From positions 62,001 to 126,000 of the forward strand of contig JAGCWX010000020.1 of assembly GCA_017961585.1 (NCBI GenBank): a stretch of DNA of 64,000 nt. The letters are read 5' to 3'. A program made the translations under genes and the position numbers. The notes below the pieces were generated by a model. That model saw only the letters and a program-made list of their open reading frames with translations, did no database searches and had not been told where the DNA came from. This document shows positions 1-64,000 of this stretch, one piece after another. The DNA comes from Elusimicrobiaceae bacterium (GTDB lineage: Bacteria; Elusimicrobiota; Elusimicrobia; Elusimicrobiales; Elusimicrobiaceae). How positions within the stretch are numbered: position 1 is the stretch's first letter; every line of letters begins with the position of its first letter.

Positions 1-673
1 GGGCATAATCCTCACTTGCAAAATAACCGAGCCGGCTTATGAGATAGGAATTTATCTCTTTAGAATTAATAATAAAGTCCTCATATTCCTTAGACAACGA
101 TTTCCACGTTTCCATGGGCACTTCGTGCGTGAGGTAACCAAAACGTAACGAAGGTGGAGTAACTTCCATTTTCCGCCAAAGGTATCCCAAAGTTTCTCTG
201 GATTCTTTCCATGGGACACGATCACGCCATGAACCAATGAGATATCCTTTATCATAATCAAACCCTGTACGTTTAATGGCCAATTCCACATCCATTCCGC
301 TTTTGATAGCATCGGAACTGGCATAGGCAAGCGTACCAGAAGGCATAATGGAATGGCGCTTATTCGCACTTGAAGCCGACGTGGAAATAGCTACCCGCCG
401 TTCCAAATCCACCCCGGTTCTTTCCAGGAAAAAATTCCGTTTTTCGTTAGCATCCCAATTCAAATTTTCCAGCAATATAGGTTCACGTTTGGTTGAATTT
501 TTTAATTTATAAGATTTTTTGATTCTCCCAAAGGTTTTGCGAGGGGCTCTTGTTGTGTATGATTTTTTAAATTTAAACTTCCGAGGTTTGGGGAGCACGG
601 CTTCTGCATTTAACAAATTCCCACCTATCACCAAACACATCACGATTGCGAACCAACGGACGATTGTATGCAT
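1..673 (-). CDS. Secreted protein of unknown family, 3' end beyond window
   Basis: An open frame starts at the ATG ending at 673 and stays open to base 2 (224 codons), so the C-terminus lies outside the window. AGGAG at 682-686 sits seven bases before the ATG. Residues 1-25 form a clear signal peptide (MHTIVRWFAIVMC..., ending LLNAEA), followed by a basic stretch (PKPRKFKFKKSYTTRAPRK). The rest is mixed and polar, with the segment GYLIGSWRDRVPWKES; I do not recognise a family. It is divergent from the gene at 843, and the two share an intergenic region with two copies of an inverted-repeat motif. Export is well supported by the signal peptide; the function is unknown. Confidence 0.75.
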   Translation of the reverse strand, partial: MHTIVRWFAIVMCLVIGGNLLNAEAVLPKPRKFKFKKSYTTRAPRKTFGRIKKSYKLKNSTKREPILLENLNWDANEKRNFFLERTGVDLERRVAISTSASSANKRHSIMPSGTLAYASSDAIKSGMDVELAIKRTGFDYDKGYLIGSWRDRVPWKESRETLGYLWRKMEVTPPSLRFGYLTHEVPMETWKSLSKEYEDFIINSKEINSYLISRLGYFASEDYA

Positions 674-701
674 AATACTTGCTCCTGTTTTAAAAACTTA
701 T

Positions 702-712
702 ATTTTAGTTTA
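702..712 (-). promoter_or_regulatory. -10 region for the gene at 673
   Basis: On the minus strand TGG-TAAACT (712-707) and the overlapping TAAAAT (707-702) are the best -10 candidates. No -35 box is visible. Instead a 19-bp inverted repeat (733-751) begins 20 bp upstream of TAAACT, the same distance as at the protease gene that starts at 7789. Confidence 0.5.
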
Positions 713-732
713 CCACAATTGCTTCCTACACG

Positions 733-751
733 CCAGGGTCTAAAGGCCCAA
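733..751. promoter_or_regulatory. Putative operator, copy 1 (GGGTC-N4-GGCCC)
   Basis: CCAGGGTCTAAAGGCCCAA contains an imperfect inverted repeat with a 4-bp centre. A nearly identical copy (one base differs) lies at 7849-7867. Its centre is about -42 from the predicted start of the leftward gene, replacing the missing -35 box, which suggests an activator site. The regulator is unknown. Confidence 0.5.
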
Positions 752-756
752 CTGTG

Positions 757-775
757 TATAGGTCTTTTTACCTAT
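757..775. promoter_or_regulatory. Putative operator, copy 2 (AGGTC-N4-TACCT)
   Basis: TATAGGTCTTTTTACCTAT has the same architecture as the neighbouring 733-751 site: two 5-bp inverted arms around four bases. It lies 16 bp upstream of the -35 box of the rightward gene, with its centre about -61 from the predicted transcript start. Confidence 0.45.
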
Positions 776-791
776 TTAGCGTAATTTTTTA

Positions 792-820
792 TTGACAATG
801 CCCCTCGTAAACAATAAAAT
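792..820 (+). promoter_or_regulatory. Sigma-70 promoter for the DUF885-like gene
   Basis: TTGACA (792-797), a 17-bp spacer and TAAAAT (815-820). The predicted start near 827 excludes a GTG codon at 825 as translation start. Confidence 0.75.
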
Positions 821-842
821 ATAAGTGGAGTATTTTATATCA

Positions 843-2708
843 ATGAACAGGACTCGTGTACAAACTATGAATAAAAAATTATTGTGTTTTGTGCTTTTTG
901 TCTTGGGTTTGGCCAGTGTAGCCACAAAGGCCGATGCCCAATCAGGGTTAGAAGTGGGCAGTATCAACGCCATTTTGGAAGATAATTCCTTGCGCGACGC
1001 TGCCACCCGCTACGTATCCGTATTTTCTTATTTCTTTCCGGAAGAAGCTACCCGTTTAGGGTTTTCTGCCGGCAACAACTTGCTCAATGACCGCAGTGCC
1101 AATAGCGATGAACAAGCCCAACAGGCATTAGAAGCTGTGGTACGGGATTTGAACTTAATTGATATTTCCAATCTTTCCGAAAACAAGAAGGCCGAATATC
1201 ACCTGCTTAAGCAAACGGTGCAGAGCAATCTGTGGCAATTACAACAGAACCGCTTAACCAAAAACCCGCTTTATTATGCACAAGCCCTGGATGCCGTGTA
1301 TGATTTGTTGTTGGTTCCGCAAAGCAACTTACGCACCAAACGCCTCAATTTGCTGGGACGTGTTTCTGCGCTACCCCTGGTAGCACAGCAAGCCCAGGAA
1401 AACTTGGAAGATGTTTCCCCTCACTTGGCCCGGTTAGCCATGGAAAAGGCCTACTACGCCTATATTTCGTTTGACGAAGTAGCAAAATTAATTACCGAGG
1501 GGCCGGCTCTATCCAATGATTCCAATGATGCCCCCAAAGCAGAAGGTGCCGTTCAGAAGGCCAAAGTTGCCATCCGCCAATTATTTGACTTGTTTAAACA
1601 ACTTTCCCAACAAGAAAGTGCCACCCAGGATTTCCGTTTGGGAGAAGACGCTTATGCCCAAATGTTAAAAGACACTTACCAAATTACGGAAAAATCTTCC
1701 GCCCTAGGCAAAGCGCTGGAAAAACAATTTGATCAAGCTCAGCACGAATTGGCCACCGCACTGGAACCGTTTGCCTTATCCGCCGAGGACGAAGAAGTAA
1801 CCGTTGTAGAAGATTTGAACGAAATTCCCTTTATTCAACGTGCGCAAAAAGAAGTGGAAAAAGATGCCAAGCCCAAAAAAGCGCAAAAACCGGAATATGT
1901 TCCCCCCACCGCCAACCAATTTTATGCGGTGGCAACGCAATTGGAATCCCCCTTTACGTTGGATGATAAAATCAACGAAGAAATCAACAAACAGGCCACT
2001 GCCTTTATGACCCAGTTAGTAAAGGATAAAGTCCTCCCTTCCAAAATGGCGTTTAAAGTGCAACCCTTGCCGGCTTACTTTGCCTATCAACAGGCCTATA
2101 AGTTTTTACCGGCATATAACGTGTTCTTCTTGCGCGTACCTACCGGCAATGAACTTGCCAAAAAGGAAATGCTCAAACAAGATTTCAATGAGCCGGCCTA
2201 TAAACTGTTTATCAGCCAAGCGGTGGTGCCGGGAACCTATTACCAAAACAGCATTACCAAAAGCAACGTTAAACGTGTTTTTGGAACCCCGCTGTTGGCT
2301 AACGGATGGGAAACCTATGCGCTTAACGTAGCCAATAATCAGCACTATTTCTTGACGGATGAAGAACATTTGTTCTTTAGCTTTCAAAATTACTTGCGTG
2401 CCATTACGGCGTTGCTGGACAAACGCCTGCACACCCAAGAAATTACCTACGAAGAAGCCCAAAACTTCTTAGTGGAAAACAATGGCTTTACGCCCGAGCA
2501 AGCCCAACAGCTTTTGTTTAGCATTGTAGCCAATCCGGGGAAAGCCGTTAGCTATGTATTGGGTAACCAAGTGTGGGAGAAAGCCGCCGCCCCGTATCAA
2601 AAGAAATTTAAAAACCCCGGGCAGGTAACTACGCTGCTTTTACAAGCGGGCAATATCACCCCGGACGATTTAGCAGCCGAGCTTAAACAGCTATCCAAAA
2701 ACAAATAA
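843..2708 (+). CDS. Secreted DUF885 family protein lacking the metal-binding motif
   Basis: About 621 residues with an N-terminal signal peptide (KKLLCFVLFVLGLASV...ATKADA). The C-terminal half follows the DUF885 pattern, ending in the GW.TYAL, FTPEQAQ and NPGKAVSYVLGNQ segments. The family's conserved HExxPGHHLQ stretch reads QAVVPGTYYQ here (2217-2246), and the Glu of EGWALYAE is Asn. All presumed metal ligands are therefore replaced, while Pro-Gly and the surroundings are kept, which points to a pseudoenzyme rather than a frameshift. A GTG at 825 and an ATG at 867 are other possible starts; 843 was chosen because the promoter places the transcript start near 827 and GGAG lies at 827-830. 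DUF885 members are thought to be peptidases; a binding role is more likely here. Confidence 0.75.
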   Translation: MNRTRVQTMNKKLLCFVLFVLGLASVATKADAQSGLEVGSINAILEDNSLRDAATRYVSVFSYFFPEEATRLGFSAGNNLLNDRSANSDEQAQQALEAVVRDLNLIDISNLSENKKAEYHLLKQTVQSNLWQLQQNRLTKNPLYYAQALDAVYDLLLVPQSNLRTKRLNLLGRVSALPLVAQQAQENLEDVSPHLARLAMEKAYYAYISFDEVAKLITEGPALSNDSNDAPKAEGAVQKAKVAIRQLFDLFKQLSQQESATQDFRLGEDAYAQMLKDTYQITEKSSALGKALEKQFDQAQHELATALEPFALSAEDEEVTVVEDLNEIPFIQRAQKEVEKDAKPKKAQKPEYVPPTANQFYAVATQLESPFTLDDKINEEINKQATAFMTQLVKDKVLPSKMAFKVQPLPAYFAYQQAYKFLPAYNVFFLRVPTGNELAKKEMLKQDFNEPAYKLFISQAVVPGTYYQNSITKSNVKRVFGTPLLANGWETYALNVANNQHYFLTDEEHLFFSFQNYLRAITALLDKRLHTQEITYEEAQNFLVENNGFTPEQAQQLLFSIVANPGKAVSYVLGNQVWEKAAAPYQKKFKNPGQVTTLLLQAGNITPDDLAAELKQLSKNK

Positions 2709-2724
2709 TTTAAATTGCAAACTA

Positions 2725-2757
2725 AAAATCCCCGGCAACCTATGCCGGGGATTTTGT
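2725..2757. terminator. Bidirectional terminator
   Basis: Perfect 13-bp stem (2725-2737 / 2743-2755), 5-base loop, with A-tract on one side and T-tract on the other. It separates the DUF885-like gene from the converging pseudopilin operon. Confidence 0.8.
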
Positions 2758-2809
2758 TATTAAAATTTAGAAATACTCTTATATCTAAATACTATTTATC
2801 CGCTTCCAG

Positions 2810-3352
2810 CTACTTGGCAACCAAATAGCCGGTTGATGCATCCCATGTGCACATCTTGCCGTCAGGACATGCCGGGATCTCTTTACCCTTAAACATTAGC
2901 TTACCTATAGTAGCTTGTGTGGCTTGCAAGGTGCTAACAGAAGCGCTGGCATTCCCCAAATTATTCATCCAAGTTAATTTGTCCTTATACACTAATGTTG
3001 GGTCTCCCGGTGTTTCGCCTTTCGCGAAAAAAACCGTGTCGGAAATAATGTTGTCAAAATTATGCAAAATAAGTTTACTATTCTTCTGCATGTATATGAA
3101 CTCCGTCGCAAGGGCAGGGACGCTGCTGGCACTTGGGATGGATTTACCTAAATCCAATGTAAAAGGCAGCACAGTAGTAGTAGTATTAACCGGCCCGATA
3201 ACATACAGTTTCTCGGCAATGTACAAATTATCGTACGTGGTGTATGTGGTGGGGAAGAATGTAACCATCTCCACGGCGTTATCGGCCCGCAACACTGCCG
3301 GGGCGATTAATAAAACAGCTGTTAACAAAAAATTCTTCGTAAAATTATACAT
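2810..3352 (-). CDS. Small secreted protein at the end of a pseudopilin operon
   Basis: 180 residues with a clear signal peptide (NFLLTAVLLIAPAVLRADNA) and a start preceded by AGGAGAG. After the cleavage site comes an aromatic/Thr segment, VTFFPTTYTTYDNLY, then a polar body ending with a Cys pair (ACPDGKMC). No prepilin-peptidase motif is present, so it is exported by a different signal from the three pseudopilins upstream. It starts 9 bp after the stop of the preceding pseudopilin and is almost certainly cotranscribed. I do not recognise the family. A partner or tip subunit for the pseudopilins is a guess from position only. Confidence 0.7.
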   Translation of the reverse strand: MYNFTKNFLLTAVLLIAPAVLRADNAVEMVTFFPTTYTTYDNLYIAEKLYVIGPVNTTTTVLPFTLDLGKSIPSASSVPALATEFIYMQKNSKLILHNFDNIISDTVFFAKGETPGDPTLVYKDKLTWMNNLGNASASVSTLQATQATIGKLMFKGKEIPACPDGKMCTWDASTGYLVAK

Positions 3353-3361
3353 TGTTCTCTC

Positions 3362-3922
3362 CTATTCATCTTTACATGTAAAAGTTCCGCTGGTAGTCTC
3401 CATACCATACACTTCGCAACGGTTTTGGCCCGATGAATCTATACAAAGAAATCCGGCTCTATGGTAGTCTTGACGCACGGCAGCGTCGCTCATATATATA
3501 AACATGACGCCATCGTTATCCCCCCCCGTACGCACGGCACAAACTCCGTTCGTGTATCTGTAGTTCGCCCCGGTGGGTCCACCCGGAAAGATAGAATACC
3601 TAAAGTACTTGGTTTGAAACGAATAGTTTTTAGTACTTCCGCCCGTGAACGCTAACCCCAAATGAGCTAGTTTGGGCTGTTTTGCTGTCGGGCAGTAATT
3701 GCCTGACCCGGATTGATAGCCCAAAACGCAGCCCATATTGTCCATGGCCGCCAATTTGGCCTCTTGCAATTTAAGCATAATGGTGCGGGCCTCGGCCAGG
3801 TGGGAGCGCTCAATCGTTTTTTCGTACATGGGAACCGCCATCAATGTTAAAATAGTTACAATGATGACCGCCGTTAAAATTTCAGCTAATGTAAAACCGT
3901 GTTTTGTTCTAATAATCTGCAT
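3362..3922 (-). CDS. Type IV pilin-like protein (pseudopilin) 3
   Basis: 186 residues. The prepilin peptidase site G|FTLAE (HGFTLAEILTAVIIVTILT) is followed by the hydrophobic helix and PMYEKTIERSHLAEA, typical of PilE/GspG-type N-termini. The C-terminal part is variable with several Cys, probably in disulfides. The ATG at 3922 puts the cleavage site at residues 8-9 and overlaps the stop of the upstream pseudopilin by 14 bp. An in-frame start at 3979 would give an overlong leader. The G-rich run just before 3922 may serve as ribosome binding site. Third of three pseudopilins in one operon. Confidence 0.85.
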   Translation of the reverse strand: MQIIRTKHGFTLAEILTAVIIVTILTLMAVPMYEKTIERSHLAEARTIMLKLQEAKLAAMDNMGCVLGYQSGSGNYCPTAKQPKLAHLGLAFTGGSTKNYSFQTKYFRYSIFPGGPTGANYRYTNGVCAVRTGGDNDGVMFIYMSDAAVRQDYHRAGFLCIDSSGQNRCEVYGMETTSGTFTCKDE

Positions 3923-4445
3923 ATGCCCCCCCATAATTGTCAAAACCGTAAAGATCACACGCTTCGGCAATTTCCTCATCGGACAGTTGAATCCCGGAAA
4001 ACCCTCCGCACCTAATCCTGTAGTCGGAACGGTTCATTCGAAATTCCAAAGCCAAATAGGGATTCCTATTCTTATGAGAGTATACAAAGTCCCCACTCGG
4101 GTTTAAGTTATAATTAAATTCCTTGCATCGGATGACAATATCTTGTACTACACACCCCAACGTGCGTTGGGAAGAATCCTCACTTGCGCTATCGCCAAAC
4201 ATATCCATACGTGTAAACACGGCTTTATCCGGATGCGCGGCCGCAAAGTCCTTGAATGTTTTATAGCCATATACGGTAGCTAAGCGTTCACTAGAGTCCA
4301 CAATTGTACGCAACATGGCAATCGCCTCGGTAGCGCGGGCTTTTTGAATAGCCCGACGATATTGCGGCAGTGCCAACCCCAAGAGCAGCCCTACAATCAG
4401 TACCACGGTAAGCATTTCAGCTAATGTAAAACCCCTTCTGTTCAT
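3909..4445 (-). CDS. Type IV pilin-like protein (pseudopilin) 2
   Basis: 178 residues beginning MNRRGFTLAEMLTVVLIVGL, with a short basic leader, a prepilin peptidase site after Gly5 and Glu5 of the mature protein. The helix ends in LPQYRRAIQKARATEA, the block shared by all pseudopilins in this window. The C-terminal domain is unrelated in sequence to its neighbours and holds paired Cys. AGGAG precedes the ATG. It sits 9 bp downstream of pseudopilin 1 and overlaps pseudopilin 3. Confidence 0.85.
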   Translation of the reverse strand: MNRRGFTLAEMLTVVLIVGLLLGLALPQYRRAIQKARATEAIAMLRTIVDSSERLATVYGYKTFKDFAAAHPDKAVFTRMDMFGDSASEDSSQRTLGCVVQDIVIRCKEFNYNLNPSGDFVYSHKNRNPYLALEFRMNRSDYRIRCGGFSGIQLSDEEIAEACDLYGFDNYGGAYADY

Positions 4446-4454
4446 AAAAATCTC

Positions 4455-4967
4455 CTATTGACATCCCATCGCAAATTCACCAACATTTAGAATATCACAA
4501 AGATCGCCGGCATCACCATCTTGGCAGGACAAATGATCCCCGCGATAATAAACAACGACATCGTCATACCGGGTTCCTCCCCAGCGGGGTTTGGCCCCCA
4601 CACACGGCTGCCAAGAGGTACTGGGCTTGCCCAAATGCAAGTAATACTCCCAGTATGGGGTTGTTAATTTATTATTGGACAAAGTATTCAGATCCGTGGT
4701 TATGGTGCCTTTTGCTTCTATATCCAGTTTACCGAAGGTCATTTTGCTGTCATCGGCACAAGTATATCCATCGTCGGTCCATCTACATCCGTGTTCAATC
4801 ATCCACCGTTCGCGCGCCTCAAAAATAGCCGGCAGCAACTGAGCGGCCTCGGCCGCTTTGGCCCGATCAAGCGACTTGCGGTACTGCGGCATAGCCACCG
4901 CCGTCAAAACGCTTATAATCATGACCACTACCAATAGTTCAATTAATGTAAACCCCGTGTGTTGCAT
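4455..4967 (-). CDS. Type IV pilin-like protein (pseudopilin) 1
   Basis: 170 residues from the ATG at 4967, preceded by AGGAG with good spacing; an upstream in-frame ATG (5006) lacks a site. MQHTGFTLIELLVVVMIISV is a canonical class III signal with cleavage after Gly5. The helix ends MPQYRKSLDRAKAAEA. The C-terminal region carries several Cys (GCRWTDDGYTC, SCQDGDAGDLC). First gene of a four-gene leftward operon; no pilus ATPase, platform protein or prepilin peptidase lies nearby, so assembly genes must be elsewhere. Confidence 0.85.
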   Translation of the reverse strand: MQHTGFTLIELLVVVMIISVLTAVAMPQYRKSLDRAKAAEAAQLLPAIFEARERWMIEHGCRWTDDGYTCADDSKMTFGKLDIEAKGTITTDLNTLSNNKLTTPYWEYYLHLGKPSTSWQPCVGAKPRWGGTRYDDVVVYYRGDHLSCQDGDAGDLCDILNVGEFAMGCQ

Positions 4968-5016
4968 ACAATCTCCTACTAATAAGTATAATACTTTTTT
5001 ACACAATTACAATACC

Positions 5017-5022
5017 ATTATA
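5017..5022 (-). promoter_or_regulatory. -10 box of the pseudopilin operon
   Basis: TATAAT on the minus strand within TTAGCTATAATGG, about 50 bp before the first ATG. A -35 box is not convincing. The region is shared with the divergent guaC promoter. Confidence 0.45.
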
Positions 5023-5069
5023 GCTAAAAATTAGTAATTTTGCATATTTTTTATTGGGCCGAAATTTGC

Positions 5070-5075
5070 TATGAT
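5070..5075 (+). promoter_or_regulatory. Extended -10 promoter of guaC
   Basis: ATTTGC-TATGAT matches the extended -10 form seen at several other genes here; no good -35 box is visible. Confidence 0.6.
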
Positions 5076-5083
5076 ATACAAGG

Positions 5084-5100
5084 TTTGGGCCTGAACCCAG
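5084..5100. promoter_or_regulatory. TTTGGGCCTGAACCCAG element in the guaC leader
   Basis: Inverted arms GGGCC and AACCC around two bases resemble the operator-like repeats at 733 and 7849 but have shorter central spacing. A half element TTGGGCC also occurs at 5054-5060. It lies in the predicted mRNA leader, so it could equally be a small hairpin. Confidence 0.3.
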
Positions 5101-5114
5101 ATTCGGGAGGTTTT

Positions 5115-6218
5115 ATGAGAATTCACGATGATGTTCAATTAGACTATTGCGACGTGCTCCTGCGACCAAAACGCTCGGCCTTAGCATCACGCTCGGCCGT
5201 GGATGTGTTGCGCGAGTACACGTTTAAATGGTCCCCCAAAAAATTGCACGCCACGGGCATTGTAGCCGCCAATATGTACACCACCGGCACCTTTTCCATC
5301 GCCCGCGAAATGCAAAAACAAAATTTATTTTGCGCCTTACATAAACATTACAGTGCCGAAGAATTGATTACGTTCTTGAAGAAAAATAAAAAAGAAATGG
5401 GGCACAATGATTTTATTTTTGTAAGTTCCGGCGTGTCGGACGCGGATTACACAAAATTAACCACTGTTTTAAAAACCAAACTCATTGACAATATCTGCAT
5501 TGATGTGGCCAATGGTTATTCCCCCTATCTGATTGACTTTGTACGCAAAGTGCGCCAGGCCTGGCCGAAAGCGTTAATTATGGCCGGCAATGTAGTAACC
5601 GGCGATATGTGCGAAGATCTTATTTTAAACGGGGCCGATATTGTGAAGGTGGGCATTGGGCCGGGCTCTGTATGTACCACACGCAAACTGACCGGCGTAG
5701 GACGGCCGCAATTTTCTACCGTGATTGAATGTGCCGACGCCGCACACGGCATCAGCGGGATGATTTGCGCCGACGGCGGTTGCACCGTGCCGGGGGATGT
5801 GTGCAAAAGTTTTTGCGCCGGGGCGGATTTTGTAATGCTGGGCGGAATGTTAGCCGGGCACGAAGAAAGCGGTGGCGAAATGAGCACCAAAATATTTCAA
5901 ACCGGCGAAGTAAATATGGTAGATGCGGACCATTGTGCAATGGTGCTGCAAGAAAAACAGTACAAAAAATTTTACGGCATGAGCTCTGCCTATGCGCAAG
6001 AGCAACATTACGGCGGCCTTAAAAAATACCGCGCCAGCGAAGGCAAAGTGGTGGAACTCCCCTTCCGCGGCCCGGTGGAGCCCACGCTACTGGCGATTTT
6101 GGGCGGCATCCGCAGTTGCATGACGTACATCGGCGCCAAACGCCTAAAGGATATGCCCAAATGCGCGTCTTTCTACCGCGTAAACCGGCAGCTTAACACC
6201 ATTTTTGGAAATGAATAA
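5115..6218 (+). CDS. guaC: GMP reductase
   Basis: 367 residues, matching GMP reductase length, with a single TIM-barrel IMPDH/GMPR domain and no CBS pair. GPGSVCTTRKLTGVGRPQ holds the catalytic Cys loop; ADGGCTVPGDVCK and VMLGGMLAGHEESGGE form the phosphate-binding and product-site segments. The enzyme reduces GMP to IMP with NADPH in purine salvage. The ATG at 5115 has GGGAGG directly upstream; an in-frame ATG at 5040 lies before the promoter and is rejected. An FKBP-type isomerase gene follows after 14 bp, probably in the same transcript. IMP dehydrogenase is less likely because of the missing CBS domains. Confidence 0.9.
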   Translation: MRIHDDVQLDYCDVLLRPKRSALASRSAVDVLREYTFKWSPKKLHATGIVAANMYTTGTFSIAREMQKQNLFCALHKHYSAEELITFLKKNKKEMGHNDFIFVSSGVSDADYTKLTTVLKTKLIDNICIDVANGYSPYLIDFVRKVRQAWPKALIMAGNVVTGDMCEDLILNGADIVKVGIGPGSVCTTRKLTGVGRPQFSTVIECADAAHGISGMICADGGCTVPGDVCKSFCAGADFVMLGGMLAGHEESGGEMSTKIFQTGEVNMVDADHCAMVLQEKQYKKFYGMSSAYAQEQHYGGLKKYRASEGKVVELPFRGPVEPTLLAILGGIRSCMTYIGAKRLKDMPKCASFYRVNRQLNTIFGNE

Positions 6219-6232
6219 TAAGGAGCAAGCGT

Positions 6233-6652
6233 ATGATTAAAGACGGAAGTAAAGTGAAATTTGATTACACACTGACCGTGGACGGCAAAGTAGAAGATAC
6301 TTCCGCCGGACGCGCCCCCTTGGAATATGTCCACGGAGCCGGGCATATCATTAAAGGATTGGAAAAAGAAATGACCGGCATGAACGTAGGCGATAAAAAA
6401 ACCGTTACCGTTCAACCTGAAGAGGGCTACGGCCTTGTGCAAGAAGAAGCTATCCGCCGCGTACCCAAAACCGCTATCGGCGGGGCTGACGGACTAAAAG
6501 TGGGCGATATGGTAGGCGCCAGCAACGCGGGGCATACGTTTCGCGCCGTGGTCAAAGAAATTACCGACACGGAAGTGGTGCTGGATTTCAACCACCCCTT
6601 AGCCGGTAAAACCCTCACCTTTGATATTGAAATCAAAGAAATTAACGACTAA
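6233..6652 (+). CDS. FKBP-type peptidyl-prolyl isomerase, SlyD-like
   Basis: 139 residues. The FKBP fold starts at DGSKVKFDYTLTVDGKVEDTS and PLEYVHGAGHIIKGLEKEMTGM; an IF insert follows, and the NHPLAGKTLTFDIEI ending is typical of SlyD/SlpA proteins. It lacks the His/Cys-rich metal-binding tail of E. coli SlyD. It catalyses proline cis-trans isomerisation and probably assists cytoplasmic folding, since no signal peptide is present. AAGGAG precedes the start; it is 14 bp behind guaC and followed by a strong terminator. Confidence 0.9.
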   Translation: MIKDGSKVKFDYTLTVDGKVEDTSAGRAPLEYVHGAGHIIKGLEKEMTGMNVGDKKTVTVQPEEGYGLVQEEAIRRVPKTAIGGADGLKVGDMVGASNAGHTFRAVVKEITDTEVVLDFNHPLAGKTLTFDIEIKEIND

Positions 6653-6671
6653 CCTTTACGTGTGCAAAAAT

Positions 6672-6700
6672 AACCCCCGGTTATGCCGGGGGTTTGTTAT
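6672..6700 (+). terminator. Terminator after the FKBP gene
   Basis: 9-bp GC-rich stem (6672-6680 / 6686-6694) with 5-base loop followed by T-rich sequence; symmetrical enough to serve the converging protease gene. Confidence 0.8.
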
Positions 6701-6730
6701 TTTTATATAAATAGCTTTTGAACCAATAAT

Positions 6731-7789
6731 TTAATTATATTTTTCCTGCGCTTGTTTGATCAGATTCACGATCGCGGAGGTAATTCTTAATCCTCCGTTG
6801 GGACACATTGAAGGAGTTTTTTTGTCAAAAACTGTCACGGCAACAATGTATCTGTTATCTCTTGTTTGTATAATGGGCCCACCGCTATTGCCACCTACAG
6901 TGTCAGCATTATGCCGGATAAATTCCCGTTCCACAGCACATATTTTGCCAAAGGAAGCCCACAACGAGTTGTCCGGTTTGTCGGCTCCACGTCCTAATGT
7001 TATTATGAAAGATTCATCCATTTCTCCGTTGGAAGGTACACGTACGCCCAACCAGCCCGTTTGCTTGCCGATATTTTTATCCAGCACCACAATTCCATAA
7101 TCATACGCAAATCCTTTCAAATTGTCCGCATTCCCGCTATTGGCCTGCCTCTGATATTCCCGCGGAACAAGTAAATTCTTGGATTTAGCCGTTACAAAAC
7201 CATCCTGTTGTTGAGCTGCTTGTTGTTGCTCTTTTTCTGCCACAACGCGCGTTAAAGCTACTAGAGGAAGAGGAGAAACAAACGTGTCCGACGGTTTTTT
7301 CATTTCACGGTTGGCATCCTTGCGCCGATGACGGATGGGCGTGGATTGTTGCATAGGAAGCCCAACCGCCCGAACCGTTACGGACTCTGCAAACCGCATA
7401 CCCATATGACCTAAATCATTATAAAGACAATGTCCCGCCGTTAATACTAAATTTTTCCCCACCATTGTTCCAGAACAGATGGATTTTTTGTTACCGGAAA
7501 ATTGCATTTCCAGCACTACTGCCGGTTTGTAGGAGCTGGGAGCTCTACCCGTAATTTCCACACGGCCATCCGGCCCTACAATTTGTTTAGTATACCCGGC
7601 GGTTAGGAACGAATTTCCTTGCAGGGTTTCACTCGGTTCCAATTCCAGCGCTATCCCCGGCTGCATGACATGTGTCGTTTCTTCACCGGTGATCATATCA
7701 TAAGAAACCCATGCAGGTTCCTCAGCAACAATCGGACTGACTGCAAATAAAAACAAAATCAACAAACTAGATATATGTTTTATGCCCAT
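6731..7789 (-). CDS. Secreted trypsin-like (S1 family) serine protease
   Basis: 352 residues with a signal peptide (SSLLILFLFAVSPIVAE). After a region of roughly 70 residues that may be a propeptide come the three catalytic blocks: His in VLTAGHC, Asp in FAYDYGIVVLD and Ser in TVGGNSGGP. Between His and Asp there is a long polar insert with a Gln-rich stretch (EKEQQQAAQQQ). Overall it resembles the GluV8/trypsin branch of secreted bacterial endopeptidases. The ATG at 7789 has AAAGGA upstream; an in-frame start at 7813 does not. The promoter carries an upstream inverted repeat that is also found at two other secreted-protein genes. Substrate unknown. Confidence 0.85.
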   Translation of the reverse strand: MGIKHISSLLILFLFAVSPIVAEEPAWVSYDMITGEETTHVMQPGIALELEPSETLQGNSFLTAGYTKQIVGPDGRVEITGRAPSSYKPAVVLEMQFSGNKKSICSGTMVGKNLVLTAGHCLYNDLGHMGMRFAESVTVRAVGLPMQQSTPIRHRRKDANREMKKPSDTFVSPLPLVALTRVVAEKEQQQAAQQQDGFVTAKSKNLLVPREYQRQANSGNADNLKGFAYDYGIVVLDKNIGKQTGWLGVRVPSNGEMDESFIITLGRGADKPDNSLWASFGKICAVEREFIRHNADTVGGNSGGPIIQTRDNRYIVAVTVFDKKTPSMCPNGGLRITSAIVNLIKQAQEKYN

Positions 7790-7822
7790 AGTTTTTCCTT
7801 TTTTAAAATTCACTGTATTTTT

Positions 7823-7828
7823 ATTCTA
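7823..7828 (-). promoter_or_regulatory. -10 box of the protease gene
   Basis: TAGAAT on the minus strand, preceded by CTTGCT; no -35 hexamer at the right distance. The 7849-7867 repeat begins 20 bp upstream. Confidence 0.5.
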
Positions 7829-7848
7829 AGCAAGAAACATATCATTTA

Positions 7849-7890
7849 CCAGGGTCAAAAGGCCCAAATATAACCTAGGCCCAAATATAA
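7849..7890. promoter_or_regulatory. Putative operator, copy 3, with adjacent half site
   Basis: CCAGGGTCAAAAGGCCCAA (7849-7867) differs at one position from 733-751 and is centred near -42 of the protease promoter. A second GGCCCAAATATAA block (7878-7890) repeats its outer half plus flank, giving a direct repeat 17 bp apart. Confidence 0.5.
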
Positions 7891-7930
7891 TAAAAACCCC
7901 ACCCTTTAGCTTTTGCGCAAAAAGGTGGGG
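7885..7930 (-). terminator. Terminator of thrS
   Basis: CCCCACC/GGTGGGG stem (7897-7903 / 7924-7930) enclosing an inner TTTTGCGCAAAA palindrome, followed on the minus strand by a T run. Confidence 0.8.
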
Positions 7931-7949
7931 TGTACTGTGGTATAACTTT

Positions 7950-9701
7950 TTATTTGAGCAAGTTTGTTAAACTAAACGTTTTTACTTCTTCTTGCATTGC
8001 CTTAATAGCATCATCTACCGTTAAGGGCTGTGTGTTGGTACCGTCTTTTAGACGCACGGTGAGGGTACCGTTGGCGGCCTCGTTCTTGCCGATAATGGCC
8101 GTGTACGGAATGCGCTGCATGTGCGCTTCGCGGATTTTAAGCCCTAGTTTTTCCGGGCGGATATCCAGCTCGGCACGTAAGCCGGCCGCTTTCATTTTGG
8201 CGGCTACTTCGCGCGCGAACGGGATTTGATCGTCCGTAAGCGTCAAGATTTTCATCTGCACGGGAGCCAGCCACAATGGGAACCAACCGGCATAGTGCTC
8301 AATCAAAACCCCGGTAAAGCGTTCAATGCTGCCAAACATCGCGCGGTGCACCATGATAGGACGTTTGCGGCCTTCGGGCGCCACGTATTCCAAGTCAAAG
8401 CGCTCGGGCAAATTGAAGTCAAACTGAATGGTGGAAAGTTGCCACAAACGGCCAATCGCATCCATTACTTTGATGTCAATTTTCGGTCCGTAGAAGGCGG
8501 CTTCCCCTGCGTGAGTGGTATAGGGAATATTGTTTTCTTCCAGCACTTTCTTTAAAGCGCTTTCGGCACGTTCCCACTCAGCCGGATCCCCGGTGAAATG
8601 TTCGGGATGTTCGGGGTCACGCGTGGAAAGTTCCACGGCGTATTTTTCAAAGCCAAAGGTTTTGAAAATGTGCATCGCATATTCAAACGCTTGCTTAACT
8701 TCCCCCTCTACTTGCTCGGGCGTGCAGAAGATGTGAGCATCATCCTGCGTGAATCCGCGCACGCGCAACATACCGTGCAACGCACCGGACCGTTCATAAC
8801 GATACACGGTACCTAGTTCGCTAAAGCGCAAAGGCAAATCGCGGTAAGAGCGCAAGTGTGTTTTGTAAATTTCCACGTGAAAGGGGCAGTTCATCGGCTT
8901 GATTTGGTATTTTTCTTCGTCAATTTCCATGGGGTGAAACATGCTGTCGCTATAGAACCCTGCGTGGCCACTGATTTCAAACAAGTGATAACGCGCAATG
9001 TGCGGGCTGACTACCAAATCATAACCGCGCTTTAAATTTTGGTCTTTAATCCAATCTTCCAAAATTTTGCGCAACATTCCACCCTTGGGATGCATCAAAA
9101 TCAAGCCGGGGCCAATGTTGTCGTTAATGCTAAACAGGTCCAGTTCCGGGCCGAGTTTGCGGTGATCGCGCTTGGCGGCTTCTTCCTGTTGTTTGACATA
9201 GGCGTTGAGTTCGTCTTTGTTGTCAAAGCACAAACCGTAAATGCGCTGGAGCATGGGGCGTTTTTCGTCCCCGCGCCAGTACGCACCGGCAATGGTGGTA
9301 AGTTTAAAACTGTTTATTTGCCCGGTGTGTTCCACGTGCGGGCCACGGCACAAGTCGGCATAATCACCATTAGTATAAATGGAAATAGTGCCGTCTTCCA
9401 ATTCTTCTAAAAGTTCTAATTTATAGGTTTCGCCGCGTTTTTGAAAAAAGTCGCGCGCTTCGGCTTTGGAAAGCTCTTTGCGTTCAAATTTTTGGCGGGC
9501 TTTGATGATTTCTTTCATCTTAGTTTCAATGGTTTTTAAATCTTCGGGAGTGAACTGCTTGGGGCAGTCAAAATCGTAATAAAAACCATTTTCAATGGCC
9601 GGCCCGATGCCCAACTTGGTACCGGGGAATAACTGTTGCACCGCTTGCGCCATGATATGCGCGCAAGAGTGGCGCTTGGTTTGTAAGTCTTGTTTTTCCA
9701 T
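7950..9701 (-). CDS. thrS: Threonyl-tRNA synthetase without TGS domain
   Basis: 583 residues. Charges tRNA-Thr. The protein begins almost directly with the second N-terminal (editing-side) domain (KRHSCAHIMAQAVQQLFPG), so the usual 60-residue TGS domain is absent. The class II catalytic core follows: IKPMNCPFHVEIYK with the zinc ligands Cys and His, RYERSGALHGMLRVRGFTQDD (motif 2) and GSIERFTGVLIEHYAG (motif 3), then the anticodon-binding domain. The start ATG at 9701 is preceded by GTGAAACAAAC without a strong ribosome site; an in-frame start at 9758 would add 19 residues unlike a TGS domain. A leader of about 60 bases precedes the gene; I see no T-box in it. Confidence 0.92.
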   Translation of the reverse strand: MEKQDLQTKRHSCAHIMAQAVQQLFPGTKLGIGPAIENGFYYDFDCPKQFTPEDLKTIETKMKEIIKARQKFERKELSKAEARDFFQKRGETYKLELLEELEDGTISIYTNGDYADLCRGPHVEHTGQINSFKLTTIAGAYWRGDEKRPMLQRIYGLCFDNKDELNAYVKQQEEAAKRDHRKLGPELDLFSINDNIGPGLILMHPKGGMLRKILEDWIKDQNLKRGYDLVVSPHIARYHLFEISGHAGFYSDSMFHPMEIDEEKYQIKPMNCPFHVEIYKTHLRSYRDLPLRFSELGTVYRYERSGALHGMLRVRGFTQDDAHIFCTPEQVEGEVKQAFEYAMHIFKTFGFEKYAVELSTRDPEHPEHFTGDPAEWERAESALKKVLEENNIPYTTHAGEAAFYGPKIDIKVMDAIGRLWQLSTIQFDFNLPERFDLEYVAPEGRKRPIMVHRAMFGSIERFTGVLIEHYAGWFPLWLAPVQMKILTLTDDQIPFAREVAAKMKAAGLRAELDIRPEKLGLKIREAHMQRIPYTAIIGKNEAANGTLTVRLKDGTNTQPLTVDDAIKAMQEEVKTFSLTNLLK

Positions 9702-9763
9702 GTTTGTTTCACGCTGGGCTGTCAGCCACGATGACCGAGCCAACACAACGTGCCTCATTTTAA

Positions 9764-9780
9764 GATATAATAATTATATC
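9764..9780. promoter_or_regulatory. Divergent -10 palindrome between thrS and the sulfatase gene
   Basis: GATATAATAATTATATC contains TATAAT on both strands (plus 9766-9771, minus 9778-9773), so one element may serve both genes. No convincing -35 boxes. Confidence 0.45.
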
Positions 9781-9801
9781 ATTTAATAACCGAGCCAGAA
9801 T

Positions 9802-11541
9802 ATGCACTTTTTGCGTAATGTAATTTGGAAACCGTTTCAACACGACTGGAAATTGCTAACCATTTTATCCCTTCCCGCGGTGGCGGTGGGCATTTATGGG
9901 TTGAACCAATTGGGGGTATTAAACCTGGGTGTAGCCATTCCGGCCGAAATCATCAAATTTGTGTGCGAGTTTTTATTCCTGGGGATTTTGCTTTCCCTCT
10001 GCCAAATTTTGGGACTTAAAAACAAATGGTTCCTGGGGATATGCACCTTCCTATATTATTTAACCGTAATTGCGGACTTTGTGCTGCTGATGTACTTTAA
10101 GGAACGCTTTGGTGCCAAATATTTGGAAACCTTGCAAGGCGGCGACTATGCCTTTTTGACCGATTGGCGCGTGGCGGGTTTTTTGACATTGGTGGCCGTG
10201 TTTGCCATTGTAACCGTGCGCAGATTTTTAACTAAATCCTCTCGCGCTCATGCGTTGCACCGCTTGGCTGTATGCACGGTAGGAACGCTGCTGTTGTTCT
10301 TAATCAACCCCTTGTGGTTGTTGCCGGCCCCGGCCGATTTTTACAGCGTGTATATGACGCCCCCCGCCCCGGTTTATACGGTGCGTGCGGTGCTTACTCC
10401 GCCGCCGGCTGCGCGTATTTCCCCCATCGTACCGGCGGACGTGCAGGACTTGGCCGCGCGCTACAACGTGTTTTCCGCCAAGCAAACGCCCGTGGGCAAA
10501 AATTATATGCGCGTGATTTTGATTGCGTCGGAATCACTCTCCAATAAATATTTGCACCACTTTAATCCCAACATTCCGCCACAAGCCAGCGCCCCGCTGG
10601 ACCGGCTCTACGAAAATAATCCGTCCGCGTCGCTCAAACACGTATCGCTTTCTACGCTTTATGGACTATCGGTTATTTTTACGTCGCACCCGTTTGTGCG
10701 ACTAACGTATGAAAACAATTATCCTTTTTCGGTAGTCAAAGAACTCAAAAAGAACGGGTTTCACACGGCGTTTTTGCGCGGTGCCAACGAAACTTATATG
10801 AACGAACACTTGATTTTTAAGCAAGCCGGGTTTGACGAAGTAATCGGCGCGACGTACTTCCAAACGCGGCCGGAATATGCCAAGTATGTCAGCTGGTGGG
10901 GTTTATTGGACCGCAAACTTTTTGACTATGCGCTAGAATATTTGCACGTGCACCGCAACGAGCCCACCTTTATTACATTGCTGACGGTGGATTCCCACTC
11001 CCCCCTGGGACGTTTGGATTATTTGGGCGAAACCTACCGCGAAATTAACGAACGCTTTTATGACGTCCCCACCCTGCCGCGCGCGTTTGCACGCTTTGGG
11101 CAGGACGTGGAACGCTTTTTGGGCGGGCTGAGCCGGCTAGGGCTTTTTGATGACGATACTCTCATTTTGATTATGCCTGATCATCCGGCCTATGCCAACG
11201 CGCCCACCAACGCGCTTTTTGAGCCCTTTCAACCGCAGTACGATAATTTGCCCTTTATCATTTTGACTAAAGACAAAATTACCGCCCCGGTGGACCGCAG
11301 TGCAATGCTTTCTCAGTTAGACATTGCCCCCACCCTATTGGATTTGCTCAATATGGACATGCCGCAAGGAATGTTCGGCCACAGTATTTTTGATACCCGC
11401 GTGCGCCGCAGCGTGTTTGATATTAAAGAAGACTACGCCGTGGTAACCACCAACGAACAAACCCGCGTAGTGCCGTTTAATTCCACCCATTGGAAAGACA
11501 AGCAGCTCCTAGACCTGATGAGCACGTTTGTTACCCAATAA
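9802..11541 (+). CDS. LTA synthase-like membrane sulfatase / phosphoglycerol transferase
   Basis: 579 residues. About five hydrophobic segments occupy residues 20-170; an extracytoplasmic alkaline-phosphatase-fold domain follows. Visible metal-site blocks are LIASESLSNK, TVDSHSP and LIMPDHPAY; the nucleophile is probably a Thr/Ser in SLSTLYGLS. Such enzymes transfer phosphoglycerol or phosphoethanolamine groups to envelope glycans or lipids. In a diderm an osmoregulated glucan (MdoB/OpgB type) or LPS acceptor is more likely than true lipoteichoic acid. The ribosome binding site is weak (GAGCCAG). No pathway neighbours support a specific acceptor. Confidence 0.8.
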   Translation: MHFLRNVIWKPFQHDWKLLTILSLPAVAVGIYGLNQLGVLNLGVAIPAEIIKFVCEFLFLGILLSLCQILGLKNKWFLGICTFLYYLTVIADFVLLMYFKERFGAKYLETLQGGDYAFLTDWRVAGFLTLVAVFAIVTVRRFLTKSSRAHALHRLAVCTVGTLLLFLINPLWLLPAPADFYSVYMTPPAPVYTVRAVLTPPPAARISPIVPADVQDLAARYNVFSAKQTPVGKNYMRVILIASESLSNKYLHHFNPNIPPQASAPLDRLYENNPSASLKHVSLSTLYGLSVIFTSHPFVRLTYENNYPFSVVKELKKNGFHTAFLRGANETYMNEHLIFKQAGFDEVIGATYFQTRPEYAKYVSWWGLLDRKLFDYALEYLHVHRNEPTFITLLTVDSHSPLGRLDYLGETYREINERFYDVPTLPRAFARFGQDVERFLGGLSRLGLFDDDTLILIMPDHPAYANAPTNALFEPFQPQYDNLPFIILTKDKITAPVDRSAMLSQLDIAPTLLDLLNMDMPQGMFGHSIFDTRVRRSVFDIKEDYAVVTTNEQTRVVPFNSTHWKDKQLLDLMSTFVTQ

Positions 11542-11580
11542 AGTGCCCTTTACGCACGCACTCCCCCCGCCGTCAAAATA

Positions 11581-11589
11581 TGCTACAAT
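11581..11589 (+). promoter_or_regulatory. Extended -10 promoter of yajC-secDF
   Basis: TGC-TACAAT with no obvious -35 box, about 37 bp before the yajC start. Confidence 0.55.
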
Positions 11590-11625
11590 AATAAGGTATT
11601 TAAATATATCTTAGGAGGATGTTTC

Positions 11626-11937
11626 ATGCAAACAGCTGCACAAGGGAGTTCCACCTTCTTTTGGTTCCTGCTTTTTGCTTTTGCGTTTATTATGATTTTT
11701 TTACCGGCGCGCAGCCAGAAAAAACGCGAGCAAGAACTGAAAACCAAAGTGGATGCCCTGCAAAAAGGCGACCAAGTTATTTTGGCCAGCGGTATCATTG
11801 GCACCGTGGTCGGTTTTAAAGATGAGGCCTTAGAAGTAAAAGTGTCCGAGAACGTAAAACTGACCGTGCTCAAAACAGCCGTGGCCGGATTTTTAAATGA
11901 CCGCACCGCAATTGCGGCCCAAGGAGGATCTAAATAA
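11626..11937 (+). CDS. yajC: Preprotein translocase accessory subunit YajC
   Basis: 103 residues: one transmembrane helix (FFWFLLFAFAFIMIFLPARSQKK, residues 10-30) followed by the YajC cytoplasmic domain with KGDQVILASGIIGTVVGF. It joins SecDF in the holotranslocon. AGGAGG precedes the ATG, and its stop codon overlaps the secD start, so translation is coupled. Confidence 0.95.
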   Translation: MQTAAQGSSTFFWFLLFAFAFIMIFLPARSQKKREQELKTKVDALQKGDQVILASGIIGTVVGFKDEALEVKVSENVKLTVLKTAVAGFLNDRTAIAAQGGSK

Positions 11938-13352
11938 TGTCAAACAAATTAGCCGTAAAATGGGGACTGATTATTGCCATTTTACTAGGGGCAGTCTATT
12001 TGATTTACCCCAACTACAAGTGGTATTCTAAACCGCTCGCCGAGCGCGAAAAATTAGATACCCTGGGCGAACGCCCCAAACGCATGCTCAACCTAGGGCT
12101 GGATTTGCGCGGCGGTTCAAGCTTACTTTTGGAATTAGACGTATCTAAATTACAATCCAACGAACCGTTGCACGAAGCCATGCAACGCGCGATTGAAATT
12201 ATCCGCAACCGTATTGACCAATACGGCGTGGCGGAAACCTCTATCACCAAACAAGGCGATAAATGGATTATGGTGCAGCTGCCCGGTGTTTCCAACCCGC
12301 AACGTGCCGAAGAACTCATCGGCAAAACAGCTATGTTGGAATTCCACATCGTCAAAACTGATCAATCCATTGCGCAAGCCGCTTTCTCTAAATTAGAAGA
12401 TACGGCCAATCCGTTTGACGACGATGGAAACTTGGCCCCTGAAATTGCCGCGTTGGTACCGGAAGGTTACCAAATTATGCGCAGCAAAGAAGGCAGCCCC
12501 GTGCTGGTGGATGCCGTAGCCGAAGTAACCGGTGCCGATTTGGAAGATGCCCGCGTAGTAATGATGGACGAAAACGGCTACCCGGCTGTTACCTTCCGCT
12601 TTAATACTGAAGGCGCCCAAAAATTTGGCAAATTAACCGGTAGCAATTTGCAAAAGCAACTCGCTATTGTGCTGGATAACACGGTGCAATCCGCCCCGGT
12701 TATCCAATCGCGTATTTCGCGCGAAGGACGCATTACCGGTCATTTCACCCCCGAAGAAGCCCGCAGCTTGGCTATCGTCTTAAAAGCCGGTGCCTTGCCC
12801 GCCCCGGTGCATGTAATTGAAAAGAAGACCATCGGGCCGACCTTGGGTGAAGACTCCATTAAATCGGGTCTATCTGCTTCCGGCATTGCCTTGCTGCTGA
12901 TTTTAGTGTTTATGGCTATCTACTACAAAGCCGCCGGTTTCATTGCGGATATTGCCTTGTTGCTCAACTTCGTGCTTACCGTGGCGATTATGAGCTATTT
13001 TTCGGCTACACTTACGTTGCCCGGTATCGCGGGTATGATTTTGTCCTTGGCTATGGCTATTGACGCCAACGTACTGATCATTGAACGTATGCGCGAAGAA
13101 AAACGTGCCGGCAGACCTGTGTATGAAATCATTAACTTGGGTTATGACAAAGCATGGAGTGCTATTTTTGACTCCAACATCACCACCATCATCGTGGGTG
13201 CGTGTCTGCTGCAATTTGGCACAGGGCCTGTAAAGGGCTTTGCAGTAACCCTAATCATCGGGTTGCTGGTAAGCTTGTTCACCGCCGTGTTTGTCACGCG
13301 CGCCATCTACGAGCTTATTTTAACTTCTAACACCAAGGAGATCAGCTTATGA
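11937..13352 (+). CDS. secD: Protein translocase subunit SecD
   Basis: 471 residues. An N-terminal helix, then LGLDLRGGSSLLLELD, the large periplasmic P1 region, and a C-terminal block of five helices containing AMAIDANVLIIERMREE, the conserved SecD motif. Works with SecF using the proton gradient to pull exported proteins through SecYEG. Starts on the last base of the yajC stop and overlaps secF by four bases (ATGA). Shorter than E. coli SecD, as is common outside Proteobacteria. Confidence 0.95.
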   Translation: MSNKLAVKWGLIIAILLGAVYLIYPNYKWYSKPLAEREKLDTLGERPKRMLNLGLDLRGGSSLLLELDVSKLQSNEPLHEAMQRAIEIIRNRIDQYGVAETSITKQGDKWIMVQLPGVSNPQRAEELIGKTAMLEFHIVKTDQSIAQAAFSKLEDTANPFDDDGNLAPEIAALVPEGYQIMRSKEGSPVLVDAVAEVTGADLEDARVVMMDENGYPAVTFRFNTEGAQKFGKLTGSNLQKQLAIVLDNTVQSAPVIQSRISREGRITGHFTPEEARSLAIVLKAGALPAPVHVIEKKTIGPTLGEDSIKSGLSASGIALLLILVFMAIYYKAAGFIADIALLLNFVLTVAIMSYFSATLTLPGIAGMILSLAMAIDANVLIIERMREEKRAGRPVYEIINLGYDKAWSAIFDSNITTIIVGACLLQFGTGPVKGFAVTLIIGLLVSLFTAVFVTRAIYELILTSNTKEISL

Positions 13353-14362
13353 TCAGTTTACTTCCTAAAACACACATTGATTTCCTTAAATACAGAAAAG
13401 TATATTTTGCGCTTTTTGCCCTACTCCTTGTGGTAGGCGCAGTTTGCTTTTTCACCAAAGGACTCAACCTGGGGATTGACTTTACCGGCGGCACCATGGT
13501 GCAGGTACAATTTCACTCCCCGGTAGATATGGCCAAAATCCGCGAGGCATTAAATGCCACGGGAACCACATCCGAACTGCAATCGTTTGGCGATAATTCT
13601 TATGCCATCAGCGAGAAAAGCACCTCTGACCAAGTAGGCGTTGTGCAACAGCGCATTACCCACGCGTTAGATAGCTTAAACGTACCCTACACAGTATTGC
13701 AAACAAACTCCGTAGGGCCGGCAGTCGGTTCGGACATGACCGAACGTGCGGGATGGTCTATTGTGTTGTCCATGGTGTTTATCATCATCTACGTGGCGTT
13801 CCGCTTTAGCAACATTACGTGGGGTATTTCGGGCGTAGTAGCTCTATTCCACGATTTGTTCCTCATGGCGGTAGCGTTTAGCATCACGCAACGTGAAATT
13901 GACTTGGTAGTCGTAGCAGCGTTCCTGACGGTAGCTGGGTTCTCCATTAACGATACCATCGTTATTTTTGACCGTATGCGCGAAAACGCACGCCTCCACC
14001 CCAAAATCAGCTTTGGGGAACTGATCAACCTCTCCATCAACGAGACGCTTTCCCGTACCATTATCACCACGCTCACGGTATTGTTTGCCTTGGTGATTTT
14101 GTACTTCTTCGGCGGGGAGGTAATTAACTCCTTTGCGTTTGCCATGCTGATTGGTTGTATCTCGGGTGTGTACAGCACCATCGCACTGACCACTCCGTTG
14201 GTCTACACGTGGAGCCACGGCATCTATCATGACGGTAGCGAAAAGCAAGCCGAGCACCCCTCCGGCAACCAGGCCGAACAATCGGTAGCGGCCTATCACG
14301 CGGCCAAACGGATGATCCGCAATTCAGACGGAAATCGCCGCAAACACCGCAAACACAGATAG
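13349..14362 (+). CDS. secF: Protein translocase subunit SecF
   Basis: 337 residues with the SecF signature LNLGIDFTGGTMVQVQF after the first helix and GFSINDTIVIFDRMREN in the membrane block. Six helices are visible. The C-terminus is a polar, basic, His-rich tail (about 40 residues, ending RRKHRKHR), longer than usual. Third gene of yajC-secD-secF, followed by a hairpin. Confidence 0.95.
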   Translation: MISLLPKTHIDFLKYRKVYFALFALLLVVGAVCFFTKGLNLGIDFTGGTMVQVQFHSPVDMAKIREALNATGTTSELQSFGDNSYAISEKSTSDQVGVVQQRITHALDSLNVPYTVLQTNSVGPAVGSDMTERAGWSIVLSMVFIIIYVAFRFSNITWGISGVVALFHDLFLMAVAFSITQREIDLVVVAAFLTVAGFSINDTIVIFDRMRENARLHPKISFGELINLSINETLSRTIITTLTVLFALVILYFFGGEVINSFAFAMLIGCISGVYSTIALTTPLVYTWSHGIYHDGSEKQAEHPSGNQAEQSVAAYHAAKRMIRNSDGNRRKHRKHR

Positions 14363-14370
14363 TTTATGAT

Positions 14371-14396
14371 ACGGAGCCCCAACCTTGGGGCTCCGT
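14371..14396. terminator. Hairpin after secF
   Basis: Perfect 12-bp stem with a 2-base loop (14371-14382 / 14385-14396), followed only by TAAACAATTTAT, so termination may be partial. Confidence 0.6.
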
Positions 14397-14452
14397 TAAA
14401 CAATTTATAAAGGGGGCTCACGGGCCCGGTTTACAAGTTGTTTAACACGGAT

Positions 14453-15088
14453 ATGCGCAAAATAAAACGTTTTAAAATTACCTCTCGCTCACGCGAAATT
14501 TTAAACCGCTTAATGCGGGAATTGCCGCTCCTGCGCCGGGCCGGCTTTCAAAGCCAGCCGGAAGTATCCGCCTTTATTACCGAGATTTTTAAACTGATTG
14601 ACCCCGGTGTTGTGTATGAGTTCAACCAAGACGCACACTGGGAATTAGACGATAAAAGCATCATTCATAAAGAGATGTTTTCGGCCTGCGCGGTAACGCT
14701 GGGGAACCAATTAACCCCCTATTTGGAGCAACTTCCTAACGACGACAAGCGCACCGCCGCCATTACCGTCATTTTGGAATTTTTAAAAACCGCCACCAAC
14801 TTTGTGTGCGATTTAATTAAAGAACAGGCCGCCAAAGAAGAGTGCGAAACGCTGGACTTGCAGTTTGTCTATTTACCCCCCTTTGGGGCGGCGGGTGCGC
14901 CCAAAATGTTGCGCGAAGCCCAACGTTTGGACAAAGCCCTTGCAGACAAGGCCCTGCCGGTAATTTTACCCCACTTGAAGGCGGAAAAAATTGATGTCTC
15001 TTTAACGCAGGATGGGAGCTTGCTCCCCCCCTACACAGCTGTATTTTTTATACCTTGGCAAAAAGCCAAAAGGAAAGGAAAACGCTAA
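14453..15088 (+). CDS. Conserved-looking cytoplasmic protein of unknown function
   Basis: 211 residues from the ATG at 14453; a TTG at 14438 in the same frame is another possible start, and neither has a good ribosome binding site. The protein is soluble and alpha-helical in appearance, very basic at both ends (MRKIKRFKITSRSREI... and PWQKAKRKGKR). No motif I know is present. Its stop overlaps the start of the DUF374 acyltransferase gene (TAATG), so the two are translationally coupled and may act in one envelope-lipid step; this is inference from position. Confidence 0.65.
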   Translation: MRKIKRFKITSRSREILNRLMRELPLLRRAGFQSQPEVSAFITEIFKLIDPGVVYEFNQDAHWELDDKSIIHKEMFSACAVTLGNQLTPYLEQLPNDDKRTAAITVILEFLKTATNFVCDLIKEQAAKEECETLDLQFVYLPPFGAAGAPKMLREAQRLDKALADKALPVILPHLKAEKIDVSLTQDGSLLPPYTAVFFIPWQKAKRKGKR

Positions 15089-15774
15089 TGCATCCCGAAG
15101 AGAAAAAACAACCTTTTTCACTCAAACATACCGTCGTTTCCACGTTGGCGTGGTGGTACTCCGTATTTTTGGGGTGGACCACCCGCGTCTATTGGTTTAA
15201 GACCGACGAGGCCATTGAACTGGAAAAAAGCGGTAAAGGCATTATTTATGCCGCGTGGCACAACCAGCAGCTGTTCTTGCTTTACCCTTACCGGGGGCAA
15301 AAAATTGCTGCGCTTATTAGCCAATCTTCCGACGGGGAATACATTGCGCGCGTGCTGCCGCACTTTGGGATGTTGGCCGTGCGCGGTTCTACCACCCGCG
15401 GTGGCGCACGAGCCCTTATTAAACTGATGCAAGCCGCCCGCGCCGGATACCGCCTGATGATTACGCCCGACGGCCCGCGCGGACCGATTTACCAGGTGCA
15501 ACCCGGGATTTTATTTTTGGCTCAAAAATTGGGCTGGCCGATTGTGCCGGGCGGTATTTCCCTTTCGCACAAATTTAAGGCGGGCTCGTGGGATAAAATG
15601 CGGATCCCGTTGCCGTTTGGCAAGGCCGTTTTCCAATACGGCAAAGCCATTTGGGTCAAGGATGAAGCCGACATTCCGCGCGCCAAAGAAGAACTGCAAG
15701 CCGAGCTCAACCGTTGCAGCGAAGCGAGCGAGATGTTTTGCAACAAAGTCCATTTTGATAGCACCAAAGGATAA
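15088..15774 (+). CDS. DUF374 lysophospholipid acyltransferase-like protein
   Basis: 228 residues with the DUF374 pattern: IIYAAWHNQQLFLL, SQSSDGEYIARVL, VRGSTTRGGARALI and MITPDGPRGP. The family belongs to the LPLAT superfamily and is often found near Kdo or lipid A genes; an acyl transfer to lipid A or another envelope lipid is likely but unproven. The ATG at 15088, with AAGGAAAGG upstream, overlaps the preceding stop. An in-frame start at 15055 lies inside the upstream gene and was rejected. Confidence 0.85.
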   Translation: MHPEEKKQPFSLKHTVVSTLAWWYSVFLGWTTRVYWFKTDEAIELEKSGKGIIYAAWHNQQLFLLYPYRGQKIAALISQSSDGEYIARVLPHFGMLAVRGSTTRGGARALIKLMQAARAGYRLMITPDGPRGPIYQVQPGILFLAQKLGWPIVPGGISLSHKFKAGSWDKMRIPLPFGKAVFQYGKAIWVKDEADIPRAKEELQAELNRCSEASEMFCNKVHFDSTKG

Positions 15775-15793
15775 ATTTCTCTTTCCTTCACAA

Positions 15794-15830
15794 AAAACAG
15801 CCCAGTTTATAACTGGGCTGTTTTATTTTT
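15794..15830. terminator. Bidirectional terminator between DUF374 gene and lon
   Basis: 14-bp stem (15794-15807 / 15811-15824) with a TAT loop, A-run before and T-run after. Confidence 0.85.
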
Positions 15831-15843
15831 GTACGTTTATAAA

Positions 15844-18315
15844 CTATTTGCGTTTTTTGATAGCCGTACGCTTGCCGCCTTTTTTGACGGCTTTTTTTAC
15901 CGCTTTTTTAGCCGGCTTTTGGGCCTTTTTGGGGGCGGATTTTTTAGAGGGCTTTGCGCCTTTTTTTAATTTGGCCGCAAATTCTTTCCACCCTTCCAGG
16001 GCCAAGGGGAGCACTTCATCCATGTGTTTAACGGGGATGAGCGTAAGCTCTTTGCGCACGCGGGCGGGCAATTCGCTCACGTCTTTTTGATTGGTGTGCG
16101 GGTAGAGAATGGTTTTCACGCCTTCGCGGTACGCGGCCAGGAATTTTTCTTTAATTCCCCCCACCGGCAAAATGCGCCCGGTGATGGTTACTTCGCCCGT
16201 CATAGCCAGTTTCTTTTTAACCGGCAGCCCCGTAAGCAAACTGGTCAGCGCGGTGGTGATTACGCCGCCGGCGGACGGGCCGTCCTTGGGGATGGCTCCT
16301 TCGGGGAAGTGGATGTGAAAGTCGGTCTTGTCAAACGCAAGGTCTTGACCGTAGCCGCGGCTTTGCGCGTAGGTAAGCGCGGCGCGCACGGATTCTTTCA
16401 TCACGTCGCCCAGCATACCGGTTAAAATGAGCGCGCCCTTGCCGGGCAATTTGGTAGCTTCAATGGTCAGCGTTTCGCCGCCCACGCTCGTCCACGCCAG
16501 GCCGGTAGCAATGCCCACGCCGTTGTCTTCCGTAGCGAAGTTGGAATACTTGGGCACGCCTAAAAACTCGTGCAAGTTTTTCTTGGTGACCACGATTTTC
16601 TTTTTGCCTTCCACCAATTGTTTGGCAGCTTTGCGGCACAAAGAGCCCACTTCGCGTTCCAAATTGCGCACGCCGGCTTCGCGCACGTAGTCACGCATCA
16701 GCAGGGCCACCGCGTCGCGGTCAATTTTGAGCTGGCCGGGTTTTAACCCGTGCAATTTCATTTGCTTGGGGAGCAAATAGTGATCCACAATGTCGTGCTT
16801 TTCGTACTCGGTATATCCGTCAAAATGGATAATTTCCAGGCGGTCACGCAACGTAACCGGGATGGACGCGAGCGAGTTGGCCGTAGTAATAAACATTACC
16901 TTGGATACGTCAAACGGCACGTCCAAAAAGTGGTCGGTAAATTCTTTGTTTTGCTCGGGATCTAACAGTTCCAAAAGAGCCGCTGCCGGGTCGCCGCGCC
17001 AGTCGGACCCCATTTTGTCAATTTCGTCCAACAGGAAAACTGGGTTGGAGCTTTTGGCTTTGCTGATGCCTTGGATGATGCGCCCGGGCATAGAGCCGAT
17101 ATACGTGCGGCGATGACCGCGGATTTCGCTCTCGTCGCGCACGCCGCCTAAACTCATACGCACAAACTTGCGCCCGATCGCCCGCGCAATGGATTTGGCA
17201 AGCGACGTCTTCCCCACCCCCGGCGCACCGGTAAAGCACAGCACCGGCCCGCGCAGAGAATTGGTTAATTTGTTAACGGCTAAATATTCCAGCACGCGCT
17301 CTTTGGGTTTTTCCAGACCAAAGTGGTCTTCATCTAGCACTTGGCGGGCACGTTTCAAGTCCAGCACGTCGGGCGTGGTAATGTTCCAGGGCATATTGAG
17401 CAACCAATCCAAATAGGTGCGTGCCACCGTTGCTTCCGGCGAAAAGGGCTGCATTTTAGCCAAACGGTCAATCTCTTTTTTGGCTTCCTGCGCGGCGTGC
17501 GGCGGTAGACCGTTTTTCTTAATTTTGGCACGCATATCGTCTAGCTCTTTTTGGAAATCATCCTTTTGACTTAATTCCTTTTGGATGGCTTTCATTTGCT
17601 CGTTAAGGTAATATTCTTTTTGGTTTTTTTCCATTTGCGCGCGCACTTTGTTTTGAATTTTGTTTTCCAATTCGGAAATTTCCAATTCGGACGCGACTAA
17701 TTTGAGCACTTTTTCTAACCGTTTGGAAAGGTCCACTTCTTCCAAAATGGCTTGGCGTTGCTCGGTCTTTACGAGCATATTGGAAGCAATGGTGTCAGCC
17801 AGTTTGGAAGGGTCGCTAATTTGGCGCAGGAAGGAAACCCCCTCCACCGCCACCCGGTGCGAACGGCGGGCGTATTTATCAAATTCGTCAAGCACGCGGC
17901 GCATAAGGGCCTGTACCACGGGGGTATTGTCTTCGGGCTCCTCAATATATTCCACTTGGGCAAACCAGGCATTGTGGGAAGGATTTACCTCTAATTTATG
18001 TACACGCGCGCGTGCCAATCCTTGTAAAAATACTTTCAGTGAACCGTTGGGCATCCGCAAATTTTGCGTGATTTGGCAAATCACACCGAAGTGATATAAA
18101 TCGGCCTCTTTGGGTTCGTCCATTTCGGCATCTTTTTGAGAAATAGCCAAAATATAATTACCCGGCTGCAAAAGTGCAAAATTAACTGCAGCGATGGATT
18201 TTTCGCGATCTACTGAGAGGGGCAAATTCATCCCCGGGAACATGACTACGTCGCGGATAGCTACCGCAGGCACCACATTGGGCAGAGAAAGCGTCGTTTT
18301 CTTGATTTCTTCCAT
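15844..18315 (-). CDS. lon: ATP-dependent Lon protease with histone-like C-terminal tail
   Basis: 823 residues. N-terminal substrate-binding domain (residues 12-210), coiled-coil region, then the AAA+ module with Walker A GAPGVGKTS and Walker B VFLLDEIDK. The proteolytic domain has the catalytic Ser in PKDGPSAGG (about 681) and Lys in GGIKEK (about 722). It degrades misfolded and regulatory proteins. Residues 784-823 form an extra tail of almost only Lys, Ala and Pro (KPAKKAVKKAVKKGGKR), not present in standard Lon and reminiscent of histone H1; DNA or RNA binding is an inference. GGGGGA precedes the ATG. Promoter is strong and I see no CIRCE element. Confidence 0.95.
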   Translation of the reverse strand: MEEIKKTTLSLPNVVPAVAIRDVVMFPGMNLPLSVDREKSIAAVNFALLQPGNYILAISQKDAEMDEPKEADLYHFGVICQITQNLRMPNGSLKVFLQGLARARVHKLEVNPSHNAWFAQVEYIEEPEDNTPVVQALMRRVLDEFDKYARRSHRVAVEGVSFLRQISDPSKLADTIASNMLVKTEQRQAILEEVDLSKRLEKVLKLVASELEISELENKIQNKVRAQMEKNQKEYYLNEQMKAIQKELSQKDDFQKELDDMRAKIKKNGLPPHAAQEAKKEIDRLAKMQPFSPEATVARTYLDWLLNMPWNITTPDVLDLKRARQVLDEDHFGLEKPKERVLEYLAVNKLTNSLRGPVLCFTGAPGVGKTSLAKSIARAIGRKFVRMSLGGVRDESEIRGHRRTYIGSMPGRIIQGISKAKSSNPVFLLDEIDKMGSDWRGDPAAALLELLDPEQNKEFTDHFLDVPFDVSKVMFITTANSLASIPVTLRDRLEIIHFDGYTEYEKHDIVDHYLLPKQMKLHGLKPGQLKIDRDAVALLMRDYVREAGVRNLEREVGSLCRKAAKQLVEGKKKIVVTKKNLHEFLGVPKYSNFATEDNGVGIATGLAWTSVGGETLTIEATKLPGKGALILTGMLGDVMKESVRAALTYAQSRGYGQDLAFDKTDFHIHFPEGAIPKDGPSAGGVITTALTSLLTGLPVKKKLAMTGEVTITGRILPVGGIKEKFLAAYREGVKTILYPHTNQKDVSELPARVRKELTLIPVKHMDEVLPLALEGWKEFAAKLKKGAKPSKKSAPKKAQKPAKKAVKKAVKKGGKRTAIKKRK

Positions 18316-18381
18316 AACATCCCCCTGACTACAAAATCTTTAGCAACGGTTTTCAGACGACAAACCTTGCCGTATGGAGTT

Positions 18382-18410
18382 ATTGTAGCAAATTTATTCA
18401 AAATTAGCAA
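18382..18410 (-). promoter_or_regulatory. Promoter of lon
   Basis: On the minus strand TTGCTA (18410-18405), 17-bp spacer ending TTTGC, TACAAT (18387-18382). The leader is about 65 bases. Confidence 0.75.
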
Positions 18411-18437
18411 CTATTTTATTTGTCTGCTAATTATAAA

Positions 18438-18486
18438 CCGTAAAAATCCCCGGGGATCGGGGGTGTAGGTTGGGTGTGAACCCAAC
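18438..18486. repeat. Palindromes in the lon upstream region
   Basis: AATCCCCGGGGAT (18443-18455) is a perfect palindrome whose flank CCGTAAAAATCCCCGG recurs at 18675-18690. Next to it, GTTGGGTGTGAACCCAAC (18469-18486) can form a 7-bp hairpin. No T run follows, so these are not clear terminators. Confidence 0.5.
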
Positions 18487-18496
18487 ATAAACAGTT

Positions 18497-18660
18497 GTCA
18501 TTCCCGAATGTTTTTTATGGGCGTCATCCCCAAATGTTTCTATCGGGGATCTCCACCTTATTCTTCCGTTTTCCAAAGTGGTGGGGATTCCCGATTACAG
18601 GCCTCGGGAATGACGAGTGAAAAAACGCGTTGAAGATCCTGAATCAAGTTCAGGATGACC
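18497..18660. repeat. Cluster of GTCAT...ATGAC intergenic repeats
   Basis: This non-coding stretch holds several palindromic units: GTCATTCCCGAATG (18497-18510), CGTCATCCCCAAATG with GGGGATCTCC (18521-18554), GGGATTCCCGA...TCGGGAATGACG (18584-18614) and AGATCCTGAA...TTCAGGATGACC (18634-18660). Related units lie at 28813-28844 and 38775-38862. I see no gene in 18421-18680. Confidence 0.7.
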
Positions 18661-18685
18661 TATTAAAATAAAAGCCGTAAAAATC

Positions 18686-18704
18686 CCCGGCCGCTTGGAC
18701 CGGG
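18686..18704 (-). terminator. Terminator of the ankyrin gene
   Basis: CCCGG/CCGGG stem (18686-18690 / 18700-18704) followed on the minus strand by GATTTTTA. Confidence 0.65.
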
Positions 18705-18727
18705 AAAATCAAAAGAAAAGAGACTGG

Positions 18728-20506
18728 CTATTCCTGCGCGCCGTGTTGACGCAGGAAATCGGCAATTTCCGTGTGACCGTTTTGCTTGGCCAAGGACAAA
18801 GCCGTATCTCCGTTTTTCGCACGAGTATTGACGTTGGCACCGGCAGCTAATAATTCTTTTGCCACGGCCAAATCGCCCTTGTAGCTGGCAGCCATCAAAA
18901 CGGTATATCCCTTATTAGTAACGGCGTTCACATTGGCCCCTGCCGCCAACAACGCCTTTACTACATCCAAATATCCATAAACACTGGCCGACATCAAAGC
19001 GGGTTGTCCGTCTATATTCGCGGCGTTCACATTGGCTTTGGCCAAGAGCAACATTTTTACTATGTTCAAATATCCTTTTTCACTGGCGGCAATTAAAGCG
19101 GTAAATCCCTTATCGGTAGCGGCATTGACTTCGGCTCCCGCATCCAACAATGCTTTTACTACATCCGAATGTCCCGCAAAACTGGCAGCCATTAAGGCGG
19201 TCTGTCCGTCTCTATTCACAGCGTTGACATTGGCCTTGGCTTTCAATAACTCCTTTACCACTTCCAAATGCCCTTTTTCACTGGCAGCCATTAAGGCGGT
19301 CGCCCGCTCTTTTGTTAACGCATTTGCCTTGGCACCCGCCGCCAACAACGCCTTTACTATTTCCGAACGCCCCATAAAACTAGCCCCTATCAAAGAGGTC
19401 CATCCATTTTCTGCTGCGGCGTTCACATCAGCTTTGGCCGCCAGCAACGCCTCTACCACTTCCAAGTGACCTTTTTGAGTGGCAGCCATTAAAGCGGTCT
19501 GGCCCGCATTATTTACGATGTTTGCATTGGCCTTGGCTAAGAGCAACTCCTGTACTATTTCTAAATATCCTTTGTCGCTGGCAAACATCAAAGAAGTCCA
19601 TCCATTTTTTTCCGCTGCGTTCACATCGGCCCTGGCCGACAATAACACTTTTACCACATCCAAACGTCCTCGTTGACTGGCTATGATTAATGAAGTCCCC
19701 CCACCTTGGCCTGCGGCATTGACATCTGCCCCAGCCGCTAGCAATACCTTTGCCACGTCGGGGTAGTCTTTATAGCTGGCAGCCATCAAGGCGGTTTGTC
19801 CGTCTTGCGCCGCGGCATTTACATTGGCACCGGCGGATAATAACATATTCACTATTTCCAAATATCCCTCAAAGCTAGCCCCCATTAAAGCGGTTTGTCC
19901 ATCCTTATCCGCGGCATCAATATTCGCTCCCGCCGCCAACAATGCCTTTACTACGTCCGGATGTCCCTCAAGACTGGCCCCCATTAAAGCAGTCCATTTC
20001 TTATTACTTGCCGCATTGACATTGGCACCGGCTTGCAGTAATGCCTTTACCACGTTCAAGTGGCCTTTTTGACTGGCAGCCATTAAAGCGGTGTATTCCT
20101 CTTTATTCACGGCATTGACGTTGACACCAGCCACCAGTAAAGCCTGCACTATTTCTAAATATCCTTTGTCGCTGGCAAGCATCAAAGAGGTCATTCCTTC
20201 ATTAGTAGCGGCATTGACGTTGGCACCGGCGGCTAATAATGCTTTTACTACCTCTAAATGACCTTCCTGACTGGCTACAATTAATGGTGCCCATCCATCT
20301 TTGTCCACAGCGTTTACATCCGCACCTTTTTTGATGAGCTTTTGTACTTGGGCTAAATTGCCTTCATAGGAATTTCCCATCAGGGACGAGGCCCCGTCAT
20401 TTTTCATATGTTTACCATACGTACCGACTCCGATTGTAACAACCCCTGTCGTTATCAGCCCCAAAACAACTAACAATAAAATTAGCAACCCATAATTTCG
20501 TTGCAT
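18728..20506 (-). CDS. Membrane-anchored protein of 17 ankyrin repeats
   Basis: 592 residues. An N-terminal hydrophobic helix (GLLILLLVVLGLITTGVVTIG, residues 5-26) acts as anchor or uncleaved signal; 17 uninterrupted 33-residue ankyrin repeats follow to the end, of the type (D)GxTALMAAS..GHLEVVKALLAAGANVNA. The repeats are very alike, so the array has probably grown by recent duplication. The solenoid most likely lies in the periplasm, because few positive residues precede the helix and GKHMK follows it, but orientation is uncertain. The ATG at 20506 has GGAGG five bases upstream; an in-frame start at 20542 overlaps the upstream gene. It begins 25 bp after the PAS/GAF gene and is probably cotranscribed. 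Confidence 0.85.
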   Translation of the reverse strand: MQRNYGLLILLLVVLGLITTGVVTIGVGTYGKHMKNDGASSLMGNSYEGNLAQVQKLIKKGADVNAVDKDGWAPLIVASQEGHLEVVKALLAAGANVNAATNEGMTSLMLASDKGYLEIVQALLVAGVNVNAVNKEEYTALMAASQKGHLNVVKALLQAGANVNAASNKKWTALMGASLEGHPDVVKALLAAGANIDAADKDGQTALMGASFEGYLEIVNMLLSAGANVNAAAQDGQTALMAASYKDYPDVAKVLLAAGADVNAAGQGGGTSLIIASQRGRLDVVKVLLSARADVNAAEKNGWTSLMFASDKGYLEIVQELLLAKANANIVNNAGQTALMAATQKGHLEVVEALLAAKADVNAAAENGWTSLIGASFMGRSEIVKALLAAGAKANALTKERATALMAASEKGHLEVVKELLKAKANVNAVNRDGQTALMAASFAGHSDVVKALLDAGAEVNAATDKGFTALIAASEKGYLNIVKMLLLAKANVNAANIDGQPALMSASVYGYLDVVKALLAAGANVNAVTNKGYTVLMAASYKGDLAVAKELLAAGANVNTRAKNGDTALSLAKQNGHTEIADFLRQHGAQE

Positions 20507-20531
20507 AAGCACCTCCATTTTCCCAATGTTT

Positions 20532-23500
20532 TTACGCGGCAATCAGCCCGTAGCTTACCACCGCGCCGGAATCGTCCTTGCACAGTACCACCTCAAAGGG
20601 CAGCTCTTTGTAAACACCTTTTTGATCAAGCACTTCCAAGGTGATGGTAAACGTGTTCCCGCTGGCTTGACGTGCGGCTTCTTTGAAAGCTTGCTTGGAT
20701 AAATCCGGGTTGCGGATAATTTCTTCAAAGAAATTGCGCCCCAGCATATTGCCGATATGCCGCCCGGTCAAGTCCAACAGTTGCGGGCTGACAAAGCTCA
20801 TTTGATAATCCAAATCCAGCAGGGCGGTGGGTTTGTCCACATATTCTAAAGTATGCGCGAACGAGCGTGAGGCCTCGCTAAGCAGTTTGCCCGCTTGACG
20901 CAACTCAATACGCAAACTTAACAACCGCGCCAACAGCCCCATCAGCTCTTCGGCACCGGGTTCAAATCCGCGTCGCGCCGTTTTGGAAGCAAAACACAAC
21001 GCGCCGGTCACTTTGCCCTGCGTGTATAACGGAGCCGCCACCAGCGAACCGAGCCGGCGTTTTTTGTGCAAGCAATTTTTGCACGAGACGGACGATAAAT
21101 CCGGCCAAAGGAGCACGCGCCCGTCCTTGGTATCCAGCAGACACTCTTCCAACGCAAAGGACATATCGCGCTCCAGCTCCAGGTCGTTATCCGTAACGTA
21201 CATCACGCGGGATTGACCCTTTTGGTCAAAGCGCAGCACTAACCCTACGTCGGCACGGAAAGATTTTAAACCAAAGGCCAGGATTTGTTCCACTTGCTGG
21301 GTCATGGATAGGCCCGGCTCGGAAGTGATGCGGTACAAATCGCGCACTTGCTGTTCGTAATCGTGATCTTGCGACACATCTTTGAGCCACAGCACGGTTT
21401 CTTCGCGCCCGGTAATGGGGGTAACGCTCACTTCAAAATAGCGCGTGCCTTGCGGCATTTTCCACGTGAGCGAAAATTGCGTGGCCATATTCATGGAAAG
21501 CGACTCTTTGATAGAGAGCAAGGTTTGCTGGGCGGCTTCCTCCCCCCAGTATGCCTTGGGCGTTTTGCCGATGAAGGTATCCACCGCCTCTTTGGCCGGC
21601 AAATAGTGCAAGTTGGAATAAACTTCCAACGCTTTGCCGTTGCTATCGGTCTTTAAATACAACCCGGGCAGGGCGGCGCGCACGCTTTTGAGCTCCTGCG
21701 CTTCTTTAGAAGTGCTGGACCATTGGTCCCGCTCGCCGGATAAATCGCGCAACACAACCAGGGCCGCTTCTTGGCCGGGCAAGTCAAGCGCGGTCAGCGT
21801 TACTTGCGCCTCAAAGCGGGAACCGTCTTTGCGTTTCATCGGATGTGTGAACACGGCCTTGCCGCTGGCAGCCAAATCTTTTTGGGCCTTATGCAATACC
21901 GGGGCAAAAGGCGTTTTGGGCGAATTGGCAAACAAGTCTTTAAACTGTTTGTGGGAAAGCTCGTCCTGCGTGAAACCCAGCAATTGCGCCAAGTGTTGGC
22001 TGACGGTATCTATTTCGCCCCAAGTACCTTGGTGCAATAAGATAGAGAACACAATCCCGTTGGTGGATTCCAACAAGGCATTGAGCTGGGCAGAGCGTTC
22101 TTCCAATACTTTAATAAGTTGTAAATGGCCGGTGCGGTTTTGCAGTACAAACAGGTAGCGGCCCGAGTCCGCCTTTACGCCCGTCAAGCGAACCGCTATC
22201 TTTTCCAGCCCGCTAGCGGGGTTGATGAAATAATCGCGGTTAGAGAGGGTGCCTTCGTTTGCCAGGGTGTGCAAGTCTTTTTGGAAGACGGATTTGGATT
22301 CCTCGTCCATAATATGCCAAATTTCCTGGCCTAAGAGTTCATCTTCTTCCAGTTGGCACAACTCGCAGAATAATTTATTGCAAGAGCGCATTTTGAAGTC
22401 GGACGAGCAAAGCACGTACGGCTCGCTATTGGGCAGCACCAGCATTTCGCGCGCGCTGTTGGGGGCCGGGCGCAATGCCGTAGGCGGCAAGGGCCGACGC
22501 AAAAGCTGTTTGAATGAATTGCCCTCAGAAAAATTAGGCGCGTTGAACGTGACCACGTAGTCGGCCACGACTTCGCCGGCCAGCCCGATACGCTTTTGGA
22601 TCGGATTAAAATGCATGTGCAAATTCAAGCTGGGGCGCGTGGAATCAAAACGACCGGGGAATTTGTCGGCCGCGCGTTTGAAATCAAACACGTAGTCCAT
22701 CTGCGCTTCTTCCCCCTCGCGCAGTTTGCGGCGTACGTCCAATTTCAAACCCGGGCGCACGTACACGTTTTGGTAGAAAGTTTTGTCAATTTCTTTCATC
22801 CCCAACAAGTTGCGACACGCGTCATTCATAGAGCGGATGTACCCGTTGCTGCGCAGGATGAAGGCCGGCACCGCGGCTTTTTCAAACGCGTTGCGGTAAT
22901 TTTCCCGCTGGCGGGTCAAGTCGCGCCGCAGGCGGTTAAATTGGGTAACATCGCGCACAAAGCACAGCACAATGCGCCGCCCTAAATAGCGCGAAGCAAT
23001 GGCCGAGAATTCCGTTTCTGCCAGGGTACCATCGGTACGTTTAAAGCAAATATCCACCGGCTCTTGCGCATCTTCCGCGCCGGATAAAACAGCATCGTAC
23101 TTTTCGTTTAGTAAGTCTTGATAGTCGGGCGCTACGAAGGAAACCAGCGGTTTGCCCACGATATCTTGCGCGTTTTCAAAACCCAATAAGTGCGCAAAAG
23201 CGTGGTTGCTGTACATGACCTTCTTTTCTTCGGCCCAGAAGACCCCTTCACGGGCATTTTCCACAAACAGCGTGTTTTTGTCGCTCGCTTCGCGGATTTG
23301 TTTTTCCATGTGAGTCTTGGCGGTAATATCTTCCGAAACCACAATCAGCGAGCTGGGGGTTCCGTCTTCATTAAACACAGGGGTTTTAACCGTGTGCATA
23401 ATTTTGACCCCGTCCTTAGGGGTGGAAATAAGTTCTTGCGCAATGTCTTGCTCTTTTTTGTTTTCAAATACGCGCAAGTCCCCCTCGCGCACAAATTCCA

Positions 23501-25574
23501 ATTGTTCTTTGTTCAGGTCGGAGCGGTACGCCTCTTTTCCAATTACTTTATCGGCAGATACACCAAAGAGTTCTTCACTCTTTTTGTTCCACAGAATGTA
23601 TTTACCGTCGTACCCTTTGACCGACAAGGACACCGGCAAGTTGTTAATAATGGTTTGCAAGAAGTTCCTGGCATTGATGATTTGCGCTTCTTGCGCTTTT
23701 TGCTGTGTGATATCTTCGGCCACGGTTAAAATGATAAAGGGTTTGCCTTCTTTATCAAACACCGGGGCTTTGATGAGGTGCAATTTTAATTTCTTCCCCT
23801 CCGTGGTGGTATATTCTTCTTCGAGGATTTCCACAATCTTTTTGTTGTCAAAAATAGACTGTTCGCGCTTTTCGTAAAACTCGTTCCGGTCGGATTCCTG
23901 GTCTTTTTCATCCTCTCCGGGGAACAATTCGTGCGCACGGCGGTTCATCAAACGCAACGTGTTATTGGTCCCGCGGGCGTAGATAGCCACGGGCACGTTG
24001 TCCAGCACGGTTTGTAGGAAGTTCTTTGTTTCCAGCAAGTCTTTTTCCTGTTTTTTGCGCTGGGAAACATCTTCCACCAGCGTCAGCACGAAGGCATCTT
24101 TTTCTTCCTCTCCGTACACGGGCACTTTAATTAAGCGTAAAATTTTGGTTTCGCCCTTGGAGGTAACGTAAAGTTCTTCGGGGATATCCATCGTCTTGCC
24201 GGAATCAATAATATCCTGTTCGCGCTGGGCGTATTGTTTCACCTGTTCGGGGGTTTCGTTGATAAGCGGCGTGATGACGTTATCGTCCTGCAGCGGCATG
24301 TGCACTTCGGAGTCAAAAATTTCGGCACATTGTTTGTTGGCCATTAATATGGTTCCATTGGGGAAACGTGCATACAACCCCAGCGGAATATTCTGCACCA
24401 CCGCGGTCAGTAAATTGTTGGCCCGTTTTACTTCTTGGCTGCGGTGAATATTCTCGGTGATATCTTCCACAATGGAAAGCACCAACGGTTTGGGGCCGGC
24501 ATCCATCAGCGGTACTTTGCGCAAGTGCAAAATACGCTTGTTACCTTGCGAATCCACATATTCTTCTTCGGGAAAATCTTTCACTTCCCCTTCGCGCAGA
24601 ATTTCCTGTTCGCGCAGACGGTTGGCTTTTACCTGTTCCAAAGTTTGATAAGTATGTGCCCGGTTGACACTTTTTTCATCTTTTTCGTTAAGCGTTTTTA
24701 AACTTTGGCGGTTGAAAAACGTCATATTCCCGTCAATATCGCGCGTATACAACCCCAGGGGCACGTTATCAAGCACAGCGCGCAACAACGTACGGTTTTG
24801 CAATAAACCTTGCTGTTCGTGATGGCGTGCGGTGATGTCTTCAAATTGCGTTAAAATGCGCAGCTCTTGCCCGGGTTTGGCCGGCAAAAATTCCTTGCGC
24901 ACACACAAAGCAACGGTTTGGCCTTGCTCATCTTTATAAACTAAATCGGTCGGTTTGGGAGCGGTTTTCTTCTCTATGAGTTCCTGGTCCAGCTGTTGCA
25001 GTGAAGCCGTAATCTCTTTGGGAAAGAAGGGATAGATATCCTGCCCGGCGATATCCACCGCCTGGTAACCGAACAAATCTTCGGCGCGCTTGTTCCAAAA
25101 CAAACAATGCCCGGCTAAATCTTGCACCACAATGGCCGAGGGCGAAACATCCAACGCATCGTGCAAGAAGGCATTGTCCGACGTTAATTGGGTAAAATAG
25201 GGGATGGATTCAAGCGTCAGCAAAATAAACGGGGTTTCTGCCAAAAAACTGGCCGCTGCCCCTACGAATACGGACTCGGCCTGTTGGTTAATTAGCTCAA
25301 TAATTATTTTCTTGCGGTTTTCCGCCTGCGCCATGGAGCGGATTTTGTCCATCGTGAGCCCAAAGCGGTCCACGTACGAGGATTGCAAATCCTGCTCGGT
25401 GGTGTGGAGCAATTGGGCCGCGCTGGCGTTGGCAAAGCTCACACGCCCCGTGGCATCCACCAGCAAAACCGCCAGCGGATACTGCTTTAAAAATTCCATC
25501 ATCTCGGCCGATAGCTTTCGCACCGCCGAAACAGGTGATGGTTTGGAAAAAAGTGAAAATAATTTGTTTGCCAT
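20532..25574 (-). CDS. Giant multi-PAS/GAF sensor protein without output domain
   Basis: 1680 residues, no signal peptide and no transmembrane segment. I count about twelve PAS domains (near residues 30, 135, 260, 385, 510, 635, 760, 880, 1030, 1160, 1280 and 1570), most ending in the PAC motif (VEDIT, SEDIT, VRDVT), and one GAF domain (about 1410-1550) with four Cys (SVSCKNCLHKK and LEECLLD nearby). The last PAS runs to the stop codon: there is no histidine kinase, GGDEF, EAL, HAMP or methyl-accepting domain. PAS 3-6 are very similar to each other (LLxAVLDNVPLGLYxR), suggesting internal duplication. GAGGGG precedes the ATG. A scaffold or a sensor acting through a separate kinase is possible; function unknown. 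Confidence 0.85.
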   Translation of the reverse strand: MANKLFSLFSKPSPVSAVRKLSAEMMEFLKQYPLAVLLVDATGRVSFANASAAQLLHTTEQDLQSSYVDRFGLTMDKIRSMAQAENRKKIIIELINQQAESVFVGAAASFLAETPFILLTLESIPYFTQLTSDNAFLHDALDVSPSAIVVQDLAGHCLFWNKRAEDLFGYQAVDIAGQDIYPFFPKEITASLQQLDQELIEKKTAPKPTDLVYKDEQGQTVALCVRKEFLPAKPGQELRILTQFEDITARHHEQQGLLQNRTLLRAVLDNVPLGLYTRDIDGNMTFFNRQSLKTLNEKDEKSVNRAHTYQTLEQVKANRLREQEILREGEVKDFPEEEYVDSQGNKRILHLRKVPLMDAGPKPLVLSIVEDITENIHRSQEVKRANNLLTAVVQNIPLGLYARFPNGTILMANKQCAEIFDSEVHMPLQDDNVITPLINETPEQVKQYAQREQDIIDSGKTMDIPEELYVTSKGETKILRLIKVPVYGEEEKDAFVLTLVEDVSQRKKQEKDLLETKNFLQTVLDNVPVAIYARGTNNTLRLMNRRAHELFPGEDEKDQESDRNEFYEKREQSIFDNKKIVEILEEEYTTTEGKKLKLHLIKAPVFDKEGKPFIILTVAEDITQQKAQEAQIINARNFLQTIINNLPVSLSVKGYDGKYILWNKKSEELFGVSADKVIGKEAYRSDLNKEQLEFVREGDLRVFENKKEQDIAQELISTPKDGVKIMHTVKTPVFNEDGTPSSLIVVSEDITAKTHMEKQIREASDKNTLFVENAREGVFWAEEKKVMYSNHAFAHLLGFENAQDIVGKPLVSFVAPDYQDLLNEKYDAVLSGAEDAQEPVDICFKRTDGTLAETEFSAIASRYLGRRIVLCFVRDVTQFNRLRRDLTRQRENYRNAFEKAAVPAFILRSNGYIRSMNDACRNLLGMKEIDKTFYQNVYVRPGLKLDVRRKLREGEEAQMDYVFDFKRAADKFPGRFDSTRPSLNLHMHFNPIQKRIGLAGEVVADYVVTFNAPNFSEGNSFKQLLRRPLPPTALRPAPNSAREMLVLPNSEPYVLCSSDFKMRSCNKLFCELCQLEEDELLGQEIWHIMDEESKSVFQKDLHTLANEGTLSNRDYFINPASGLEKIAVRLTGVKADSGRYLFVLQNRTGHLQLIKVLEERSAQLNALLESTNGIVFSILLHQGTWGEIDTVSQHLAQLLGFTQDELSHKQFKDLFANSPKTPFAPVLHKAQKDLAASGKAVFTHPMKRKDGSRFEAQVTLTALDLPGQEAALVVLRDLSGERDQWSSTSKEAQELKSVRAALPGLYLKTDSNGKALEVYSNLHYLPAKEAVDTFIGKTPKAYWGEEAAQQTLLSIKESLSMNMATQFSLTWKMPQGTRYFEVSVTPITGREETVLWLKDVSQDHDYEQQVRDLYRITSEPGLSMTQQVEQILAFGLKSFRADVGLVLRFDQKGQSRVMYVTDNDLELERDMSFALEECLLDTKDGRVLLWPDLSSVSCKNCLHKKRRLGSLVAAPLYTQGKVTGALCFASKTARRGFEPGAEELMGLLARLLSLRIELRQAGKLLSEASRSFAHTLEYVDKPTALLDLDYQMSFVSPQLLDLTGRHIGNMLGRNFFEEIIRNPDLSKQAFKEAARQASGNTFTITLEVLDQKGVYKELPFEVVLCKDDSGAVVSYGLIAA

Positions 25575-25686
25575 AAACCCCTCTTATTTACCCGAACGCG
25601 CGAGCGTAACGCGCACGCATACTTACGTATATCATAATAAATTATCTGCCGCGGTGCAACGGGATAAAAATTTCCTTAAATTTTTA

Positions 25687-25715
25687 TTGTACCGGGTGCA
25701 GGAAAAAAGTACAAT
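25687..25715 (+). promoter_or_regulatory. Promoter of the OmpA-like lipoprotein gene
   Basis: TTGTAC (25687-25692), 17-bp spacer, TACAAT (25710-25715), about 34 bp before the start codon. Confidence 0.7.
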
Positions 25716-25748
25716 ATATCTATCTTATTTAAAAAGGAGAACAGACGC

Positions 25749-26384
25749 ATGAAGAAAACTGTTTTACTAGGCACAATTTGTGCTGTGTTGTTGACTGCGT
25801 GTACCACCCCTGGTAAACGTACGGCCATTGGTGCCGGCGCCGGGGCTGCGGTAGGCGCTGGGGCCGGGGCTTTGATTTCCCACGCTACGGGCGGCAAAGC
25901 CGGTACGGGTGCCCTGATTGGTGGTTTAACGGGCTTAGCTGCCGGCGGTGCTTTGGGGAATTATTACGATAAACAAGCCAAAGAACTCGCCGCGATTGCC
26001 GACGTGGTAAAGACCGACAACGGCTTGCAAGTCTACCTGAAAAACGACATTTTGTTCGCTCTCAACAGCGCGGCCTTATCCACCGAAGCGATGCAAACGT
26101 TGACAGATTTGAACCGGGTACTTAAAAAATACCCCAAAAACCGCATTGTGGTACAAGGGTTCACCGATTCTACCGGTACGGACGAATTCAACCAAACCCT
26201 TTCCGAACAACGCGCCCAAGCAGTATACAACTACCTGCTTGCTAACGGGCTTAAAACGTTAAGCATTACTTACGTAGGTTACGGCAAAGCATACCCCGTG
26301 GCTTCTAACGATACGGAAGAAGGCCGCGCCAAAAACCGCCGCGTAGTGCTTACCATTACCGCCAACGAAAAAGACATTAAATAA
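25749..26384 (+). CDS. OmpA family outer-membrane lipoprotein with glycine zipper
   Basis: 211 residues. Lipoprotein signal with lipobox LLTAC (Cys18), then a glycine-zipper segment (AIGAGAGAAVGAGAGA, residues 27-75) and a C-terminal OmpA/MotB peptidoglycan-binding domain with VVQGFTDSTGTDEFNQ and LSEQRAQAVYNYL (Asp and Arg that bind diaminopimelate). It probably links the outer membrane to peptidoglycan, like YiaD or Pal-type proteins. AAGGAGA precedes the ATG. Single-gene unit ending in a strong terminator. Confidence 0.92.
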   Translation: MKKTVLLGTICAVLLTACTTPGKRTAIGAGAGAAVGAGAGALISHATGGKAGTGALIGGLTGLAAGGALGNYYDKQAKELAAIADVVKTDNGLQVYLKNDILFALNSAALSTEAMQTLTDLNRVLKKYPKNRIVVQGFTDSTGTDEFNQTLSEQRAQAVYNYLLANGLKTLSITYVGYGKAYPVASNDTEEGRAKNRRVVLTITANEKDIK

Positions 26385-26398
26385 TTTTTCGCCTGTGC

Positions 26399-26430
26399 AA
26401 AACGCCCCTACACAAGTAGGGGCGTTTTTT
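26399..26430 (+). terminator. Terminator after the OmpA-like gene
   Basis: Stem AACGCCCCTAC/GTAGGGGCGTT with ACAA loop, followed by TTTTTT. Confidence 0.9.
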
Positions 26431-26443
26431 GCGTACAGTTATC

Positions 26444-26473
26444 TTTACAAGCGGCTTGTAAATTTGCTATTTT
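26444..26473 (+). promoter_or_regulatory. Promoter giving a leaderless transcript
   Basis: TTTACA (26444-26449), 18-bp spacer ending TTTGC, TATTTT (26468-26473). Only six bases separate the -10 box from the ATG at 26480, so transcription should begin at or next to the start codon. Confidence 0.6.
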
Positions 26474-26479
26474 GAATGT

Positions 26480-27325
26480 ATGGAAAACGCAGAAAATTCC
26501 CGTCTAAAGGCACTGTTTAAACTGTTGGAAACGGAAACCGACCAGTACGGCCCCTTATTAAAAGAAGCCCTGGCGCGTGCAATCCAACAAAACCCGGACG
26601 ACGTGCAACGCACGTTGCAAGAGGAATTTTCTTCGTCGGCACCGCGCAATGTGGTGCGTGCGTTGGAAGAAATCTGCTGGGAAGATTTAGCCAAAGCCCT
26701 GGCGGCCTTCTGCGCAAAAATCAATCCGGATTTAGAAGAAGGGCTTTCGCTCTTGGCCAAATTTACGTCGCCCACTACTTCCCGCGGCGATGTGGCCGCC
26801 CCGCTAGATGACATGGCCGCCAAGCTGCGCCCGGCGTTGGTCAACGCGGCCCAATACGCCGAGATTATTGACCTGCTGGGGCACTTTATTTTCAATTTAC
26901 AAGGGTTCCAAACTGTTCCCACCGTTACCGATATTAAAGATTTGTCCTTCCCGCATTTTTTGCAAAGTAAGCAGGGATCGGGGCTGACTATGGCGTGCTT
27001 GTATTTATGTTTGGGCCAACGCTTTGGGATGGAAATGGACGTGGTGGATATGGCCGGGCGATTACTAGTGCACGTGCGCGACACTGCCCACGAAACTTCG
27101 TTCTTAATTGACCCATTGGATCACGGCAAAATGCTTAGCGAAGAAGATTGCCGCCACTACATTCACACGCGCGGGCTGGAAAAAGAGGACGAGCTGTTTG
27201 TCCCCCTCTCTTCGCGCCTGATCGTGCGGCGGTTTATTGCCAATATGATTTACATTTTGAATAAATTGCACGATGAGCGGCGCCTAAAATATTTGCGCAA
27301 CTATTTGGAAATTATTAAAGGATAG
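26480..27325 (+). CDS. SirB1-like (transglutaminase-like fold) protein
   Basis: 281 residues, cytoplasmic. Residues 160-225 resemble the SirB1/YchA pattern: LQSKQGSGLTMACLYLCLGQ followed by RFGMEMDVVDMAGRLLVHV and FLIDPLDHGKML. The His of the family's usual PGHF motif is Arg here, so a catalytic role is doubtful. The first half is helical and not recognised. No ribosome binding site precedes the ATG, consistent with a leaderless mRNA. An NfeD gene follows after 8 bp and an SPFH gene after that. Confidence 0.65.
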   Translation: MENAENSRLKALFKLLETETDQYGPLLKEALARAIQQNPDDVQRTLQEEFSSSAPRNVVRALEEICWEDLAKALAAFCAKINPDLEEGLSLLAKFTSPTTSRGDVAAPLDDMAAKLRPALVNAAQYAEIIDLLGHFIFNLQGFQTVPTVTDIKDLSFPHFLQSKQGSGLTMACLYLCLGQRFGMEMDVVDMAGRLLVHVRDTAHETSFLIDPLDHGKMLSEEDCRHYIHTRGLEKEDELFVPLSSRLIVRRFIANMIYILNKLHDERRLKYLRNYLEIIKG

Positions 27326-27333
27326 GAGGTAGC

Positions 27334-27759
27334 GTGAGCTATTATATTTACTTAATCATTGCAGTGGGATGTTTTGTGGGCGAACTATTCACCACGGAAT
27401 TTTCCCTCACCTGTTTAGGAATTGGTTTCTTGGGCGCGGCATTGGCTGCGTGGTTGGGAACCTCTTTATGGGTGCAAGTGGCGGTATTTGCCGTCGTATC
27501 GGTGGCGTGTTGGTTGGGCGTGCGCCCCGTACTGCTTAAGCACCTTTATAATAAGAACAAACAGGTTAAAACACCCACCGATGACGTCATCGGCAAGCCG
27601 GCCGTGGTGGAAGTGGACATTGACCCGGTACACAACACGGGCCGTGTGCGCGTGAGCGGAGAAAGCTGGAAAGCCACCGCCGCCAAACCCTTGGCCAAAG
27701 GCACGCCGTGCGTCGTAGAAAAATTAAACGGTGTGACACTTTTTGTAAAAGAAAAATAA
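27334..27759 (+). CDS. NfeD family membrane protein
   Basis: 141 residues from a GTG start with AGGAGGT upstream. Two or three hydrophobic segments (residues 3-75) followed by a small beta-barrel OB-type domain with IGKPAVVEVDIDPVHNTGRVRVSGESWKA. NfeD proteins are typically encoded next to stomatin/prohibitin-like SPFH proteins, as here, and are thought to work with them in membrane protein quality control. It lacks the ClpP-like protease domain of long NfeD. Confidence 0.9.
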   Translation: MSYYIYLIIAVGCFVGELFTTEFSLTCLGIGFLGAALAAWLGTSLWVQVAVFAVVSVACWLGVRPVLLKHLYNKNKQVKTPTDDVIGKPAVVEVDIDPVHNTGRVRVSGESWKATAAKPLAKGTPCVVEKLNGVTLFVKEK

Positions 27760-27777
27760 ATGAAAGGAGAATAAATA

Positions 27778-28794
27778 ATGGAAGAAGCAGCTGGAGTAGG
27801 TTTGTTGTTTTTAGGTGTATTTGCTTTCTTCGTCATCATCCTGATATTTAAAGGGATTGTGATTGTGAAAGAAGGGCAACGTGTGATTATTGAGCGCTTG
27901 GGAAAATTTTCAGGCGTGTTGGACCCGGGGTTCAACTGGATCATCCCGATTTTTGATAAGCCCCACCGTATGGAATGGCGCAGCAGCCGGGAATATATGG
28001 ATGTGTCGGGCCGGTCTCGCTCGGTACCGTTTACCGAATATCGCGACGTAGTAGACATGCGTGAAACCGTGTACGACTTCCCGCGCCAAAACGTAATTAC
28101 GCGCGATAACGTAAGCATCCAAATCAACGCGTTGTTGTATTTCCAAGTAACCAACCCGATGGATGCCGCTTATAAAGTGGAATCGTTACCGACGGCTATT
28201 GAAAAACTTACGCAAACCACCTTGCGTAACTTAATCGGCGAATTGGACTTGGACCAAACGTTGACTTCGCGCGAAACCATCAACTCCAAACTGCGCGACA
28301 TTTTGGACGCCGCCACCGATAAATGGGGCGTAAAAGTTACCCGCGTAGAACTCCAGGATATTACTCCCCCCGCCGCCATTCAAGAAGCCATGGAAAAACA
28401 GATGAAGGCCGAACGCGACCGCCGTGCTATGGTAACCGAAGCCGAAGGTACCAAAAAAGCGCAAATCTTGAAAGCGGAAGCTATCCGCGAATCGGAAATC
28501 AAGAAGGCGGAAGGGTACAAGCAAGCCGCTATTTTGGAAGCCGAAGGGCAAGCCGAAGCCAAAATCAAAGTAGCCCAGGCCGAAGCCGAAGCGGTGAAAA
28601 TTGTGTCCACCACCGTGGCGCAATCGTCCAATCCGGCCAGCTATATGATTTCTATGAAATACATTGAAGCGTTGGAAAAAATGACCGAAGGCAAAGATAA
28701 TAAAATTATCTATATGCCCTACGAGGCCTCCAACGTGCTGGGCGCGGTAGCTGCTATTAAAGACTTAACCGGCGGCGTACCGGTAGCAAAATAA
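27778..28794 (+). CDS. Stomatin-like SPFH domain membrane protein (QmcA type)
   Basis: 338 residues. N-terminal membrane segment (LLFLGVFAFFVIILIFKGIV), then the SPFH/band 7 domain (IVIVKEGQRVIIERLGKFSG ... NVSIQINALLYFQVTNP) and a long Ala/Glu/Lys coiled coil (about 210-290) that drives oligomer formation. Together with the NfeD protein just upstream it forms the usual NfeD-SPFH pair. AAGGAG precedes the ATG; 18 bp after nfeD. Confidence 0.92.
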   Translation: MEEAAGVGLLFLGVFAFFVIILIFKGIVIVKEGQRVIIERLGKFSGVLDPGFNWIIPIFDKPHRMEWRSSREYMDVSGRSRSVPFTEYRDVVDMRETVYDFPRQNVITRDNVSIQINALLYFQVTNPMDAAYKVESLPTAIEKLTQTTLRNLIGELDLDQTLTSRETINSKLRDILDAATDKWGVKVTRVELQDITPPAAIQEAMEKQMKAERDRRAMVTEAEGTKKAQILKAEAIRESEIKKAEGYKQAAILEAEGQAEAKIKVAQAEAEAVKIVSTTVAQSSNPASYMISMKYIEALEKMTEGKDNKIIYMPYEASNVLGAVAAIKDLTGGVPVAK

Positions 28795-28812
28795 TTCTTG
28801 CCGGAAAAGGTT

Positions 28813-28844
28813 GAGATCCTGAGCAACTACTTCTCAGGATGACC
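28813..28844. repeat. GTCAT-family palindromic repeat
   Basis: GAGATCCTGAG...CTCAGGATGACC, 10-base loop; same family as units at 18634-18660 and 38775-38805. Confidence 0.65.
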
Positions 28845-28855
28845 TTAAAAAATTT

Positions 28856-28886
28856 CCCCCGGGCGTAAACCCGGGGGATTTTTTAT
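28856..28886. terminator. Bidirectional terminator after the SPFH gene
   Basis: Stem CCCCCGGG/CCCGGGGG with six-base loop (28856-28863 / 28870-28877), A-rich before and ATTTTTTAT after; also serves the converging pseudopilin gene. Confidence 0.85.
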
Positions 28887-28903
28887 GTGTCTGCAAAAAT
28901 AAT

Positions 28904-29395
28904 TTATTCTGCGGTACGCAATAAGCCCAACGATTCGCAAATCGTTCTGCTCTTCGTATCCGAGGCCGAAACGGGCTCGCACTGCAATTCCAGCGAGGCA
29001 TCCGCCGACGTGCTGGTATACGGGTTCCAAATTCGGTAGCTGTATCCGCTACCACTGTTGATACGGGTAGCCATTACCCCAGGGCAACTCGTACCGGGTA
29101 CGCTATTAGGGGCAGTCCCTAACGCAAAGGTAAAATGTTTGCCGTCAATACTGGCAGTGCGGGTATTAGAAGCCGGCAAGCTAGCCACCAACTGGCTAAA
29201 AAAGGTGGGGCAGCTTTCTTTCTCTACGTAATAAGTGTAGATAGCGTCGTTGATAGATTTAATAGAAGACATGGCCTCCGTAGCGCGGGCACGTTCTACC
29301 GAGCGCATATATTGCGGCATAGCCACTGCCGCCAACACGCCAATGATCAAAACTACTGTTAATAATTCTGTTAATGTAAAACCTAATTTATTCAT
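28904..29395 (-). CDS. Type IV pilin-like protein (pseudopilin) 4
   Basis: 163 residues starting MNKLGFTLTELLTVVLIIGV, with a four-residue leader before the prepilin peptidase site and Glu5 of the mature chain. The helix ends AMPQYMRSVERARATEAM. The C-terminal domain has four Cys (SCPTFF, TSCPG, LQCEP, TICES). GGAGG precedes the ATG. It is a solitary gene between a terminator and dapL; -10 candidates TACAAT (29418-29413) and TGC-TATAAT (29428-29423) overlap the dapL stop codon. Confidence 0.88.
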   Translation of the reverse strand: MNKLGFTLTELLTVVLIIGVLAAVAMPQYMRSVERARATEAMSSIKSINDAIYTYYVEKESCPTFFSQLVASLPASNTRTASIDGKHFTFALGTAPNSVPGTSCPGVMATRINSGSGYSYRIWNPYTSTSADASLELQCEPVSASDTKSRTICESLGLLRTAE

Positions 29396-29423
29396 ACTTC
29401 CTCCGTATTTTTATTGTATCAAA

Positions 29424-30656
29424 TTATAGCACTTTGAGCGCACCCAAACGCTGGGCGGCCTGCGCGGTAAGCTGGGGCGTATTAAACGCTGTTAAGCGGA
29501 AATACCCCTCCCCGCATTGACCAAAACCTACCCCGGGCGTACCTACCACCTGGGCTTGATTTAAGAGTAAATCAAAAAATTCCCAAGAAGAAATTTTAGA
29601 CGGAGTTTTCAGCCAAATGTAAGGGGCGTTCACCCCGCCAAAGGCCTGCAAACCTACCGCTTGCAACGCACGCAAAATCACTTGTGCATTTTGCTGATAA
29701 AGCGCAATGACTTGTTTGATTTGCGCCTGCCCTTGCGGGGAATAAACGGCCTCGGCCCCGCGTTGCACGATATAAGGCACGCCGTTAAATTTGGTAGTTT
29801 GCCGCCGCAGCCACAACGCGTGCAGCGCGTGCGAGCCGCCTTGCGGGTCGCAGACATTTACCGATTTGGGCACCACCGTGTAGGCACAGCGCGTGCCCGT
29901 AAATCCAGCCGTTTTTGAGAAGGAGCGGAACTCCACCGCTACTTCACGCGCACCAGGGATTTCGTAAATGGAGTGCGGCAAATCCGAGTCGGTGATATAC
30001 GCTTCGTAGGCGGAGTCAAACAAAATAATGCTTTTTTGTTCGCGCGCATAATCCACCCACGTTTGCAGCTGCGCTTTGTTTAGCGCGGCACCGGTAGGAT
30101 TATTGGGCGAGCATAAATAAATAATATCCGCGTGCGTTTTGGGCAACGGCGCGCAGAAATTATTTTCTTGCGTGCAAGGCAAATAAATAATTTTTTCAAA
30201 ACGCCCGCCGGAAAATTTTCCGCTACGCCCGGCCATGACGTTGGTGTCTAAATAGACGGGATAAACGGGATCTTGCAACGCCACCACACTTTGCTGGGCA
30301 AATAATTCCTGAAAGTTGGCTACGTCGCTCTTGGCGCCGTCGCTCACAAAGATTTCGTCGGCAGAAATGTCCAAATTGCGGGCTTGATAATCGTGCGTGG
30401 CAATGGCCTCACGCAAAAAATCGTATCCCTGTTCGGGCCCGTATCCGCGGAATGTTTTTACGTCGCTCATTTCCGCCGCGGCTTTTTGCAAGGCCTCCAC
30501 CACCGCCGGAACCAACGGTTGGCTTACATCCCCAATCCCTAAGCTGATGACTTCCTGCCCGGGATGCGCCGCTTTATAGGCGCGCACACGTTTGGCGATA
30601 TCGGCAAACAAATAACTGCCTTGCAGTTGTAAGTAAGAAGCGTTTAGTTGTGTCAT
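29424..30656 (-). CDS. dapL: LL-diaminopimelate aminotransferase
   Basis: 410 residues, the usual DapL length. Class I/II PLP fold with [23 protein letters not shown] and the PLP lysine in [17 protein letters not shown]. It converts tetrahydrodipicolinate to LL-diaminopimelate in one step, bypassing the acyl-blocked DapD/C/E route. It overlaps dapF by four bases (ATGA), so the two enzymes act in sequence to give meso-diaminopimelate for peptidoglycan and lysine. Confidence 0.95.
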
Positions 30657-31441
30657 TTTACGTCCCCTTCAAACACGTATGTAGCCGGGCCGGTCATCCA
30701 AATTTCCTGCTGATCAGGCCAGGCAATTTGCAAGTCCCCCCCGTCTAGCTTGACGGTTACTTGCGGCCCGGTAAGCTTGTTGAGCACGCACGCAGCGGCG
30801 GTGGCACACGCGCCGGTTCCGCACGCTTGTGTGATGCCGGCTCCGCGTTCCCACACGCGCATACGCACAGTGTGCTCATTTAAAATTTGCACAAATTCCA
30901 CATTGGTTTTGTGCGGAAAAGCGGAGTGAACTTCCAACTGCGGGCCGATTTTATCTACGGGGAATTGTTCCACATCTTCCACTTGCACCACAAAGTGCGG
31001 GTTGCCCATAGAAACGCAAGTACCCGTCCACGTTTGGCCGTCAAGCGAAACGGAAAAAGGCAACTGCGTATCGCGCGGGCGGCCCATATTCACGCGCACT
31101 AAATTGTTTTTCTCGTCAATGATTTCGGTTTCAATGGGCCCGGCTAACGTTTCCAGTACGATTTGTTTTTTGTGTGTTTGACCGCTGCGCAAGAGGTGCA
31201 TGGGCACACAGCGCGAGGCGTTGCCGCACATTTCGGCTTCGCTGCCGTCGCTATTAAAAATACGCATACGCACGTCGGCCTTTTGGGAAGGCAACAGCAA
31301 CACCAGCCCATCGGCCCCAATACCGGTCCGGCGGTTACACAAACGCACCGCCAAGGCGGCCGGATCGTTTACGCTCAAGGCCACCGCACCGTCCAAAAAA
31401 ACAAAATCGTTCCCTAATCCGTGATACTTAGTAAAATGCAT
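30653..31441 (-). CDS. dapF: Diaminopimelate epimerase
   Basis: 262 residues. Start motif [15 protein letters not shown]; the two catalytic Cys lie in EMCGNASRC and [14 protein letters not shown]. Converts LL- to meso-diaminopimelate. No ribosome binding site precedes the ATG at 31441, and TAAAAT (31453-31448) lies six bases upstream, so the mRNA may be leaderless. Cotranscribed with dapL. Confidence 0.95.
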
Positions 31442-31447
31442 ACATTT

Positions 31448-31470
31448 ATTTTATAATAATTTGCTAAACT
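31448..31470. promoter_or_regulatory. Divergent promoter region dapF / nitroreductase
   Basis: Minus strand: TAAAAT (31453-31448), six bases from the dapF ATG, with overlapping TATAAA alternatives. Plus strand: extended -10 TTTGC-TAAACT (31465-31470) for the nitroreductase. No clear -35 boxes. Confidence 0.45.
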
Positions 31471-31498
31471 GTTCTTAATTACTTTTAGGGGGATTTTT

Positions 31499-32062
31499 AT
31501 GGACGTTAAAACAGCTATTGAAACGCGACGCAGCATCCGCAAATTTGAAAACATTCCCGTGGAGCGGGAAAAAATCAACCAATGCCTGGAGGCCGCGCGC
31601 TTGGCCCCCTCCGCCTGCAACGCACAACCCTGGCACTACATTGTGATTGACGACCCGCAAGTAAAAGCCGATTTTTGCAAAGAAGCATTTGACGGCATTT
31701 ACAAAATGAGTGCGTGGGCCGCCAATGCCCCCGTGATTGTGGCTGTCGTGTCGGACCGGGGCAACTTCACCAGCCGGATGGGCAACTGGTTCCGCAAGAC
31801 GGAATTTTATTTGGTGGACCAAGGGATTTCCGGCGAGCACTTTGTGCTGCGCGCCTGGGAATTGGGATTAGGCACATGTTGGATGGGCTGGTTTGACGCC
31901 AAGAAAGCCGCCAAGTTTTTTAATTTACCTTCCAGCAAAAAATTAGAACATTTGTTTATTGTGGGCTATCCTTCCCCGCAAGCCCTCAAGGATGCCCCCC
32001 ACGGCCGCCGCCGATTGGAAGAAATTGTCAGCTACAACGAGTATAAAGAAAAAGCGTTTTAA
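31499..32062 (+). CDS. Nitroreductase family flavoprotein
   Basis: 187 residues with the FMN-binding opening AIETRRSIRKFENIPV, APSACNAQPWHYIVI and a C-terminal GLGTCWMGWFD segment. These enzymes reduce nitro or quinone compounds with NAD(P)H; the physiological substrate cannot be told from sequence. GGGGGA precedes the ATG. Single-gene unit. Confidence 0.88.
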   Translation: MDVKTAIETRRSIRKFENIPVEREKINQCLEAARLAPSACNAQPWHYIVIDDPQVKADFCKEAFDGIYKMSAWAANAPVIVAVVSDRGNFTSRMGNWFRKTEFYLVDQGISGEHFVLRAWELGLGTCWMGWFDAKKAAKFFNLPSSKKLEHLFIVGYPSPQALKDAPHGRRRLEEIVSYNEYKEKAF

Positions 32063-32081
32063 CGTTTCTACTTTCCATAAA

Positions 32082-32119
32082 AAAGGATGTCACTTTGCGT
32101 TTGCAAAATGACATCCTTT
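32082..32119. terminator. Hairpin terminator between nitroreductase and ankyrin gene
   Basis: 11-bp stem AAAGGATGTCA/TGACATCCTTT with a 16-base loop; flanked by A-rich and T/C-rich sequence. Confidence 0.65.
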
Positions 32120-32134
32120 CTCTCTCCGAAAAAA

Positions 32135-33790
32135 TTATTTACACTTGCTCAGCAACGCCACCGGGCTGTTTGCTTGATTGGCCAACCCTTCGCGCGCACC
32201 GACGGAAACCAAATAGTTATAAATGTTCCGGTCGCACCGGCGTGCAGCCCAACCCAGCGGAGTTAAGGCCGGCACGTTTTTGGCGGGGCTGACCTTATAT
32301 TCCAGCATCAGGGACAGTTGGCCGTTTTGGCGGGCTTTTTGCACCAACAGTTTCAGCATTTCCAAATTCTTTTTAGAGACAGCAATATGCAACGCGTTCC
32401 CATAGCCGGATACTTCAAACAAAGAAGCCCCTTGCTTGGCAAAATATTCCACCAATTCGGGCCGGTTGTTTTCCACAGCGATGAGTAGCGGGGTTTGGCT
32501 GTATTTGTTCTTCGCCGAAATTAAAGACCGATCCCGCGCCACCAATTCGCGCACCCGGGCCATATTCCCTTTGGCAGTGGCGGCAAAGATATCGTCCTCT
32601 TTTTTAGCGTTTTGTTCTTCTTTTTGTTTGGCAAGCAGTTTTGCGTTATCTTGTTCAATCACAGCGTTTTCTACTTCGCGCACGTCTTTATTGAACCATT
32701 CCAGCACTTGCTTTTGCCCGTTTTTCTGCGCGGCCGCGTAGGGTACTAACCCGTTGTTGGCGGCAATGGTCGGGTCCGCCCCGGCGGCTAACAAGCGTTT
32801 GACTACTTCCACATATCCCTTGGCAGCCCCCCAATACAAGGCGGTTTCGCCGGCTTTGTTTTGAGCGTTGACGTCCAGCGGGGTTTGCATGGTTTGCGGC
32901 GTTTGCAGTAATTTGATAACTTCGGGCCGGTTGTAGCGCGCGGCGTAAATCAGTGCCGTGTTTCCGTCTTTATTAGCCATATTGACGTCGGCACGATAGG
33001 CCATTAAATCTTGCACCACCGGCACATCCCCCAGCGAGGCCGCCACAATAAGCGGCGTGTTGCCTTTTTCGTTGACGATGTTGGGGTCAATCCCCCCTTT
33101 AAGCATGGTCATCACACCGGTTTGATTTTTAGTAGCTACCGCCCGGAATAAATAACTAGGCGTAAGCCCTTCTTTCACACCGCTGGTTAAAAAGAGTTCA
33201 ATCATGGGGACGTTTTGTTTTTCCAGCGCGATAAACAAAGGCGAGTGATTGTAGTTATTGACGGCGTTGATATCCGCCCCGGAATAAACCAAGCGTTGGG
33301 CAATTTCGGTATGGCCGTTGTACAAGCTGCGAATGAGTGCCGTGTCTTTGGTGAACGAGTTAGGTAAATTGACATCTACCCCCAGCAAAATGAGTTCTTC
33401 CACCGCGCTGTAGTTGCCCATCGTAGCGGCGGCTACTAAAATAGGATCGCCCTTAGAGTTGACGATGTTTGGGTCGGATACTTTATTATTTAAAACTTCC
33501 AAGAATGTTTGGGTATCTTTTTTTTGCAAGGCGGCGGTAAGCTCGTCGGCAATTTCGGTAGGGGTTTGCGTGATGACAATTTTAGGTGCATGCTTGCGCG
33601 ACGGGGCCGACGGTACAAAGTTGCTCTTAAACGTAAACACCAACAGCGCAATCACGGGAATAGCGGCCAAAATAGCCAAGGCGGTACGCGGTTTCTTTTT
33701 GGCAACTTCCACGGCTTTGGCGGTTTTCCCCTCCGGGATAACCGTGATTTTGGATAAGGTATGTTTGCGTTTGGGCATCGGTGCGGACAT
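32135..33790 (-). CDS. Membrane-anchored ankyrin repeat protein at the end of the fatty-acid operon
   Basis: 551 residues. A basic N-terminus (about 35 residues) precedes one transmembrane helix (ALAILAAIPVIALLVFTF), so the long C-terminal part should be periplasmic by the positive-inside rule. Eight or more degenerate ankyrin repeats occupy residues 110-370 and 415-530, separated by a charged coiled segment (ENAVIEQDNAKLLAKQKEEQ). Less regular than the 17-repeat protein at 18728. Starts 2 bp after the rnc stop; probably last gene of the yceD-rpmF-plsX-fabG-acpP-rnc operon. Function unknown. Confidence 0.82.
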   Translation of the reverse strand: MSAPMPKRKHTLSKITVIPEGKTAKAVEVAKKKPRTALAILAAIPVIALLVFTFKSNFVPSAPSRKHAPKIVITQTPTEIADELTAALQKKDTQTFLEVLNNKVSDPNIVNSKGDPILVAAATMGNYSAVEELILLGVDVNLPNSFTKDTALIRSLYNGHTEIAQRLVYSGADINAVNNYNHSPLFIALEKQNVPMIELFLTSGVKEGLTPSYLFRAVATKNQTGVMTMLKGGIDPNIVNEKGNTPLIVAASLGDVPVVQDLMAYRADVNMANKDGNTALIYAARYNRPEVIKLLQTPQTMQTPLDVNAQNKAGETALYWGAAKGYVEVVKRLLAAGADPTIAANNGLVPYAAAQKNGQKQVLEWFNKDVREVENAVIEQDNAKLLAKQKEEQNAKKEDDIFAATAKGNMARVRELVARDRSLISAKNKYSQTPLLIAVENNRPELVEYFAKQGASLFEVSGYGNALHIAVSKKNLEMLKLLVQKARQNGQLSLMLEYKVSPAKNVPALTPLGWAARRCDRNIYNYLVSVGAREGLANQANSPVALLSKCK

Positions 33791-33792
33791 AA

Positions 33793-34467
33793 TTATGAAG
33801 GGGTATTTTCCAACCGCTCTAACGCGCTGCGTGCGGCTGCTTGTTCGGCCTGTTTTTTATTGTGGCCTTTGCCAACCCCTAATTCCTCCCCGGCGGCACT
33901 CACGCGCACGGTAAACACTTTATCGTGCTCGGGCCCGACGGTCTGAATAATTTCATACTCCGGCACGTGCGGGCTGTGTTGTTGCAATAATTCCTGCAAA
34001 CGGCTTTTGTAATCTTGGGCATCTTGCGTGAGCTGCTGCGTACGCGCCCACGGCAAGATAAAATCACGAGCGGCGTTGTAACCGCCGTCTAAATAAATAG
34101 CCCCGATAACCGCTTCTACCGCGTTAGAAATAATACTATCGCGCGTGCGGCCGCCGGTGGCCAACTCCCCCCGGCCCAGTGCCATAAAGTGGCCCAGGTT
34201 GAGTGCTTTGCCCCAAAGATACAAATTACGCCGTGAAACTAAGTTAGACTTAATTTTAGAAAGCACCCCCTCTTCATCATGCGGGCACTCCTGGTAGATG
34301 TAATCCGCAACAATGGCACCTAAGATGCTGTCCCCCAGGAACTCCAGGCGTTCATTGTGTTTCACGCCCCGATGCTCCCCGGCAAAGGACTTATGAGTGA
34401 GTGCTTGCTTTAAAACGGCTTTATCGTTGAAGCGATATCCTAAGATACGTTCAATATCCGTCTGCAC
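33793..34467 (-). CDS. rnc: Ribonuclease III
   Basis: 224 residues. The catalytic signature NERLEFLGDSILGAIVADYI and second metal-site Glu in AVEAVIGAIYLDGG are intact; a double-stranded RNA-binding domain follows (about 150-220). It processes rRNA precursors and other duplex RNAs. GTG start two bases after the acpP stop, indicating coupled translation. acpP-rnc adjacency is common in bacteria. Confidence 0.95.
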   Translation of the reverse strand: MQTDIERILGYRFNDKAVLKQALTHKSFAGEHRGVKHNERLEFLGDSILGAIVADYIYQECPHDEEGVLSKIKSNLVSRRNLYLWGKALNLGHFMALGRGELATGGRTRDSIISNAVEAVIGAIYLDGGYNAARDFILPWARTQQLTQDAQDYKSRLQELLQQHSPHVPEYEIIQTVGPEHDKVFTVRVSAAGEELGVGKGHNKKQAEQAAARSALERLENTPS

Positions 34468-34469
34468 AA

Positions 34470-34715
34470 TTATTTTTTAGCGTTTTCTTGAATGTAAGCT
34501 ACAGCTTCGCCGACGGTTTTAATTTTTTCGGCCTTTTCATCCGGAATTTCAACATCAAATTCTTCTTCTAAGGCCATAATGAGTTCCACCGTATCCAAGG
34601 AATCGGCACCCAAGTCGTTCACAAATTGAGCTTCGGGCTTTACTTGGTCAGCCTCAACGCCTAATTGTTCAACGATGATATTTTTTACTCTTTCTTGTAC
34701 GTTTTCTACAGCCAT
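34470..34715 (-). CDS. acpP: Acyl carrier protein
   Basis: 81 residues, highly acidic, with the phosphopantetheine site Ser in [19 protein letters not shown]. Carries growing acyl chains in fatty acid synthesis. The ATG at 34715 has GGAGG upstream; a TTG at 34727 in frame is rejected. Confidence 0.97.
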
Positions 34716-34763
34716 GTTATCCTCCAATAAAAAAGGGATGACCCTTACTAGTATTATAACAAA

Positions 34764-35507
34764 TTATATATATAATCCACCATTTACCGCAAGTACCTGA
34801 CCGGTGATGTAGGCGGCCTGGTCGCTGGCGAGGAATAGCACCGCGTTGGCAATGTCCTGCGCGCTGGCAAAACGTTTAAGCGGGATGGATTGCAGGGCTT
34901 GCTCTTTGACTTGCTCGGGCAGGGAATCGGTCATAGCGGTTTGCACGAAGCCGGGGGCCACGGCGTTGACGCGCACATTGCGCGAGCCGAACTCTTTGGC
35001 CCAGGTTTTGGTCAGCCCGATCAGCCCCGCTTTGCTGGCCACATAATTGGCCTGGCCCGGGTTGCCCATCTGCCCCACTACCGAGGAAATATTTACAATA
35101 TTTCCGCTGCGTTTTTTGAACATTACTTTAAGCGCAGCTTTGGACATTAAAAACGTGCCCTTTAAATTGACGTCAATCACGGCGTTCCAATCATCCTCGC
35201 TCATACGCACGGTTAAATTGTCTTTGGTGATGCCGGCATTGTTGACTAGCACATCCAGCTGGCCGAATTCTTTGACGGCGTTTTCTACAAAACTTTCGCA
35301 ATCTTGCGCGTTGGAAATGTTGACCACTTGCGTGTAAATTTTTACACCGGTGGAAGCCAACTCCGCCGCGACAGCTTTGAGGGCCTCTTCGCGCGTGGCA
35401 CACAGGGCTAAATTGGCCCCTTGCTTGGCAAACGCGTGCGCCAACGCAAGCCCAATCCCGCGTGAGGCACCCGTAATCATAACGGTTTTACCGGTAAAGT
35501 TTAGCAT
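34764..35507 (-). CDS. fabG: 3-oxoacyl-[ACP] reductase
   Basis: 247 residues, classical short-chain dehydrogenase: TGASRGIGLALAHAF (NADP site), NNAGIT, catalytic Ser in NISSVVGQMG and Tyr/Lys in YVASKAG. Reduces 3-oxoacyl-ACP. AGGAGA precedes the ATG; its start overlaps the end of plsX by 7 bp. Confidence 0.95.
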   Translation of the reverse strand: MLNFTGKTVMITGASRGIGLALAHAFAKQGANLALCATREEALKAVAAELASTGVKIYTQVVNISNAQDCESFVENAVKEFGQLDVLVNNAGITKDNLTVRMSEDDWNAVIDVNLKGTFLMSKAALKVMFKKRSGNIVNISSVVGQMGNPGQANYVASKAGLIGLTKTWAKEFGSRNVRVNAVAPGFVQTAMTDSLPEQVKEQALQSIPLKRFASAQDIANAVLFLASDQAAYITGQVLAVNGGLYI

Positions 35508-36550
35508 ACGTGCGTCTCCTGCTGGATGTCTTGCTCCAGTTTATCAAACGTAGGTTTTAAGCTGTCCATTTTGGCGGCAATGTCGCCGATGAAATTTTTC
35601 TCTACTAAGCGGGCGGCTGTTTTGAGTGCGTTGAAAATAGCAAAATCGTTAGATTTACCGTGCGAGATAATGGCTACCCCGTTTACCCCCACCAGCGGTG
35701 CGCCGCCGTAACAATCGGGGTTGGTATGTTTTTTAACGGCCTTAAAAGCACCGCGCGATAAAAGCGCGCCCACCATCGCTTGCGGACGTTTTTTTACTTC
35801 GCGCTTGATCATACCGATCATTGCTTTAGCCATTCCTTCGGCCATTTTCAGCACGATGTTTCCCACAAATCCGTCGCACACGATCACGTCCGTATCGCCG
35901 GCGTTTACATCGCGCCCTTCTACCGTTCCTTTAAAATTGATGCCAATATCGCGCATATGCGGCACGGTATGTTTGACCAGCATATTGCCCTTGGTTTCTT
36001 CTTCGCCGATAGATAAAATACCTACCGACGGTGCAGGGATATCAAATACTTTTTGCATATATGCCGAGCCCATCACCGCAAATTGCAACAAGTGAATGGG
36101 TTTACAGTCGGCATTGGCACCCGCGTCTAAAAGCAAGCTGACCCCTTTGTAAGTGGGCATGGGGGTGGCAATCGCCGGGCGTTGCACGCCTTTGATACGC
36201 CCCAAACCAAAAAGGGCCGCCACCATCGCCGCGCCGGAGTGCCCGGCCGACACAAAAGCATCGGCTTGTTTTTTGTGAACCAAGTCGGCACAGACTACAA
36301 TGCTGGCATCTTTTTTACTGCGGCATTCTTTAGCGGGTTCGGCACCCATGTCAATGGTTTGCGGAGCGTGGACAATGGTAATATGGGCAGGGATTTCGTT
36401 ATGACCTAAAGCAGCCAATTCTTGACGCAAGACGGTTTCATCCCCTACCAAGATGACATCTATCCCCAGCTTTTTGACGGCTTGGAGCGCCCCCAACACG
36501 TTGGGGTGCGCACCAAAATCTCCGCCTAATGCGTCCAAAGCTATTTTCAT
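35501..36550 (-). CDS. plsX: Phosphate acyltransferase PlsX
   Basis: 349 residues, starting MKIALDALGGDFGAHPNV, with the PlsX signatures SAGHSGAAMVAALF and VCDGFVGNIVLKMAEG. Makes acyl-phosphate from acyl-ACP for phospholipid synthesis. Follows rpmF by 9 bp and overlaps fabG, the standard order for this operon. Confidence 0.96.
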   Translation of the reverse strand: MKIALDALGGDFGAHPNVLGALQAVKKLGIDVILVGDETVLRQELAALGHNEIPAHITIVHAPQTIDMGAEPAKECRSKKDASIVVCADLVHKKQADAFVSAGHSGAAMVAALFGLGRIKGVQRPAIATPMPTYKGVSLLLDAGANADCKPIHLLQFAVMGSAYMQKVFDIPAPSVGILSIGEEETKGNMLVKHTVPHMRDIGINFKGTVEGRDVNAGDTDVIVCDGFVGNIVLKMAEGMAKAMIGMIKREVKKRPQAMVGALLSRGAFKAVKKHTNPDCYGGAPLVGVNGVAIISHGKSNDFAIFNALKTAARLVEKNFIGDIAAKMDSLKPTFDKLEQDIQQETHVC

Positions 36551-36559
36551 AGCGATTGT

Positions 36560-36775
36560 TTATTTGGCTTCAGGGGCGGCGGCAGCTTCTTCTTTGGTTT
36601 TTTGAGCTACTACCACACGATCTTTGTAGTACCCGCAGGAAGGGCACACGTTATGCGGCAAGCGTTTGGCATGGCAGTTGGGGCATTCCACTAACTGCGG
36701 CAACTCTACGCCCGAGTTGTGCGATCTTCTCATATCCCGGCGGGAACGAGTGTGTTTTTTCTTTGGATTCGGCAT
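36560..36775 (-). CDS. rpmF: 50S ribosomal protein L32
   Basis: 71 residues. MPNPKKKHTRSRRDMRRSHN start, then a zinc ribbon (CPNCHAKRLPHNVCPSCGYY) and an Ala/Glu tail. The usual yceD-rpmF-plsX arrangement links ribosome and lipid synthesis. Confidence 0.97.
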   Translation of the reverse strand: MPNPKKKHTRSRRDMRRSHNSGVELPQLVECPNCHAKRLPHNVCPSCGYYKDRVVVAQKTKEEAAAAPEAK

Positions 36776-36818
36776 GTGAATTACTCCTATATATTAGTAA
36801 AAATTCTACTGAACTTTA

Positions 36819-37307
36819 CTACTTAAATTTGCCTTTTAATACAGCAAAAGGCGACAAATTCTCCGGCGTGCAATGACAGGGGCCTTCATTCAAATTCTTT
36901 CCACATTGCGCGCACAAACCCTTGCAATCCGGTTTACACAAGAAACGGATTTCTTCCGTGAGTGCCAAGGTTTGTTTGACTACATACATTATATCAATTA
37001 TTTCACATTTGGTGCTATAAGTTTCTGCAAAACTCTCGGAAAAATCCTGCCGCACTTCTTGTAAGCAACGGGCACATTGCACGTTGCGCTGGCCGGAAAT
37101 TTTCCCTTGCACCAAAATATCTTTAGGCGTTACGCTAAAGGCCAACTCCACGTTTGCCTTTACAATTTGATGCGGGGGTTCCAGCACGTCCTTTAGATAA
37201 ACAGCCGCCAGCTGGGCCGTGCAATTAAAATTGCCCAGGCGGATGAGATCGTGCGTTTTAAATTTTAGATCGCGCGGAACGTCAAACTCCGCATAATTAG
37301 ATGTCAT
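36819..37307 (-). CDS. DUF177 / YceD family protein
   Basis: 162 residues with CARCLQEVRQDFSESF and a C-terminal Cys cluster (FLCKPDCKGLCAQCGKNL) typical of YceD/DUF177. Family members are implicated in 23S rRNA maturation. First gene of the operon; only about one base should precede the ATG in the mRNA because TTTGC-TAAAAT (37321-37316) lies eight bases upstream. No ribosome binding site. Confidence 0.9.
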   Translation of the reverse strand: MTSNYAEFDVPRDLKFKTHDLIRLGNFNCTAQLAAVYLKDVLEPPHQIVKANVELAFSVTPKDILVQGKISGQRNVQCARCLQEVRQDFSESFAETYSTKCEIIDIMYVVKQTLALTEEIRFLCKPDCKGLCAQCGKNLNEGPCHCTPENLSPFAVLKGKFK

Positions 37308-37315
37308 ATACTTTT

Positions 37316-37326
37316 ATTTTAGCAAA
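37316..37326 (-). promoter_or_regulatory. Extended -10 promoter of the yceD-rpmF operon
   Basis: On the minus strand ATTTGC-TAAAAT, eight bases from the ATG at 37307; predicts a nearly leaderless mRNA. Confidence 0.55.
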
Positions 37327-37327
37327 T

Positions 37328-38710
37328 TTAACGAGTGAAAGATTTGTTTTCCCACTTGCGGCTACGCCAGCGGCGTTCAAAAATAGCGGCCCGGATGAGC
37401 TCGTCTAGCGTCATGGCCAGCCAAATACCTACCAGCCCCCAGCCCAGCCACACGCCCAGGATGTAGGCAAACAATGTAGCCACGCCCCACATTACTAACA
37501 CGCCGGTGATGAACGGGAAGAACACGTCACCCGATGCAATGAGTGAATTGACCGCCGTGATATTTACCGCGCGGCCAATTTCCAGTAACACATCCACCCA
37601 CAGCACACATACGCCCATACGGATGACGTCGGGATTTTGCGAGAGGAAACCAAAAATCTGCCGCCCCAACAGGGCTGTAATCAACGAGATAATCACACTC
37701 ACCCACAACGCCCAGCGGATGGAATATTTTTCCAGCGAGAACGCCGCATGATTGCGCGCCCGGCCAATCAAATGCCCGATGGTAATGGATGCCCCGTGCC
37801 CGATGGCCATAGCAAACACGTACGAGAACATCACAATATGCATGGTATACGTGCGGGTGGTCAGCGCGGCAGTGCCCAACAGCACGGTGAAATACGTAAT
37901 AACCACTTGCGATAAATCGTACGATACATTTTCCCCCGCCGCCGGCAGGCCGATAATGAGCAGGTTTTTAACCTTATCCCACGGGAACGGTTGGAAGTAA
38001 GCAAGCGGTGGTTTTTGCGATACTTTGCGAAATAAAATCACGTACAAGATTCCCACCGCCACCAAGCGACACAGCAGGGTGGAAATCCCGGCCCCGGTAA
38101 TACCCAGCGGAGCAAAGCCGCCGTGGCCGAAAATCAAAAAGTAATTGCCGATTACGTTTAGTACGTTGATAATCAACGCCGACCACATGGGATAATAGGC
38201 CTTGTTGTGGCTGCGCAAAATGGCCCCCAGCGTCATGGCCAACGCCAACAGGAACGAACTTCCCCCCACTACTTTCATATACGGCAGGGCGTGTTGCATC
38301 AGGTTGGGGTCAATACCCATCACGTGCAACAGTTGCGGCGCAAACCCATACAGCCCGGCACTGACCAAAATACCCATTACCAAGTTGAGCAGGAGCGAAA
38401 CGCCAATCACTTGCAAGACGTTTTTTTGCTGTTTGGCCCCTAAATATTGCGCGCACAGTACCGACGTGCCCAACGTGGTAATCATATACACCAAGCACAC
38501 CAAAAACACCAACTGATTAACCACCCCGCTGGCGGCGACGGCATCGTCAGAGAAGCGGCTGAGCATAAACACGTCCGTCGCACCCGTGAGCATTAAGAGC
38601 AACGTTTCAAAGAAAATGGGGCTGGTTAAATGAAACAGCTGCCGGCGCAACGGTTTTTTGAGCGACGTGTTTTTAGCGGATTTTTGGGATTTGTGTTGGG
38701 TCTTACGCAT
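37328..38710 (-). CDS. MATE family multidrug/organic cation efflux transporter
   Basis: 460 residues with twelve predicted helices in two homologous halves and the MATE opening FHLTSPIFFETLLLMLTGATD. It exports cationic drugs or metabolites in exchange for Na+ or H+. The start at 38710 (MRKTQHKSQKS) is followed by a basic cytoplasmic tail. The frame continues upstream to 38971 but there it translates repeat DNA. TACAAT ends six bases before this ATG, so the mRNA is predicted to be leaderless. Confidence 0.9.
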   Translation of the reverse strand: MRKTQHKSQKSAKNTSLKKPLRRQLFHLTSPIFFETLLLMLTGATDVFMLSRFSDDAVAASGVVNQLVFLVCLVYMITTLGTSVLCAQYLGAKQQKNVLQVIGVSLLLNLVMGILVSAGLYGFAPQLLHVMGIDPNLMQHALPYMKVVGGSSFLLALAMTLGAILRSHNKAYYPMWSALIINVLNVIGNYFLIFGHGGFAPLGITGAGISTLLCRLVAVGILYVILFRKVSQKPPLAYFQPFPWDKVKNLLIIGLPAAGENVSYDLSQVVITYFTVLLGTAALTTRTYTMHIVMFSYVFAMAIGHGASITIGHLIGRARNHAAFSLEKYSIRWALWVSVIISLITALLGRQIFGFLSQNPDVIRMGVCVLWVDVLLEIGRAVNITAVNSLIASGDVFFPFITGVLVMWGVATLFAYILGVWLGWGLVGIWLAMTLDELIRAAIFERRWRSRKWENKSFTR

Positions 38711-38716
38711 AGGTAT

Positions 38717-38722
38717 ATTGTA
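38717..38722 (-). promoter_or_regulatory. -10 box six bases before the MATE start codon
   Basis: TACAAT (38722-38717) on the minus strand, then ATACCT and ATG. No clear -35. Upstream, TTTGGGCCTTTGCCTTGG (38728-38745) weakly resembles the operator-like repeats. Confidence 0.5.
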
Positions 38723-38774
38723 CCAAATTTGGGCCTTTGCCTTGGAAGGTGCGTTATCTTGCACGCCCATTAGA

Positions 38775-38862
38775 GTCATCCTGAAAGGTTGTAGTTCAGA
38801 ATCTCTGCCTTGTGCTCTTTTAAGCGGTGGAGATTCCCGATTGCAACCTTCGGGAATGACGC
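38775..38862. repeat. Two GTCAT-family palindromic repeats
   Basis: GTCATCCTGAA...TTCAGAATCTC (38775-38805) and GAGATTCCCGA...CGGGAATGACGC (38830-38862), separated by 24 bases. The same two unit types in the same kind of arrangement occur at 18584-18660. No gene in 38746-38969. Confidence 0.65.
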
Positions 38863-38914
38863 TTTTTGATACCGGCGCAGGCAGGAGATGTTTTCCTTTC
38901 AACCAAAATCGGGG

Positions 38915-38943
38915 TTGCATTCCCTTTGCCAAAAATCTACAAT
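38915..38943 (+). promoter_or_regulatory. Promoter of the surface-repeat gene pair
   Basis: TTGCAT (38915-38920), 17-bp spacer, TACAAT (38938-38943). Confidence 0.75.
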
Positions 38944-38969
38944 AAGGAAAATGACTAAAAGGAGCACGC

Positions 38970-39488
38970 ATGAAAAAACTATTGCTTTTAATGTTGTTGG
39001 TTGGCTTTGCATTACCGGCTTTTTGCGCCGGGGAAGGGAACGTGAAACTTTCTTTGTGGGACCGCTATGCCGTATCTATCCCTCACAACAATTTGGATGA
39101 AATCAAAGGCGTGGACCTGGGTATCGGCTCCACCACGCACAACGTAACCGGCTTCCAAGGCGATTTGCTTTGGGCCGAAACCAACAACCTCATCGGTGCC
39201 AACTTTGCCTGGGGGATCAGCAAAACCTCGTACGCGCAAGGCGCGCAACTGGCATTTGTAACCATGAGCAACTCCATCACCGGGGCCCAACTGGGTGCGG
39301 TGAATATGTCCTCGCGCTCGGTAATTGGGGCGCAAGTGGGCTTTTACAACCAAGCCGAATATATCAACGGTGTGCAGTTGGGGTTTGTCAACTACGCCAA
39401 ATATATTTACGGCTTGCAGCTGGGATTTATCAACATCGCCGAAAACGGCTTCCTGCCCGCGATGATTTTTGTAAACGGACGTTTTTAA
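38970..39488 (+). CDS. Secreted surface-repeat protein (GxQxGxxN repeats), copy 1
   Basis: 172 residues with signal peptide (LLLLMLLVGFALPAFCAG). The mature part has repeats of about 16 residues of the form (I/V)xGxQ(L/V)GxVNxA, for example YINGVQLGFVNYAKYI and YGLQLGFINIAENG, ending FLPAMIFVNGRF. The pattern resembles surface repeats seen in leptospiral LA_2272-type proteins; a short beta-solenoid or outer-membrane association is likely. AAGGAGC precedes the ATG. A paralogue follows after 40 bp. Confidence 0.75.
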   Translation: MKKLLLLMLLVGFALPAFCAGEGNVKLSLWDRYAVSIPHNNLDEIKGVDLGIGSTTHNVTGFQGDLLWAETNNLIGANFAWGISKTSYAQGAQLAFVTMSNSITGAQLGAVNMSSRSVIGAQVGFYNQAEYINGVQLGFVNYAKYIYGLQLGFINIAENGFLPAMIFVNGRF

Positions 39489-39528
39489 GTAGTATTTAAA
39501 AGACGTATATATAAGGAGACAAAACGAA

Positions 39529-40095
39529 ATGAAAAAACTAGCCGTATTGTTAGTAGCTGTATTGATGGCCGCTCCTGCCTTTGCAGGGGATAAGGGCATT
39601 TTGAAATTGTCCTTGTGGGGCGACGCTGCCGTAGCTGTGCCCAATAACATCCACACCGTAAGAGGGATTGACTTGGGTATCGGTTCTACCACCGATTCTC
39701 TCTACGGTTTCCAATGGAACTTGCTCTTTGGTGAAGTGGGTGAACTGCGCGGTATTAACGAAGCGTTAGCCGTTGCCAAAGTGAACGAAGGGTATGGTAT
39801 CAACTCTGCTTGGATTTATGCCCGTACCAACCACTTCTACGGTGCCCAAGGGGCCATCGTTTCCATCAACGATAGCTTCTTCGGTGGGTTACAAGCCGGT
39901 TTGATCAACTTGTCCCATGGCAAAGTAATCGGTGCTCAATTTGGTTTCTACAACCAAGTGGCCGACTTGCACGGCGTACAACTTGGTTTTGTAAACTATG
40001 CTCAACACATCAGCAAAGGGTTACAAATCGGTTTGGTGAACATCGCCAAGAACGGTTGGTTGCCTGCAATGATCATTGTAAACGGCCGCTTCTAA
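39529..40095 (+). CDS. Secreted surface-repeat protein (GxQxGxxN repeats), copy 2
   Basis: 188 residues, signal peptide ending APAFAG. Shares with its neighbour the opening KLSLWxxxAVxxPNN, GxDLGIGSTT and the C-terminal block GLQIGLVNIAKNG-WLPAMIIVNGRF. A tandem duplication that has diverged mostly in the middle. AAGGAG precedes the ATG. Both genes should share one transcript, ended by a strong terminator. Confidence 0.75.
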   Translation: MKKLAVLLVAVLMAAPAFAGDKGILKLSLWGDAAVAVPNNIHTVRGIDLGIGSTTDSLYGFQWNLLFGEVGELRGINEALAVAKVNEGYGINSAWIYARTNHFYGAQGAIVSINDSFFGGLQAGLINLSHGKVIGAQFGFYNQVADLHGVQLGFVNYAQHISKGLQIGLVNIAKNGWLPAMIIVNGRF

Positions 40096-40113
40096 TTCGG
40101 TTGTTTAGCTTTA

Positions 40114-40145
40114 AAACCGCCCCCTTGTGGAGGGCGGTTTTTTTT
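40114..40145 (+). terminator. Terminator after the surface-repeat pair
   Basis: AAACCGCCC/GGGCGGTTT stem with nine-base loop followed by a run of T. Its loop and right arm also hold the presumed -35 region of rpsB. Confidence 0.85.
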
Positions 40146-40153
40146 GCTATAAT
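40125..40153 (+). promoter_or_regulatory. Promoter of rpsB-tsf
   Basis: TTGTGG (40125-40130), 17-bp spacer ending TTTTTTGC, TATAAT (40148-40153). The spacer coincides with the upstream terminator's right arm and T run. Confidence 0.7.
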
Positions 40154-40159
40154 TTACAT

Positions 40160-40281
40160 AGGTGAAACTGAGCGGCCCCACGCAACCAGTTGTAAATTCA
40201 AGTGGAGGCCGACGTCACCCAGGCAAACGCCACCCGGGGTATCCTCTACCCTAATTTAGGCGTGCGCCACAGGAGAATAAC
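40160..40281 (+). promoter_or_regulatory. Structured rpsB mRNA leader
   Basis: About 120 bases of untranslated leader. It can fold a 9-bp helix with one bulged A (40173-40181 with 40202-40211) and a hairpin GGGTA-TCCTC-TACCC (40237-40251) upstream of the AGGAG at 40271-40275. Ribosomal protein S2 is known to regulate rpsB-tsf through the leader in E. coli; the same here is inference. It is not a tRNA. Confidence 0.5.
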
Positions 40282-41343
40282 ATGAGTAACGTATCTATGA
40301 AATCCATGCTGGAAGCTGGCGTGCATTTTGGCCACCAAACCTCCCGCTGGAACCCCAAAATGGGCCGCTTTATCTTCGGTGAAAGAAACGGCGTGCACAT
40401 TTTAGACTTGCAAAAAACCGCTAAAGAACTGAAAAAGGCCTGTGCTTTTGTGAAAGAAGAAAGCAAAAAAGGCGCGAAATTTTTGTTCGTCGGTACCAAG
40501 AAACAAGCCCAAGAATCCATCAAAGCCGAAGCCGAACGCTGCGGTGCTTTCTGCATCAGCGAAAAATGGCTCGGTGGCACCTTGACCAACTTCCAAACCG
40601 TCAAGAAATCCATTGAACGCATGAACGAACTGGAAAAATGGGAAACCTCGGGCGTGTTTAAAGCCATCTCCAAGAAAGAAGCCAGCCGCTTAACCAAAGA
40701 ATTGGCCCGCTTGCAAAAACTCTTGGGTGGTATCCGCGATATGAAGGTACTGCCGGACGTGGTCTTTGTCATTGACCCGGTGGATACCATGGGCGCGGTG
40801 CGTGAATCGCACGTGCTGGGCATCCCGGTGGTTGCCGTGTGCGACACCAATGCCGACCCGGACTTGATTTCCTTGCCCATCCCCGGTAACGACGATGCTG
40901 CCCGCTCCATTAAACTTTTCTGCGGGGCGATTGCAGACTCTATTTTAGAAGGCAGAAACGAAGCCAACTCCACCCAAGCGCAAGCCGAAACCCCGGCCGC
41001 TGAAAACCCGGCTATGGCACAAGCGTTTGAATCGGCCATGTTAGCCGCTGAAAAAGAAGCTACCGATGCCGAAATTCAAGAAGAAGTAAAAGTAGCCGAA
41101 GAAGTGGGCGAAGTGTTGGCTGAAAAAGATGCCGAAGTAAAAGCCGAAGAAAAGAAACCGGCTGCCAAAAAAACCGTAGCCAAAAAAACCACGGTAAAAA
41201 AAGCTGCCGATAAAGAAGAAAAACCGGCTGCCAAAAAAACCACGGCCAAAAAAGCCGCCGATAAAGAAGAAAAACCGGCTGCCAAAAAAACCGCCGCTAA
41301 AAAAACTACCGCTGCCAAAACCAAAAAAGCAGCTACCAAATAA
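40282..41343 (+). CDS. rpsB: 30S ribosomal protein S2 with long Lys/Ala tail
   Basis: 353 residues. Residues 1-230 are a normal S2 ([52 protein letters not shown]). The remaining 120 are an extension: first acidic ([20 protein letters not shown]), then repeats of the type [17 protein letters not shown] to the end. The tail is about 50 percent longer than the whole protein needs and resembles histone H1 or bacterial AlaLys-rich nucleoid proteins. AGGAG precedes the ATG. First gene of rpsB-tsf. Confidence 0.95.
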
Positions 41344-41351
41344 ATTTGGGT

Positions 41352-41372
41352 GGGAACCCCACGTGGGTTCCC
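41352..41372 (+). promoter_or_regulatory. Hairpin between rpsB and tsf
   Basis: GGGAACCC/GGGTTCCC stem with five-base loop and no T run. It may lower read-through or protect the upstream mRNA, giving less EF-Ts than S2; inference. Confidence 0.55.
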
Positions 41373-41394
41373 CCTCATAAAAAGGAGATTTATA

Positions 41395-42216
41395 ATGTCT
41401 TTAATGGATGATATCAAAACCCTGCGCGACAAAACCGGCGCCGGTATGATGGACTGCAAAAAAGCGTTATTGGAATGCAATAACGATATGGAACAAGCCA
41501 TCGTATATCTGCGCAAAAAAGGTTTAGCCGCTATGGCCAAACGCGCCGACCGCGAAACCAAAGAAGGCAGAGTGGCCGTTAAAACCGACGGTAAAAACTT
41601 TGCAATGGTTTACCTGGGCTGCGAAACCGACTTTGTAGCCAAGACCGACGGTTTTATCAACTTGGCTAACGCCTTGGCCGATTACGTATTGGCACACCCC
41701 GGCGTCAATTACGATACCGACGAAACCATCAAAGCCAAAATTGCCGAAGAAGCCCCCAAATTCGGCGAGAACACCACCTTCAAGGGTGCCTATAACTGGA
41801 CCCCGGCCGACGGTGCTGTAATGGCTTACTACGTGCATAGCGACAACAAAAAGGCCTCCCTTTTAGAGATGGCTGTCTCCGGCAATGTAGACAAAACCAA
41901 AGCCGCCGAAATTGCCCGCGGCTTGGCCATGCACACCGTAGGGATGCAAACCGGTTGGATTAAAGCCGAGGACATTCCGCAAGAAGTCATTGATAAAGAA
42001 CTGGATATTTACAAAACCCAGGCCTTAAACGAAGGCAAACCCGAGGCCGCCATTGCCAAGATGCTGCCCGGTAAAGTCAAAAAGTTTGCCAAAGAAAACT
42101 GCCTCTTGGAACAAGGTACGATTAAAGACAACAAAAAAACCGTTGCCGATTATCTAGCCGAAGAATCCAAAGCCCTGGGCGGCACGCTGACCGTAACGCG
42201 CTTTGTGCGTTTCTAA
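41395..42216 (+). CDS. tsf: Elongation factor Ts
   Basis: 273 residues. N-terminal UBA-like domain (LRDKTGAGMMDCKKALLECNN), then GCETDFVAKTDGF, the EF-Tu contact motif. It recycles EF-Tu-GDP. The ATG at 41395 has AAGGAG upstream; in-frame codons before it translate the hairpin and are rejected. Standard rpsB-tsf pair. Confidence 0.96.
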   Translation: MSLMDDIKTLRDKTGAGMMDCKKALLECNNDMEQAIVYLRKKGLAAMAKRADRETKEGRVAVKTDGKNFAMVYLGCETDFVAKTDGFINLANALADYVLAHPGVNYDTDETIKAKIAEEAPKFGENTTFKGAYNWTPADGAVMAYYVHSDNKKASLLEMAVSGNVDKTKAAEIARGLAMHTVGMQTGWIKAEDIPQEVIDKELDIYKTQALNEGKPEAAIAKMLPGKVKKFAKENCLLEQGTIKDNKKTVADYLAEESKALGGTLTVTRFVRF

Positions 42217-42238
42217 GCGTAAGCCCGAATGTGTTTTT

Positions 42239-42267
42239 CCCCCGGCCCCTACGGCCGGGGGTTTTTT
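42239..42267 (+). terminator. Terminator after tsf
   Basis: CCCCCGGCC/GGCCGGGGG stem with five-base loop followed by TTTTTT. Confidence 0.9.
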
Positions 42268-42285
42268 GTGTGCGAACGGGAAATA

Positions 42286-42297
42286 ATTTGCTATACT
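42286..42297 (+). promoter_or_regulatory. Extended -10 promoter of pyrH
   Basis: AATTTGC-TATACT; no good -35 box. Confidence 0.55.
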
Positions 42298-42322
42298 GTA
42301 AAAAACTTGCAAGGAGATTTCT

Positions 42323-43063
42323 ATGACCGCTAGCGACATTATGATTAAGTCCGACAATCCCAAAAAACGCGTTTTGCTCAAACTTTCCGGCGAGGCCCTT
42401 AGCACCGAAGGCCACCGCGGCATCAACCCGCAATCCTTAAAAGAAATTGCTGTGGAAATTGCCCAGGCCTACAAAAAAGCCGATTGCGAATTGACCATCG
42501 TCATTGGCGGTGGGAACATTTGGCGCGGCGTGCGCGACGGGGGCGGCGTGATTGATCGCGTCAATTCGGATAATATGGGTATGCTAGCTACCGTTATTAA
42601 CGCCATTGCCTTGCAGTCCGCCATTGAAGATGCCGGCGTGCCCACACGCGTGCTGACTTCTATTAACATCTATCAATTGGCCGAGGCGTTTGTGCGCCGC
42701 AAAGCCATCCGCCACTTGCAAAAAGGGCGCATTGTCATTTTTGCGGGCGGAACCGGCAACCCCTACTTTACTACCGACAGTGCCGCCGCGTTGCGCGCCA
42801 GCGAAATCAATGCAGACGTGCTGCTCAAAGCCACGCAAGTGGACGGCGTGTACGATGCGGACCCCAAGAAAAACCCGCAAGCCAAGCTCATCCACAAAAT
42901 CACCTACGCCGACGCCATTGCCAAGCGCTTGCAATTTATGGACACAGCCGCCCTGGCCTTGTGTATGGAAAAGCAACTGCCCATCCAAGTGTTCAATTTG
43001 CACAAAAAAGGCAACATAGAAAAAGCATTGTGTGGCGAAGAAATAGGTACTGTAATTTATTAA
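42323..43063 (+). CDS. pyrH: Uridylate kinase
   Basis: 246 residues of the amino-acid kinase fold: RVLLKLSGEAL, IVIGGGNIWRG, and the GGTGNPYFTTDSAAALRA nucleotide loop. Phosphorylates UMP to UDP. AAGGAG lies upstream of the ATG. It follows rpsB-tsf as in many genomes, but with its own promoter after a terminator. Confidence 0.95.
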   Translation: MTASDIMIKSDNPKKRVLLKLSGEALSTEGHRGINPQSLKEIAVEIAQAYKKADCELTIVIGGGNIWRGVRDGGGVIDRVNSDNMGMLATVINAIALQSAIEDAGVPTRVLTSINIYQLAEAFVRRKAIRHLQKGRIVIFAGGTGNPYFTTDSAAALRASEINADVLLKATQVDGVYDADPKKNPQAKLIHKITYADAIAKRLQFMDTAALALCMEKQLPIQVFNLHKKGNIEKALCGEEIGTVIY

Positions 43064-43080
43064 TTTACACCTATAACAAA

Positions 43081-43112
43081 AAACCTGGGGCTCTAAAAAC
43101 CCCAGGTTTTTT
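43081..43112. terminator. Bidirectional terminator after pyrH
   Basis: AAACCTGGGG/CCCCAGGTTT stem with nine-base loop, A-rich before and T-rich after; serves both converging genes. Confidence 0.88.
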
Positions 43113-43141
43113 GTGTAACAAAGTGTGATCCGATACACGCC

Positions 43142-44404
43142 TTAAAACATATTTTTAAGCAGAAGCACCAAGAGCCCTAAAAACACACCGCACAACAGCA
43201 GTTTCGTCAGCCCTAAGTGTTTTTTGAGGAAGTTATTAAACGCCGCAGATTCTTTGCCGCACAACGTCAGCACGAACACTAACACCAGCGGCAAAATAAA
43301 CATCAAATTATAGGTAAGCAAATAGAAAGCCGCCTTCCAAAAATGTTCGCCGGCTTGCTTTAAAATCACAATAATCGTGGGTAAATACACTTGCCCGGTG
43401 CACACGGCTTCCACACCCGATACTACAAACCCTACCACAAACGACGCGCCCAACAACCGCCACAGTGAGCTATGTTTATCCTTGAGGAAAAAGCGCATCA
43501 CTTTGTGGATATATTCCTTGTTGCTTTTGGAAAGTTGCAAGAGCATTTTTTCGGACTTTTTGGTGCGTTGATAAATAATAAAATCGTAACAGCACAGCAC
43601 CAAGAAAATGGCACACAGCACAATGGTCCCCCACTGCACCGCCAACGTAACGTAGTGAAACGCGCGCAAAGCGTACAAGAATTTAAACGCGCCAAAGCCC
43701 ATCAGCACGTACGCCAAGAACACAGCAAAACAGTACGAAACCCCGACGACAATAATTTCTTTTTTCGTATACTTATACGCCGCCAAGAACGATACAAAAA
43801 ACACAATCACCGCAAACGCGCACGGGTTGATACCGTCCACCAACCCCGCGCCTACAATCGCCCAAAACGTGATTTGCCCAAAGAGCATTTGGTGCGCTTG
43901 CATAATTTCTTGCGCGGTGGAAGCTTGAGCAGGATTTTCCTGCGGCGCGGGAACTTCTTGCGCAGCGGGCGTTACGGGCTTTTGAACGGGCGCAGCAGGC
44001 GTGTCCACCTTGCCCGGCTGAGCCGGTTGCGCGGAGGGAATTTCTTGCGGTTGCGCGGCTAGCCAGGCCTGAGCAGCTTGGTCGGCCTGCGTGCCGATAT
44101 CGGTGGGATATCCTTGCAGCAGCGTATCGCCCAAAAACAACGCCGGGATGCCCAGTTGTGCCTCCGGGTGTTTTTGCATTTTCACCATAAACAATACGTT
44201 GTTGGCTTCCTGCGTTAAATCGTAATCTTTCAGCTCAATTTGACCTTGGTATTTTTGGCGGAAGGATTCAATAAAGCCATCGTCTTTGAGGTGCCGGCAA
44301 TGCGGGCACGAGGGCGAAGTGAATAAAAATGCTTGCAACGGTTTTGCGCCGACCGGATAAGCAAGCGCTAAAACAAATAAAATCAGTAAAAAAAGACGTC
44401 TCAT
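43142..44404 (-). CDS. Thioredoxin-fold / CcdA-DsbD-like membrane thiol transporter
   Basis: 420 residues. Signal sequence (LFLLILFVLALAYPVGA), a periplasmic thioredoxin-like domain with CxxC (SPSCPHCRHL), a Pro/Ala/Gln linker (about 130-185), then six hydrophobic helices with the conserved Cys of DsbD/CcdA proteins (GINPCAFAVIVFF and SGVEAVCTGQVYLP). It likely carries electrons from cytoplasmic thioredoxin to periplasmic disulfides. The fused thioredoxin domain sits at the N-terminus, where DsbD keeps its immunoglobulin-like alpha domain. Start at 44404 with AGGA nine bases upstream; TATAAT (44428-44423) is the -10. The frame extends to 44590 but without a site. Confidence 0.85.
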   Translation of the reverse strand: MRRLFLLILFVLALAYPVGAKPLQAFLFTSPSCPHCRHLKDDGFIESFRQKYQGQIELKDYDLTQEANNVLFMVKMQKHPEAQLGIPALFLGDTLLQGYPTDIGTQADQAAQAWLAAQPQEIPSAQPAQPGKVDTPAAPVQKPVTPAAQEVPAPQENPAQASTAQEIMQAHQMLFGQITFWAIVGAGLVDGINPCAFAVIVFFVSFLAAYKYTKKEIIVVGVSYCFAVFLAYVLMGFGAFKFLYALRAFHYVTLAVQWGTIVLCAIFLVLCCYDFIIYQRTKKSEKMLLQLSKSNKEYIHKVMRFFLKDKHSSLWRLLGASFVVGFVVSGVEAVCTGQVYLPTIIVILKQAGEHFWKAAFYLLTYNLMFILPLVLVFVLTLCGKESAAFNNFLKKHLGLTKLLLCGVFLGLLVLLLKNMF

Positions 44405-44422
44405 AAAAGGGTTCCTGGTTAT

Positions 44423-44428
44423 ATTATA
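44423..44428 (-). promoter_or_regulatory. -10 box of the CcdA-like gene
   Basis: TATAAT on the minus strand inside AAGCTATAATAT. Confidence 0.5.
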
Positions 44429-44494
44429 GCTTTTTGGGTGGATACGCCGCCAGCAAATTCTTAAAAACAGGTAGAAAACCCCGACTAAAAAAAG

Positions 44495-44500
44495 TACAAT
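44495..44500 (+). promoter_or_regulatory. -10 box six bases before the LpxL-like start codon
   Basis: TACAAT, then AAAAAT and ATG at 44507. No ribosome binding site and no clear -35; predicts a leaderless mRNA. Confidence 0.5.
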
Positions 44501-44506
44501 AAAAAT

Positions 44507-45454
44507 ATGTCCGAAACGCGTTTTCAAAAAACCCCGGGGCATTACGTCCAATATTTGGGGCTCAAGTTTGCGTGTGCAATTTTGGTGCACTTGCCGTACC
44601 GATTTTCCGTCAATTTAAGCCGCAAAGCGGTAGGATACGCGCGCGTGTTTTTGCCCAACCGCTACAAACGTATGACCCGCGATATTTCCCGCGCCTTCCC
44701 GGAAAAATCCGTCCAAGAAATCAAACAAATTGCGTTGGAATCGTGGCAGAATATGGGGGCGATTGCGGCAGAATTTGTCCACCTGGCCAATGGGCTTTCG
44801 CTGGAAGAATTTAAAAAGCATTGCCGTATTATCGGGGCCGAAAAACTAACCGCCGCGCAAGGCACTACCGGCGGCATTATCCACATTGGGCATTTTACCA
44901 ATTGGGAAGCGTTTGGCTTGGCTGCGTCCATTTACGGGTTTGATAAAGCCGTGCTGGCTCAGCGCGTAGATAACCCCTATATTGACGAAGAAACCAACCG
45001 CCTGCGCAACATTTATTCCGGCCGTACGTTCTACAGCAACCACGGCGAAGAACCCTTTTTTGCTTCTATGCGTTGGCTTAAACGCAAAAAAATTCTGGGG
45101 ATTTTAATTGACCAAAGTGCCAGCTCCAGCGAAGTGTGGCTGCCCTTTTTGGGGCGTACAGCGGCGTTTTCACCCATCACGGCACTACTGGCTATTAAAA
45201 TGCAGGTGCCCGTCTTCCCGGTGCAAGTATCACGCGATCAAGACGGCGTGCTTTTGTGCCGCGTGCTGGACCCGGTTCTCCCCCCCACGCAATACAGCAT
45301 GGACAACGTACGCCACTTGACCAACACACTTAAAACGTATTACGAAAATTGGGTCTATGCGGACCCGGCATCCTGGTTGTGGGCCCACAACCGCTGGAAA
45401 CGCGAAGCCCAGGGCGAGGCCTACCTCAAAGACCACCCGGAGGAACGCCTATGA
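44507..45454 (+). CDS. LpxL-type lipid A acyltransferase
   Basis: 315 residues. An N-terminal hydrophobic segment (FACAILVHLPYRFSVNL), then the HX4D/E catalytic motif IGHFTNWE and DQSASSSEVWLPFLG, as in LpxL/HtrB (LPLAT) proteins. It likely adds a secondary acyl chain to Kdo-lipid A in the inner membrane. Only one such gene is visible, so which chain is added is unclear. Overlaps gmhB by four bases; leads an envelope gene series with gmhB, hldA and kdsB. Confidence 0.88.
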   Translation: MSETRFQKTPGHYVQYLGLKFACAILVHLPYRFSVNLSRKAVGYARVFLPNRYKRMTRDISRAFPEKSVQEIKQIALESWQNMGAIAAEFVHLANGLSLEEFKKHCRIIGAEKLTAAQGTTGGIIHIGHFTNWEAFGLAASIYGFDKAVLAQRVDNPYIDEETNRLRNIYSGRTFYSNHGEEPFFASMRWLKRKKILGILIDQSASSSEVWLPFLGRTAAFSPITALLAIKMQVPVFPVQVSRDQDGVLLCRVLDPVLPPTQYSMDNVRHLTNTLKTYYENWVYADPASWLWAHNRWKREAQGEAYLKDHPEERL

Positions 45455-45993
45455 CCAAGGCCATCTTCCTGGACCGGGACGGCACCCTGATTTACGAAAA
45501 ACCGGGGGTTTATTTGTCCGACCCCAAGCAACTACGCCTTTATAAAAGCACTAAACCCGCCCTGGCTCTGCTATCCAAAAGCGGGTTTAAATTATTTATT
45601 GTGTCCAATCAATCGGGCATTGGACGCGGGTATTTTACCGAGAAAGAAGTCAACGCCGTGCACGCGCATTTAAAAACCTTGCTCAAACCTGCGCGTATTG
45701 AAGAAATTGTTTTCTGCCCGCACGCGCCGGATGAACATTGTGCGTGCCGCAAACCACTGCCCAAAATGGGGCTGGATTTAATTAAAAAATATCACATTGA
45801 TGCAGCGCACTCGTATATGATTGGTGATAAAAAGGCCGACGTGGAATTTGGCAAAGCCCTGGGCTGCAAAACCGTACTGGTAACCACCGCCAACGGCAAA
45901 CACCACTTGCAAAAATATCCCGCGTTGCGCCCCGACAAAATAGCCACCAATCTGCTAAATGCGGCTAAATTTATTGTGAAGGATTCTTTATGA
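45451..45993 (+). CDS. gmhB: D,D-heptose 1,7-bisphosphate phosphatase
   Basis: 180 residues, HAD fold: catalytic FLDRDGTLIYE, VSNQSGIGRG and IGDKKADVEFGKA. The zinc-binding segment CPHAPDEHCACRKP is diagnostic for GmhB-type histidinol/heptose phosphatases. Acts after the HldA kinase (47191) in ADP-heptose synthesis for the LPS core. GGAGG precedes the ATG, which overlaps the acyltransferase stop. Confidence 0.9.
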   Translation: MTKAIFLDRDGTLIYEKPGVYLSDPKQLRLYKSTKPALALLSKSGFKLFIVSNQSGIGRGYFTEKEVNAVHAHLKTLLKPARIEEIVFCPHAPDEHCACRKPLPKMGLDLIKKYHIDAAHSYMIGDKKADVEFGKALGCKTVLVTTANGKHHLQKYPALRPDKIATNLLNAAKFIVKDSL

Positions 45994-47162
45994 AAAAACT
46001 GTTTGTGCTGGGTATGCTAAGCACTTTGCTTTGTGCGTGTTATTGCCGCTGTACACAAACTACGGCCGCGCCGCAAGTGCAACCCCCGGCCGAGCAAACA
46101 ACGCCCGCGGCTCAGCCCGCAGAGAACACCCCAGCTGCGCCTTCTACTCCGGCCGCAAAGCAAACTGCACCCGTTCAAACCGCGCCAACTTCCGCGCAAG
46201 CGCAACCCAAACCCGCAGCTGTTAAACCACAACCCACGGCCACTGCCGCTGCTACCGCCGCGACGGCCACAACGGCCGCCACGCAACCGACCGCAGCCGC
46301 TGAACCGGCAGCAGAAGAACCCCCGTCCGTGGAAACCTTGATTGCCAATTTGCGCGCCGGGCAAACCTTAAAAACCCCGGTGGCGGACCACGCCGTTTTC
46401 AAGAAAGAAGAACTGCTACCCACCACGGGGCGTTTGCTGGGGCCGCTTTCTTATGAGCCCATTTTGCCCGATACCACCCACGCGCCCTGGAGTAACGAAA
46501 GTCTCAAATATGGCGTTTATTATTCGTTTATAAAAGCGGGTACAGCATATATCAAAACGCGCGGTATCACCCAATACAATGGCCGCCAAGCGTATATGTT
46601 TCAAACGACGGCGTTTTCGGCCAGTGTGATAGACTCGGTCTTTAAAGTGCGCGATGTAAACTACTCGTGGCTAGACGTAAAAGATTTGCACTCGTTGGGC
46701 TATTCGCAAAGTGTGCGCGAAGGCAATTACGTGCGCGATGAGTGGGTGATGTTTGACCCGGTCCAAAAACACTACTTTGGCGAGGTTCAAAAAAAGAAAG
46801 GCAAAAAAACCATTTCCGGCACGATTACGCAAGAAGTGCTGGATATGCTTTCTTCGCTTTATTTTGTGCGCGCCAAACCCCTACAAGTTGGCAAAGACAT
46901 CACTTTTGATATCGTCAACCGTGAACAGCAATACCCGCTGGTCGTAAAGGTATTGGGGAAGGAAACCGTTAAAACCCAGGCCGGCAAGTTTAATTGCTGG
47001 GTGGTGGAACCGCAATTTCGCGGGGAGGGCATTTTTGTGGCCAAAGGCAAAAGCTTAAAAGTATGGATTACTGATGACCAATATCGTATGCCCGTTAAAA
47101 TGGAAGTGGAAGTATTTATTGGCAGTGTATCGGCCGAATTGTTGGAATACAAACGCAATTAA
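45990..47162 (+). CDS. DUF3108 lipoprotein with long Pro/Ala/Thr linker
   Basis: 390 residues. Lipobox LLCAC near residue 17, then about 95 residues of almost pure Pro, Ala, Thr and Gln, likely an extended spacer. The C-terminal 220 residues match the DUF3108 layout (LKYGVYYSFIKAGTAYIKT ... FNCWVVEP ... KVWITDDQYRMPVKMEVEV), a beta-rich periplasmic domain. DUF3108 proteins are often found with LPS genes; here the gene sits between gmhB and hldA, overlapping gmhB by ATGA. A role in outer-membrane or LPS handling is inferred. Confidence 0.8.
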   Translation: MKKLFVLGMLSTLLCACYCRCTQTTAAPQVQPPAEQTTPAAQPAENTPAAPSTPAAKQTAPVQTAPTSAQAQPKPAAVKPQPTATAAATAATATTAATQPTAAAEPAAEEPPSVETLIANLRAGQTLKTPVADHAVFKKEELLPTTGRLLGPLSYEPILPDTTHAPWSNESLKYGVYYSFIKAGTAYIKTRGITQYNGRQAYMFQTTAFSASVIDSVFKVRDVNYSWLDVKDLHSLGYSQSVREGNYVRDEWVMFDPVQKHYFGEVQKKKGKKTISGTITQEVLDMLSSLYFVRAKPLQVGKDITFDIVNREQQYPLVVKVLGKETVKTQAGKFNCWVVEPQFRGEGIFVAKGKSLKVWITDDQYRMPVKMEVEVFIGSVSAELLEYKRN

Positions 47163-47164
47163 GC

Positions 47165-47170
47165 TATAAT
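47165..47170 (+). promoter_or_regulatory. -10 box of hldA
   Basis: AAGC-TATAAT three bases after the preceding stop codon, giving an internal promoter for hldA-kdsB-pyrG. Confidence 0.5.
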
Positions 47171-47190
47171 AAGGGAATACAGGAGTAACT

Positions 47191-48177
47191 ATGACCATTA
47201 CAACCAAACGCTTAAAAGAAATTCTAAAACAATTTAAAGGAAAAGAAATCATCGTAGTGGGAGATGTGATGCTGGACCACTTCATCAAGGGAGCTGTATC
47301 GCGTATTTCGCCGGAGGCCCCGGTGCCCGTGGTAGCCGTAAACAAAGAGTTCTTTGTAGCGGGCGGTGCCGGAAACGTGGCCGTCAACCTGGCTGCGCTG
47401 GGAGCTAAACCGGTGATGGTTTCCGTCGTCGGCCCGGACCTGGGCGGTGAAATGCTAAAGAACATCATGCGCGAACACAACATCAACACCTACGGCGTTT
47501 GCGAAGATGCCGACCGACCCACCACCCAAAAAATCCGCGTGATGGCCGAACAACAACAAATTGTCCGCTACGACCGCGAGAGCAAAAAAATCATTTCCCC
47601 CGCGATTGCCGCACAGTGCATGAAAAGCTTTGATATGGCTATCAAAACCGCCAAAGGGGTCATCCTTTCCGACTACGGCAAAGGCATGCTTAGCGACCAA
47701 AACATCAAAACCATTATTGATAAATGCCGCAAGAAAAACATCCCTGTCTGCGTGGACCCCAAAATTGATAATTTCAAAAAATATAAGAATATTACCTGTA
47801 TGACCCCCAACACCAAAGAGGCATGGGAAGGCGCCGGCGAATCACCCAAATCCGGCGAGAAAGAAATTGAAAAACTGGGGCAAAAGATTTTAAAAATGCT
47901 GCAGGCCGATTCTATTTTAATCACCCGCAGCGCCGACGGGATGAGCTTGTTTGAAAAAGGCAAAAAAGCCACCACCACCATCCCCACCATGGCGCGCGAA
48001 GTGTACGACGTTACCGGCGCCGGGGATACGGTCATTTCCGTTTTTACCTTGGCGTTAGCCGCCGGGTCCACGTTGCAGGAAGCGGCGGTACTTTCCAACC
48101 ACGCGGCCGGCATTGTGGTGGGCAAATCCGGCACGGCTACGGCAACCGTGCAAGAAATTGAAAAGGTGCTCCCATGA
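47191..48177 (+). CDS. hldA: D-glycero-beta-D-manno-heptose-7-phosphate kinase
   Basis: 328 residues, PfkB/ribokinase fold: VVGDVMLDHFIKGAVSRISP, GGAGNVAVNLAALGA and the catalytic DVTGAGDTV loop. It corresponds to the first half of HldE; the adenylyltransferase half is absent and must be a separate gene. With GmhB it supplies heptose for the LPS core. AGGAG precedes the ATG; overlaps kdsB by ATGA. Confidence 0.92.
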   Translation: MTITTKRLKEILKQFKGKEIIVVGDVMLDHFIKGAVSRISPEAPVPVVAVNKEFFVAGGAGNVAVNLAALGAKPVMVSVVGPDLGGEMLKNIMREHNINTYGVCEDADRPTTQKIRVMAEQQQIVRYDRESKKIISPAIAAQCMKSFDMAIKTAKGVILSDYGKGMLSDQNIKTIIDKCRKKNIPVCVDPKIDNFKKYKNITCMTPNTKEAWEGAGESPKSGEKEIEKLGQKILKMLQADSILITRSADGMSLFEKGKKATTTIPTMAREVYDVTGAGDTVISVFTLALAAGSTLQEAAVLSNHAAGIVVGKSGTATATVQEIEKVLP

Positions 48178-48917
48178 GCGAAGTTGTCATTGCGATTCCG
48201 GCACGGTATGGGTCCACGCGTTTCCCCGGTAAAGTAGCAGCGCTGCTGGCCGGCAAACCCGTTATCCAACACGTGTATGAAGCGTGTAAAAAAACAAATT
48301 TAGGCCCGGTGGTTATTGCTACCGAAGATCAACGCGTGGTGGATATATGCGCTAAATTTGGGGCCCAAGCGGTGCTTACCAGTGCGGCTTGTCAAAGCGG
48401 TACGGACCGTATTTTTGAAGCCACCCGCGAGCTAAAAGCCAATTATATTATTAACGTGCAGGGCGACGAGCCGTTCATCCACCCCAAAACCGTTATCAGC
48501 ATTGCCCGCTTGTTGCAAAAGGACCCCACGTGCGATATCGCCACCGCGGTCACAGCCACTACGGATGATGCTAAAATTGACAACCCCAACTGCGTCAAAG
48601 CGGTGCTGGGGAAAGACAAACGGGCGTTGTATTTTTCGCGCTCGCGCGTGCCGTTCAACCGTGAACCGTCCGCCGAGAATAAAGATTTTGTGTATTGGCA
48701 CCACTGCGGCATTTACGGATACCGCAAAAGTGCATTGAAAAAATTTGTATCGCTGGCGCAAAGCCCGCTGGAAAAAATGGAAAAGCTGGAGCAACTACGC
48801 GCATTGGAAAACGGGTTGACCATTAAGTGTGTGCAGATTGAGCCCGCCGGCCCGGCCATTGACACGCCCGACGATTTAACCCGCGCAGAAGCGTATTACA
48901 AAGAACATTTTAACTAG
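48174..48917 (+). CDS. kdsB: CMP-Kdo synthetase
   Basis: 247 residues: AIPARYGSTRFPGKVAALLA opening, INVQGDEPFI and HCGIYGYRKSALKKF, all typical of KdsB. Activates Kdo with CTP for lipid A core addition. It precedes pyrG, which makes CTP, the cosubstrate. Confidence 0.95.
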   Translation: MSEVVIAIPARYGSTRFPGKVAALLAGKPVIQHVYEACKKTNLGPVVIATEDQRVVDICAKFGAQAVLTSAACQSGTDRIFEATRELKANYIINVQGDEPFIHPKTVISIARLLQKDPTCDIATAVTATTDDAKIDNPNCVKAVLGKDKRALYFSRSRVPFNREPSAENKDFVYWHHCGIYGYRKSALKKFVSLAQSPLEKMEKLEQLRALENGLTIKCVQIEPAGPAIDTPDDLTRAEAYYKEHFN

Positions 48918-50576
<1,659 letters not shown>

Positions 50577-50577
50577 T

Positions 50578-50611
50578 AAAAATCCCCGGGCACAAACCCG
50601 GGGATTTTTTT
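50578..50611. terminator. Bidirectional terminator after pyrG
   Basis: 13-bp stem (50578-50590 / 50597-50609), six-base loop, A-tract before and T-tract after. Confidence 0.9.
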
Positions 50612-50628
50612 CGCTGGTACGTCAAACT

Positions 50629-52728
50629 TTATTCCACTACTTCAAAGGATACGCGGTCCGTGTGCTGGGCGCACGTTACTTGCAACGTGTGTTTTCCCCC
50701 CGCCAGCGGCCACCACGTCTGGCAAGATGTATCCGCCAACGCTTTGCCGTCTACTTGCCAGCGGCAGACCGGGGCCTCGCAAGCGGCCTCTAATTTGATT
50801 TGTTGAGATTTGCGCGTGAACGACGGATCCACATAAAAGATATCCCCCACCTGCGGCGACGTAATCCGCACCGCCGGGATTTGCCGTTTGTGTTGCCCAT
50901 TGCAACGAGCGGGCACGTGTTTTTTATCAAATACTTCTTCGCGCGTGTGCGTGCAGGAAGGACCGGCCAGCAGCCCGCTATCGGCGCAGACTTTTTGACG
51001 TACCACGCCGGGCGCAAGCGTAAACGCGGGCGAAGGGAATTTTTCGTTGAGGTACATAGCTACGTCGTGCAAAATGGGGCCTGCGCCCGTCACGCCGGAA
51101 ACTTTTTGCATGGAGCTTGCATCAAAATTGCCCACCCATACGCCCACCGTCCAACGCGGCGTATAACCGATGGCAAAATTATCTTTATAATCTTTAGACG
51201 TACCTGTTTTGGCGGCCATTTCAAAGGGCACTTGCAAGGCACTATTGAGCCCAAAGGCCGGGGCGCGGGCGTGATTATCCGCCAAGATATCGGTAATTAA
51301 ATAAGCGGTTTGTGGGGCCAAAACCGGGCGGGTATGCCCGGGGAGTTTTACTTCGGGAGTGCGGGCCAGCTTAACCGGTTTAAACACGCCCCCGCGCGCC
51401 AAAAGTGCGTAGCCGTTAGTCAGTTCCACCAACCGCACTTCCCCATTGCCAAGAGCTAATCCAAGCCCGTAAAAATCAGCCGGCTTCCCCAGCGAAGCAA
51501 ACCCCGCCTGATGGAGCAAATCCAGCAGTGCGCTGGTTCCCACGGCGTCGGCCGCTTTGACTGCCGGAATGTTGTACGAGCACGCCAACGCTTCGCGCGC
51601 GGGAATCAGGCCGTGGAATGTTTCGTCGTAATTGCGCGGGCGGAACCCCCCTTCAAAGAACGTGTCTTCGTCGGCCAGCAAAGAGGCCGGGGTCATTTTC
51701 CCTTCTTGGAAAGCCAACCCATATACAAATGGTTTTAACGCCGAACCGGGCTGGCGCAAGGCGCGTGCGCCGTCCACCTGTCCGCTGGATTTATCGTGAA
51801 AATCGGCCGAGCCCACATACGCCAACACTTCCCCGCTGGCGTTATCAAGCACCACCACCGCGGCGTTGGTTACGTGGTGATCTGCCAGCAGTGCCAGCTG
51901 ATTTTTGATGGTCTGCTCCACAAATTGCTGCAAGGGCAAATCCAGGGTGGTATATACGTCGGTAACGTTGGCATCCGTTTGCGTTAAGAGCAACCGGGCA
52001 AAGTGCGGGGCTTCAAAGGGCCGCGGCTGCAAACGTAGCTGGATTTTTTCTGCCAACGCAAGTTGATAAAGCTCCTCGTCAATAAATCCGCTTTGGTGCA
52101 TTTTTTCCAACACTAAATTGCGCCTTTTAAGGGCCCGGTCAAAATGTTTCACCGGGTTGTAATAAGTAGGCGATTTTAACAACCCCGCCAAAAATGCCGC
52201 CTGAGAAAGCGACAAATCCACCGCATCGGTTTGAAAATAAAACTGGCTGGCCGCTTGCACGCCTTGAGTCAAGTTGCCAAATTCCAGCACGTTAAAATAT
52301 TGCTCTAAAATTTCTTCTTTGGTGAGTTTTTGTTCTAACAGCAACGCTTGGGCGGCTTCTTTGGTTTTGCCCCACCACGTTTTGGAACGCGGCGAAATAG
52401 CACGGGCCAATTGTTGCGTAATGGTAGACGCGCCGGAAACCACTTTGCCTTCTTGCGTGTTTTGCCAAAAGGCACGCAACAAGGCCTGCACGTCTACCCC
52501 CGGATGCGTGTAGAAGCGTTTATCTTCCACCGCTACTACGGCACTGATGAGCCAAGGGGAAATTTGCGCGAGGGAAACGGGCTGATAATAGGTATGCTGT
52601 GCGGAAAGCGCGCTGTGCATTAACAGGCCATTGCGGTCATAGAGTTGCTTGGAAGGGGTCAACGATTCTGCCGCACTTATAGTGTGCAACAAAACCACCA
52701 ACCCCCATCCTAAACAAAATCGGCGCAT
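50629..52728 (-). CDS. pbpC: Penicillin-binding protein 1C (bifunctional)
   Basis: 699 residues. Short N-terminal hydrophobic segment, GT51 glycosyltransferase with VEDKRFYTHPGVD and GASTITQQLAR, then the transpeptidase motifs SALK (in RQPGSALKPF), SYN (ACSYNIPAVK) and KTG (AAKTGTSKDY). The C-terminal beta domain has four Cys (CADSGLLAGPSC, CEAPVC). It polymerises and cross-links peptidoglycan. It starts on the last base of the alpha-2-macroglobulin stop codon, the classic yfhM-pbpC pairing. Confidence 0.95.
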   Translation of the reverse strand: MRRFCLGWGLVVLLHTISAAESLTPSKQLYDRNGLLMHSALSAQHTYYQPVSLAQISPWLISAVVAVEDKRFYTHPGVDVQALLRAFWQNTQEGKVVSGASTITQQLARAISPRSKTWWGKTKEAAQALLLEQKLTKEEILEQYFNVLEFGNLTQGVQAASQFYFQTDAVDLSLSQAAFLAGLLKSPTYYNPVKHFDRALKRRNLVLEKMHQSGFIDEELYQLALAEKIQLRLQPRPFEAPHFARLLLTQTDANVTDVYTTLDLPLQQFVEQTIKNQLALLADHHVTNAAVVVLDNASGEVLAYVGSADFHDKSSGQVDGARALRQPGSALKPFVYGLAFQEGKMTPASLLADEDTFFEGGFRPRNYDETFHGLIPAREALACSYNIPAVKAADAVGTSALLDLLHQAGFASLGKPADFYGLGLALGNGEVRLVELTNGYALLARGGVFKPVKLARTPEVKLPGHTRPVLAPQTAYLITDILADNHARAPAFGLNSALQVPFEMAAKTGTSKDYKDNFAIGYTPRWTVGVWVGNFDASSMQKVSGVTGAGPILHDVAMYLNEKFPSPAFTLAPGVVRQKVCADSGLLAGPSCTHTREEVFDKKHVPARCNGQHKRQIPAVRITSPQVGDIFYVDPSFTRKSQQIKLEAACEAPVCRWQVDGKALADTSCQTWWPLAGGKHTLQVTCAQHTDRVSFEVVE

Positions 52729-55700
52729 TACTCAATCGTTACGCTTTGCGTGGCGGTACGACCAAACACGCTGGGTTCATACATTTGGCTGACCCACGCC
52801 GCCGGATACGTGTACGTTCCCGGCGAAGTAGCCGTCACCAAATAGCTAAACGTATGGGTGCCGGCCGGCAACACATCGGCAAAAGCGTAGATACGGTCGT
52901 CGTATTGTTCCACGCGGGCAAAGGACGAATTTTCCTCGTCAAGTGCTTGGGCTTGGGAGGACGACTCCGTCGCCAAATTCGTGTTGACCAACGTAAAACC
53001 AGCCGGGATGTAATCTTCGGCCGCCACAAACGTGCGGTCCGCCGCTGTTTGAATTTGCAGCGTTATTTTGTAGCGCTCGCCGGGTACGATTTTTTGAACC
53101 GGGGTTCCGGCCAAGCTGCGCAATTGGCGCGCCACGCTAAAACCGGCTTGCACCGGGGCATCATACGCCAACGGCGTATAGATTTGCGAAAGCGTATAAT
53201 ACAGCGTACCGGTCCCTTGTTTGGCAAAGGTAAAGTGCGTACTGGGCCCGCCCTGATACACTTGCGCAAACGGTACCGTAGCGGTTTTCTGCCGCAAACT
53301 GCGCCCTTGGAACGTATCGGTCAACCGGGTTTGATACGCTTGGGTAACGGTAGCGGTAAAGTTGGGTTCTTCGGATTCAAAAATCTCGTAATATTTTTGC
53401 AACGCTTGCACGGCTACGGCGTTGGTTTGCGTGTTATTCCAACGGCCTTGTGCACTCAGTTGCCCCACTAACCAGGCAGCCATTTGCGGAGCCACATCGG
53501 GCTTAAAGCCCGCCACCAACAACGCATGCAATGTATGAGCGGTAGCGGTTACATTATCGCTATGCACCCACGGGTACGTGTTGCGCTGGCTGACATAAGC
53601 CGATTCTCCGCTGTAGGTCAAATGGCTGATAAGCTGCTGCGCCAACGCCACTTTTACTTCAGGCGGGCGCTGAGTAAGCTGTGCAGCTTGCAACAAATAT
53701 GCCACGGCTTCCTGTGCTAACCCAGTGCGCGTTTGATAGAGCGTATTAAACGCACTGTCTATATTTTTGCCATAGCTGGCCAACACATACGCACTGTAAG
53801 CGCGGGCGATGTTCGTCTCTGCTGCGGCATATTCGTAAGAACGGACCGTGTGGCTGTTAAACGCATTTTCCAACCAGGCGACCGCCTTTTGCATGGATTT
53901 TTCGGGCACGGTGAAACCGGCTTGCTGGGCCTGGCGCAAGTGCTCCAAAGCATACGCAGTGACGTATGGATCCGGCGAAGAACCGGGCCAGTAGCCATAT
54001 CCGCCGCTGGCGTGCTGATAAGCAGGAATGTTGCTAATAATTTGTTGCGCTTGCTTGCGCAATTCCGCGGAGTCGGCCAATTTAAAATCACTCACCAACT
54101 GCTGGGCCGACACAACGGGCATCATCTTGGAAATTTGCTGTTCCAAACAATTGTACGGATACTCCAGCAGATACGTAAACGCACCCTTGAGTTGCAACAA
54201 CGCCGTGGAAGCCACGGAAACCACTACCCGGTTAAACGCGGCCGGATTGACGTTGGCGGGCTGGGCTGTTTTTTCATCTTTGGTATATGTGGTAGATCCG
54301 CTAACCCCCAAGGTTTGCTCTTTGCTGGGCAACGAAACTTGCAAGGTTTGTTCCACCGCGTCGCTATAGCGGCCTTGCGCGCTAAACGTAAGGCGAGCTT
54401 CGCCGGCAGATACCGCCCGGCAAGGCCATAATACTTCGCGCGATTGGCCTTTGGGCACGGTAACCGTTTGCACCAAATTGCCTACTTGCACGGCGGACCC
54501 TTGCGCTTGCGGTTGCACTTGGAATACGCCTTTTTCATCTTCGTAATTGTACAGGATAATTCCGCACGAGAACTGATCCCCCACCCGCGCAAAGCGAGGC
54601 AAGCTAGGCGTAGCCATCACCGGTTTGGAAACGGTAATGCTTTGCTGCGTGTTGCCAAATTCCGTCGGAGTAAGGGCCACCGCCATCACGCGGAACGTAG
54701 TCAAATTATCCGGCAATGTAAACGAAGCCGTTGCTTGACCCTTAGCATCGGTATGCACAGCAGCCGCGTAGAACGGAGTAAACTCAAAGCGGGAACGCAA
54801 ATCCGTCCCGGCCAGTTTACTTTGCAACGCACCGCCTCCGCCGCGGTTTTCCCCCTTCTCGCCAAAACTGCGCTGGCCGATTACGTAGGAACGGTTGTCC
54901 ATAGTGAACACGGAAAGCGGCTTAGAACCATAAAACTGCGCAAATAAATCCGGCGTTTTGTAATTGCTCAGTGCCAGCACGCCTTCATCCACCGCCATCA
55001 CTACTACTTCGGCGGGAACGGCCTTCCCGTTGACCTTGGTGTTCAGTTGTACTTGCACCGTTTCCCCGGGGCGATATTTGGTAGCGTTGGTTTTAAGCGT
55101 GGTGGTAATGCGTTTGGCATCGGGCACTACGTTTAAATTGACGTAGCCCATTTTGCCTTGCGGTTTGCCTAAATCTTCTTTATAATCGGCAGGTTTTGCC
55201 GTGCGGCCTTGCACCGCCGTTACGCTGACATACACGTTGGGCAAATAGTTGGGTTTGATGGGGACTTCTACATAATTGGTTCCGCCGGAGAATTGGGTCG
55301 TCCAGCTATCCAGCACACCTTCGCGCTCCACCGTGACCAGCACGTTGGCACTTTCATACGGGGATTCCACCCGGATGCGCGCTTTTTGCCCTACTTTGTA
55401 CTCGTTTTTATTTTGCGTGAGTTTGAGCAAATCGTCATCTTTACGCTGCCCATAGGATTGGCCTTTCCCGTGGACATACACGTCCAAGCCGCCCTTTACC
55501 GTCCGCCCGAATATATCGGCGGCGGTTAGTTCAATATAATACGAACCGGCTTCCTGCGGAGTGAACGTCAGTTTTCCGCCTTTTTGGGAAATCGTCACGG
55601 TTTGGGAAGGCAACGGCGTTACTTTCTTTTCGCTCACCCATTCCAAACGCCCGGCTAGCCCCACTTTACGCACGCTGAAATATTCTTCCCGATACAGTTG

Positions 55701-58307
55701 CGCGGTAGCGGTAGTTTGGGTGGGTTTGCCTTGCGGCGTAACGGCCACCAAGTCAATCTCTACCGGCTGACCGGCTTCGTACGAATCTTTGACGGCTTTA
55801 GCCCCCACATACAAATCAGCCGGGTGCACCAGCACCGAGGTCCGCTTGAACAAATTCTGACGGGCAGGCGATTGGATATCCACCTCTGCATAGACCAACA
55901 CCGGCAATTGTGTTTGCGGCATTTGCGCCGTGAATTGAAGCGCACCGTGCGCGTCTAATTCGCCCGAGCCGCTGGCCAAAAGTTTATCCTCTTGCGTGGA
56001 TTCGTTGCGGCGCAAGAAGTACGGGATAAATGTGTATTTATCGTACCCTTTAGGACTAAACGAAGTGGGTTCTTGGCGCAACGTCCATTTGGTTTTGGCC
56101 CCGGCAAGCGGTGCCCCAAAATAATACTGAGCCGACGTTGAGAACGTGGCTTTTTCCACTGCTAAATAATGCGTAGCACCGGCGCGCAAATCAATATTAA
56201 ATTCGGCCTGTTTGACGGCTTCCACCTGGAAAGAAGCGTACGCCAACGGTTCTTGTTGCTCTTTGCCGGCCGGAATAAAAGAGGCCTCCCAATATCCGGT
56301 AGCCGCCGTGGCCGGGATGTCAAAGCTGGCATCAAACGTACCCCACGCCGGGGATACGGAAACGGTTTTGGCAAACACTTCTTCGCCGCGTGAATCGGTT
56401 ATTTTCAGTTTGCCTTGCTGCACCAAAGGCAAGTGCCAAGAGCCATCCTTGAGTTGGCGCAACACGCCTTTGACGTACACGGTTTCCTGTGGGCGATAGA
56501 TACCGCGCTCGGTGAATACATATCCGTGCAACGTTTGTGCGGCGGGGTTATATTCGTAATCCACGTTAAACCGCCAGGGCTCTAAGCCGTTATTCCACAA
56601 GTTGCTCACCACTGCATCGCCCCCGGCACTGGTTACAAAAGCATACAACGCCGGTTGCCCCCACTTGGCATCGGGCACGTCCAGCTTGCCCCATCCGGGA
56701 GCCAATACCATACCGTCTGCGTTGGTGGTGCCTTGCCAAACCACTTTATTATCTTTGCCGCGCAGTTCCACGTGCATATTGGCCAAGGGTTGCCCGGTTT
56801 TAAGGGACGTGGTCCAAATCAAAATCGTATCGGCCGAGGTTTTAAACGTGACCCCTACATCGGTGATGTTATCGGTGGACGAGAGCCAGCAATCTTCGTT
56901 TTGGTTGGGCCGTTTGATTTTAAATTGGCTAAAGATAATACTTTGCGTGGCCGTGGGATTAAAGCGCGATAAATCAACATACGTTTTGTAGGTTTTATCC
57001 TTCACATCTTTAAACGTATAATCGCCGGAGAAAACCGTCTGCGCTAACGGTTTTTTGGCACAGTACGAACTATCTTTTTCATGGAACGGAATAAAATTCT
57101 CTTTGCTAAAGCGCGCCGCTTCCAACGGCAAGGAAGGAATATTCATCAGCTCCACCGGCAAGCGGGCGGGCAAGTAACTTTCCAACACGCCCACGCCGTC
57201 GGCCGAGAAATCCACCGCCGGGCAGTAGCCGTCGTTTTGAAGGGTGAAAGAATAATCTTGCGTCAACACGTTGTTGTAAATGTCGCGCATGCCTTTGCGC
57301 AAGGTTACTTGCACGGGTTGGTGCGCCTGCAAGCGGATGAACGAAAGCGGCATGCTAAAGTACGCTTCCCCGGTTTTCGGGTCGGAAAAGGCATCCCCTA
57401 CCGATTGTTTTTCACGTTCCAAAAGCTCTTGTTTGGCGGCAGTAGGTTGCACCTCCAAATGGCTCCACATTTCCTGTTTGCGCACCGGCGTTGAAAAACG
57501 AATCGCCGGCGTGAACGGCAAGCACCCGGTGGAAATTACTTTTTCCACGGTAAGGGCGGGGTACGTGTAGAAAACCATTTGGTACGTTTTTTCCATACCG
57601 ACAGTTCCCGTTTGAGCCGGCAAACCCTTTTCCAAAGTAAGGGTATATTTTTGCCCCATTTTTAAGGGCTCAACCGGACGCACGGCAAACAAGTTTTGTT
57701 TTTCTTCCTTGGATAGGTACGAAAAATTCTGCTTGATTTCCGCTTCGCTGGGCGTGCTTAGTTCCACAGCCACCGTATGCTGAGGCGAGCTTAATTTTAC
57801 AAACCGCCCGGCCCGGGTAAGCGACAGCGGCATAGACGTAAGTACATATAAAGTAGGCGTTAGGTTGATCCAGTGTTCCTGGTCATAAGGCCACACGGCA
57901 AGCACACGCGGTACTTGCGTTTGGAACGAAAACGTATACGCCTGCGCTAATTTTTGCCCGGATACTTTAGAGGTAAATCCTTGCGGAATGGTAACGGTAA
58001 ATTGTTGGGCGGCGGGCCAATTGGCGGCCGGTTCAAACGTTAAGGTTTGCGTACCGTTAAAGCGGCACGTCCCTTCCACACGCGGGGTGATGGTCAGCGG
58101 GCAATCCTTGGAAGCAAACTGACTTTCTTCCCCCAGCGCGACCACGGGCTGATTAAAATGCACGTTAATTTCCTGGCGGCCCATTTCCCCTTGCTGACCC
58201 TTGGGCGCGGCGGAAAGTACTTTTAACGCGGGCGCGGCAGCATTGGCTTGCACCGCGGCAACTAAAACGAGTAAAGCAACAACAACCCTGTTTGTGTGTA
58301 ATTTCAT
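52728..58307 (-). CDS. Bacterial alpha-2-macroglobulin with intact thioester
   Basis: 1859 residues. Signal peptide (RVVVALLVLVAAVQANA) with no lipobox Cys, so the protein should be soluble in the periplasm, whereas E. coli ECAM is lipidated. N-terminal MG-type domains with many beta segments, central alpha-2-macroglobulin family core (YVFTERGIYRPQETVYVKG; DNLTTFRVMAVALTP), and the thioester motif CLEQ in YPYNCLEQQ (Cys about residue 1387, bases 54138-54149). It traps proteases entering the periplasm, covalently through the thioester. Partner PbpC repairs peptidoglycan. GGGAGA precedes the ATG. Confidence 0.93.
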   Translation of the reverse strand: MKLHTNRVVVALLVLVAAVQANAAAPALKVLSAAPKGQQGEMGRQEINVHFNQPVVALGEESQFASKDCPLTITPRVEGTCRFNGTQTLTFEPAANWPAAQQFTVTIPQGFTSKVSGQKLAQAYTFSFQTQVPRVLAVWPYDQEHWINLTPTLYVLTSMPLSLTRAGRFVKLSSPQHTVAVELSTPSEAEIKQNFSYLSKEEKQNLFAVRPVEPLKMGQKYTLTLEKGLPAQTGTVGMEKTYQMVFYTYPALTVEKVISTGCLPFTPAIRFSTPVRKQEMWSHLEVQPTAAKQELLEREKQSVGDAFSDPKTGEAYFSMPLSFIRLQAHQPVQVTLRKGMRDIYNNVLTQDYSFTLQNDGYCPAVDFSADGVGVLESYLPARLPVELMNIPSLPLEAARFSKENFIPFHEKDSSYCAKKPLAQTVFSGDYTFKDVKDKTYKTYVDLSRFNPTATQSIIFSQFKIKRPNQNEDCWLSSTDNITDVGVTFKTSADTILIWTTSLKTGQPLANMHVELRGKDNKVVWQGTTNADGMVLAPGWGKLDVPDAKWGQPALYAFVTSAGGDAVVSNLWNNGLEPWRFNVDYEYNPAAQTLHGYVFTERGIYRPQETVYVKGVLRQLKDGSWHLPLVQQGKLKITDSRGEEVFAKTVSVSPAWGTFDASFDIPATAATGYWEASFIPAGKEQQEPLAYASFQVEAVKQAEFNIDLRAGATHYLAVEKATFSTSAQYYFGAPLAGAKTKWTLRQEPTSFSPKGYDKYTFIPYFLRRNESTQEDKLLASGSGELDAHGALQFTAQMPQTQLPVLVYAEVDIQSPARQNLFKRTSVLVHPADLYVGAKAVKDSYEAGQPVEIDLVAVTPQGKPTQTTATAQLYREEYFSVRKVGLAGRLEWVSEKKVTPLPSQTVTISQKGGKLTFTPQEAGSYYIELTAADIFGRTVKGGLDVYVHGKGQSYGQRKDDDLLKLTQNKNEYKVGQKARIRVESPYESANVLVTVEREGVLDSWTTQFSGGTNYVEVPIKPNYLPNVYVSVTAVQGRTAKPADYKEDLGKPQGKMGYVNLNVVPDAKRITTTLKTNATKYRPGETVQVQLNTKVNGKAVPAEVVVMAVDEGVLALSNYKTPDLFAQFYGSKPLSVFTMDNRSYVIGQRSFGEKGENRGGGGALQSKLAGTDLRSRFEFTPFYAAAVHTDAKGQATASFTLPDNLTTFRVMAVALTPTEFGNTQQSITVSKPVMATPSLPRFARVGDQFSCGIILYNYEDEKGVFQVQPQAQGSAVQVGNLVQTVTVPKGQSREVLWPCRAVSAGEARLTFSAQGRYSDAVEQTLQVSLPSKEQTLGVSGSTTYTKDEKTAQPANVNPAAFNRVVVSVASTALLQLKGAFTYLLEYPYNCLEQQISKMMPVVSAQQLVSDFKLADSAELRKQAQQIISNIPAYQHASGGYGYWPGSSPDPYVTAYALEHLRQAQQAGFTVPEKSMQKAVAWLENAFNSHTVRSYEYAAAETNIARAYSAYVLASYGKNIDSAFNTLYQTRTGLAQEAVAYLLQAAQLTQRPPEVKVALAQQLISHLTYSGESAYVSQRNTYPWVHSDNVTATAHTLHALLVAGFKPDVAPQMAAWLVGQLSAQGRWNNTQTNAVAVQALQKYYEIFESEEPNFTATVTQAYQTRLTDTFQGRSLRQKTATVPFAQVYQGGPSTHFTFAKQGTGTLYYTLSQIYTPLAYDAPVQAGFSVARQLRSLAGTPVQKIVPGERYKITLQIQTAADRTFVAAEDYIPAGFTLVNTNLATESSSQAQALDEENSSFARVEQYDDRIYAFADVLPAGTHTFSYLVTATSPGTYTYPAAWVSQMYEPSVFGRTATQSVTIE

Positions 58308-58327
58308 AAAATTCTCCCTTACTTTTT

Positions 58328-58333
58328 ATTGTA
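58328..58333 (-). promoter_or_regulatory. -10 box of the alpha-2-macroglobulin gene
   Basis: TACAAT on the minus strand, 20 bases before the ATG; -35 not clear. Confidence 0.45.
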
Positions 58334-58378
58334 ACATTTTAAATGCTTTTGCATAGGGACTATATCCCCCCAATTTAG

Positions 58379-58384
58379 TAAAAT
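58379..58384 (+). promoter_or_regulatory. -10 box six bases before the MATE start codon
   Basis: TAAAAT, then ATAAGT and ATG at 58391; no ribosome binding site, predicted leaderless. Confidence 0.5.
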
Positions 58385-58390
58385 ATAAGT

Positions 58391-59764
58391 ATGTCGGCAC
58401 AAGCACAAACCTTAAAAAACCCATTTAAAGACAAAAAGCTCTCCAAACTTTTGTTTAAATACTCCGCCCCCGCCGTGGCGGGGATGTTTGTCAACGCGCT
58501 GTTTAACATCATCTCGCGTATTTACGTGGGGCAGGATGTAGGCGCGGTGGGGATTGCCGCGATTACGGTCATTTTCCCCATTGGGCTTCTTTATATGGGA
58601 TTTAGCGCGCTCATTGGGATTGGCAGCAACTCACTCTTTTCCATCCGCTTGGGCGAGAAACGCCACGACGAGGCCCTGCGCGTGATGGGCAACGGGTTTA
58701 TTTTGCTGATCATCATGGCGGGATTTGTTACGTCCATTAGCTACCTGTTTCTGGACAAACTACTTTTATTTTGCGGCGCAGACGAAGTGATTTTGCCTTA
58801 TTCCCGCGAATATGCTTTGTGGGCCTTCCCGGGATATTTTGTGTTTGCAATCGGCGCGGGGATGAACCACTTTATCCGCTCGTCCGGCCGCCCCAAAACA
58901 GCTATGGCCACGCAATTTATCGGCGCGTTTATCAACTTGATTGCCGCCCCGCTTTTCATTTTTAAAATGGGATTAGGCATTAAAGGGGCCGCGCTGGCCA
59001 CCGTGTGCGGGCAAGTGATTTCGTTTAGCTGGGTGATGTATTGCTTGACGGGGCACCGCTCTGTTTATCGCCTGATGTGGCGCAATTTTAAACTCAAATT
59101 GCAAATTGTGCTGGATGTAGTAGCTATCGGGTTTTCGCAATTTGCGTTTCAAATGGCAACGGGGATTCTAAACGTAATTTTGAACCACGCGCTGCTTAAG
59201 TACGGCGGCAACTTGGCTATTTCCGCCATGGGCGTGGCACTGAGCGTAAATACCATTATCATTATGCCGACGATGGGCCTCTCGCAAGGGGCACAACCGC
59301 TTATTGGCTACAACCACGGCGCACGCAAGTACACCACTTCTATCCAAACGCTGAAAATGGCAATGCGCTGGGGAATCTTGGTAACCACGGTGGGATTTAT
59401 TATCTTGGAAGTTTTTGCCCGGCCGATTGCCGCTATTTTCAACGGGCAGGACGCCGCCCTCATTGATATGGCCAGCCGCGTGATCCGCATTGTAAATATT
59501 TTCTTGCCGATTGTGCCGCTGCAAATGATGGCCACCACGTTCTTCCAGGCAATCAATCAACCGCTTAAGGCAGCATTGCTAAGTTTATCGCGGCAAATTT
59601 TGTTGGTGATTCCGCTGGTGCTGATTTTGCCACTGTTTTGGGAGTTGGACGGCGTGTTCTTTGCGCCGGTGGTGGCGGACGGCGTTTCCACGTTGCTAGC
59701 CGTGGTGCTGCTGAAACACTTTTTCAATCAGCACGGCCAAACCGTATTCTTCAAGAAAAAATAA
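58391..59764 (+). CDS. MATE family efflux transporter
   Basis: 457 residues with twelve helices: FKYSAPAVAGMFVNALFN, GIAAITVIFPIGLL, and GLSQGAQPLIGYNHGARKY, the second-half signature of DinF/NorM-like transporters. The sequence differs clearly from the other MATE protein at 37328, so this is not a recent duplicate. Its stop codon is separated by only two bases from the stop of converging nadB, with no terminator between them. Confidence 0.9.
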   Translation: MSAQAQTLKNPFKDKKLSKLLFKYSAPAVAGMFVNALFNIISRIYVGQDVGAVGIAAITVIFPIGLLYMGFSALIGIGSNSLFSIRLGEKRHDEALRVMGNGFILLIIMAGFVTSISYLFLDKLLLFCGADEVILPYSREYALWAFPGYFVFAIGAGMNHFIRSSGRPKTAMATQFIGAFINLIAAPLFIFKMGLGIKGAALATVCGQVISFSWVMYCLTGHRSVYRLMWRNFKLKLQIVLDVVAIGFSQFAFQMATGILNVILNHALLKYGGNLAISAMGVALSVNTIIIMPTMGLSQGAQPLIGYNHGARKYTTSIQTLKMAMRWGILVTTVGFIILEVFARPIAAIFNGQDAALIDMASRVIRIVNIFLPIVPLQMMATTFFQAINQPLKAALLSLSRQILLVIPLVLILPLFWELDGVFFAPVVADGVSTLLAVVLLKHFFNQHGQTVFFKKK

Positions 59765-59766
59765 TT

Positions 59767-61317
59767 TTATTTTGCGTCGCTTAGATAGTGGCAACCCACA
59801 CTGCGTTTGTTTTGCAACGCGGCGTAGGCAATCAACAAGGCGGTGCGTACCCCGTTGCGCAGGTCAATAAGTTCCTGGCAGGGTTGCGTGCCTTTGTAGA
59901 AAACGTCAATCTCGTTATGCAAGTGGCGCAAGATTTTCTCGGCCCGCTCCAAATGTTTTTGGCTGCGGATGAGCCCCACGTAATTCCACATGGTGCTGCG
60001 CAGGGTGGCCAAATCTTGCTTAATCAAATTGACGTCGGGCATTTGATTGGGGATGACCCACTCTTTAGGTGTAGGAATATGGAAATTTTGCGTTTCAATA
60101 TCTTTGGCGTCCGCTTGCGCGCACAAGTATCCCATCGCCACGGCTTCTAATAAAGAAGTGCTGGCCAAGCGGTTGGCCCCGTGATAGCCGGTGCAGGCCG
60201 TCTCGCCGATGGCGTTCAAATTTAAAATGTTGGTACGCCCGGCTGGGGTGGCGTAAATACCACCGCAAAAATAGTGCGCGGCCGGCACCACCGGCACGGG
60301 AACTTTTGTCATATCAAAGCCGCCTTCCAAACATTTTTTATAAATGGCCGGGAAACGTTCCTTGGTTTCCTGCGCGGGGTTGGCGGTAATATCCAAATAC
60401 ACACAATCGTGCGAAGTTTTGAGGCGTTCTTCTTCAATGGCGCGGGCCACAATATCGCGCGGGGCCAAATCTTTAAGCGGGTGATAGTGCTCCATAAAAG
60501 CTTCGCCCTGGCTATTGCGCAAGACAGCACCTTCCCCGCGTAGTGCCTCGGAAAGCAAGAAACTTTTACCCTTGGCAAACACGGTAGGATGAAATTGCAC
60601 AAACTCCATATTCATCACACGCGCACCCACGCGGTAGGCCATGGCAATGCCGTGGCCGTAGGCGTGATCGGCATTGGTGGTATGCAAATACAGTTGCCCC
60701 ACACCGCCGGTGGCTAAAATGGTTTTCTTGGCGGTAACGGCAAACACTTCGCCGGTTTTATTATCCAGCACGTACGCGCCAAACACCGTCAAAGGGTAGT
60801 AGCGGTCCATCAAATTGGTAGAACTGTGCGAAAGGGTAAGTAAATCAATCGCGCTGCAATTTTCTTTTACGATAACTTGCGGATTTTCGCGCACGGCGGC
60901 CTGAATGGTGCTAAGCATGGCGTGGCCGGTGGTATCTTTGGAATAAATGATACGGTTTTTGCGGTGAGCACCCTCGCGCGTGAAGCGAAGCTGGTTGTTT
61001 TCGTCGCGGTCAAAAGGCACGGTCAAATCGTGCAGGAAAATTTCTTCCACTGCTTGGCAGCCGGCGGCGGAAAGTTCGCGCACGGCCAAATCGTTGCACA
61101 TATGGGCGGTGGCCAGTTGCACGTCTTCCAGCAGGTCCGCCATTTGCAATTGCGGTTCATACACAATGCCGCCTTGGGCCAAATCACTATTGGCTTGGGG
61201 CATTTCGCCACAGCAAAGCAGCATGGTTTGCAAGCCCTGTTTAGCGGCTTGATGGGCGTATACACACCCGGCAATCCCGGCACCGATGACCAGACAATCC
61301 GTATCTAATACTTTCAT
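59767..61317 (-). CDS. nadB: L-aspartate oxidase
   Basis: 516 residues. FAD-binding start DCLVIGAGIAGCVYAHQAAK, substrate region with NSDLAQGG and RYPLTV-like loops, VPAAHYFCGGIYATPAGRTN and the C-terminal three-helix domain. Oxidises aspartate to iminoaspartate in NAD synthesis. nadA and nadC are not in this window. TATAAT ends exactly six bases before the ATG and no ribosome binding site is present, so the mRNA should be leaderless. Succinate dehydrogenase flavoprotein is excluded by the NadB-type ends. Confidence 0.93.
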   Translation of the reverse strand: MKVLDTDCLVIGAGIAGCVYAHQAAKQGLQTMLLCCGEMPQANSDLAQGGIVYEPQLQMADLLEDVQLATAHMCNDLAVRELSAAGCQAVEEIFLHDLTVPFDRDENNQLRFTREGAHRKNRIIYSKDTTGHAMLSTIQAAVRENPQVIVKENCSAIDLLTLSHSSTNLMDRYYPLTVFGAYVLDNKTGEVFAVTAKKTILATGGVGQLYLHTTNADHAYGHGIAMAYRVGARVMNMEFVQFHPTVFAKGKSFLLSEALRGEGAVLRNSQGEAFMEHYHPLKDLAPRDIVARAIEEERLKTSHDCVYLDITANPAQETKERFPAIYKKCLEGGFDMTKVPVPVVPAAHYFCGGIYATPAGRTNILNLNAIGETACTGYHGANRLASTSLLEAVAMGYLCAQADAKDIETQNFHIPTPKEWVIPNQMPDVNLIKQDLATLRSTMWNYVGLIRSQKHLERAEKILRHLHNEIDVFYKGTQPCQELIDLRNGVRTALLIAYAALQNKRSVGCHYLSDAK

Positions 61318-61323
61318 AGTTAC

Positions 61324-61329
61324 ATTATA
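61324..61329 (-). promoter_or_regulatory. -10 box six bases before nadB
   Basis: TATAAT (61329-61324) then GTAACT and ATG on the minus strand. The -35 region falls next to the terminator of the upstream pseudopilin gene. Confidence 0.6.
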
Positions 61330-61350
61330 TAATTTTTAAGTCCGCAAAAA

Positions 61351-61371
61351 AGCCGCCCGGGTGGGGCGGCT
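61351..61371 (-). terminator. Terminator of pseudopilin 5
   Basis: AGCCGCCC/GGGCGGCT stem with five-base loop, followed on the minus strand by TTTTTT. Confidence 0.85.
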
Positions 61372-61393
61372 TGAAAAAGCTATGACTTGTATT

Positions 61394-61975
61394 TTATTTT
61401 ATCCGGGTACACGCATAGTAATCTTGCCCGGACGGTACGGAACAATTGAGATATCCCACGGCTTGGCAGAACTCAGGTCCTCTAGCTTTCTTAATTACAC
61501 AACGGATATCATCTTTAAAGCTTTGATTTCCTCCAATTCTTACAGAAGGGTTCAGCCACAACTGATAGGTTTTGGTCCAATCATCCCCGCGGACAACGTG
61601 TAAAACCCCATCATTGGGAAATTCTATTTTGAAATGTTTTGTTTTAATGCAACGGAGGTCACCCTCGTTGCAAGGCGTGGAATGAGGAATTTCAATATCC
61701 AAAGAAGAAAGGGGCGGCGTCCAAATAGCAGTTCCGTTGCTGGAAGTATATTGACAACTGTCCTTTGTCGGATTTTCTAACATACGCTCGTGGCACCATC
61801 TAGCGTAAGATTCGGCAATCGCTATTCCTAACGCTTCTCCCTCGCGAAAGCGGGCCTGCTCTACCGATTTATTGTAATACCCTACCCCCAAGATGGACAA
61901 CATCCCGACAATGATAACTACCGCTAACAATTCCGCCAGCGTAAAACCGGCACTTATTTTTTGATATCGTTTCAT
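61394..61975 (-). CDS. Type IV pilin-like protein (pseudopilin) 5
   Basis: 193 residues, MKRYQKISAGFTLAELLAVV with a nine-residue basic leader, cleavage after Gly and Glu5 of the mature chain. The helix ends VGYYNKSVEQARFREGEA, the most divergent of the six. The C-terminal region is Cys-rich (SCQYTS, TPCNEGDLRC, DIRCVIK, NCSVPS, YACTR). ATG at 61975 has GAGG upstream; GTG at 61987 is rejected. Divergent from pseudopilin 6. Confidence 0.87.
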   Translation of the reverse strand: MKRYQKISAGFTLAELLAVVIIVGMLSILGVGYYNKSVEQARFREGEALGIAIAESYARWCHERMLENPTKDSCQYTSSNGTAIWTPPLSSLDIEIPHSTPCNEGDLRCIKTKHFKIEFPNDGVLHVVRGDDWTKTYQLWLNPSVRIGGNQSFKDDIRCVIKKARGPEFCQAVGYLNCSVPSGQDYYACTRIK

Positions 61976-61995
61976 AAAACACCTCACTATTTATT

Positions 61996-62023
61996 ATTAT
62001 AGCGTTTTTTGGCACACTTGCAA
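61996..62023 (-). promoter_or_regulatory. Promoter of pseudopilin 5
   Basis: Minus strand TTGCAA (62023-62018), 16-bp spacer, TATAAT (62001-61996). Confidence 0.65.
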
Positions 62024-62061
62024 GGGGTTTATTGAAAAATAGATCAATTATCAGCCAACTA

Positions 62062-62090
62062 TTGCAAAATGTGCGAAAAACCGTTATACT
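62062..62090 (+). promoter_or_regulatory. Promoter of pseudopilin 6
   Basis: TTGCAA (62062-62067), 17-bp spacer, TATACT (62085-62090). Confidence 0.7.
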
Positions 62091-62109
62091 ACTTGTATAG
62101 GAGATTTTT

Positions 62110-62580
62110 ATGAAATTTAGAAAAGGTTTTACTTTAATAGAATTGTTGACCGTAGTCTTGATTTTAAGCGTTTTGACGGCCATTGCCGTACCCCAATACC
62201 ACAAAGCCGTCAAACGTGCGCAAGCTGCCAACATGCTCATCAATTTACGGGCCTTGTTTGATTCCACCAAACGTTATTACGCCGAAGCCGGAGTTTGGCC
62301 AACCGCACTTAACAATTTAGACGTAAAATTGTTAGTTAATTCCAACTCCACTAACCAATCCGGCGAGTTTTTATATACGTTTGATGGCACCAATCGGTCC
62401 CTCAACGCGTGCCAGGTGGACGGCACCGGCAACTGTCTATACACTTTAAAAGTGTATTACAGACTGGGAACCGAGCGCGACGTTTATACTTGCCAAGCCA
62501 ACGTAGCCAAATATCAGTTTGTATGCGAATCGCTGGGAAATACTACGATAAACGGCGAGACAAAAATCAGCGCAGATTAA
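62110..62580 (+). CDS. Type IV pilin-like protein (pseudopilin) 6
   Basis: 156 residues, MKFRKGFTLIELLTVVLILS, with cleavage after Gly6. The helix ends AVPQYHKAVKRAQAANML. Four Cys in the C-terminal half (ACQVDGTGNC, YTCQAN, FVCES). AGGAG precedes the ATG. Single-gene unit with its own promoter and terminator. Confidence 0.88.
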   Translation: MKFRKGFTLIELLTVVLILSVLTAIAVPQYHKAVKRAQAANMLINLRALFDSTKRYYAEAGVWPTALNNLDVKLLVNSNSTNQSGEFLYTFDGTNRSLNACQVDGTGNCLYTLKVYYRLGTERDVYTCQANVAKYQFVCESLGNTTINGETKISAD

Positions 62581-62602
62581 ACGCTTTTTGCAAACACTTA
62601 AA

Positions 62603-62639
62603 AGAAACGCTAACGGTAAGTTAGCGTTTCTTTTTTTTC
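62603..62639. terminator. Terminator overlapping the helicase stop codon
   Basis: 12-bp stem AGAAACGCTAAC/GTTAGCGTTTCT, five-base loop, then a T run. The helicase stop codon (62621-62623) and last Arg codon lie in the right arm, so the T run is also the poly-Lys coding strand complement. Confidence 0.8.
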
Positions 62640-64000
62640 TTAAAAAACTTTTTAAAATTAGCTTTTCCGCCGCGCGGGGCGGGTGAATTTTTGGTTTGCT
62701 GTAACTTTTTAAGTGCTTTTTTACTCAACCCCACCTTTACGGTGCGGAAAGAATTTGCCGACGAGGTTGCATCCGTTTCCAGCACACGGGCCGCCGCGGT
62801 GGCCTTCTTAAACGTTTTCGGTTTTTTGAGCGCGCGCATGGCAACTTTGGGGGTTTGCGGCAGGGAAACTTCGCCGCTTTGCAGCAGCTCTTTGGCACGC
62901 TGGGTATATTGGGAAGGGGTTTGTTTTTTCTTCGCACGTTTGGCGTGAGCTTCCCCCTCCTCGTGCGCAACAAACTTCGGCTCCGGCAACGGCTCAATGG
63001 TTTTTTGAATGGTTTTCACGGCGCTGGCAAATTTAGTGACGCGGCAAATTTCCTTCCATTGGGCGCCGTCGTCGCTAATCAAAGAAAGGGCATTGCCTAC
63101 ACTACCCGCACGGCCGGTGCGGCCCACACGGTGGATGTAATCCTGCGGGCATTGGGGCAAATCGTAATTAATGACATGCGCAATGTGCGGCACGTCCAAA
63201 CCACGGGCGGCCAAGTCGGTAGCTACCAGCACACGCAGGGTGCCGTTTCGGAAAAATTCCATCACCTGCCGACGGCGGTTTTGGCGCAGTTCACCGTGCA
63301 ACGCACTGGCTTTTTGCCCATAGCGCTTAAGTTCCTCGGCCAAGCGTTCTGCCCCGTGTTTGGTTTTCACAAACACTAAAATAGAACCGGCGCGCGTATT
63401 TAGTTCGTGCAGTAACTGCGGCAGTTTTTCGCGCACGGAAACATACACAATTTCTTGCAACACCCCGCACGCGGCGCAGGTTACCTCGCCAATTTGAACA
63501 CGCATCGGGCGGGTTAAAAATTCGTGCGAAAGCTGTTTGATTTCCTCCGGCAGCGTAGCCGAAAACAACAACGTTTGCCGCGGGCAGGGCAGGGCGGACA
63601 CAATGCGGCGCATATCGTCAATAAACCCCATATCCAACATACGGTCGGTTTCGTCCAGCACTAAAAAATGTACGCGCGACAAGTCCGCACTTTTGCGAGT
63701 TAAATGGTCCATAAGCCGCCCGGGGGTAGCAATCAATACGCGCGGTTTGCGGCGCAGTGCGGCATACTGTTTGTGGATGTTATCCCCCCCAATAATCAGG
63801 GCGGCGGGAAGTGTGTCGGTTAATTTTTCAAGCTCGGTCAAAATCTGTTGGGCCAGTTCACGCGTGGGCGATAGAACCAACGCGTTTTCCGCCGGATTTT
63901 GCGTTAAGCGTACGATAAGCGGCAACAAAAATGCCAGCGTTTTGCCCGTGCCGGTTTGCGCCGTGCCCAGCACATCTTGCCCGGCCAAACCAGGCGGAAG
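62621..64000 (-). CDS. DEAD-box RNA helicase, 5' end beyond window
   Basis: At least 459 residues; the frame is open to the right edge, where LPPGLAGQDVLGTAQTGTGKT (Q-motif side and Walker A) is read, so only the first 40 or so residues are missing. Motifs present: PTRELAQQ, TPGRLMDHL, DETD in VLDETDRMLDMGF (in place of DEAD), SAT (LLFSATLPEE), VATDLAARGLDVP and HRVGRTGRAG. RhlE-like family. The C-terminus is a long basic tail ending KANFKKFFKKKKKR, common for RNA contact in these helicases but extreme here. Confidence 0.93.
   Translation of the reverse strand, partial: LPPGLAGQDVLGTAQTGTGKTLAFLLPLIVRLTQNPAENALVLSPTRELAQQILTELEKLTDTLPAALIIGGDNIHKQYAALRRKPRVLIATPGRLMDHLTRKSADLSRVHFLVLDETDRMLDMGFIDDMRRIVSALPCPRQTLLFSATLPEEIKQLSHEFLTRPMRVQIGEVTCAACGVLQEIVYVSVREKLPQLLHELNTRAGSILVFVKTKHGAERLAEELKRYGQKASALHGELRQNRRRQVMEFFRNGTLRVLVATDLAARGLDVPHIAHVINYDLPQCPQDYIHRVGRTGRAGSVGNALSLISDDGAQWKEICRVTKFASAVKTIQKTIEPLPEPKFVAHEEGEAHAKRAKKKQTPSQYTQRAKELLQSGEVSLPQTPKVAMRALKKPKTFKKATAAARVLETDATSSANSFRTVKVGLSKKALKKLQQTKNSPAPRGGKANFKKFFKKKKKR

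What the first reader, a model, noticed from the sequence alone, without database searches (positions are those of the whole stretch)
843..2708. DUF885 protein whose metal-binding motif is erased
HExxPGHHLQ is replaced by QAVVPGTYYQ at 2217-2246 and the downstream Glu of EGWALYAE by Asn, yet the frame is intact over 620 codons with a signal peptide and strong promoter. Loss of every ligand with retention of the fold suggests repurposing, perhaps as a peptide-binding protein, and it sits under the same putative operator as a real secreted protease.
Basis: partly seen in the sequence, partly recalled or inferred. Interest (0 to 1): 0.5.

Follow-up and report, generated by a model that had tools for sequence, protein, structure and literature searches.

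The report
Order-wide dead secreted peptidase
A secreted bacterial protein keeps the fold of a zinc peptidase but has lost all its metal-holding residues, and its relatives across a whole order of bacteria share that loss, so it probably binds something rather than cutting it.

Summary
The frame at 843-2708 is a DUF885 protein (PF05960, E 8.6e-34) in which H459, E460, H465 and E487 of the HExxPGH...EGW site read Q, A, T and N. The loss is not a local event. In 135 dead-clade sequences from the window's order, none has HExxPGH and none has the EGW Glu; it is Asn in 119 of 133. The dead forms are one clade (100/97) apart from 14 live ones. They sit at one per genome and are under purifying selection (dN/dS 0.035-0.19 in close pairs). 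The AlphaFold model keeps the DUF885 fold (Z 27-29). Constraint has spread from the active site over the whole body. In the sister family the gene lies in a fixed tig-clpP-lon-DUF885-ABC run (13 of 13 loci); in the window's own family, tig is the divergent neighbour in 16 of 18. The dyad itself is real and marks a separate set of mostly secreted-protein genes. Best reading: an ancient exported pseudopeptidase that binds peptide or protein without cutting it. The ligand is unknown.

The parts
843..2708 (+). DUF885 pseudopeptidase gene, 621 aa if started at 843; relatives start at the ATG at 867
867..941 (+). probable Sec signal peptide MNKKLLCFVLFVLGLASVATKADAQ
   Evidence: read from sequence and a crude predictor; no SignalP available
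2217..2246 (+). erased HExxPGHHLQ site: QAVVPGTYYQ, residues 459-468
2301..2309 (+). NGW in place of EGW (third metal ligand Glu to Asn487)
792..820 (+). own sigma-70-type promoter TTGACA-17-TAAAAT of DUF885
   Evidence: same promoter upstream of DUF885 in G060, G054, G017, G058, G039, G009, G003
737..748 (-). dyad GGCCTTTAGACC, proximal site of the divergent gene's promoter
761..772 (.). second dyad GGTCTTTTTACC, 24 bp from the first
1..673 (-). divergent gene (523 aa, runs out of the window): signal peptide and a weak receiver-like stretch; the likely target of the dyads
6731..7813 (-). secreted trypsin-like protease with its own dyad at 7853-7864
15994..16590 (-). Lon C-terminal domain; Lon is not next to DUF885 in this genome
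   Evidence: G000:C5:77994-78590

Best explanation
This is a metal-free DUF885 pseudopeptidase. It was made non-catalytic once, in or before the common ancestor of its order, and has been inherited vertically, one copy per genome, ever since. It is exported by a signal peptide and expressed from its own sigma-70-type promoter. It most likely works as a binding protein: the clam-shell helical fold of the M2/M3/M32-like peptidases holds a peptide or unfolded stretch of protein without hydrolysing it, as a holdase, scaffold or receptor in the periplasm or outside the cell. Shown here: the loss of ligands, the single clade, the kept fold, purifying selection, and the linkage with trigger factor (and, in the sister family, with ClpP, Lon and an ABC ATPase-permease pair). 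Inferred: export, absence of metal, and binding as the function.
For: All four residues are lost in the window protein, and 0 of 135 dead-clade rows have HExxPGH; of 132 rows with all six motif columns filled, 101 keep none of the four residues, 29 keep one and 2 keep two. Dead rows (44) split from live rows (14) with 100/97 support, motif columns left out, and the sister family is a clade at 100/100. 135 of 149 genomes of the order hold a DUF885. dN/dS lies between 0.035 and 0.19 in the 29 printed close pairs that gave a value. AlphaFold mean pLDDT 88, pTM 0.85; PDB DUF885 structures 3u24, 3o0y and 3iuk at Z 29.1, 28.9 and 27.4, with M3 and M32 peptidases next at about 14. Live proteins are more conserved in the C-terminal half than the N-terminal half (32/247 against 8/257 columns at 85% or more; mean information 2.72 in the active-site core); dead ones are flat (15/259 against 20/261; core 2.21). 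Residues E67, R84, Y145, D226 and P433 are near-invariant in the dead clade and not conserved in live ones. Gene order.
Against: No ligand, partner or expression datum is in hand. Export rests on a signal-peptide-like N terminus judged by eye and a crude script. The window's protein has lost further residues that the sister family keeps (E494, R522, R582, H596), so the old cleft is partly eroded here. Fourteen of 149 genomes of the order lack a match (some are incomplete), so it seems dispensable at least in some.
Confidence: 0.6

Rival explanations
1. It is a subunit or regulator of an active enzyme or transporter: in the ancestral gene order it would work with the ABC ATPase and permease encoded just downstream, or regulate a peptidase.
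For: In 13 of 13 sister-family loci DUF885 is followed on the same strand by the ABC ATPase with a gap of 15-154 bases, then the permease and a third gene; G069 of the window's family has the same run. The ATPase's best NCBIfam match is GldA, far below its cut-off (164 against 402.6 bits).
Against: In the other 18 loci of the window's family the ABC ATPase is absent from the fetched stretch or more than 5 kb away, yet DUF885 is kept. The window genome has no live DUF885 partner.
Confidence: 0.2
2. It has gained a new catalytic activity that needs no zinc, using residues fixed only in the dead clade.
For: E67, R84, Y145, D226 and P433 are near-invariant in the dead clade and not in live proteins; Asn487 is the commonest residue at the lost Glu.
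Against: No recognisable new catalytic motif; constraint is spread evenly over the protein rather than focused in a pocket.
Confidence: 0.12
3. It still binds a metal and hydrolyses through other residues.
For: Two of 132 dead rows keep two of the four residues, and His466 next to the lost ligand is invariant in the 16 sister-family rows compared.
Against: The window protein keeps none of the four and has no alternative HExxH-type motif.
Confidence: 0.05
4. It is a decaying relic, kept only by chance.
For: The window protein is among the more derived members and has lost second-shell residues; nine of 90 genomes of the window's family lack a match.
Against: Open frames of about 600 codons across the order, dN/dS of 0.035-0.19 in close pairs, and conserved promoter and neighbours. 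A relic would not last an order's divergence.
Confidence: 0.03

Closest known systems
DUF885 proteins of solved structure (3u24 Shewanella oneidensis, 3o0y Colwellia psychrerythraea, 3iuk Arthrobacter aurescens)
   Same: same fold over about 505-524 residues at Z 27-29, same family profile, two of the three described as lipoproteins
   Different: 3u24, 3o0y and 3iuk carry the live HExxPGH and EGW in the printed alignments; the window protein carries none of these ligands
M2, M3 and M32 peptidases (ACE, oligoendopeptidase F, carboxypeptidase Taq type)
   Same: same overall helical fold at Z about 10-14
   Different: 6-12% identity in the listed rows; these use HExxH plus a Glu (recalled), all absent here
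ACN-1 of Caenorhabditis elegans
   Same: an ACE relative that lacks zinc-ligand histidines yet is needed for moulting; proposed to bind or sequester its substrate (passages of PMC9518657 and PMC4769152 seen)
   Different: animal protein of the ACE family; no direct sequence comparison was made here
Inactive metallopeptidase homologues in general
   Same: loss of catalysis with retention of fold and a binding or scaffolding role (start of the abstract of PMC11266112 seen)
   Different: a word search of that review's main text finds no mention of DUF885

Membership tests
DUF885 sequence family (PF05960) | profile match above the curated cut-off | tested here: met
   118.5 bits against 32.4, residues 66-589
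DUF885 sequence family (PF05960) | DUF885 fold | tested here: met
   model pLDDT 88, best PDB matches are the three DUF885 structures
DUF885 zinc peptidase (Peptidase_MA type) | HExxPGH metal and catalytic site | tested here: not met
   QAVVPGT at the aligned place; live rows 14 of 14 have it
DUF885 zinc peptidase (Peptidase_MA type) | third ligand Glu in EGW | tested here: not met
   Asn487; 0 of 133 dead rows with that column keep Glu
DUF885 zinc peptidase (Peptidase_MA type) | metal binding and peptidase activity | not testable with these tools
   needs protein
Pseudopeptidase | homologue of a peptidase without catalytic residues, under purifying selection | tested here: met
Pseudopeptidase | non-catalytic binding or scaffolding function | not testable with these tools
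   no ligand or partner known
Dyad-regulated secreted-protein gene set | dyad oriented toward the gene, about 20 bp before a -10 box, kept in orthologues | tested here: not met
   dyad faces the divergent gene; 1 of 78 DUF885 upstream regions has it

The most novel reading that the evidence does not exclude
An order of bacteria converted its DUF885 peptidase, once, into an exported peptide- or client-binding protein that forms the outer arm of a proteostasis gene cluster (tig-clpP-lon-DUF885-ABC transporter): the dead enzyme would hold misfolded or exported chains outside, while the cytosolic chaperone and proteases of the same cluster handle them inside, with or without the ABC pair.
Probability: 0.22. 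Interest if true: 0.75.

Novelty: new variant of a known kind. Interest (0 to 1): 0.5.

Why it matters
It gives a clear case of a bacterial peptidase family converted once into a non-catalytic protein and then kept across a whole order, with live relatives outside it for comparison and a gene neighbourhood that points to protein quality control. None of the 12 papers listed for 'DUF885' (13 held the term) or the one for 'PF05960' has the family in its title, so a binding-only member with conserved neighbours offers an unusual handle on what the fold recognises.

Tried and rejected
Rejected: DUF885 under the protease's operator. Rejected: a hidden HExxH elsewhere (one of 135 dead rows, L131_G120, has a lone HEALNH). 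Rejected: recent or strain-specific loss. Rejected: relic under drift.

No NCBIfam model matched P0001 or three relatives. A broad alignment (A2) had no stretch conserved enough for the collection scan, so the closer alignment A1 was used; it returned 38 loci, all from records titled Elusimicrobiaceae, Elusimicrobium, Elusimicrobiales, Elusimicrobia or 'uncultured bacterium'; its patterns were built from the window's genus, so dead members in other phyla are not excluded.

Weak points: the tree joins two long live branches directly and several rows have odd composition; it was not rebuilt without them. The signal-peptide predictor is a home-made rule; 7 of 35 dyad clusters did not pass it, at least two of which look like signal peptides by eye. 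The background of 14 of 53 comes from one 64-kb window. A first dyad pattern with a leading A found nothing in the window (0 against 1.8 expected), and a looser two-mismatch pattern was no more frequent than chance (20 against 23); the enrichment holds for GGYCTTTTKACC in the window (6 against 1.8) and GGYCNNAAGRCC in the genome, patterns shaped after seeing the sites. The dN/dS frames run stop to stop and include short leader stretches. Neighbour loci of live copies were short, so the lack of tig, clpP or lon there is a weak negative. Papers: of 500 that held two of three terms, the five shown list nothing on this motif; one search found one paper with Elusimicrobi and pseudoenzyme, on gene duplication.

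Full report
Observation. The frame 825-2708 is open. Read from 843 it gives 621 residues with QAVVPGTYYQ at 2217-2246 and NGW at 2301-2309. The protein is a clear PF05960 member (8.6e-34) and the only one found in its genome of 1.49 Mb. Relatives start at the MNKK that lies at 867 here, so the true start may be there; either start leaves a signal-peptide-like N terminus ending near ADAQ.

The site. Fourteen live DUF885 proteins (eight from Elusimicrobiota-phylum genomes and the single second copy in the order, six from named plasmid records) all have HExxPGH and EGW. The solved structures 3u24, 3o0y and 3iuk show the same motif in their printed alignments. Against these, the window protein has H459Q, E460A, H465T and E487N and no HExxH-like motif elsewhere.

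How far the loss reaches. PF05960 was found in 81 of 90 genomes of the window's family, 135 of 149 of the order and 60 of 149 drawn from the phylum. I extracted 81 rows of the window's family and 54 dead rows of the sister family, 135 in all. None has HExxPGH. Of 132 rows with all six motif columns filled, 101 keep none of H, E, H, E; 29 keep one; 2 keep two. The EGW Glu is absent from all 133 rows that have the column, and is Asn in 119. The only live form seen in the order is a second copy in G099. The window's genus often reads ELVPGRYYQ...NGW, the sister family mostly AYxxMPGxHLRS...NGW. Names came from a collection scan: 38 loci, many titled Elusimicrobiaceae or Elusimicrobium, several from rumen, rectum or faeces.

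One ancient event. A maximum-likelihood tree of 58 rows, motif columns left out, puts the 14 live rows on one side of a branch (100/97) and the sister family in one clade (100/100). The window's family falls short of a clade only because G069 branches apart. The simplest account is one loss in or before the order's ancestor. Cautions: two long live branches meet, and several rows have odd composition.

Selection and constraint. Close pairs give dN/dS of 0.035-0.19 (29 values among the first 30 pairs printed of 263). Live proteins concentrate conservation in the catalytic half (32/247 columns against 8/257) and most of all in the active-site core; dead ones do not (15/259 against 20/261). E67, R84, Y145, D226 and P433 are near-invariant in the dead clade but not in live ones. 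The sister family still keeps H466, E494, R519, R522, D526, H530 and H596 beside the lost ligands; the window protein has lost E494, R522 and H596 and keeps R519, D526 and H530.

Structure. Foldseek's five matches under 1e-3 are all DUF885 chains. VIA-align gives Z 29.1 (3u24, rmsd 4.6, 523 residues), 28.9 (3o0y, 3.4, 524) and 27.4 (3iuk, 4.3, 505), then M3 and M32 peptidases at about 14 and ACE at about 12. The fold is kept; the cleft itself was not measured.

Neighbourhood. I fetched surroundings for 32 of the 135 genomes. In all 13 sister-family loci the order on one strand is tig-clpP-lon-DUF885-ABC ATPase-permease-third gene; lon matches end 54-353 bases before DUF885, and the ATPase match follows at 15-154 bases (families). 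G069 of the window's family has clpP-lon-DUF885-ABC-permease-third gene on an 11.7-kb contig. In the other 18 loci of the window's family, tig is on the opposite strand in 16, within 520 bases in 14; in the window genome (1991 bases) and G012 (1487) a gene lies between. In the window genome Lon lies at 15994-16590. Live copies showed no tig, clpP or lon match in their short fetched stretches.

The operator claim. The dyads at 737-748 and 761-772 are real: GGYCNNAAGRCC occurs 50 times (strand-counted) in the genome against 7 for the reversed control. Read toward their genes, sites share a layout: a dyad, a second dyad 24 bp on, often ending in ACCCTGG, then about 20 bp to a -10-like box. At 737-772 this layout is on the minus strand and faces the divergent gene at 1-673. 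DUF885 instead has TTGACA-17-TAAAAT, which recurs upstream of DUF885 in seven close relatives that lack the dyad; 1 of 78 upstream regions, the window's own, has a strict dyad. So the protease at 6731-7813 has such a site, but DUF885 most likely does not use it.

The dyad set. Of 41 site clusters examined, 35 have a gene start 15-160 bp away, and in 28 that gene has a signal peptide by a crude rule, against 14 of 53 window genes (Fisher p 9e-7). The strict 16-base form occurs in 45 of 61 genomes of the genus with no control match in any. This looks like a promoter class for exported proteins and deserves its own study.

Judgement. Shown: a non-catalytic site, a kept fold, a single old clade, purifying selection and conserved neighbours. 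Inferred: export, no metal, and a binding role. What it works like: inactive members of the ACE-type fold such as ACN-1, for which binding or sequestering of substrate has been proposed. What it is: a PF05960 member by sequence and fold, but not a zinc peptidase.

Noticed in passing
window 737-772 and 7853-7864; L241, L242, L249-L284: Paired dyads (GGYC-N4-GRCC type, 24 bp apart, often ending ACCCTGG about 20 bp before a -10-like box) upstream of mostly signal-peptide genes; 50 strand-counted hits against 7 in control, and the strict form in 45 of 61 genomes of the genus.
   Followed up: partly
window 1-673 (-), L164:8106-9674: The divergent 523-aa gene has a signal peptide and a weak response-regulator receiver match (24.7 bits, below the cut-off of 30.2), an odd combination.
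   Followed up: no
L162 (G186:C5:32300-35300): A live DUF885 domain lies inside an open frame of 17755 codons.
   Followed up: no
window 3362-5006 (-): Three pilin-like genes in a row (N-terminal GFTLxE motifs) downstream of DUF885; the cluster recurs beside DUF885 in several relatives.
   Followed up: no
L156 (G099): The one genome of the order seen with a second, live DUF885 (HEALPGH, EGW) besides the dead one.
   Followed up: partly

What the first reader, a model, noticed from the sequence alone, without database searches (positions are those of the whole stretch)
18728..25574. Twelve-PAS/one-GAF giant with no output domain, paired with a 17-repeat ankyrin protein
The 1680-residue protein is soluble and ends inside a PAS domain; PAS 3-6 look recently duplicated. 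The next gene, 25 bp away, encodes a membrane-anchored ankyrin solenoid of near-identical repeats. Both proteins appear to grow by internal duplication. A sensing scaffold coupled to a binding solenoid would be a new arrangement, though the membrane may separate the two.
Basis: partly seen in the sequence, partly recalled or inferred. Interest (0 to 1): 0.6.

Follow-up and report, generated by a model that had tools for sequence, protein, structure and literature searches.

The report
Sensor array without output; ankyrin incidental
A giant cytoplasmic sensor protein made of twelve PAS domains and one GAF domain, with no built-in output, is kept across gut Elusimicrobiaceae bacteria; it most likely works on a separate histidine kinase that lost its own sensor in the same lineage, whereas the neighbouring ankyrin gene is a chance neighbour.

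Summary
The 1,680-aa protein (25574..20532, minus strand) is real, intact and soluble: twelve PAS-like domains plus one GAF. It is not a broken kinase. A homologue occurs in 85 of 90 Elusimicrobiaceae genomes and in none outside the family among 235 of the class. All 48 complete copies (1,196-1,839 aa) stop right after the last PAS. The 592-aa ankyrin protein (17 repeats, N-terminal anchor, probably exported) follows the giant in only 2 of 40 loci, in non-sister genomes; elsewhere lon or unrelated genes follow. The proposed sensor-ankyrin unit is therefore not supported. The lead is outside the window: a 246-aa histidine-kinase core that begins at its phospho-acceptor helix. Across the class its orthologue is a ~520-540-aa GAF-PAS-kinase; in the giant-bearing genera g1, g2 and g5 that sensor half is gone. 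Branch-rate covariation of giant and kinase is the strongest of 36 protein pairs tested (partial r 0.56). Best explanation (0.42): the giant is a multi-input sensor acting in trans on this kinase. Against it: unlinked genes, one evolutionary event during genome reduction, one genus (g6) with a divergent giant but no kinase, and no specific match between the giant's GAF-PAS and the kinase's lost GAF-PAS.

The parts
20532..25574 (-). Output-less 12-PAS/1-GAF giant, 1,680 aa (P0001)
   Evidence: ORF; Pfam/NCBIfam; homologue in 85 of 90 family genomes; all 48 complete copies end after the last PAS
25203..25511 (-). PAS1 (residues 22-124)
   Evidence: Pfam PAS E 5.6e-4
24810..25187 (-). PAS2 (130-255)
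   Evidence: Pfam PAS_4 E 5e-10
24435..24791 (-). PAS3 (262-380)
   Evidence: Pfam PAS_9 E 9e-5; 36-39% identical to PAS4 and PAS5
24051..24413 (-). PAS4 (388-508)
   Evidence: Pfam PAS_9 E 4e-3
23673..24020 (-). PAS5 (519-634); missing or doubled in some orthologues
   Evidence: Pfam PAS_9 E 9e-6; occupancy table and insert of an extra PAS
23304..23651 (-). PAS6 (642-757), most conserved domain, invariant W662 and H727, motif KIMHTVKTP
   Evidence: Pfam PAS_4 E 3e-13; 72% mean identity to orthologues against 37-55% for the other domains
22929..23273 (-). PAS7 (768-882)
   Evidence: Pfam PAS E 3e-11
22530..22907 (-). PAS8 (890-1015)
   Evidence: Pfam PAS_8 E 1e-3
22110..22442 (-). PAS9 (1045-1155)
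   Evidence: Pfam PAS_9 E 2.5e-5
21729..22088 (-). PAS10 (1163-1282)
   Evidence: Pfam PAS_9 E 1e-7
21369..21716 (-). PAS11 (1287-1402), inferred only
   Evidence: no Pfam PAS hit; weak profile similarity to PAS domains
20889..21347 (-). GAF domain (1410-1562)
   Evidence: Pfam GAF E 5e-7
20994..21143 (-). Conserved Cys/His set in the GAF: C1478, C1498-x2-C1501-x-H1503, C1527
   Evidence: 94-98% conserved in 48 orthologues; mostly lost in G089
20535..20879 (-). PAS12 (1566-1680); the protein ends here
   Evidence: Pfam PAS E 1.6e-4; same end in all complete orthologues
18728..20506 (-). Ankyrin protein, 592 aa, 17 repeats; incidental neighbour
   Evidence: Pfam Ank; repeats; adjacency in 2 of 40 loci
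20432..20488 (-). N-terminal hydrophobic anchor of the ankyrin protein
   Evidence: hydropathy maximum 2.84
18684..18706 (-). Terminator-like hairpin after the ankyrin gene; no terminator-like site was found in the 25-bp gap, so cotranscription in this strain is possible
   Evidence: number of such sites in the region is at chance level

Best explanation
The giant is a stand-alone cytoplasmic multi-input sensor that works in trans, most likely by binding and regulating a sensor-less histidine-kinase core encoded elsewhere in the genome (246 aa, G000:C11:9743-10480, minus). Shown: the giant never has an output domain; the kinase orthologue has GAF-PAS in front of HisKA-HATPase across the class but only the kinase core in the giant-bearing genera g1, g2 and g5; the two covary in branch rate. 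Inferred: that the PAS array, possibly through its hyperconserved PAS6 or its C-terminal GAF-PAS, supplies the lost input; that the two bind; that a shared response regulator carries the signal. The ankyrin protein is not part of it.
For: Homologue in 85 of 90 family genomes, none outside the family at E<=1e-40. Identical C-terminal end in 48 complete copies. The kinase starts within about 30 residues of its H-box in giant-bearing genomes; orthologues in family members without a giant (G069, G070) and in other families of the class are mostly 510-548 aa GAF-PAS-HisKA-HATPase. Orthology is supported by the same ~290-aa putative outer-membrane gene upstream in gut genomes and several outgroups. 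Branch-rate covariation in 17 genomes, 31 branches, 9 proteins: giant-kinase partial r 0.56, the highest of 36 pairs; permutation p 0.00045 (about 0.016 after correction for 36 pairs), leave-one-branch-out 0.45-0.62, bootstrap 0.24-0.80. A second kinase as control gives 0.21.
Against: Genes unlinked. Genus g6 (G089) keeps a divergent 1,196-aa giant, while its kinase is cleanly missing between two conserved neighbours. The loss of the kinase sensor is one clade-level event and coincides with genome reduction (2.2-2.3 to about 1.4 Mb). A profile of the giant's GAF-PAS12 did not retrieve the kinase's GAF-PAS in G069 or G070, so descent by gene fission is not shown. Only eight proteins besides the giant were available for the covariation test. 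No interaction was tested; the structure models were too poor to use.
Confidence: 0.42

Rival explanations
1. The giant is a trans-acting PAS hub, but its main partner is not the sensor-less kinase core: for example the membrane-anchored kinase with a coiled coil and no sensor (312 aa, G000:C27), the response-regulator-GGDEF protein, or several partners.
For: The 312-aa kinase is present in most giant-bearing genomes including g6 G089 and sits just upstream of the giant in one g5 genome, G076. The giant persists in g6 without the kinase core.
Against: The 312-aa kinase has the same sensor-less form in class members without a giant; its rate covariation with the giant is only 0.21; adjacency was seen in one genome.
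Confidence: 0.33
2. The kinase core and the giant are unrelated. After losing GAF-PAS the kinase is controlled by the ~173-aa helical protein translated with it.
For: The 173-aa gene overlaps the kinase stop by 4 bp in the window's genome and lies elsewhere in G069, about 4 kb away.
Against: Within the genus its partial rate covariation with the kinase is -0.04 and with the giant 0.13. It has no recognisable sensor domain. It survives in G089 without the kinase.
Confidence: 0.15
3. One reading: the PAS giant and the ankyrin protein form a sensing-binding unit.
For: 25-bp gap, same strand, no terminator-like site in the gap; an ankyrin gene 12 bp behind the giant also in G031.
Against: Adjacent in 2 of 40 loci; G031's sister genomes lack it; the ankyrin protein looks exported; ankyrin-repeat matches are found in 88 of 90 family genomes, including genomes without the giant.
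Confidence: 0.04
4. The giant is a kinase truncated by frameshift or assembly error.
For: It ends directly after a PAS domain, where kinases usually continue.
Against: The same end is found in 48 complete copies from four genera; downstream genes differ and are not kinase remnants.
Confidence: 0.01

Closest known systems
DivL-CckA of Caulobacter (PMC4211667, PMC4853435)
   Same: A protein with several PAS domains and no kinase activity of its own acts in trans on a separate histidine kinase.
   Different: DivL keeps a histidine-kinase-like region; the Elusimicrobiaceae giant has none and has about 10-13 PAS. No relationship was tested.
Split histidine kinases such as Hik36-Hik43 of Synechocystis (PMC7656254; theory in PMC3591291)
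   Same: One kinase function distributed over two proteins.
   Different: From general knowledge, described splits separate the phospho-acceptor part from the ATP-binding part; here the proposed split is between sensor and complete kinase core.
Chemoreceptor-CheA arrays (general knowledge)
   Same: Sensors separate from the kinase they control.
   Different: No receptor signalling domain was found in the giant and the kinase has only HisKA and HATPase_c, no other CheA-type domains, by Pfam.
Multi-PAS histidine kinases (for example ArcB- or FixL-like models of NCBIfam)
   Same: The PAS parts match these models.
   Different: All such matches are far below the curated cut-offs and cover only PAS regions; no kinase part.

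Membership tests
PAS-domain sensor histidine kinase | PAS sensor domains | tested here: met
PAS-domain sensor histidine kinase | HisKA plus HATPase_c in the same protein | tested here: not met
   no hit; no copy extends into a kinase beyond the last PAS
Split sensor kinase (sensor and kinase core in separate proteins) | A kinase core without sensor in the same genome | tested here: met
   P0003, HisKA and HATPase_c from residue 13
Split sensor kinase (sensor and kinase core in separate proteins) | Related genomes with a sensor fused to this kinase | tested here: met
   GAF-PAS-kinase orthologues across the class
Split sensor kinase (sensor and kinase core in separate proteins) | The separate sensor descends from the fused sensor | tested here: inconclusive
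   co-linear GAF-PAS, hhalign 94.5%, but not retrieved specifically in whole genomes
Split sensor kinase (sensor and kinase core in separate proteins) | Sensor and kinase always occur together | tested here: not met
   G089 has a giant but no kinase
Split sensor kinase (sensor and kinase core in separate proteins) | Physical interaction and control | not testable with these tools
   needs two-hybrid and kinase assay
Ankyrin-repeat protein | Tandem 33-aa ankyrin repeats | tested here: met
   Pfam Ank E 5e-124; 17 repeats
Conserved PAS giant-ankyrin operon | Adjacency kept in relatives | tested here: not met
   2 of 40 loci

The most novel reading that the evidence does not exclude
In gut Elusimicrobiaceae an ancestral GAF-PAS histidine kinase shed its whole sensory half, and sensing passed to a separate 10-13-PAS/GAF protein that integrates many cytoplasmic signals and controls the bare kinase core in trans: a two-component system with a detachable sensor hub.
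Probability: 0.35. Interest if true: 0.75.

Novelty: new variant of a known kind. Interest (0 to 1): 0.5.

Why it matters
PAS proteins without output are usually passed over as fragments. Here a very long one is kept family-wide in bacteria with about 1.4-Mb genomes and only about five histidine kinases, and one of those kinases has lost its sensor in the same lineage. If the two work together, this is a clear natural case of a sensor array separated from its kinase, and it shows how a streamlined gut bacterium can feed many inputs into one pathway. It also gives an experimental handle on a poorly studied phylum.

Tried and rejected
1) Ankyrin partnership: rejected after comparison of 40 loci and a tree of the sub-clade. 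2) Kinase lost by frameshift or assembly error: rejected. 3) Origin of the giant's GAF-PAS12 from the kinase's GAF-PAS by gene fission: hhalign gives 94.5% for the tandem, but several other PAS domains of the giant match the kinase PAS as well or better and a whole-genome profile search did not single out the kinase; left open, not claimed. 4) The 312-aa membrane-anchored kinase as the changed partner: its sensor-less form is class-wide, so it did not change with the giant. 5) Covariation of giant and 173-aa protein seen with pairwise distances across genera (0.65) fell to 0.13 with branch lengths within the genus and was dropped. 6) AlphaFold models of both halves from two-sequence alignments: mean pLDDT 40 and 52, not used for fold search. 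7) Literature: no paper found on this protein in Elusimicrobiota.

Full report
The object. The window lies in contig 5 of a 1.49-Mb genome assembled as 36 contigs, estimated 98% complete. A relative with 43% identity is a yak-rectum MAG titled Elusimicrobiaceae. The reading frame at 25574..20532 encodes 1,680 aa. Cut into segments, it gives PAS matches in 11 of 12 expected places and one GAF. PAS11 is inferred. No output domain is found. All six PAS_9 matches in the whole genome lie in this one protein. The PAS domains fall into two groups: PAS2-6 match each other at 99-100% profile probability; PAS1, 7, 9, 10 and 12 mostly match one another.

Conservation. A homologue is found in 85 of 90 family genomes: genera g1, g2, g5 and g6; none in g3 and g4, each represented by one larger genome. 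Among 235 genomes of the class all matches at E<=1e-40 are in this family. Forty-eight complete copies range from 1,196 to 1,839 aa and all stop just behind the last PAS. Domain number varies: PAS5 is missing in one clade, an extra PAS is inserted beside PAS5 in another, and the N-terminus differs or is shorter in g2, g5 and g6. PAS6 stands out with 72% mean identity to orthologues against 37-55% elsewhere, and with invariant W662 and H727. The GAF carries C1478, C1498-x2-C1501-x-H1503 and C1527, 94-98% conserved, which could be a metal or redox site; this is a guess.

The ankyrin gene. It has 17 repeats behind a hydrophobic N-terminus. In the closest relatives the giant is followed by lon (G012, G056, G015, G003; a short ORF intervenes in G003) or by another gene and then lon (G033). 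Only the window genome and G031 have an ankyrin gene on the same strand there, and in the tree G031 groups with G015 and G003, which lack it. Other clades have other neighbours. Ankyrin-repeat matches are found in 88 of 90 family genomes, so the place is a site where such genes occasionally land, or from which they are lost. The G031 protein begins with a lipoprotein-type signal, so the ankyrin protein is probably exported.

The kinase. The genome has eight HATPase_c matches, of which about five or six are histidine kinases; my subtraction of gyrB-, mutL- or htpG-like matches is by length and not verified. One, P0003, is 246 aa and begins at the phospho-acceptor helix (MTNNEALSAKALTLISHKLRTPL). 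Its orthologues are 244-261 aa in g1, g2 and g5. In G069, G070 and most other genera of the class they are 510-548 aa, with GAF and a PAS-like region before HisKA; a few shorter hits start close to contig ends, and a few are longer. The break lies exactly between the PAS-like region and HisKA. The ~290-aa gene upstream is shared by gut and several outgroup genomes. So the kinase lost its sensor inside the family that has the output-less giant. Genomes with the giant but without the kinase are G030 and G068, which are fragmented or incomplete, and G089, where the neighbours are intact and the kinase is gone. Genomes with the short kinase but no giant (G028, G078, G081) are 64-69% complete.

Independent test. 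With a tree from nine proteins in 17 genomes of g1, branch lengths were estimated per protein and the background removed. The giant-kinase partial correlation is 0.56, the highest of 36 pairs (next 0.47); permutation p 0.00045 before correction for 36 pairs; it does not depend on one branch. Among segments of the giant, residues 1161-1405 correlate most (0.53). The number of background proteins is small, so I treat this as moderate support.

Mechanism and limits. I think it most likely that the giant senses several cytoplasmic signals and controls this kinase in trans. What is shown is domain loss on one side, absence of output on the other, and covariation. Binding, signal and response regulator are not known. 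The chief objections are genus g6, the single origin of the change, and genome reduction in the same lineage. The origin of the giant from the kinase's own sensor is not shown.

Comparison. It would work like DivL-CckA (PMC4211667) or receptor-CheA systems in that the sensor is separate from the kinase; it is not a member of either by the features tested. Searches of open papers found no description of it.

Noticed in passing
L044 and others (c4), for example L005:5648-6211 (-): A secreted Cys-rich protein of about 190 aa (EDTCPGQDIF...CTKQ) is next to the giant in most g1 clades outside the window's sub-clade, divergent in some and co-directional in others, so the linkage survives an orientation change.
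   Followed up: partly
window 28904-29395 and many loci (cluster c0): Type IV pilin-like genes (GFTL..ELL N-terminus) are scattered singly through the genomes around unrelated genes; the largest gene cluster in the neighbourhood comparison.
   Followed up: no
L099:5222-5743 (-): A ~173-aa helical protein of unknown family overlaps the kinase stop by 4 bp in the window's genome and is kept in G089 after loss of the kinase.
   Followed up: partly
G076 locus L074: In one g5 genome the RsmI-Sua5-kinase (294 aa) operon lies directly upstream of the giant (114-bp gap); in G083, G086 and G088 the two are about 16-18 kb apart on the same strand.
   Followed up: partly
G080 and other genomes: Ankyrin-repeat matches vary widely between genomes (0 to 17 strong matches), several with an in-frame stop, suggesting rapid turnover.
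   Followed up: no
G067: This single-contig genome of 1,643,562 bp is probably Elusimicrobium minutum (length from memory, not verified); it carries a 1,543-aa giant and the short kinase, so a cultured organism may be available.
   Followed up: partly
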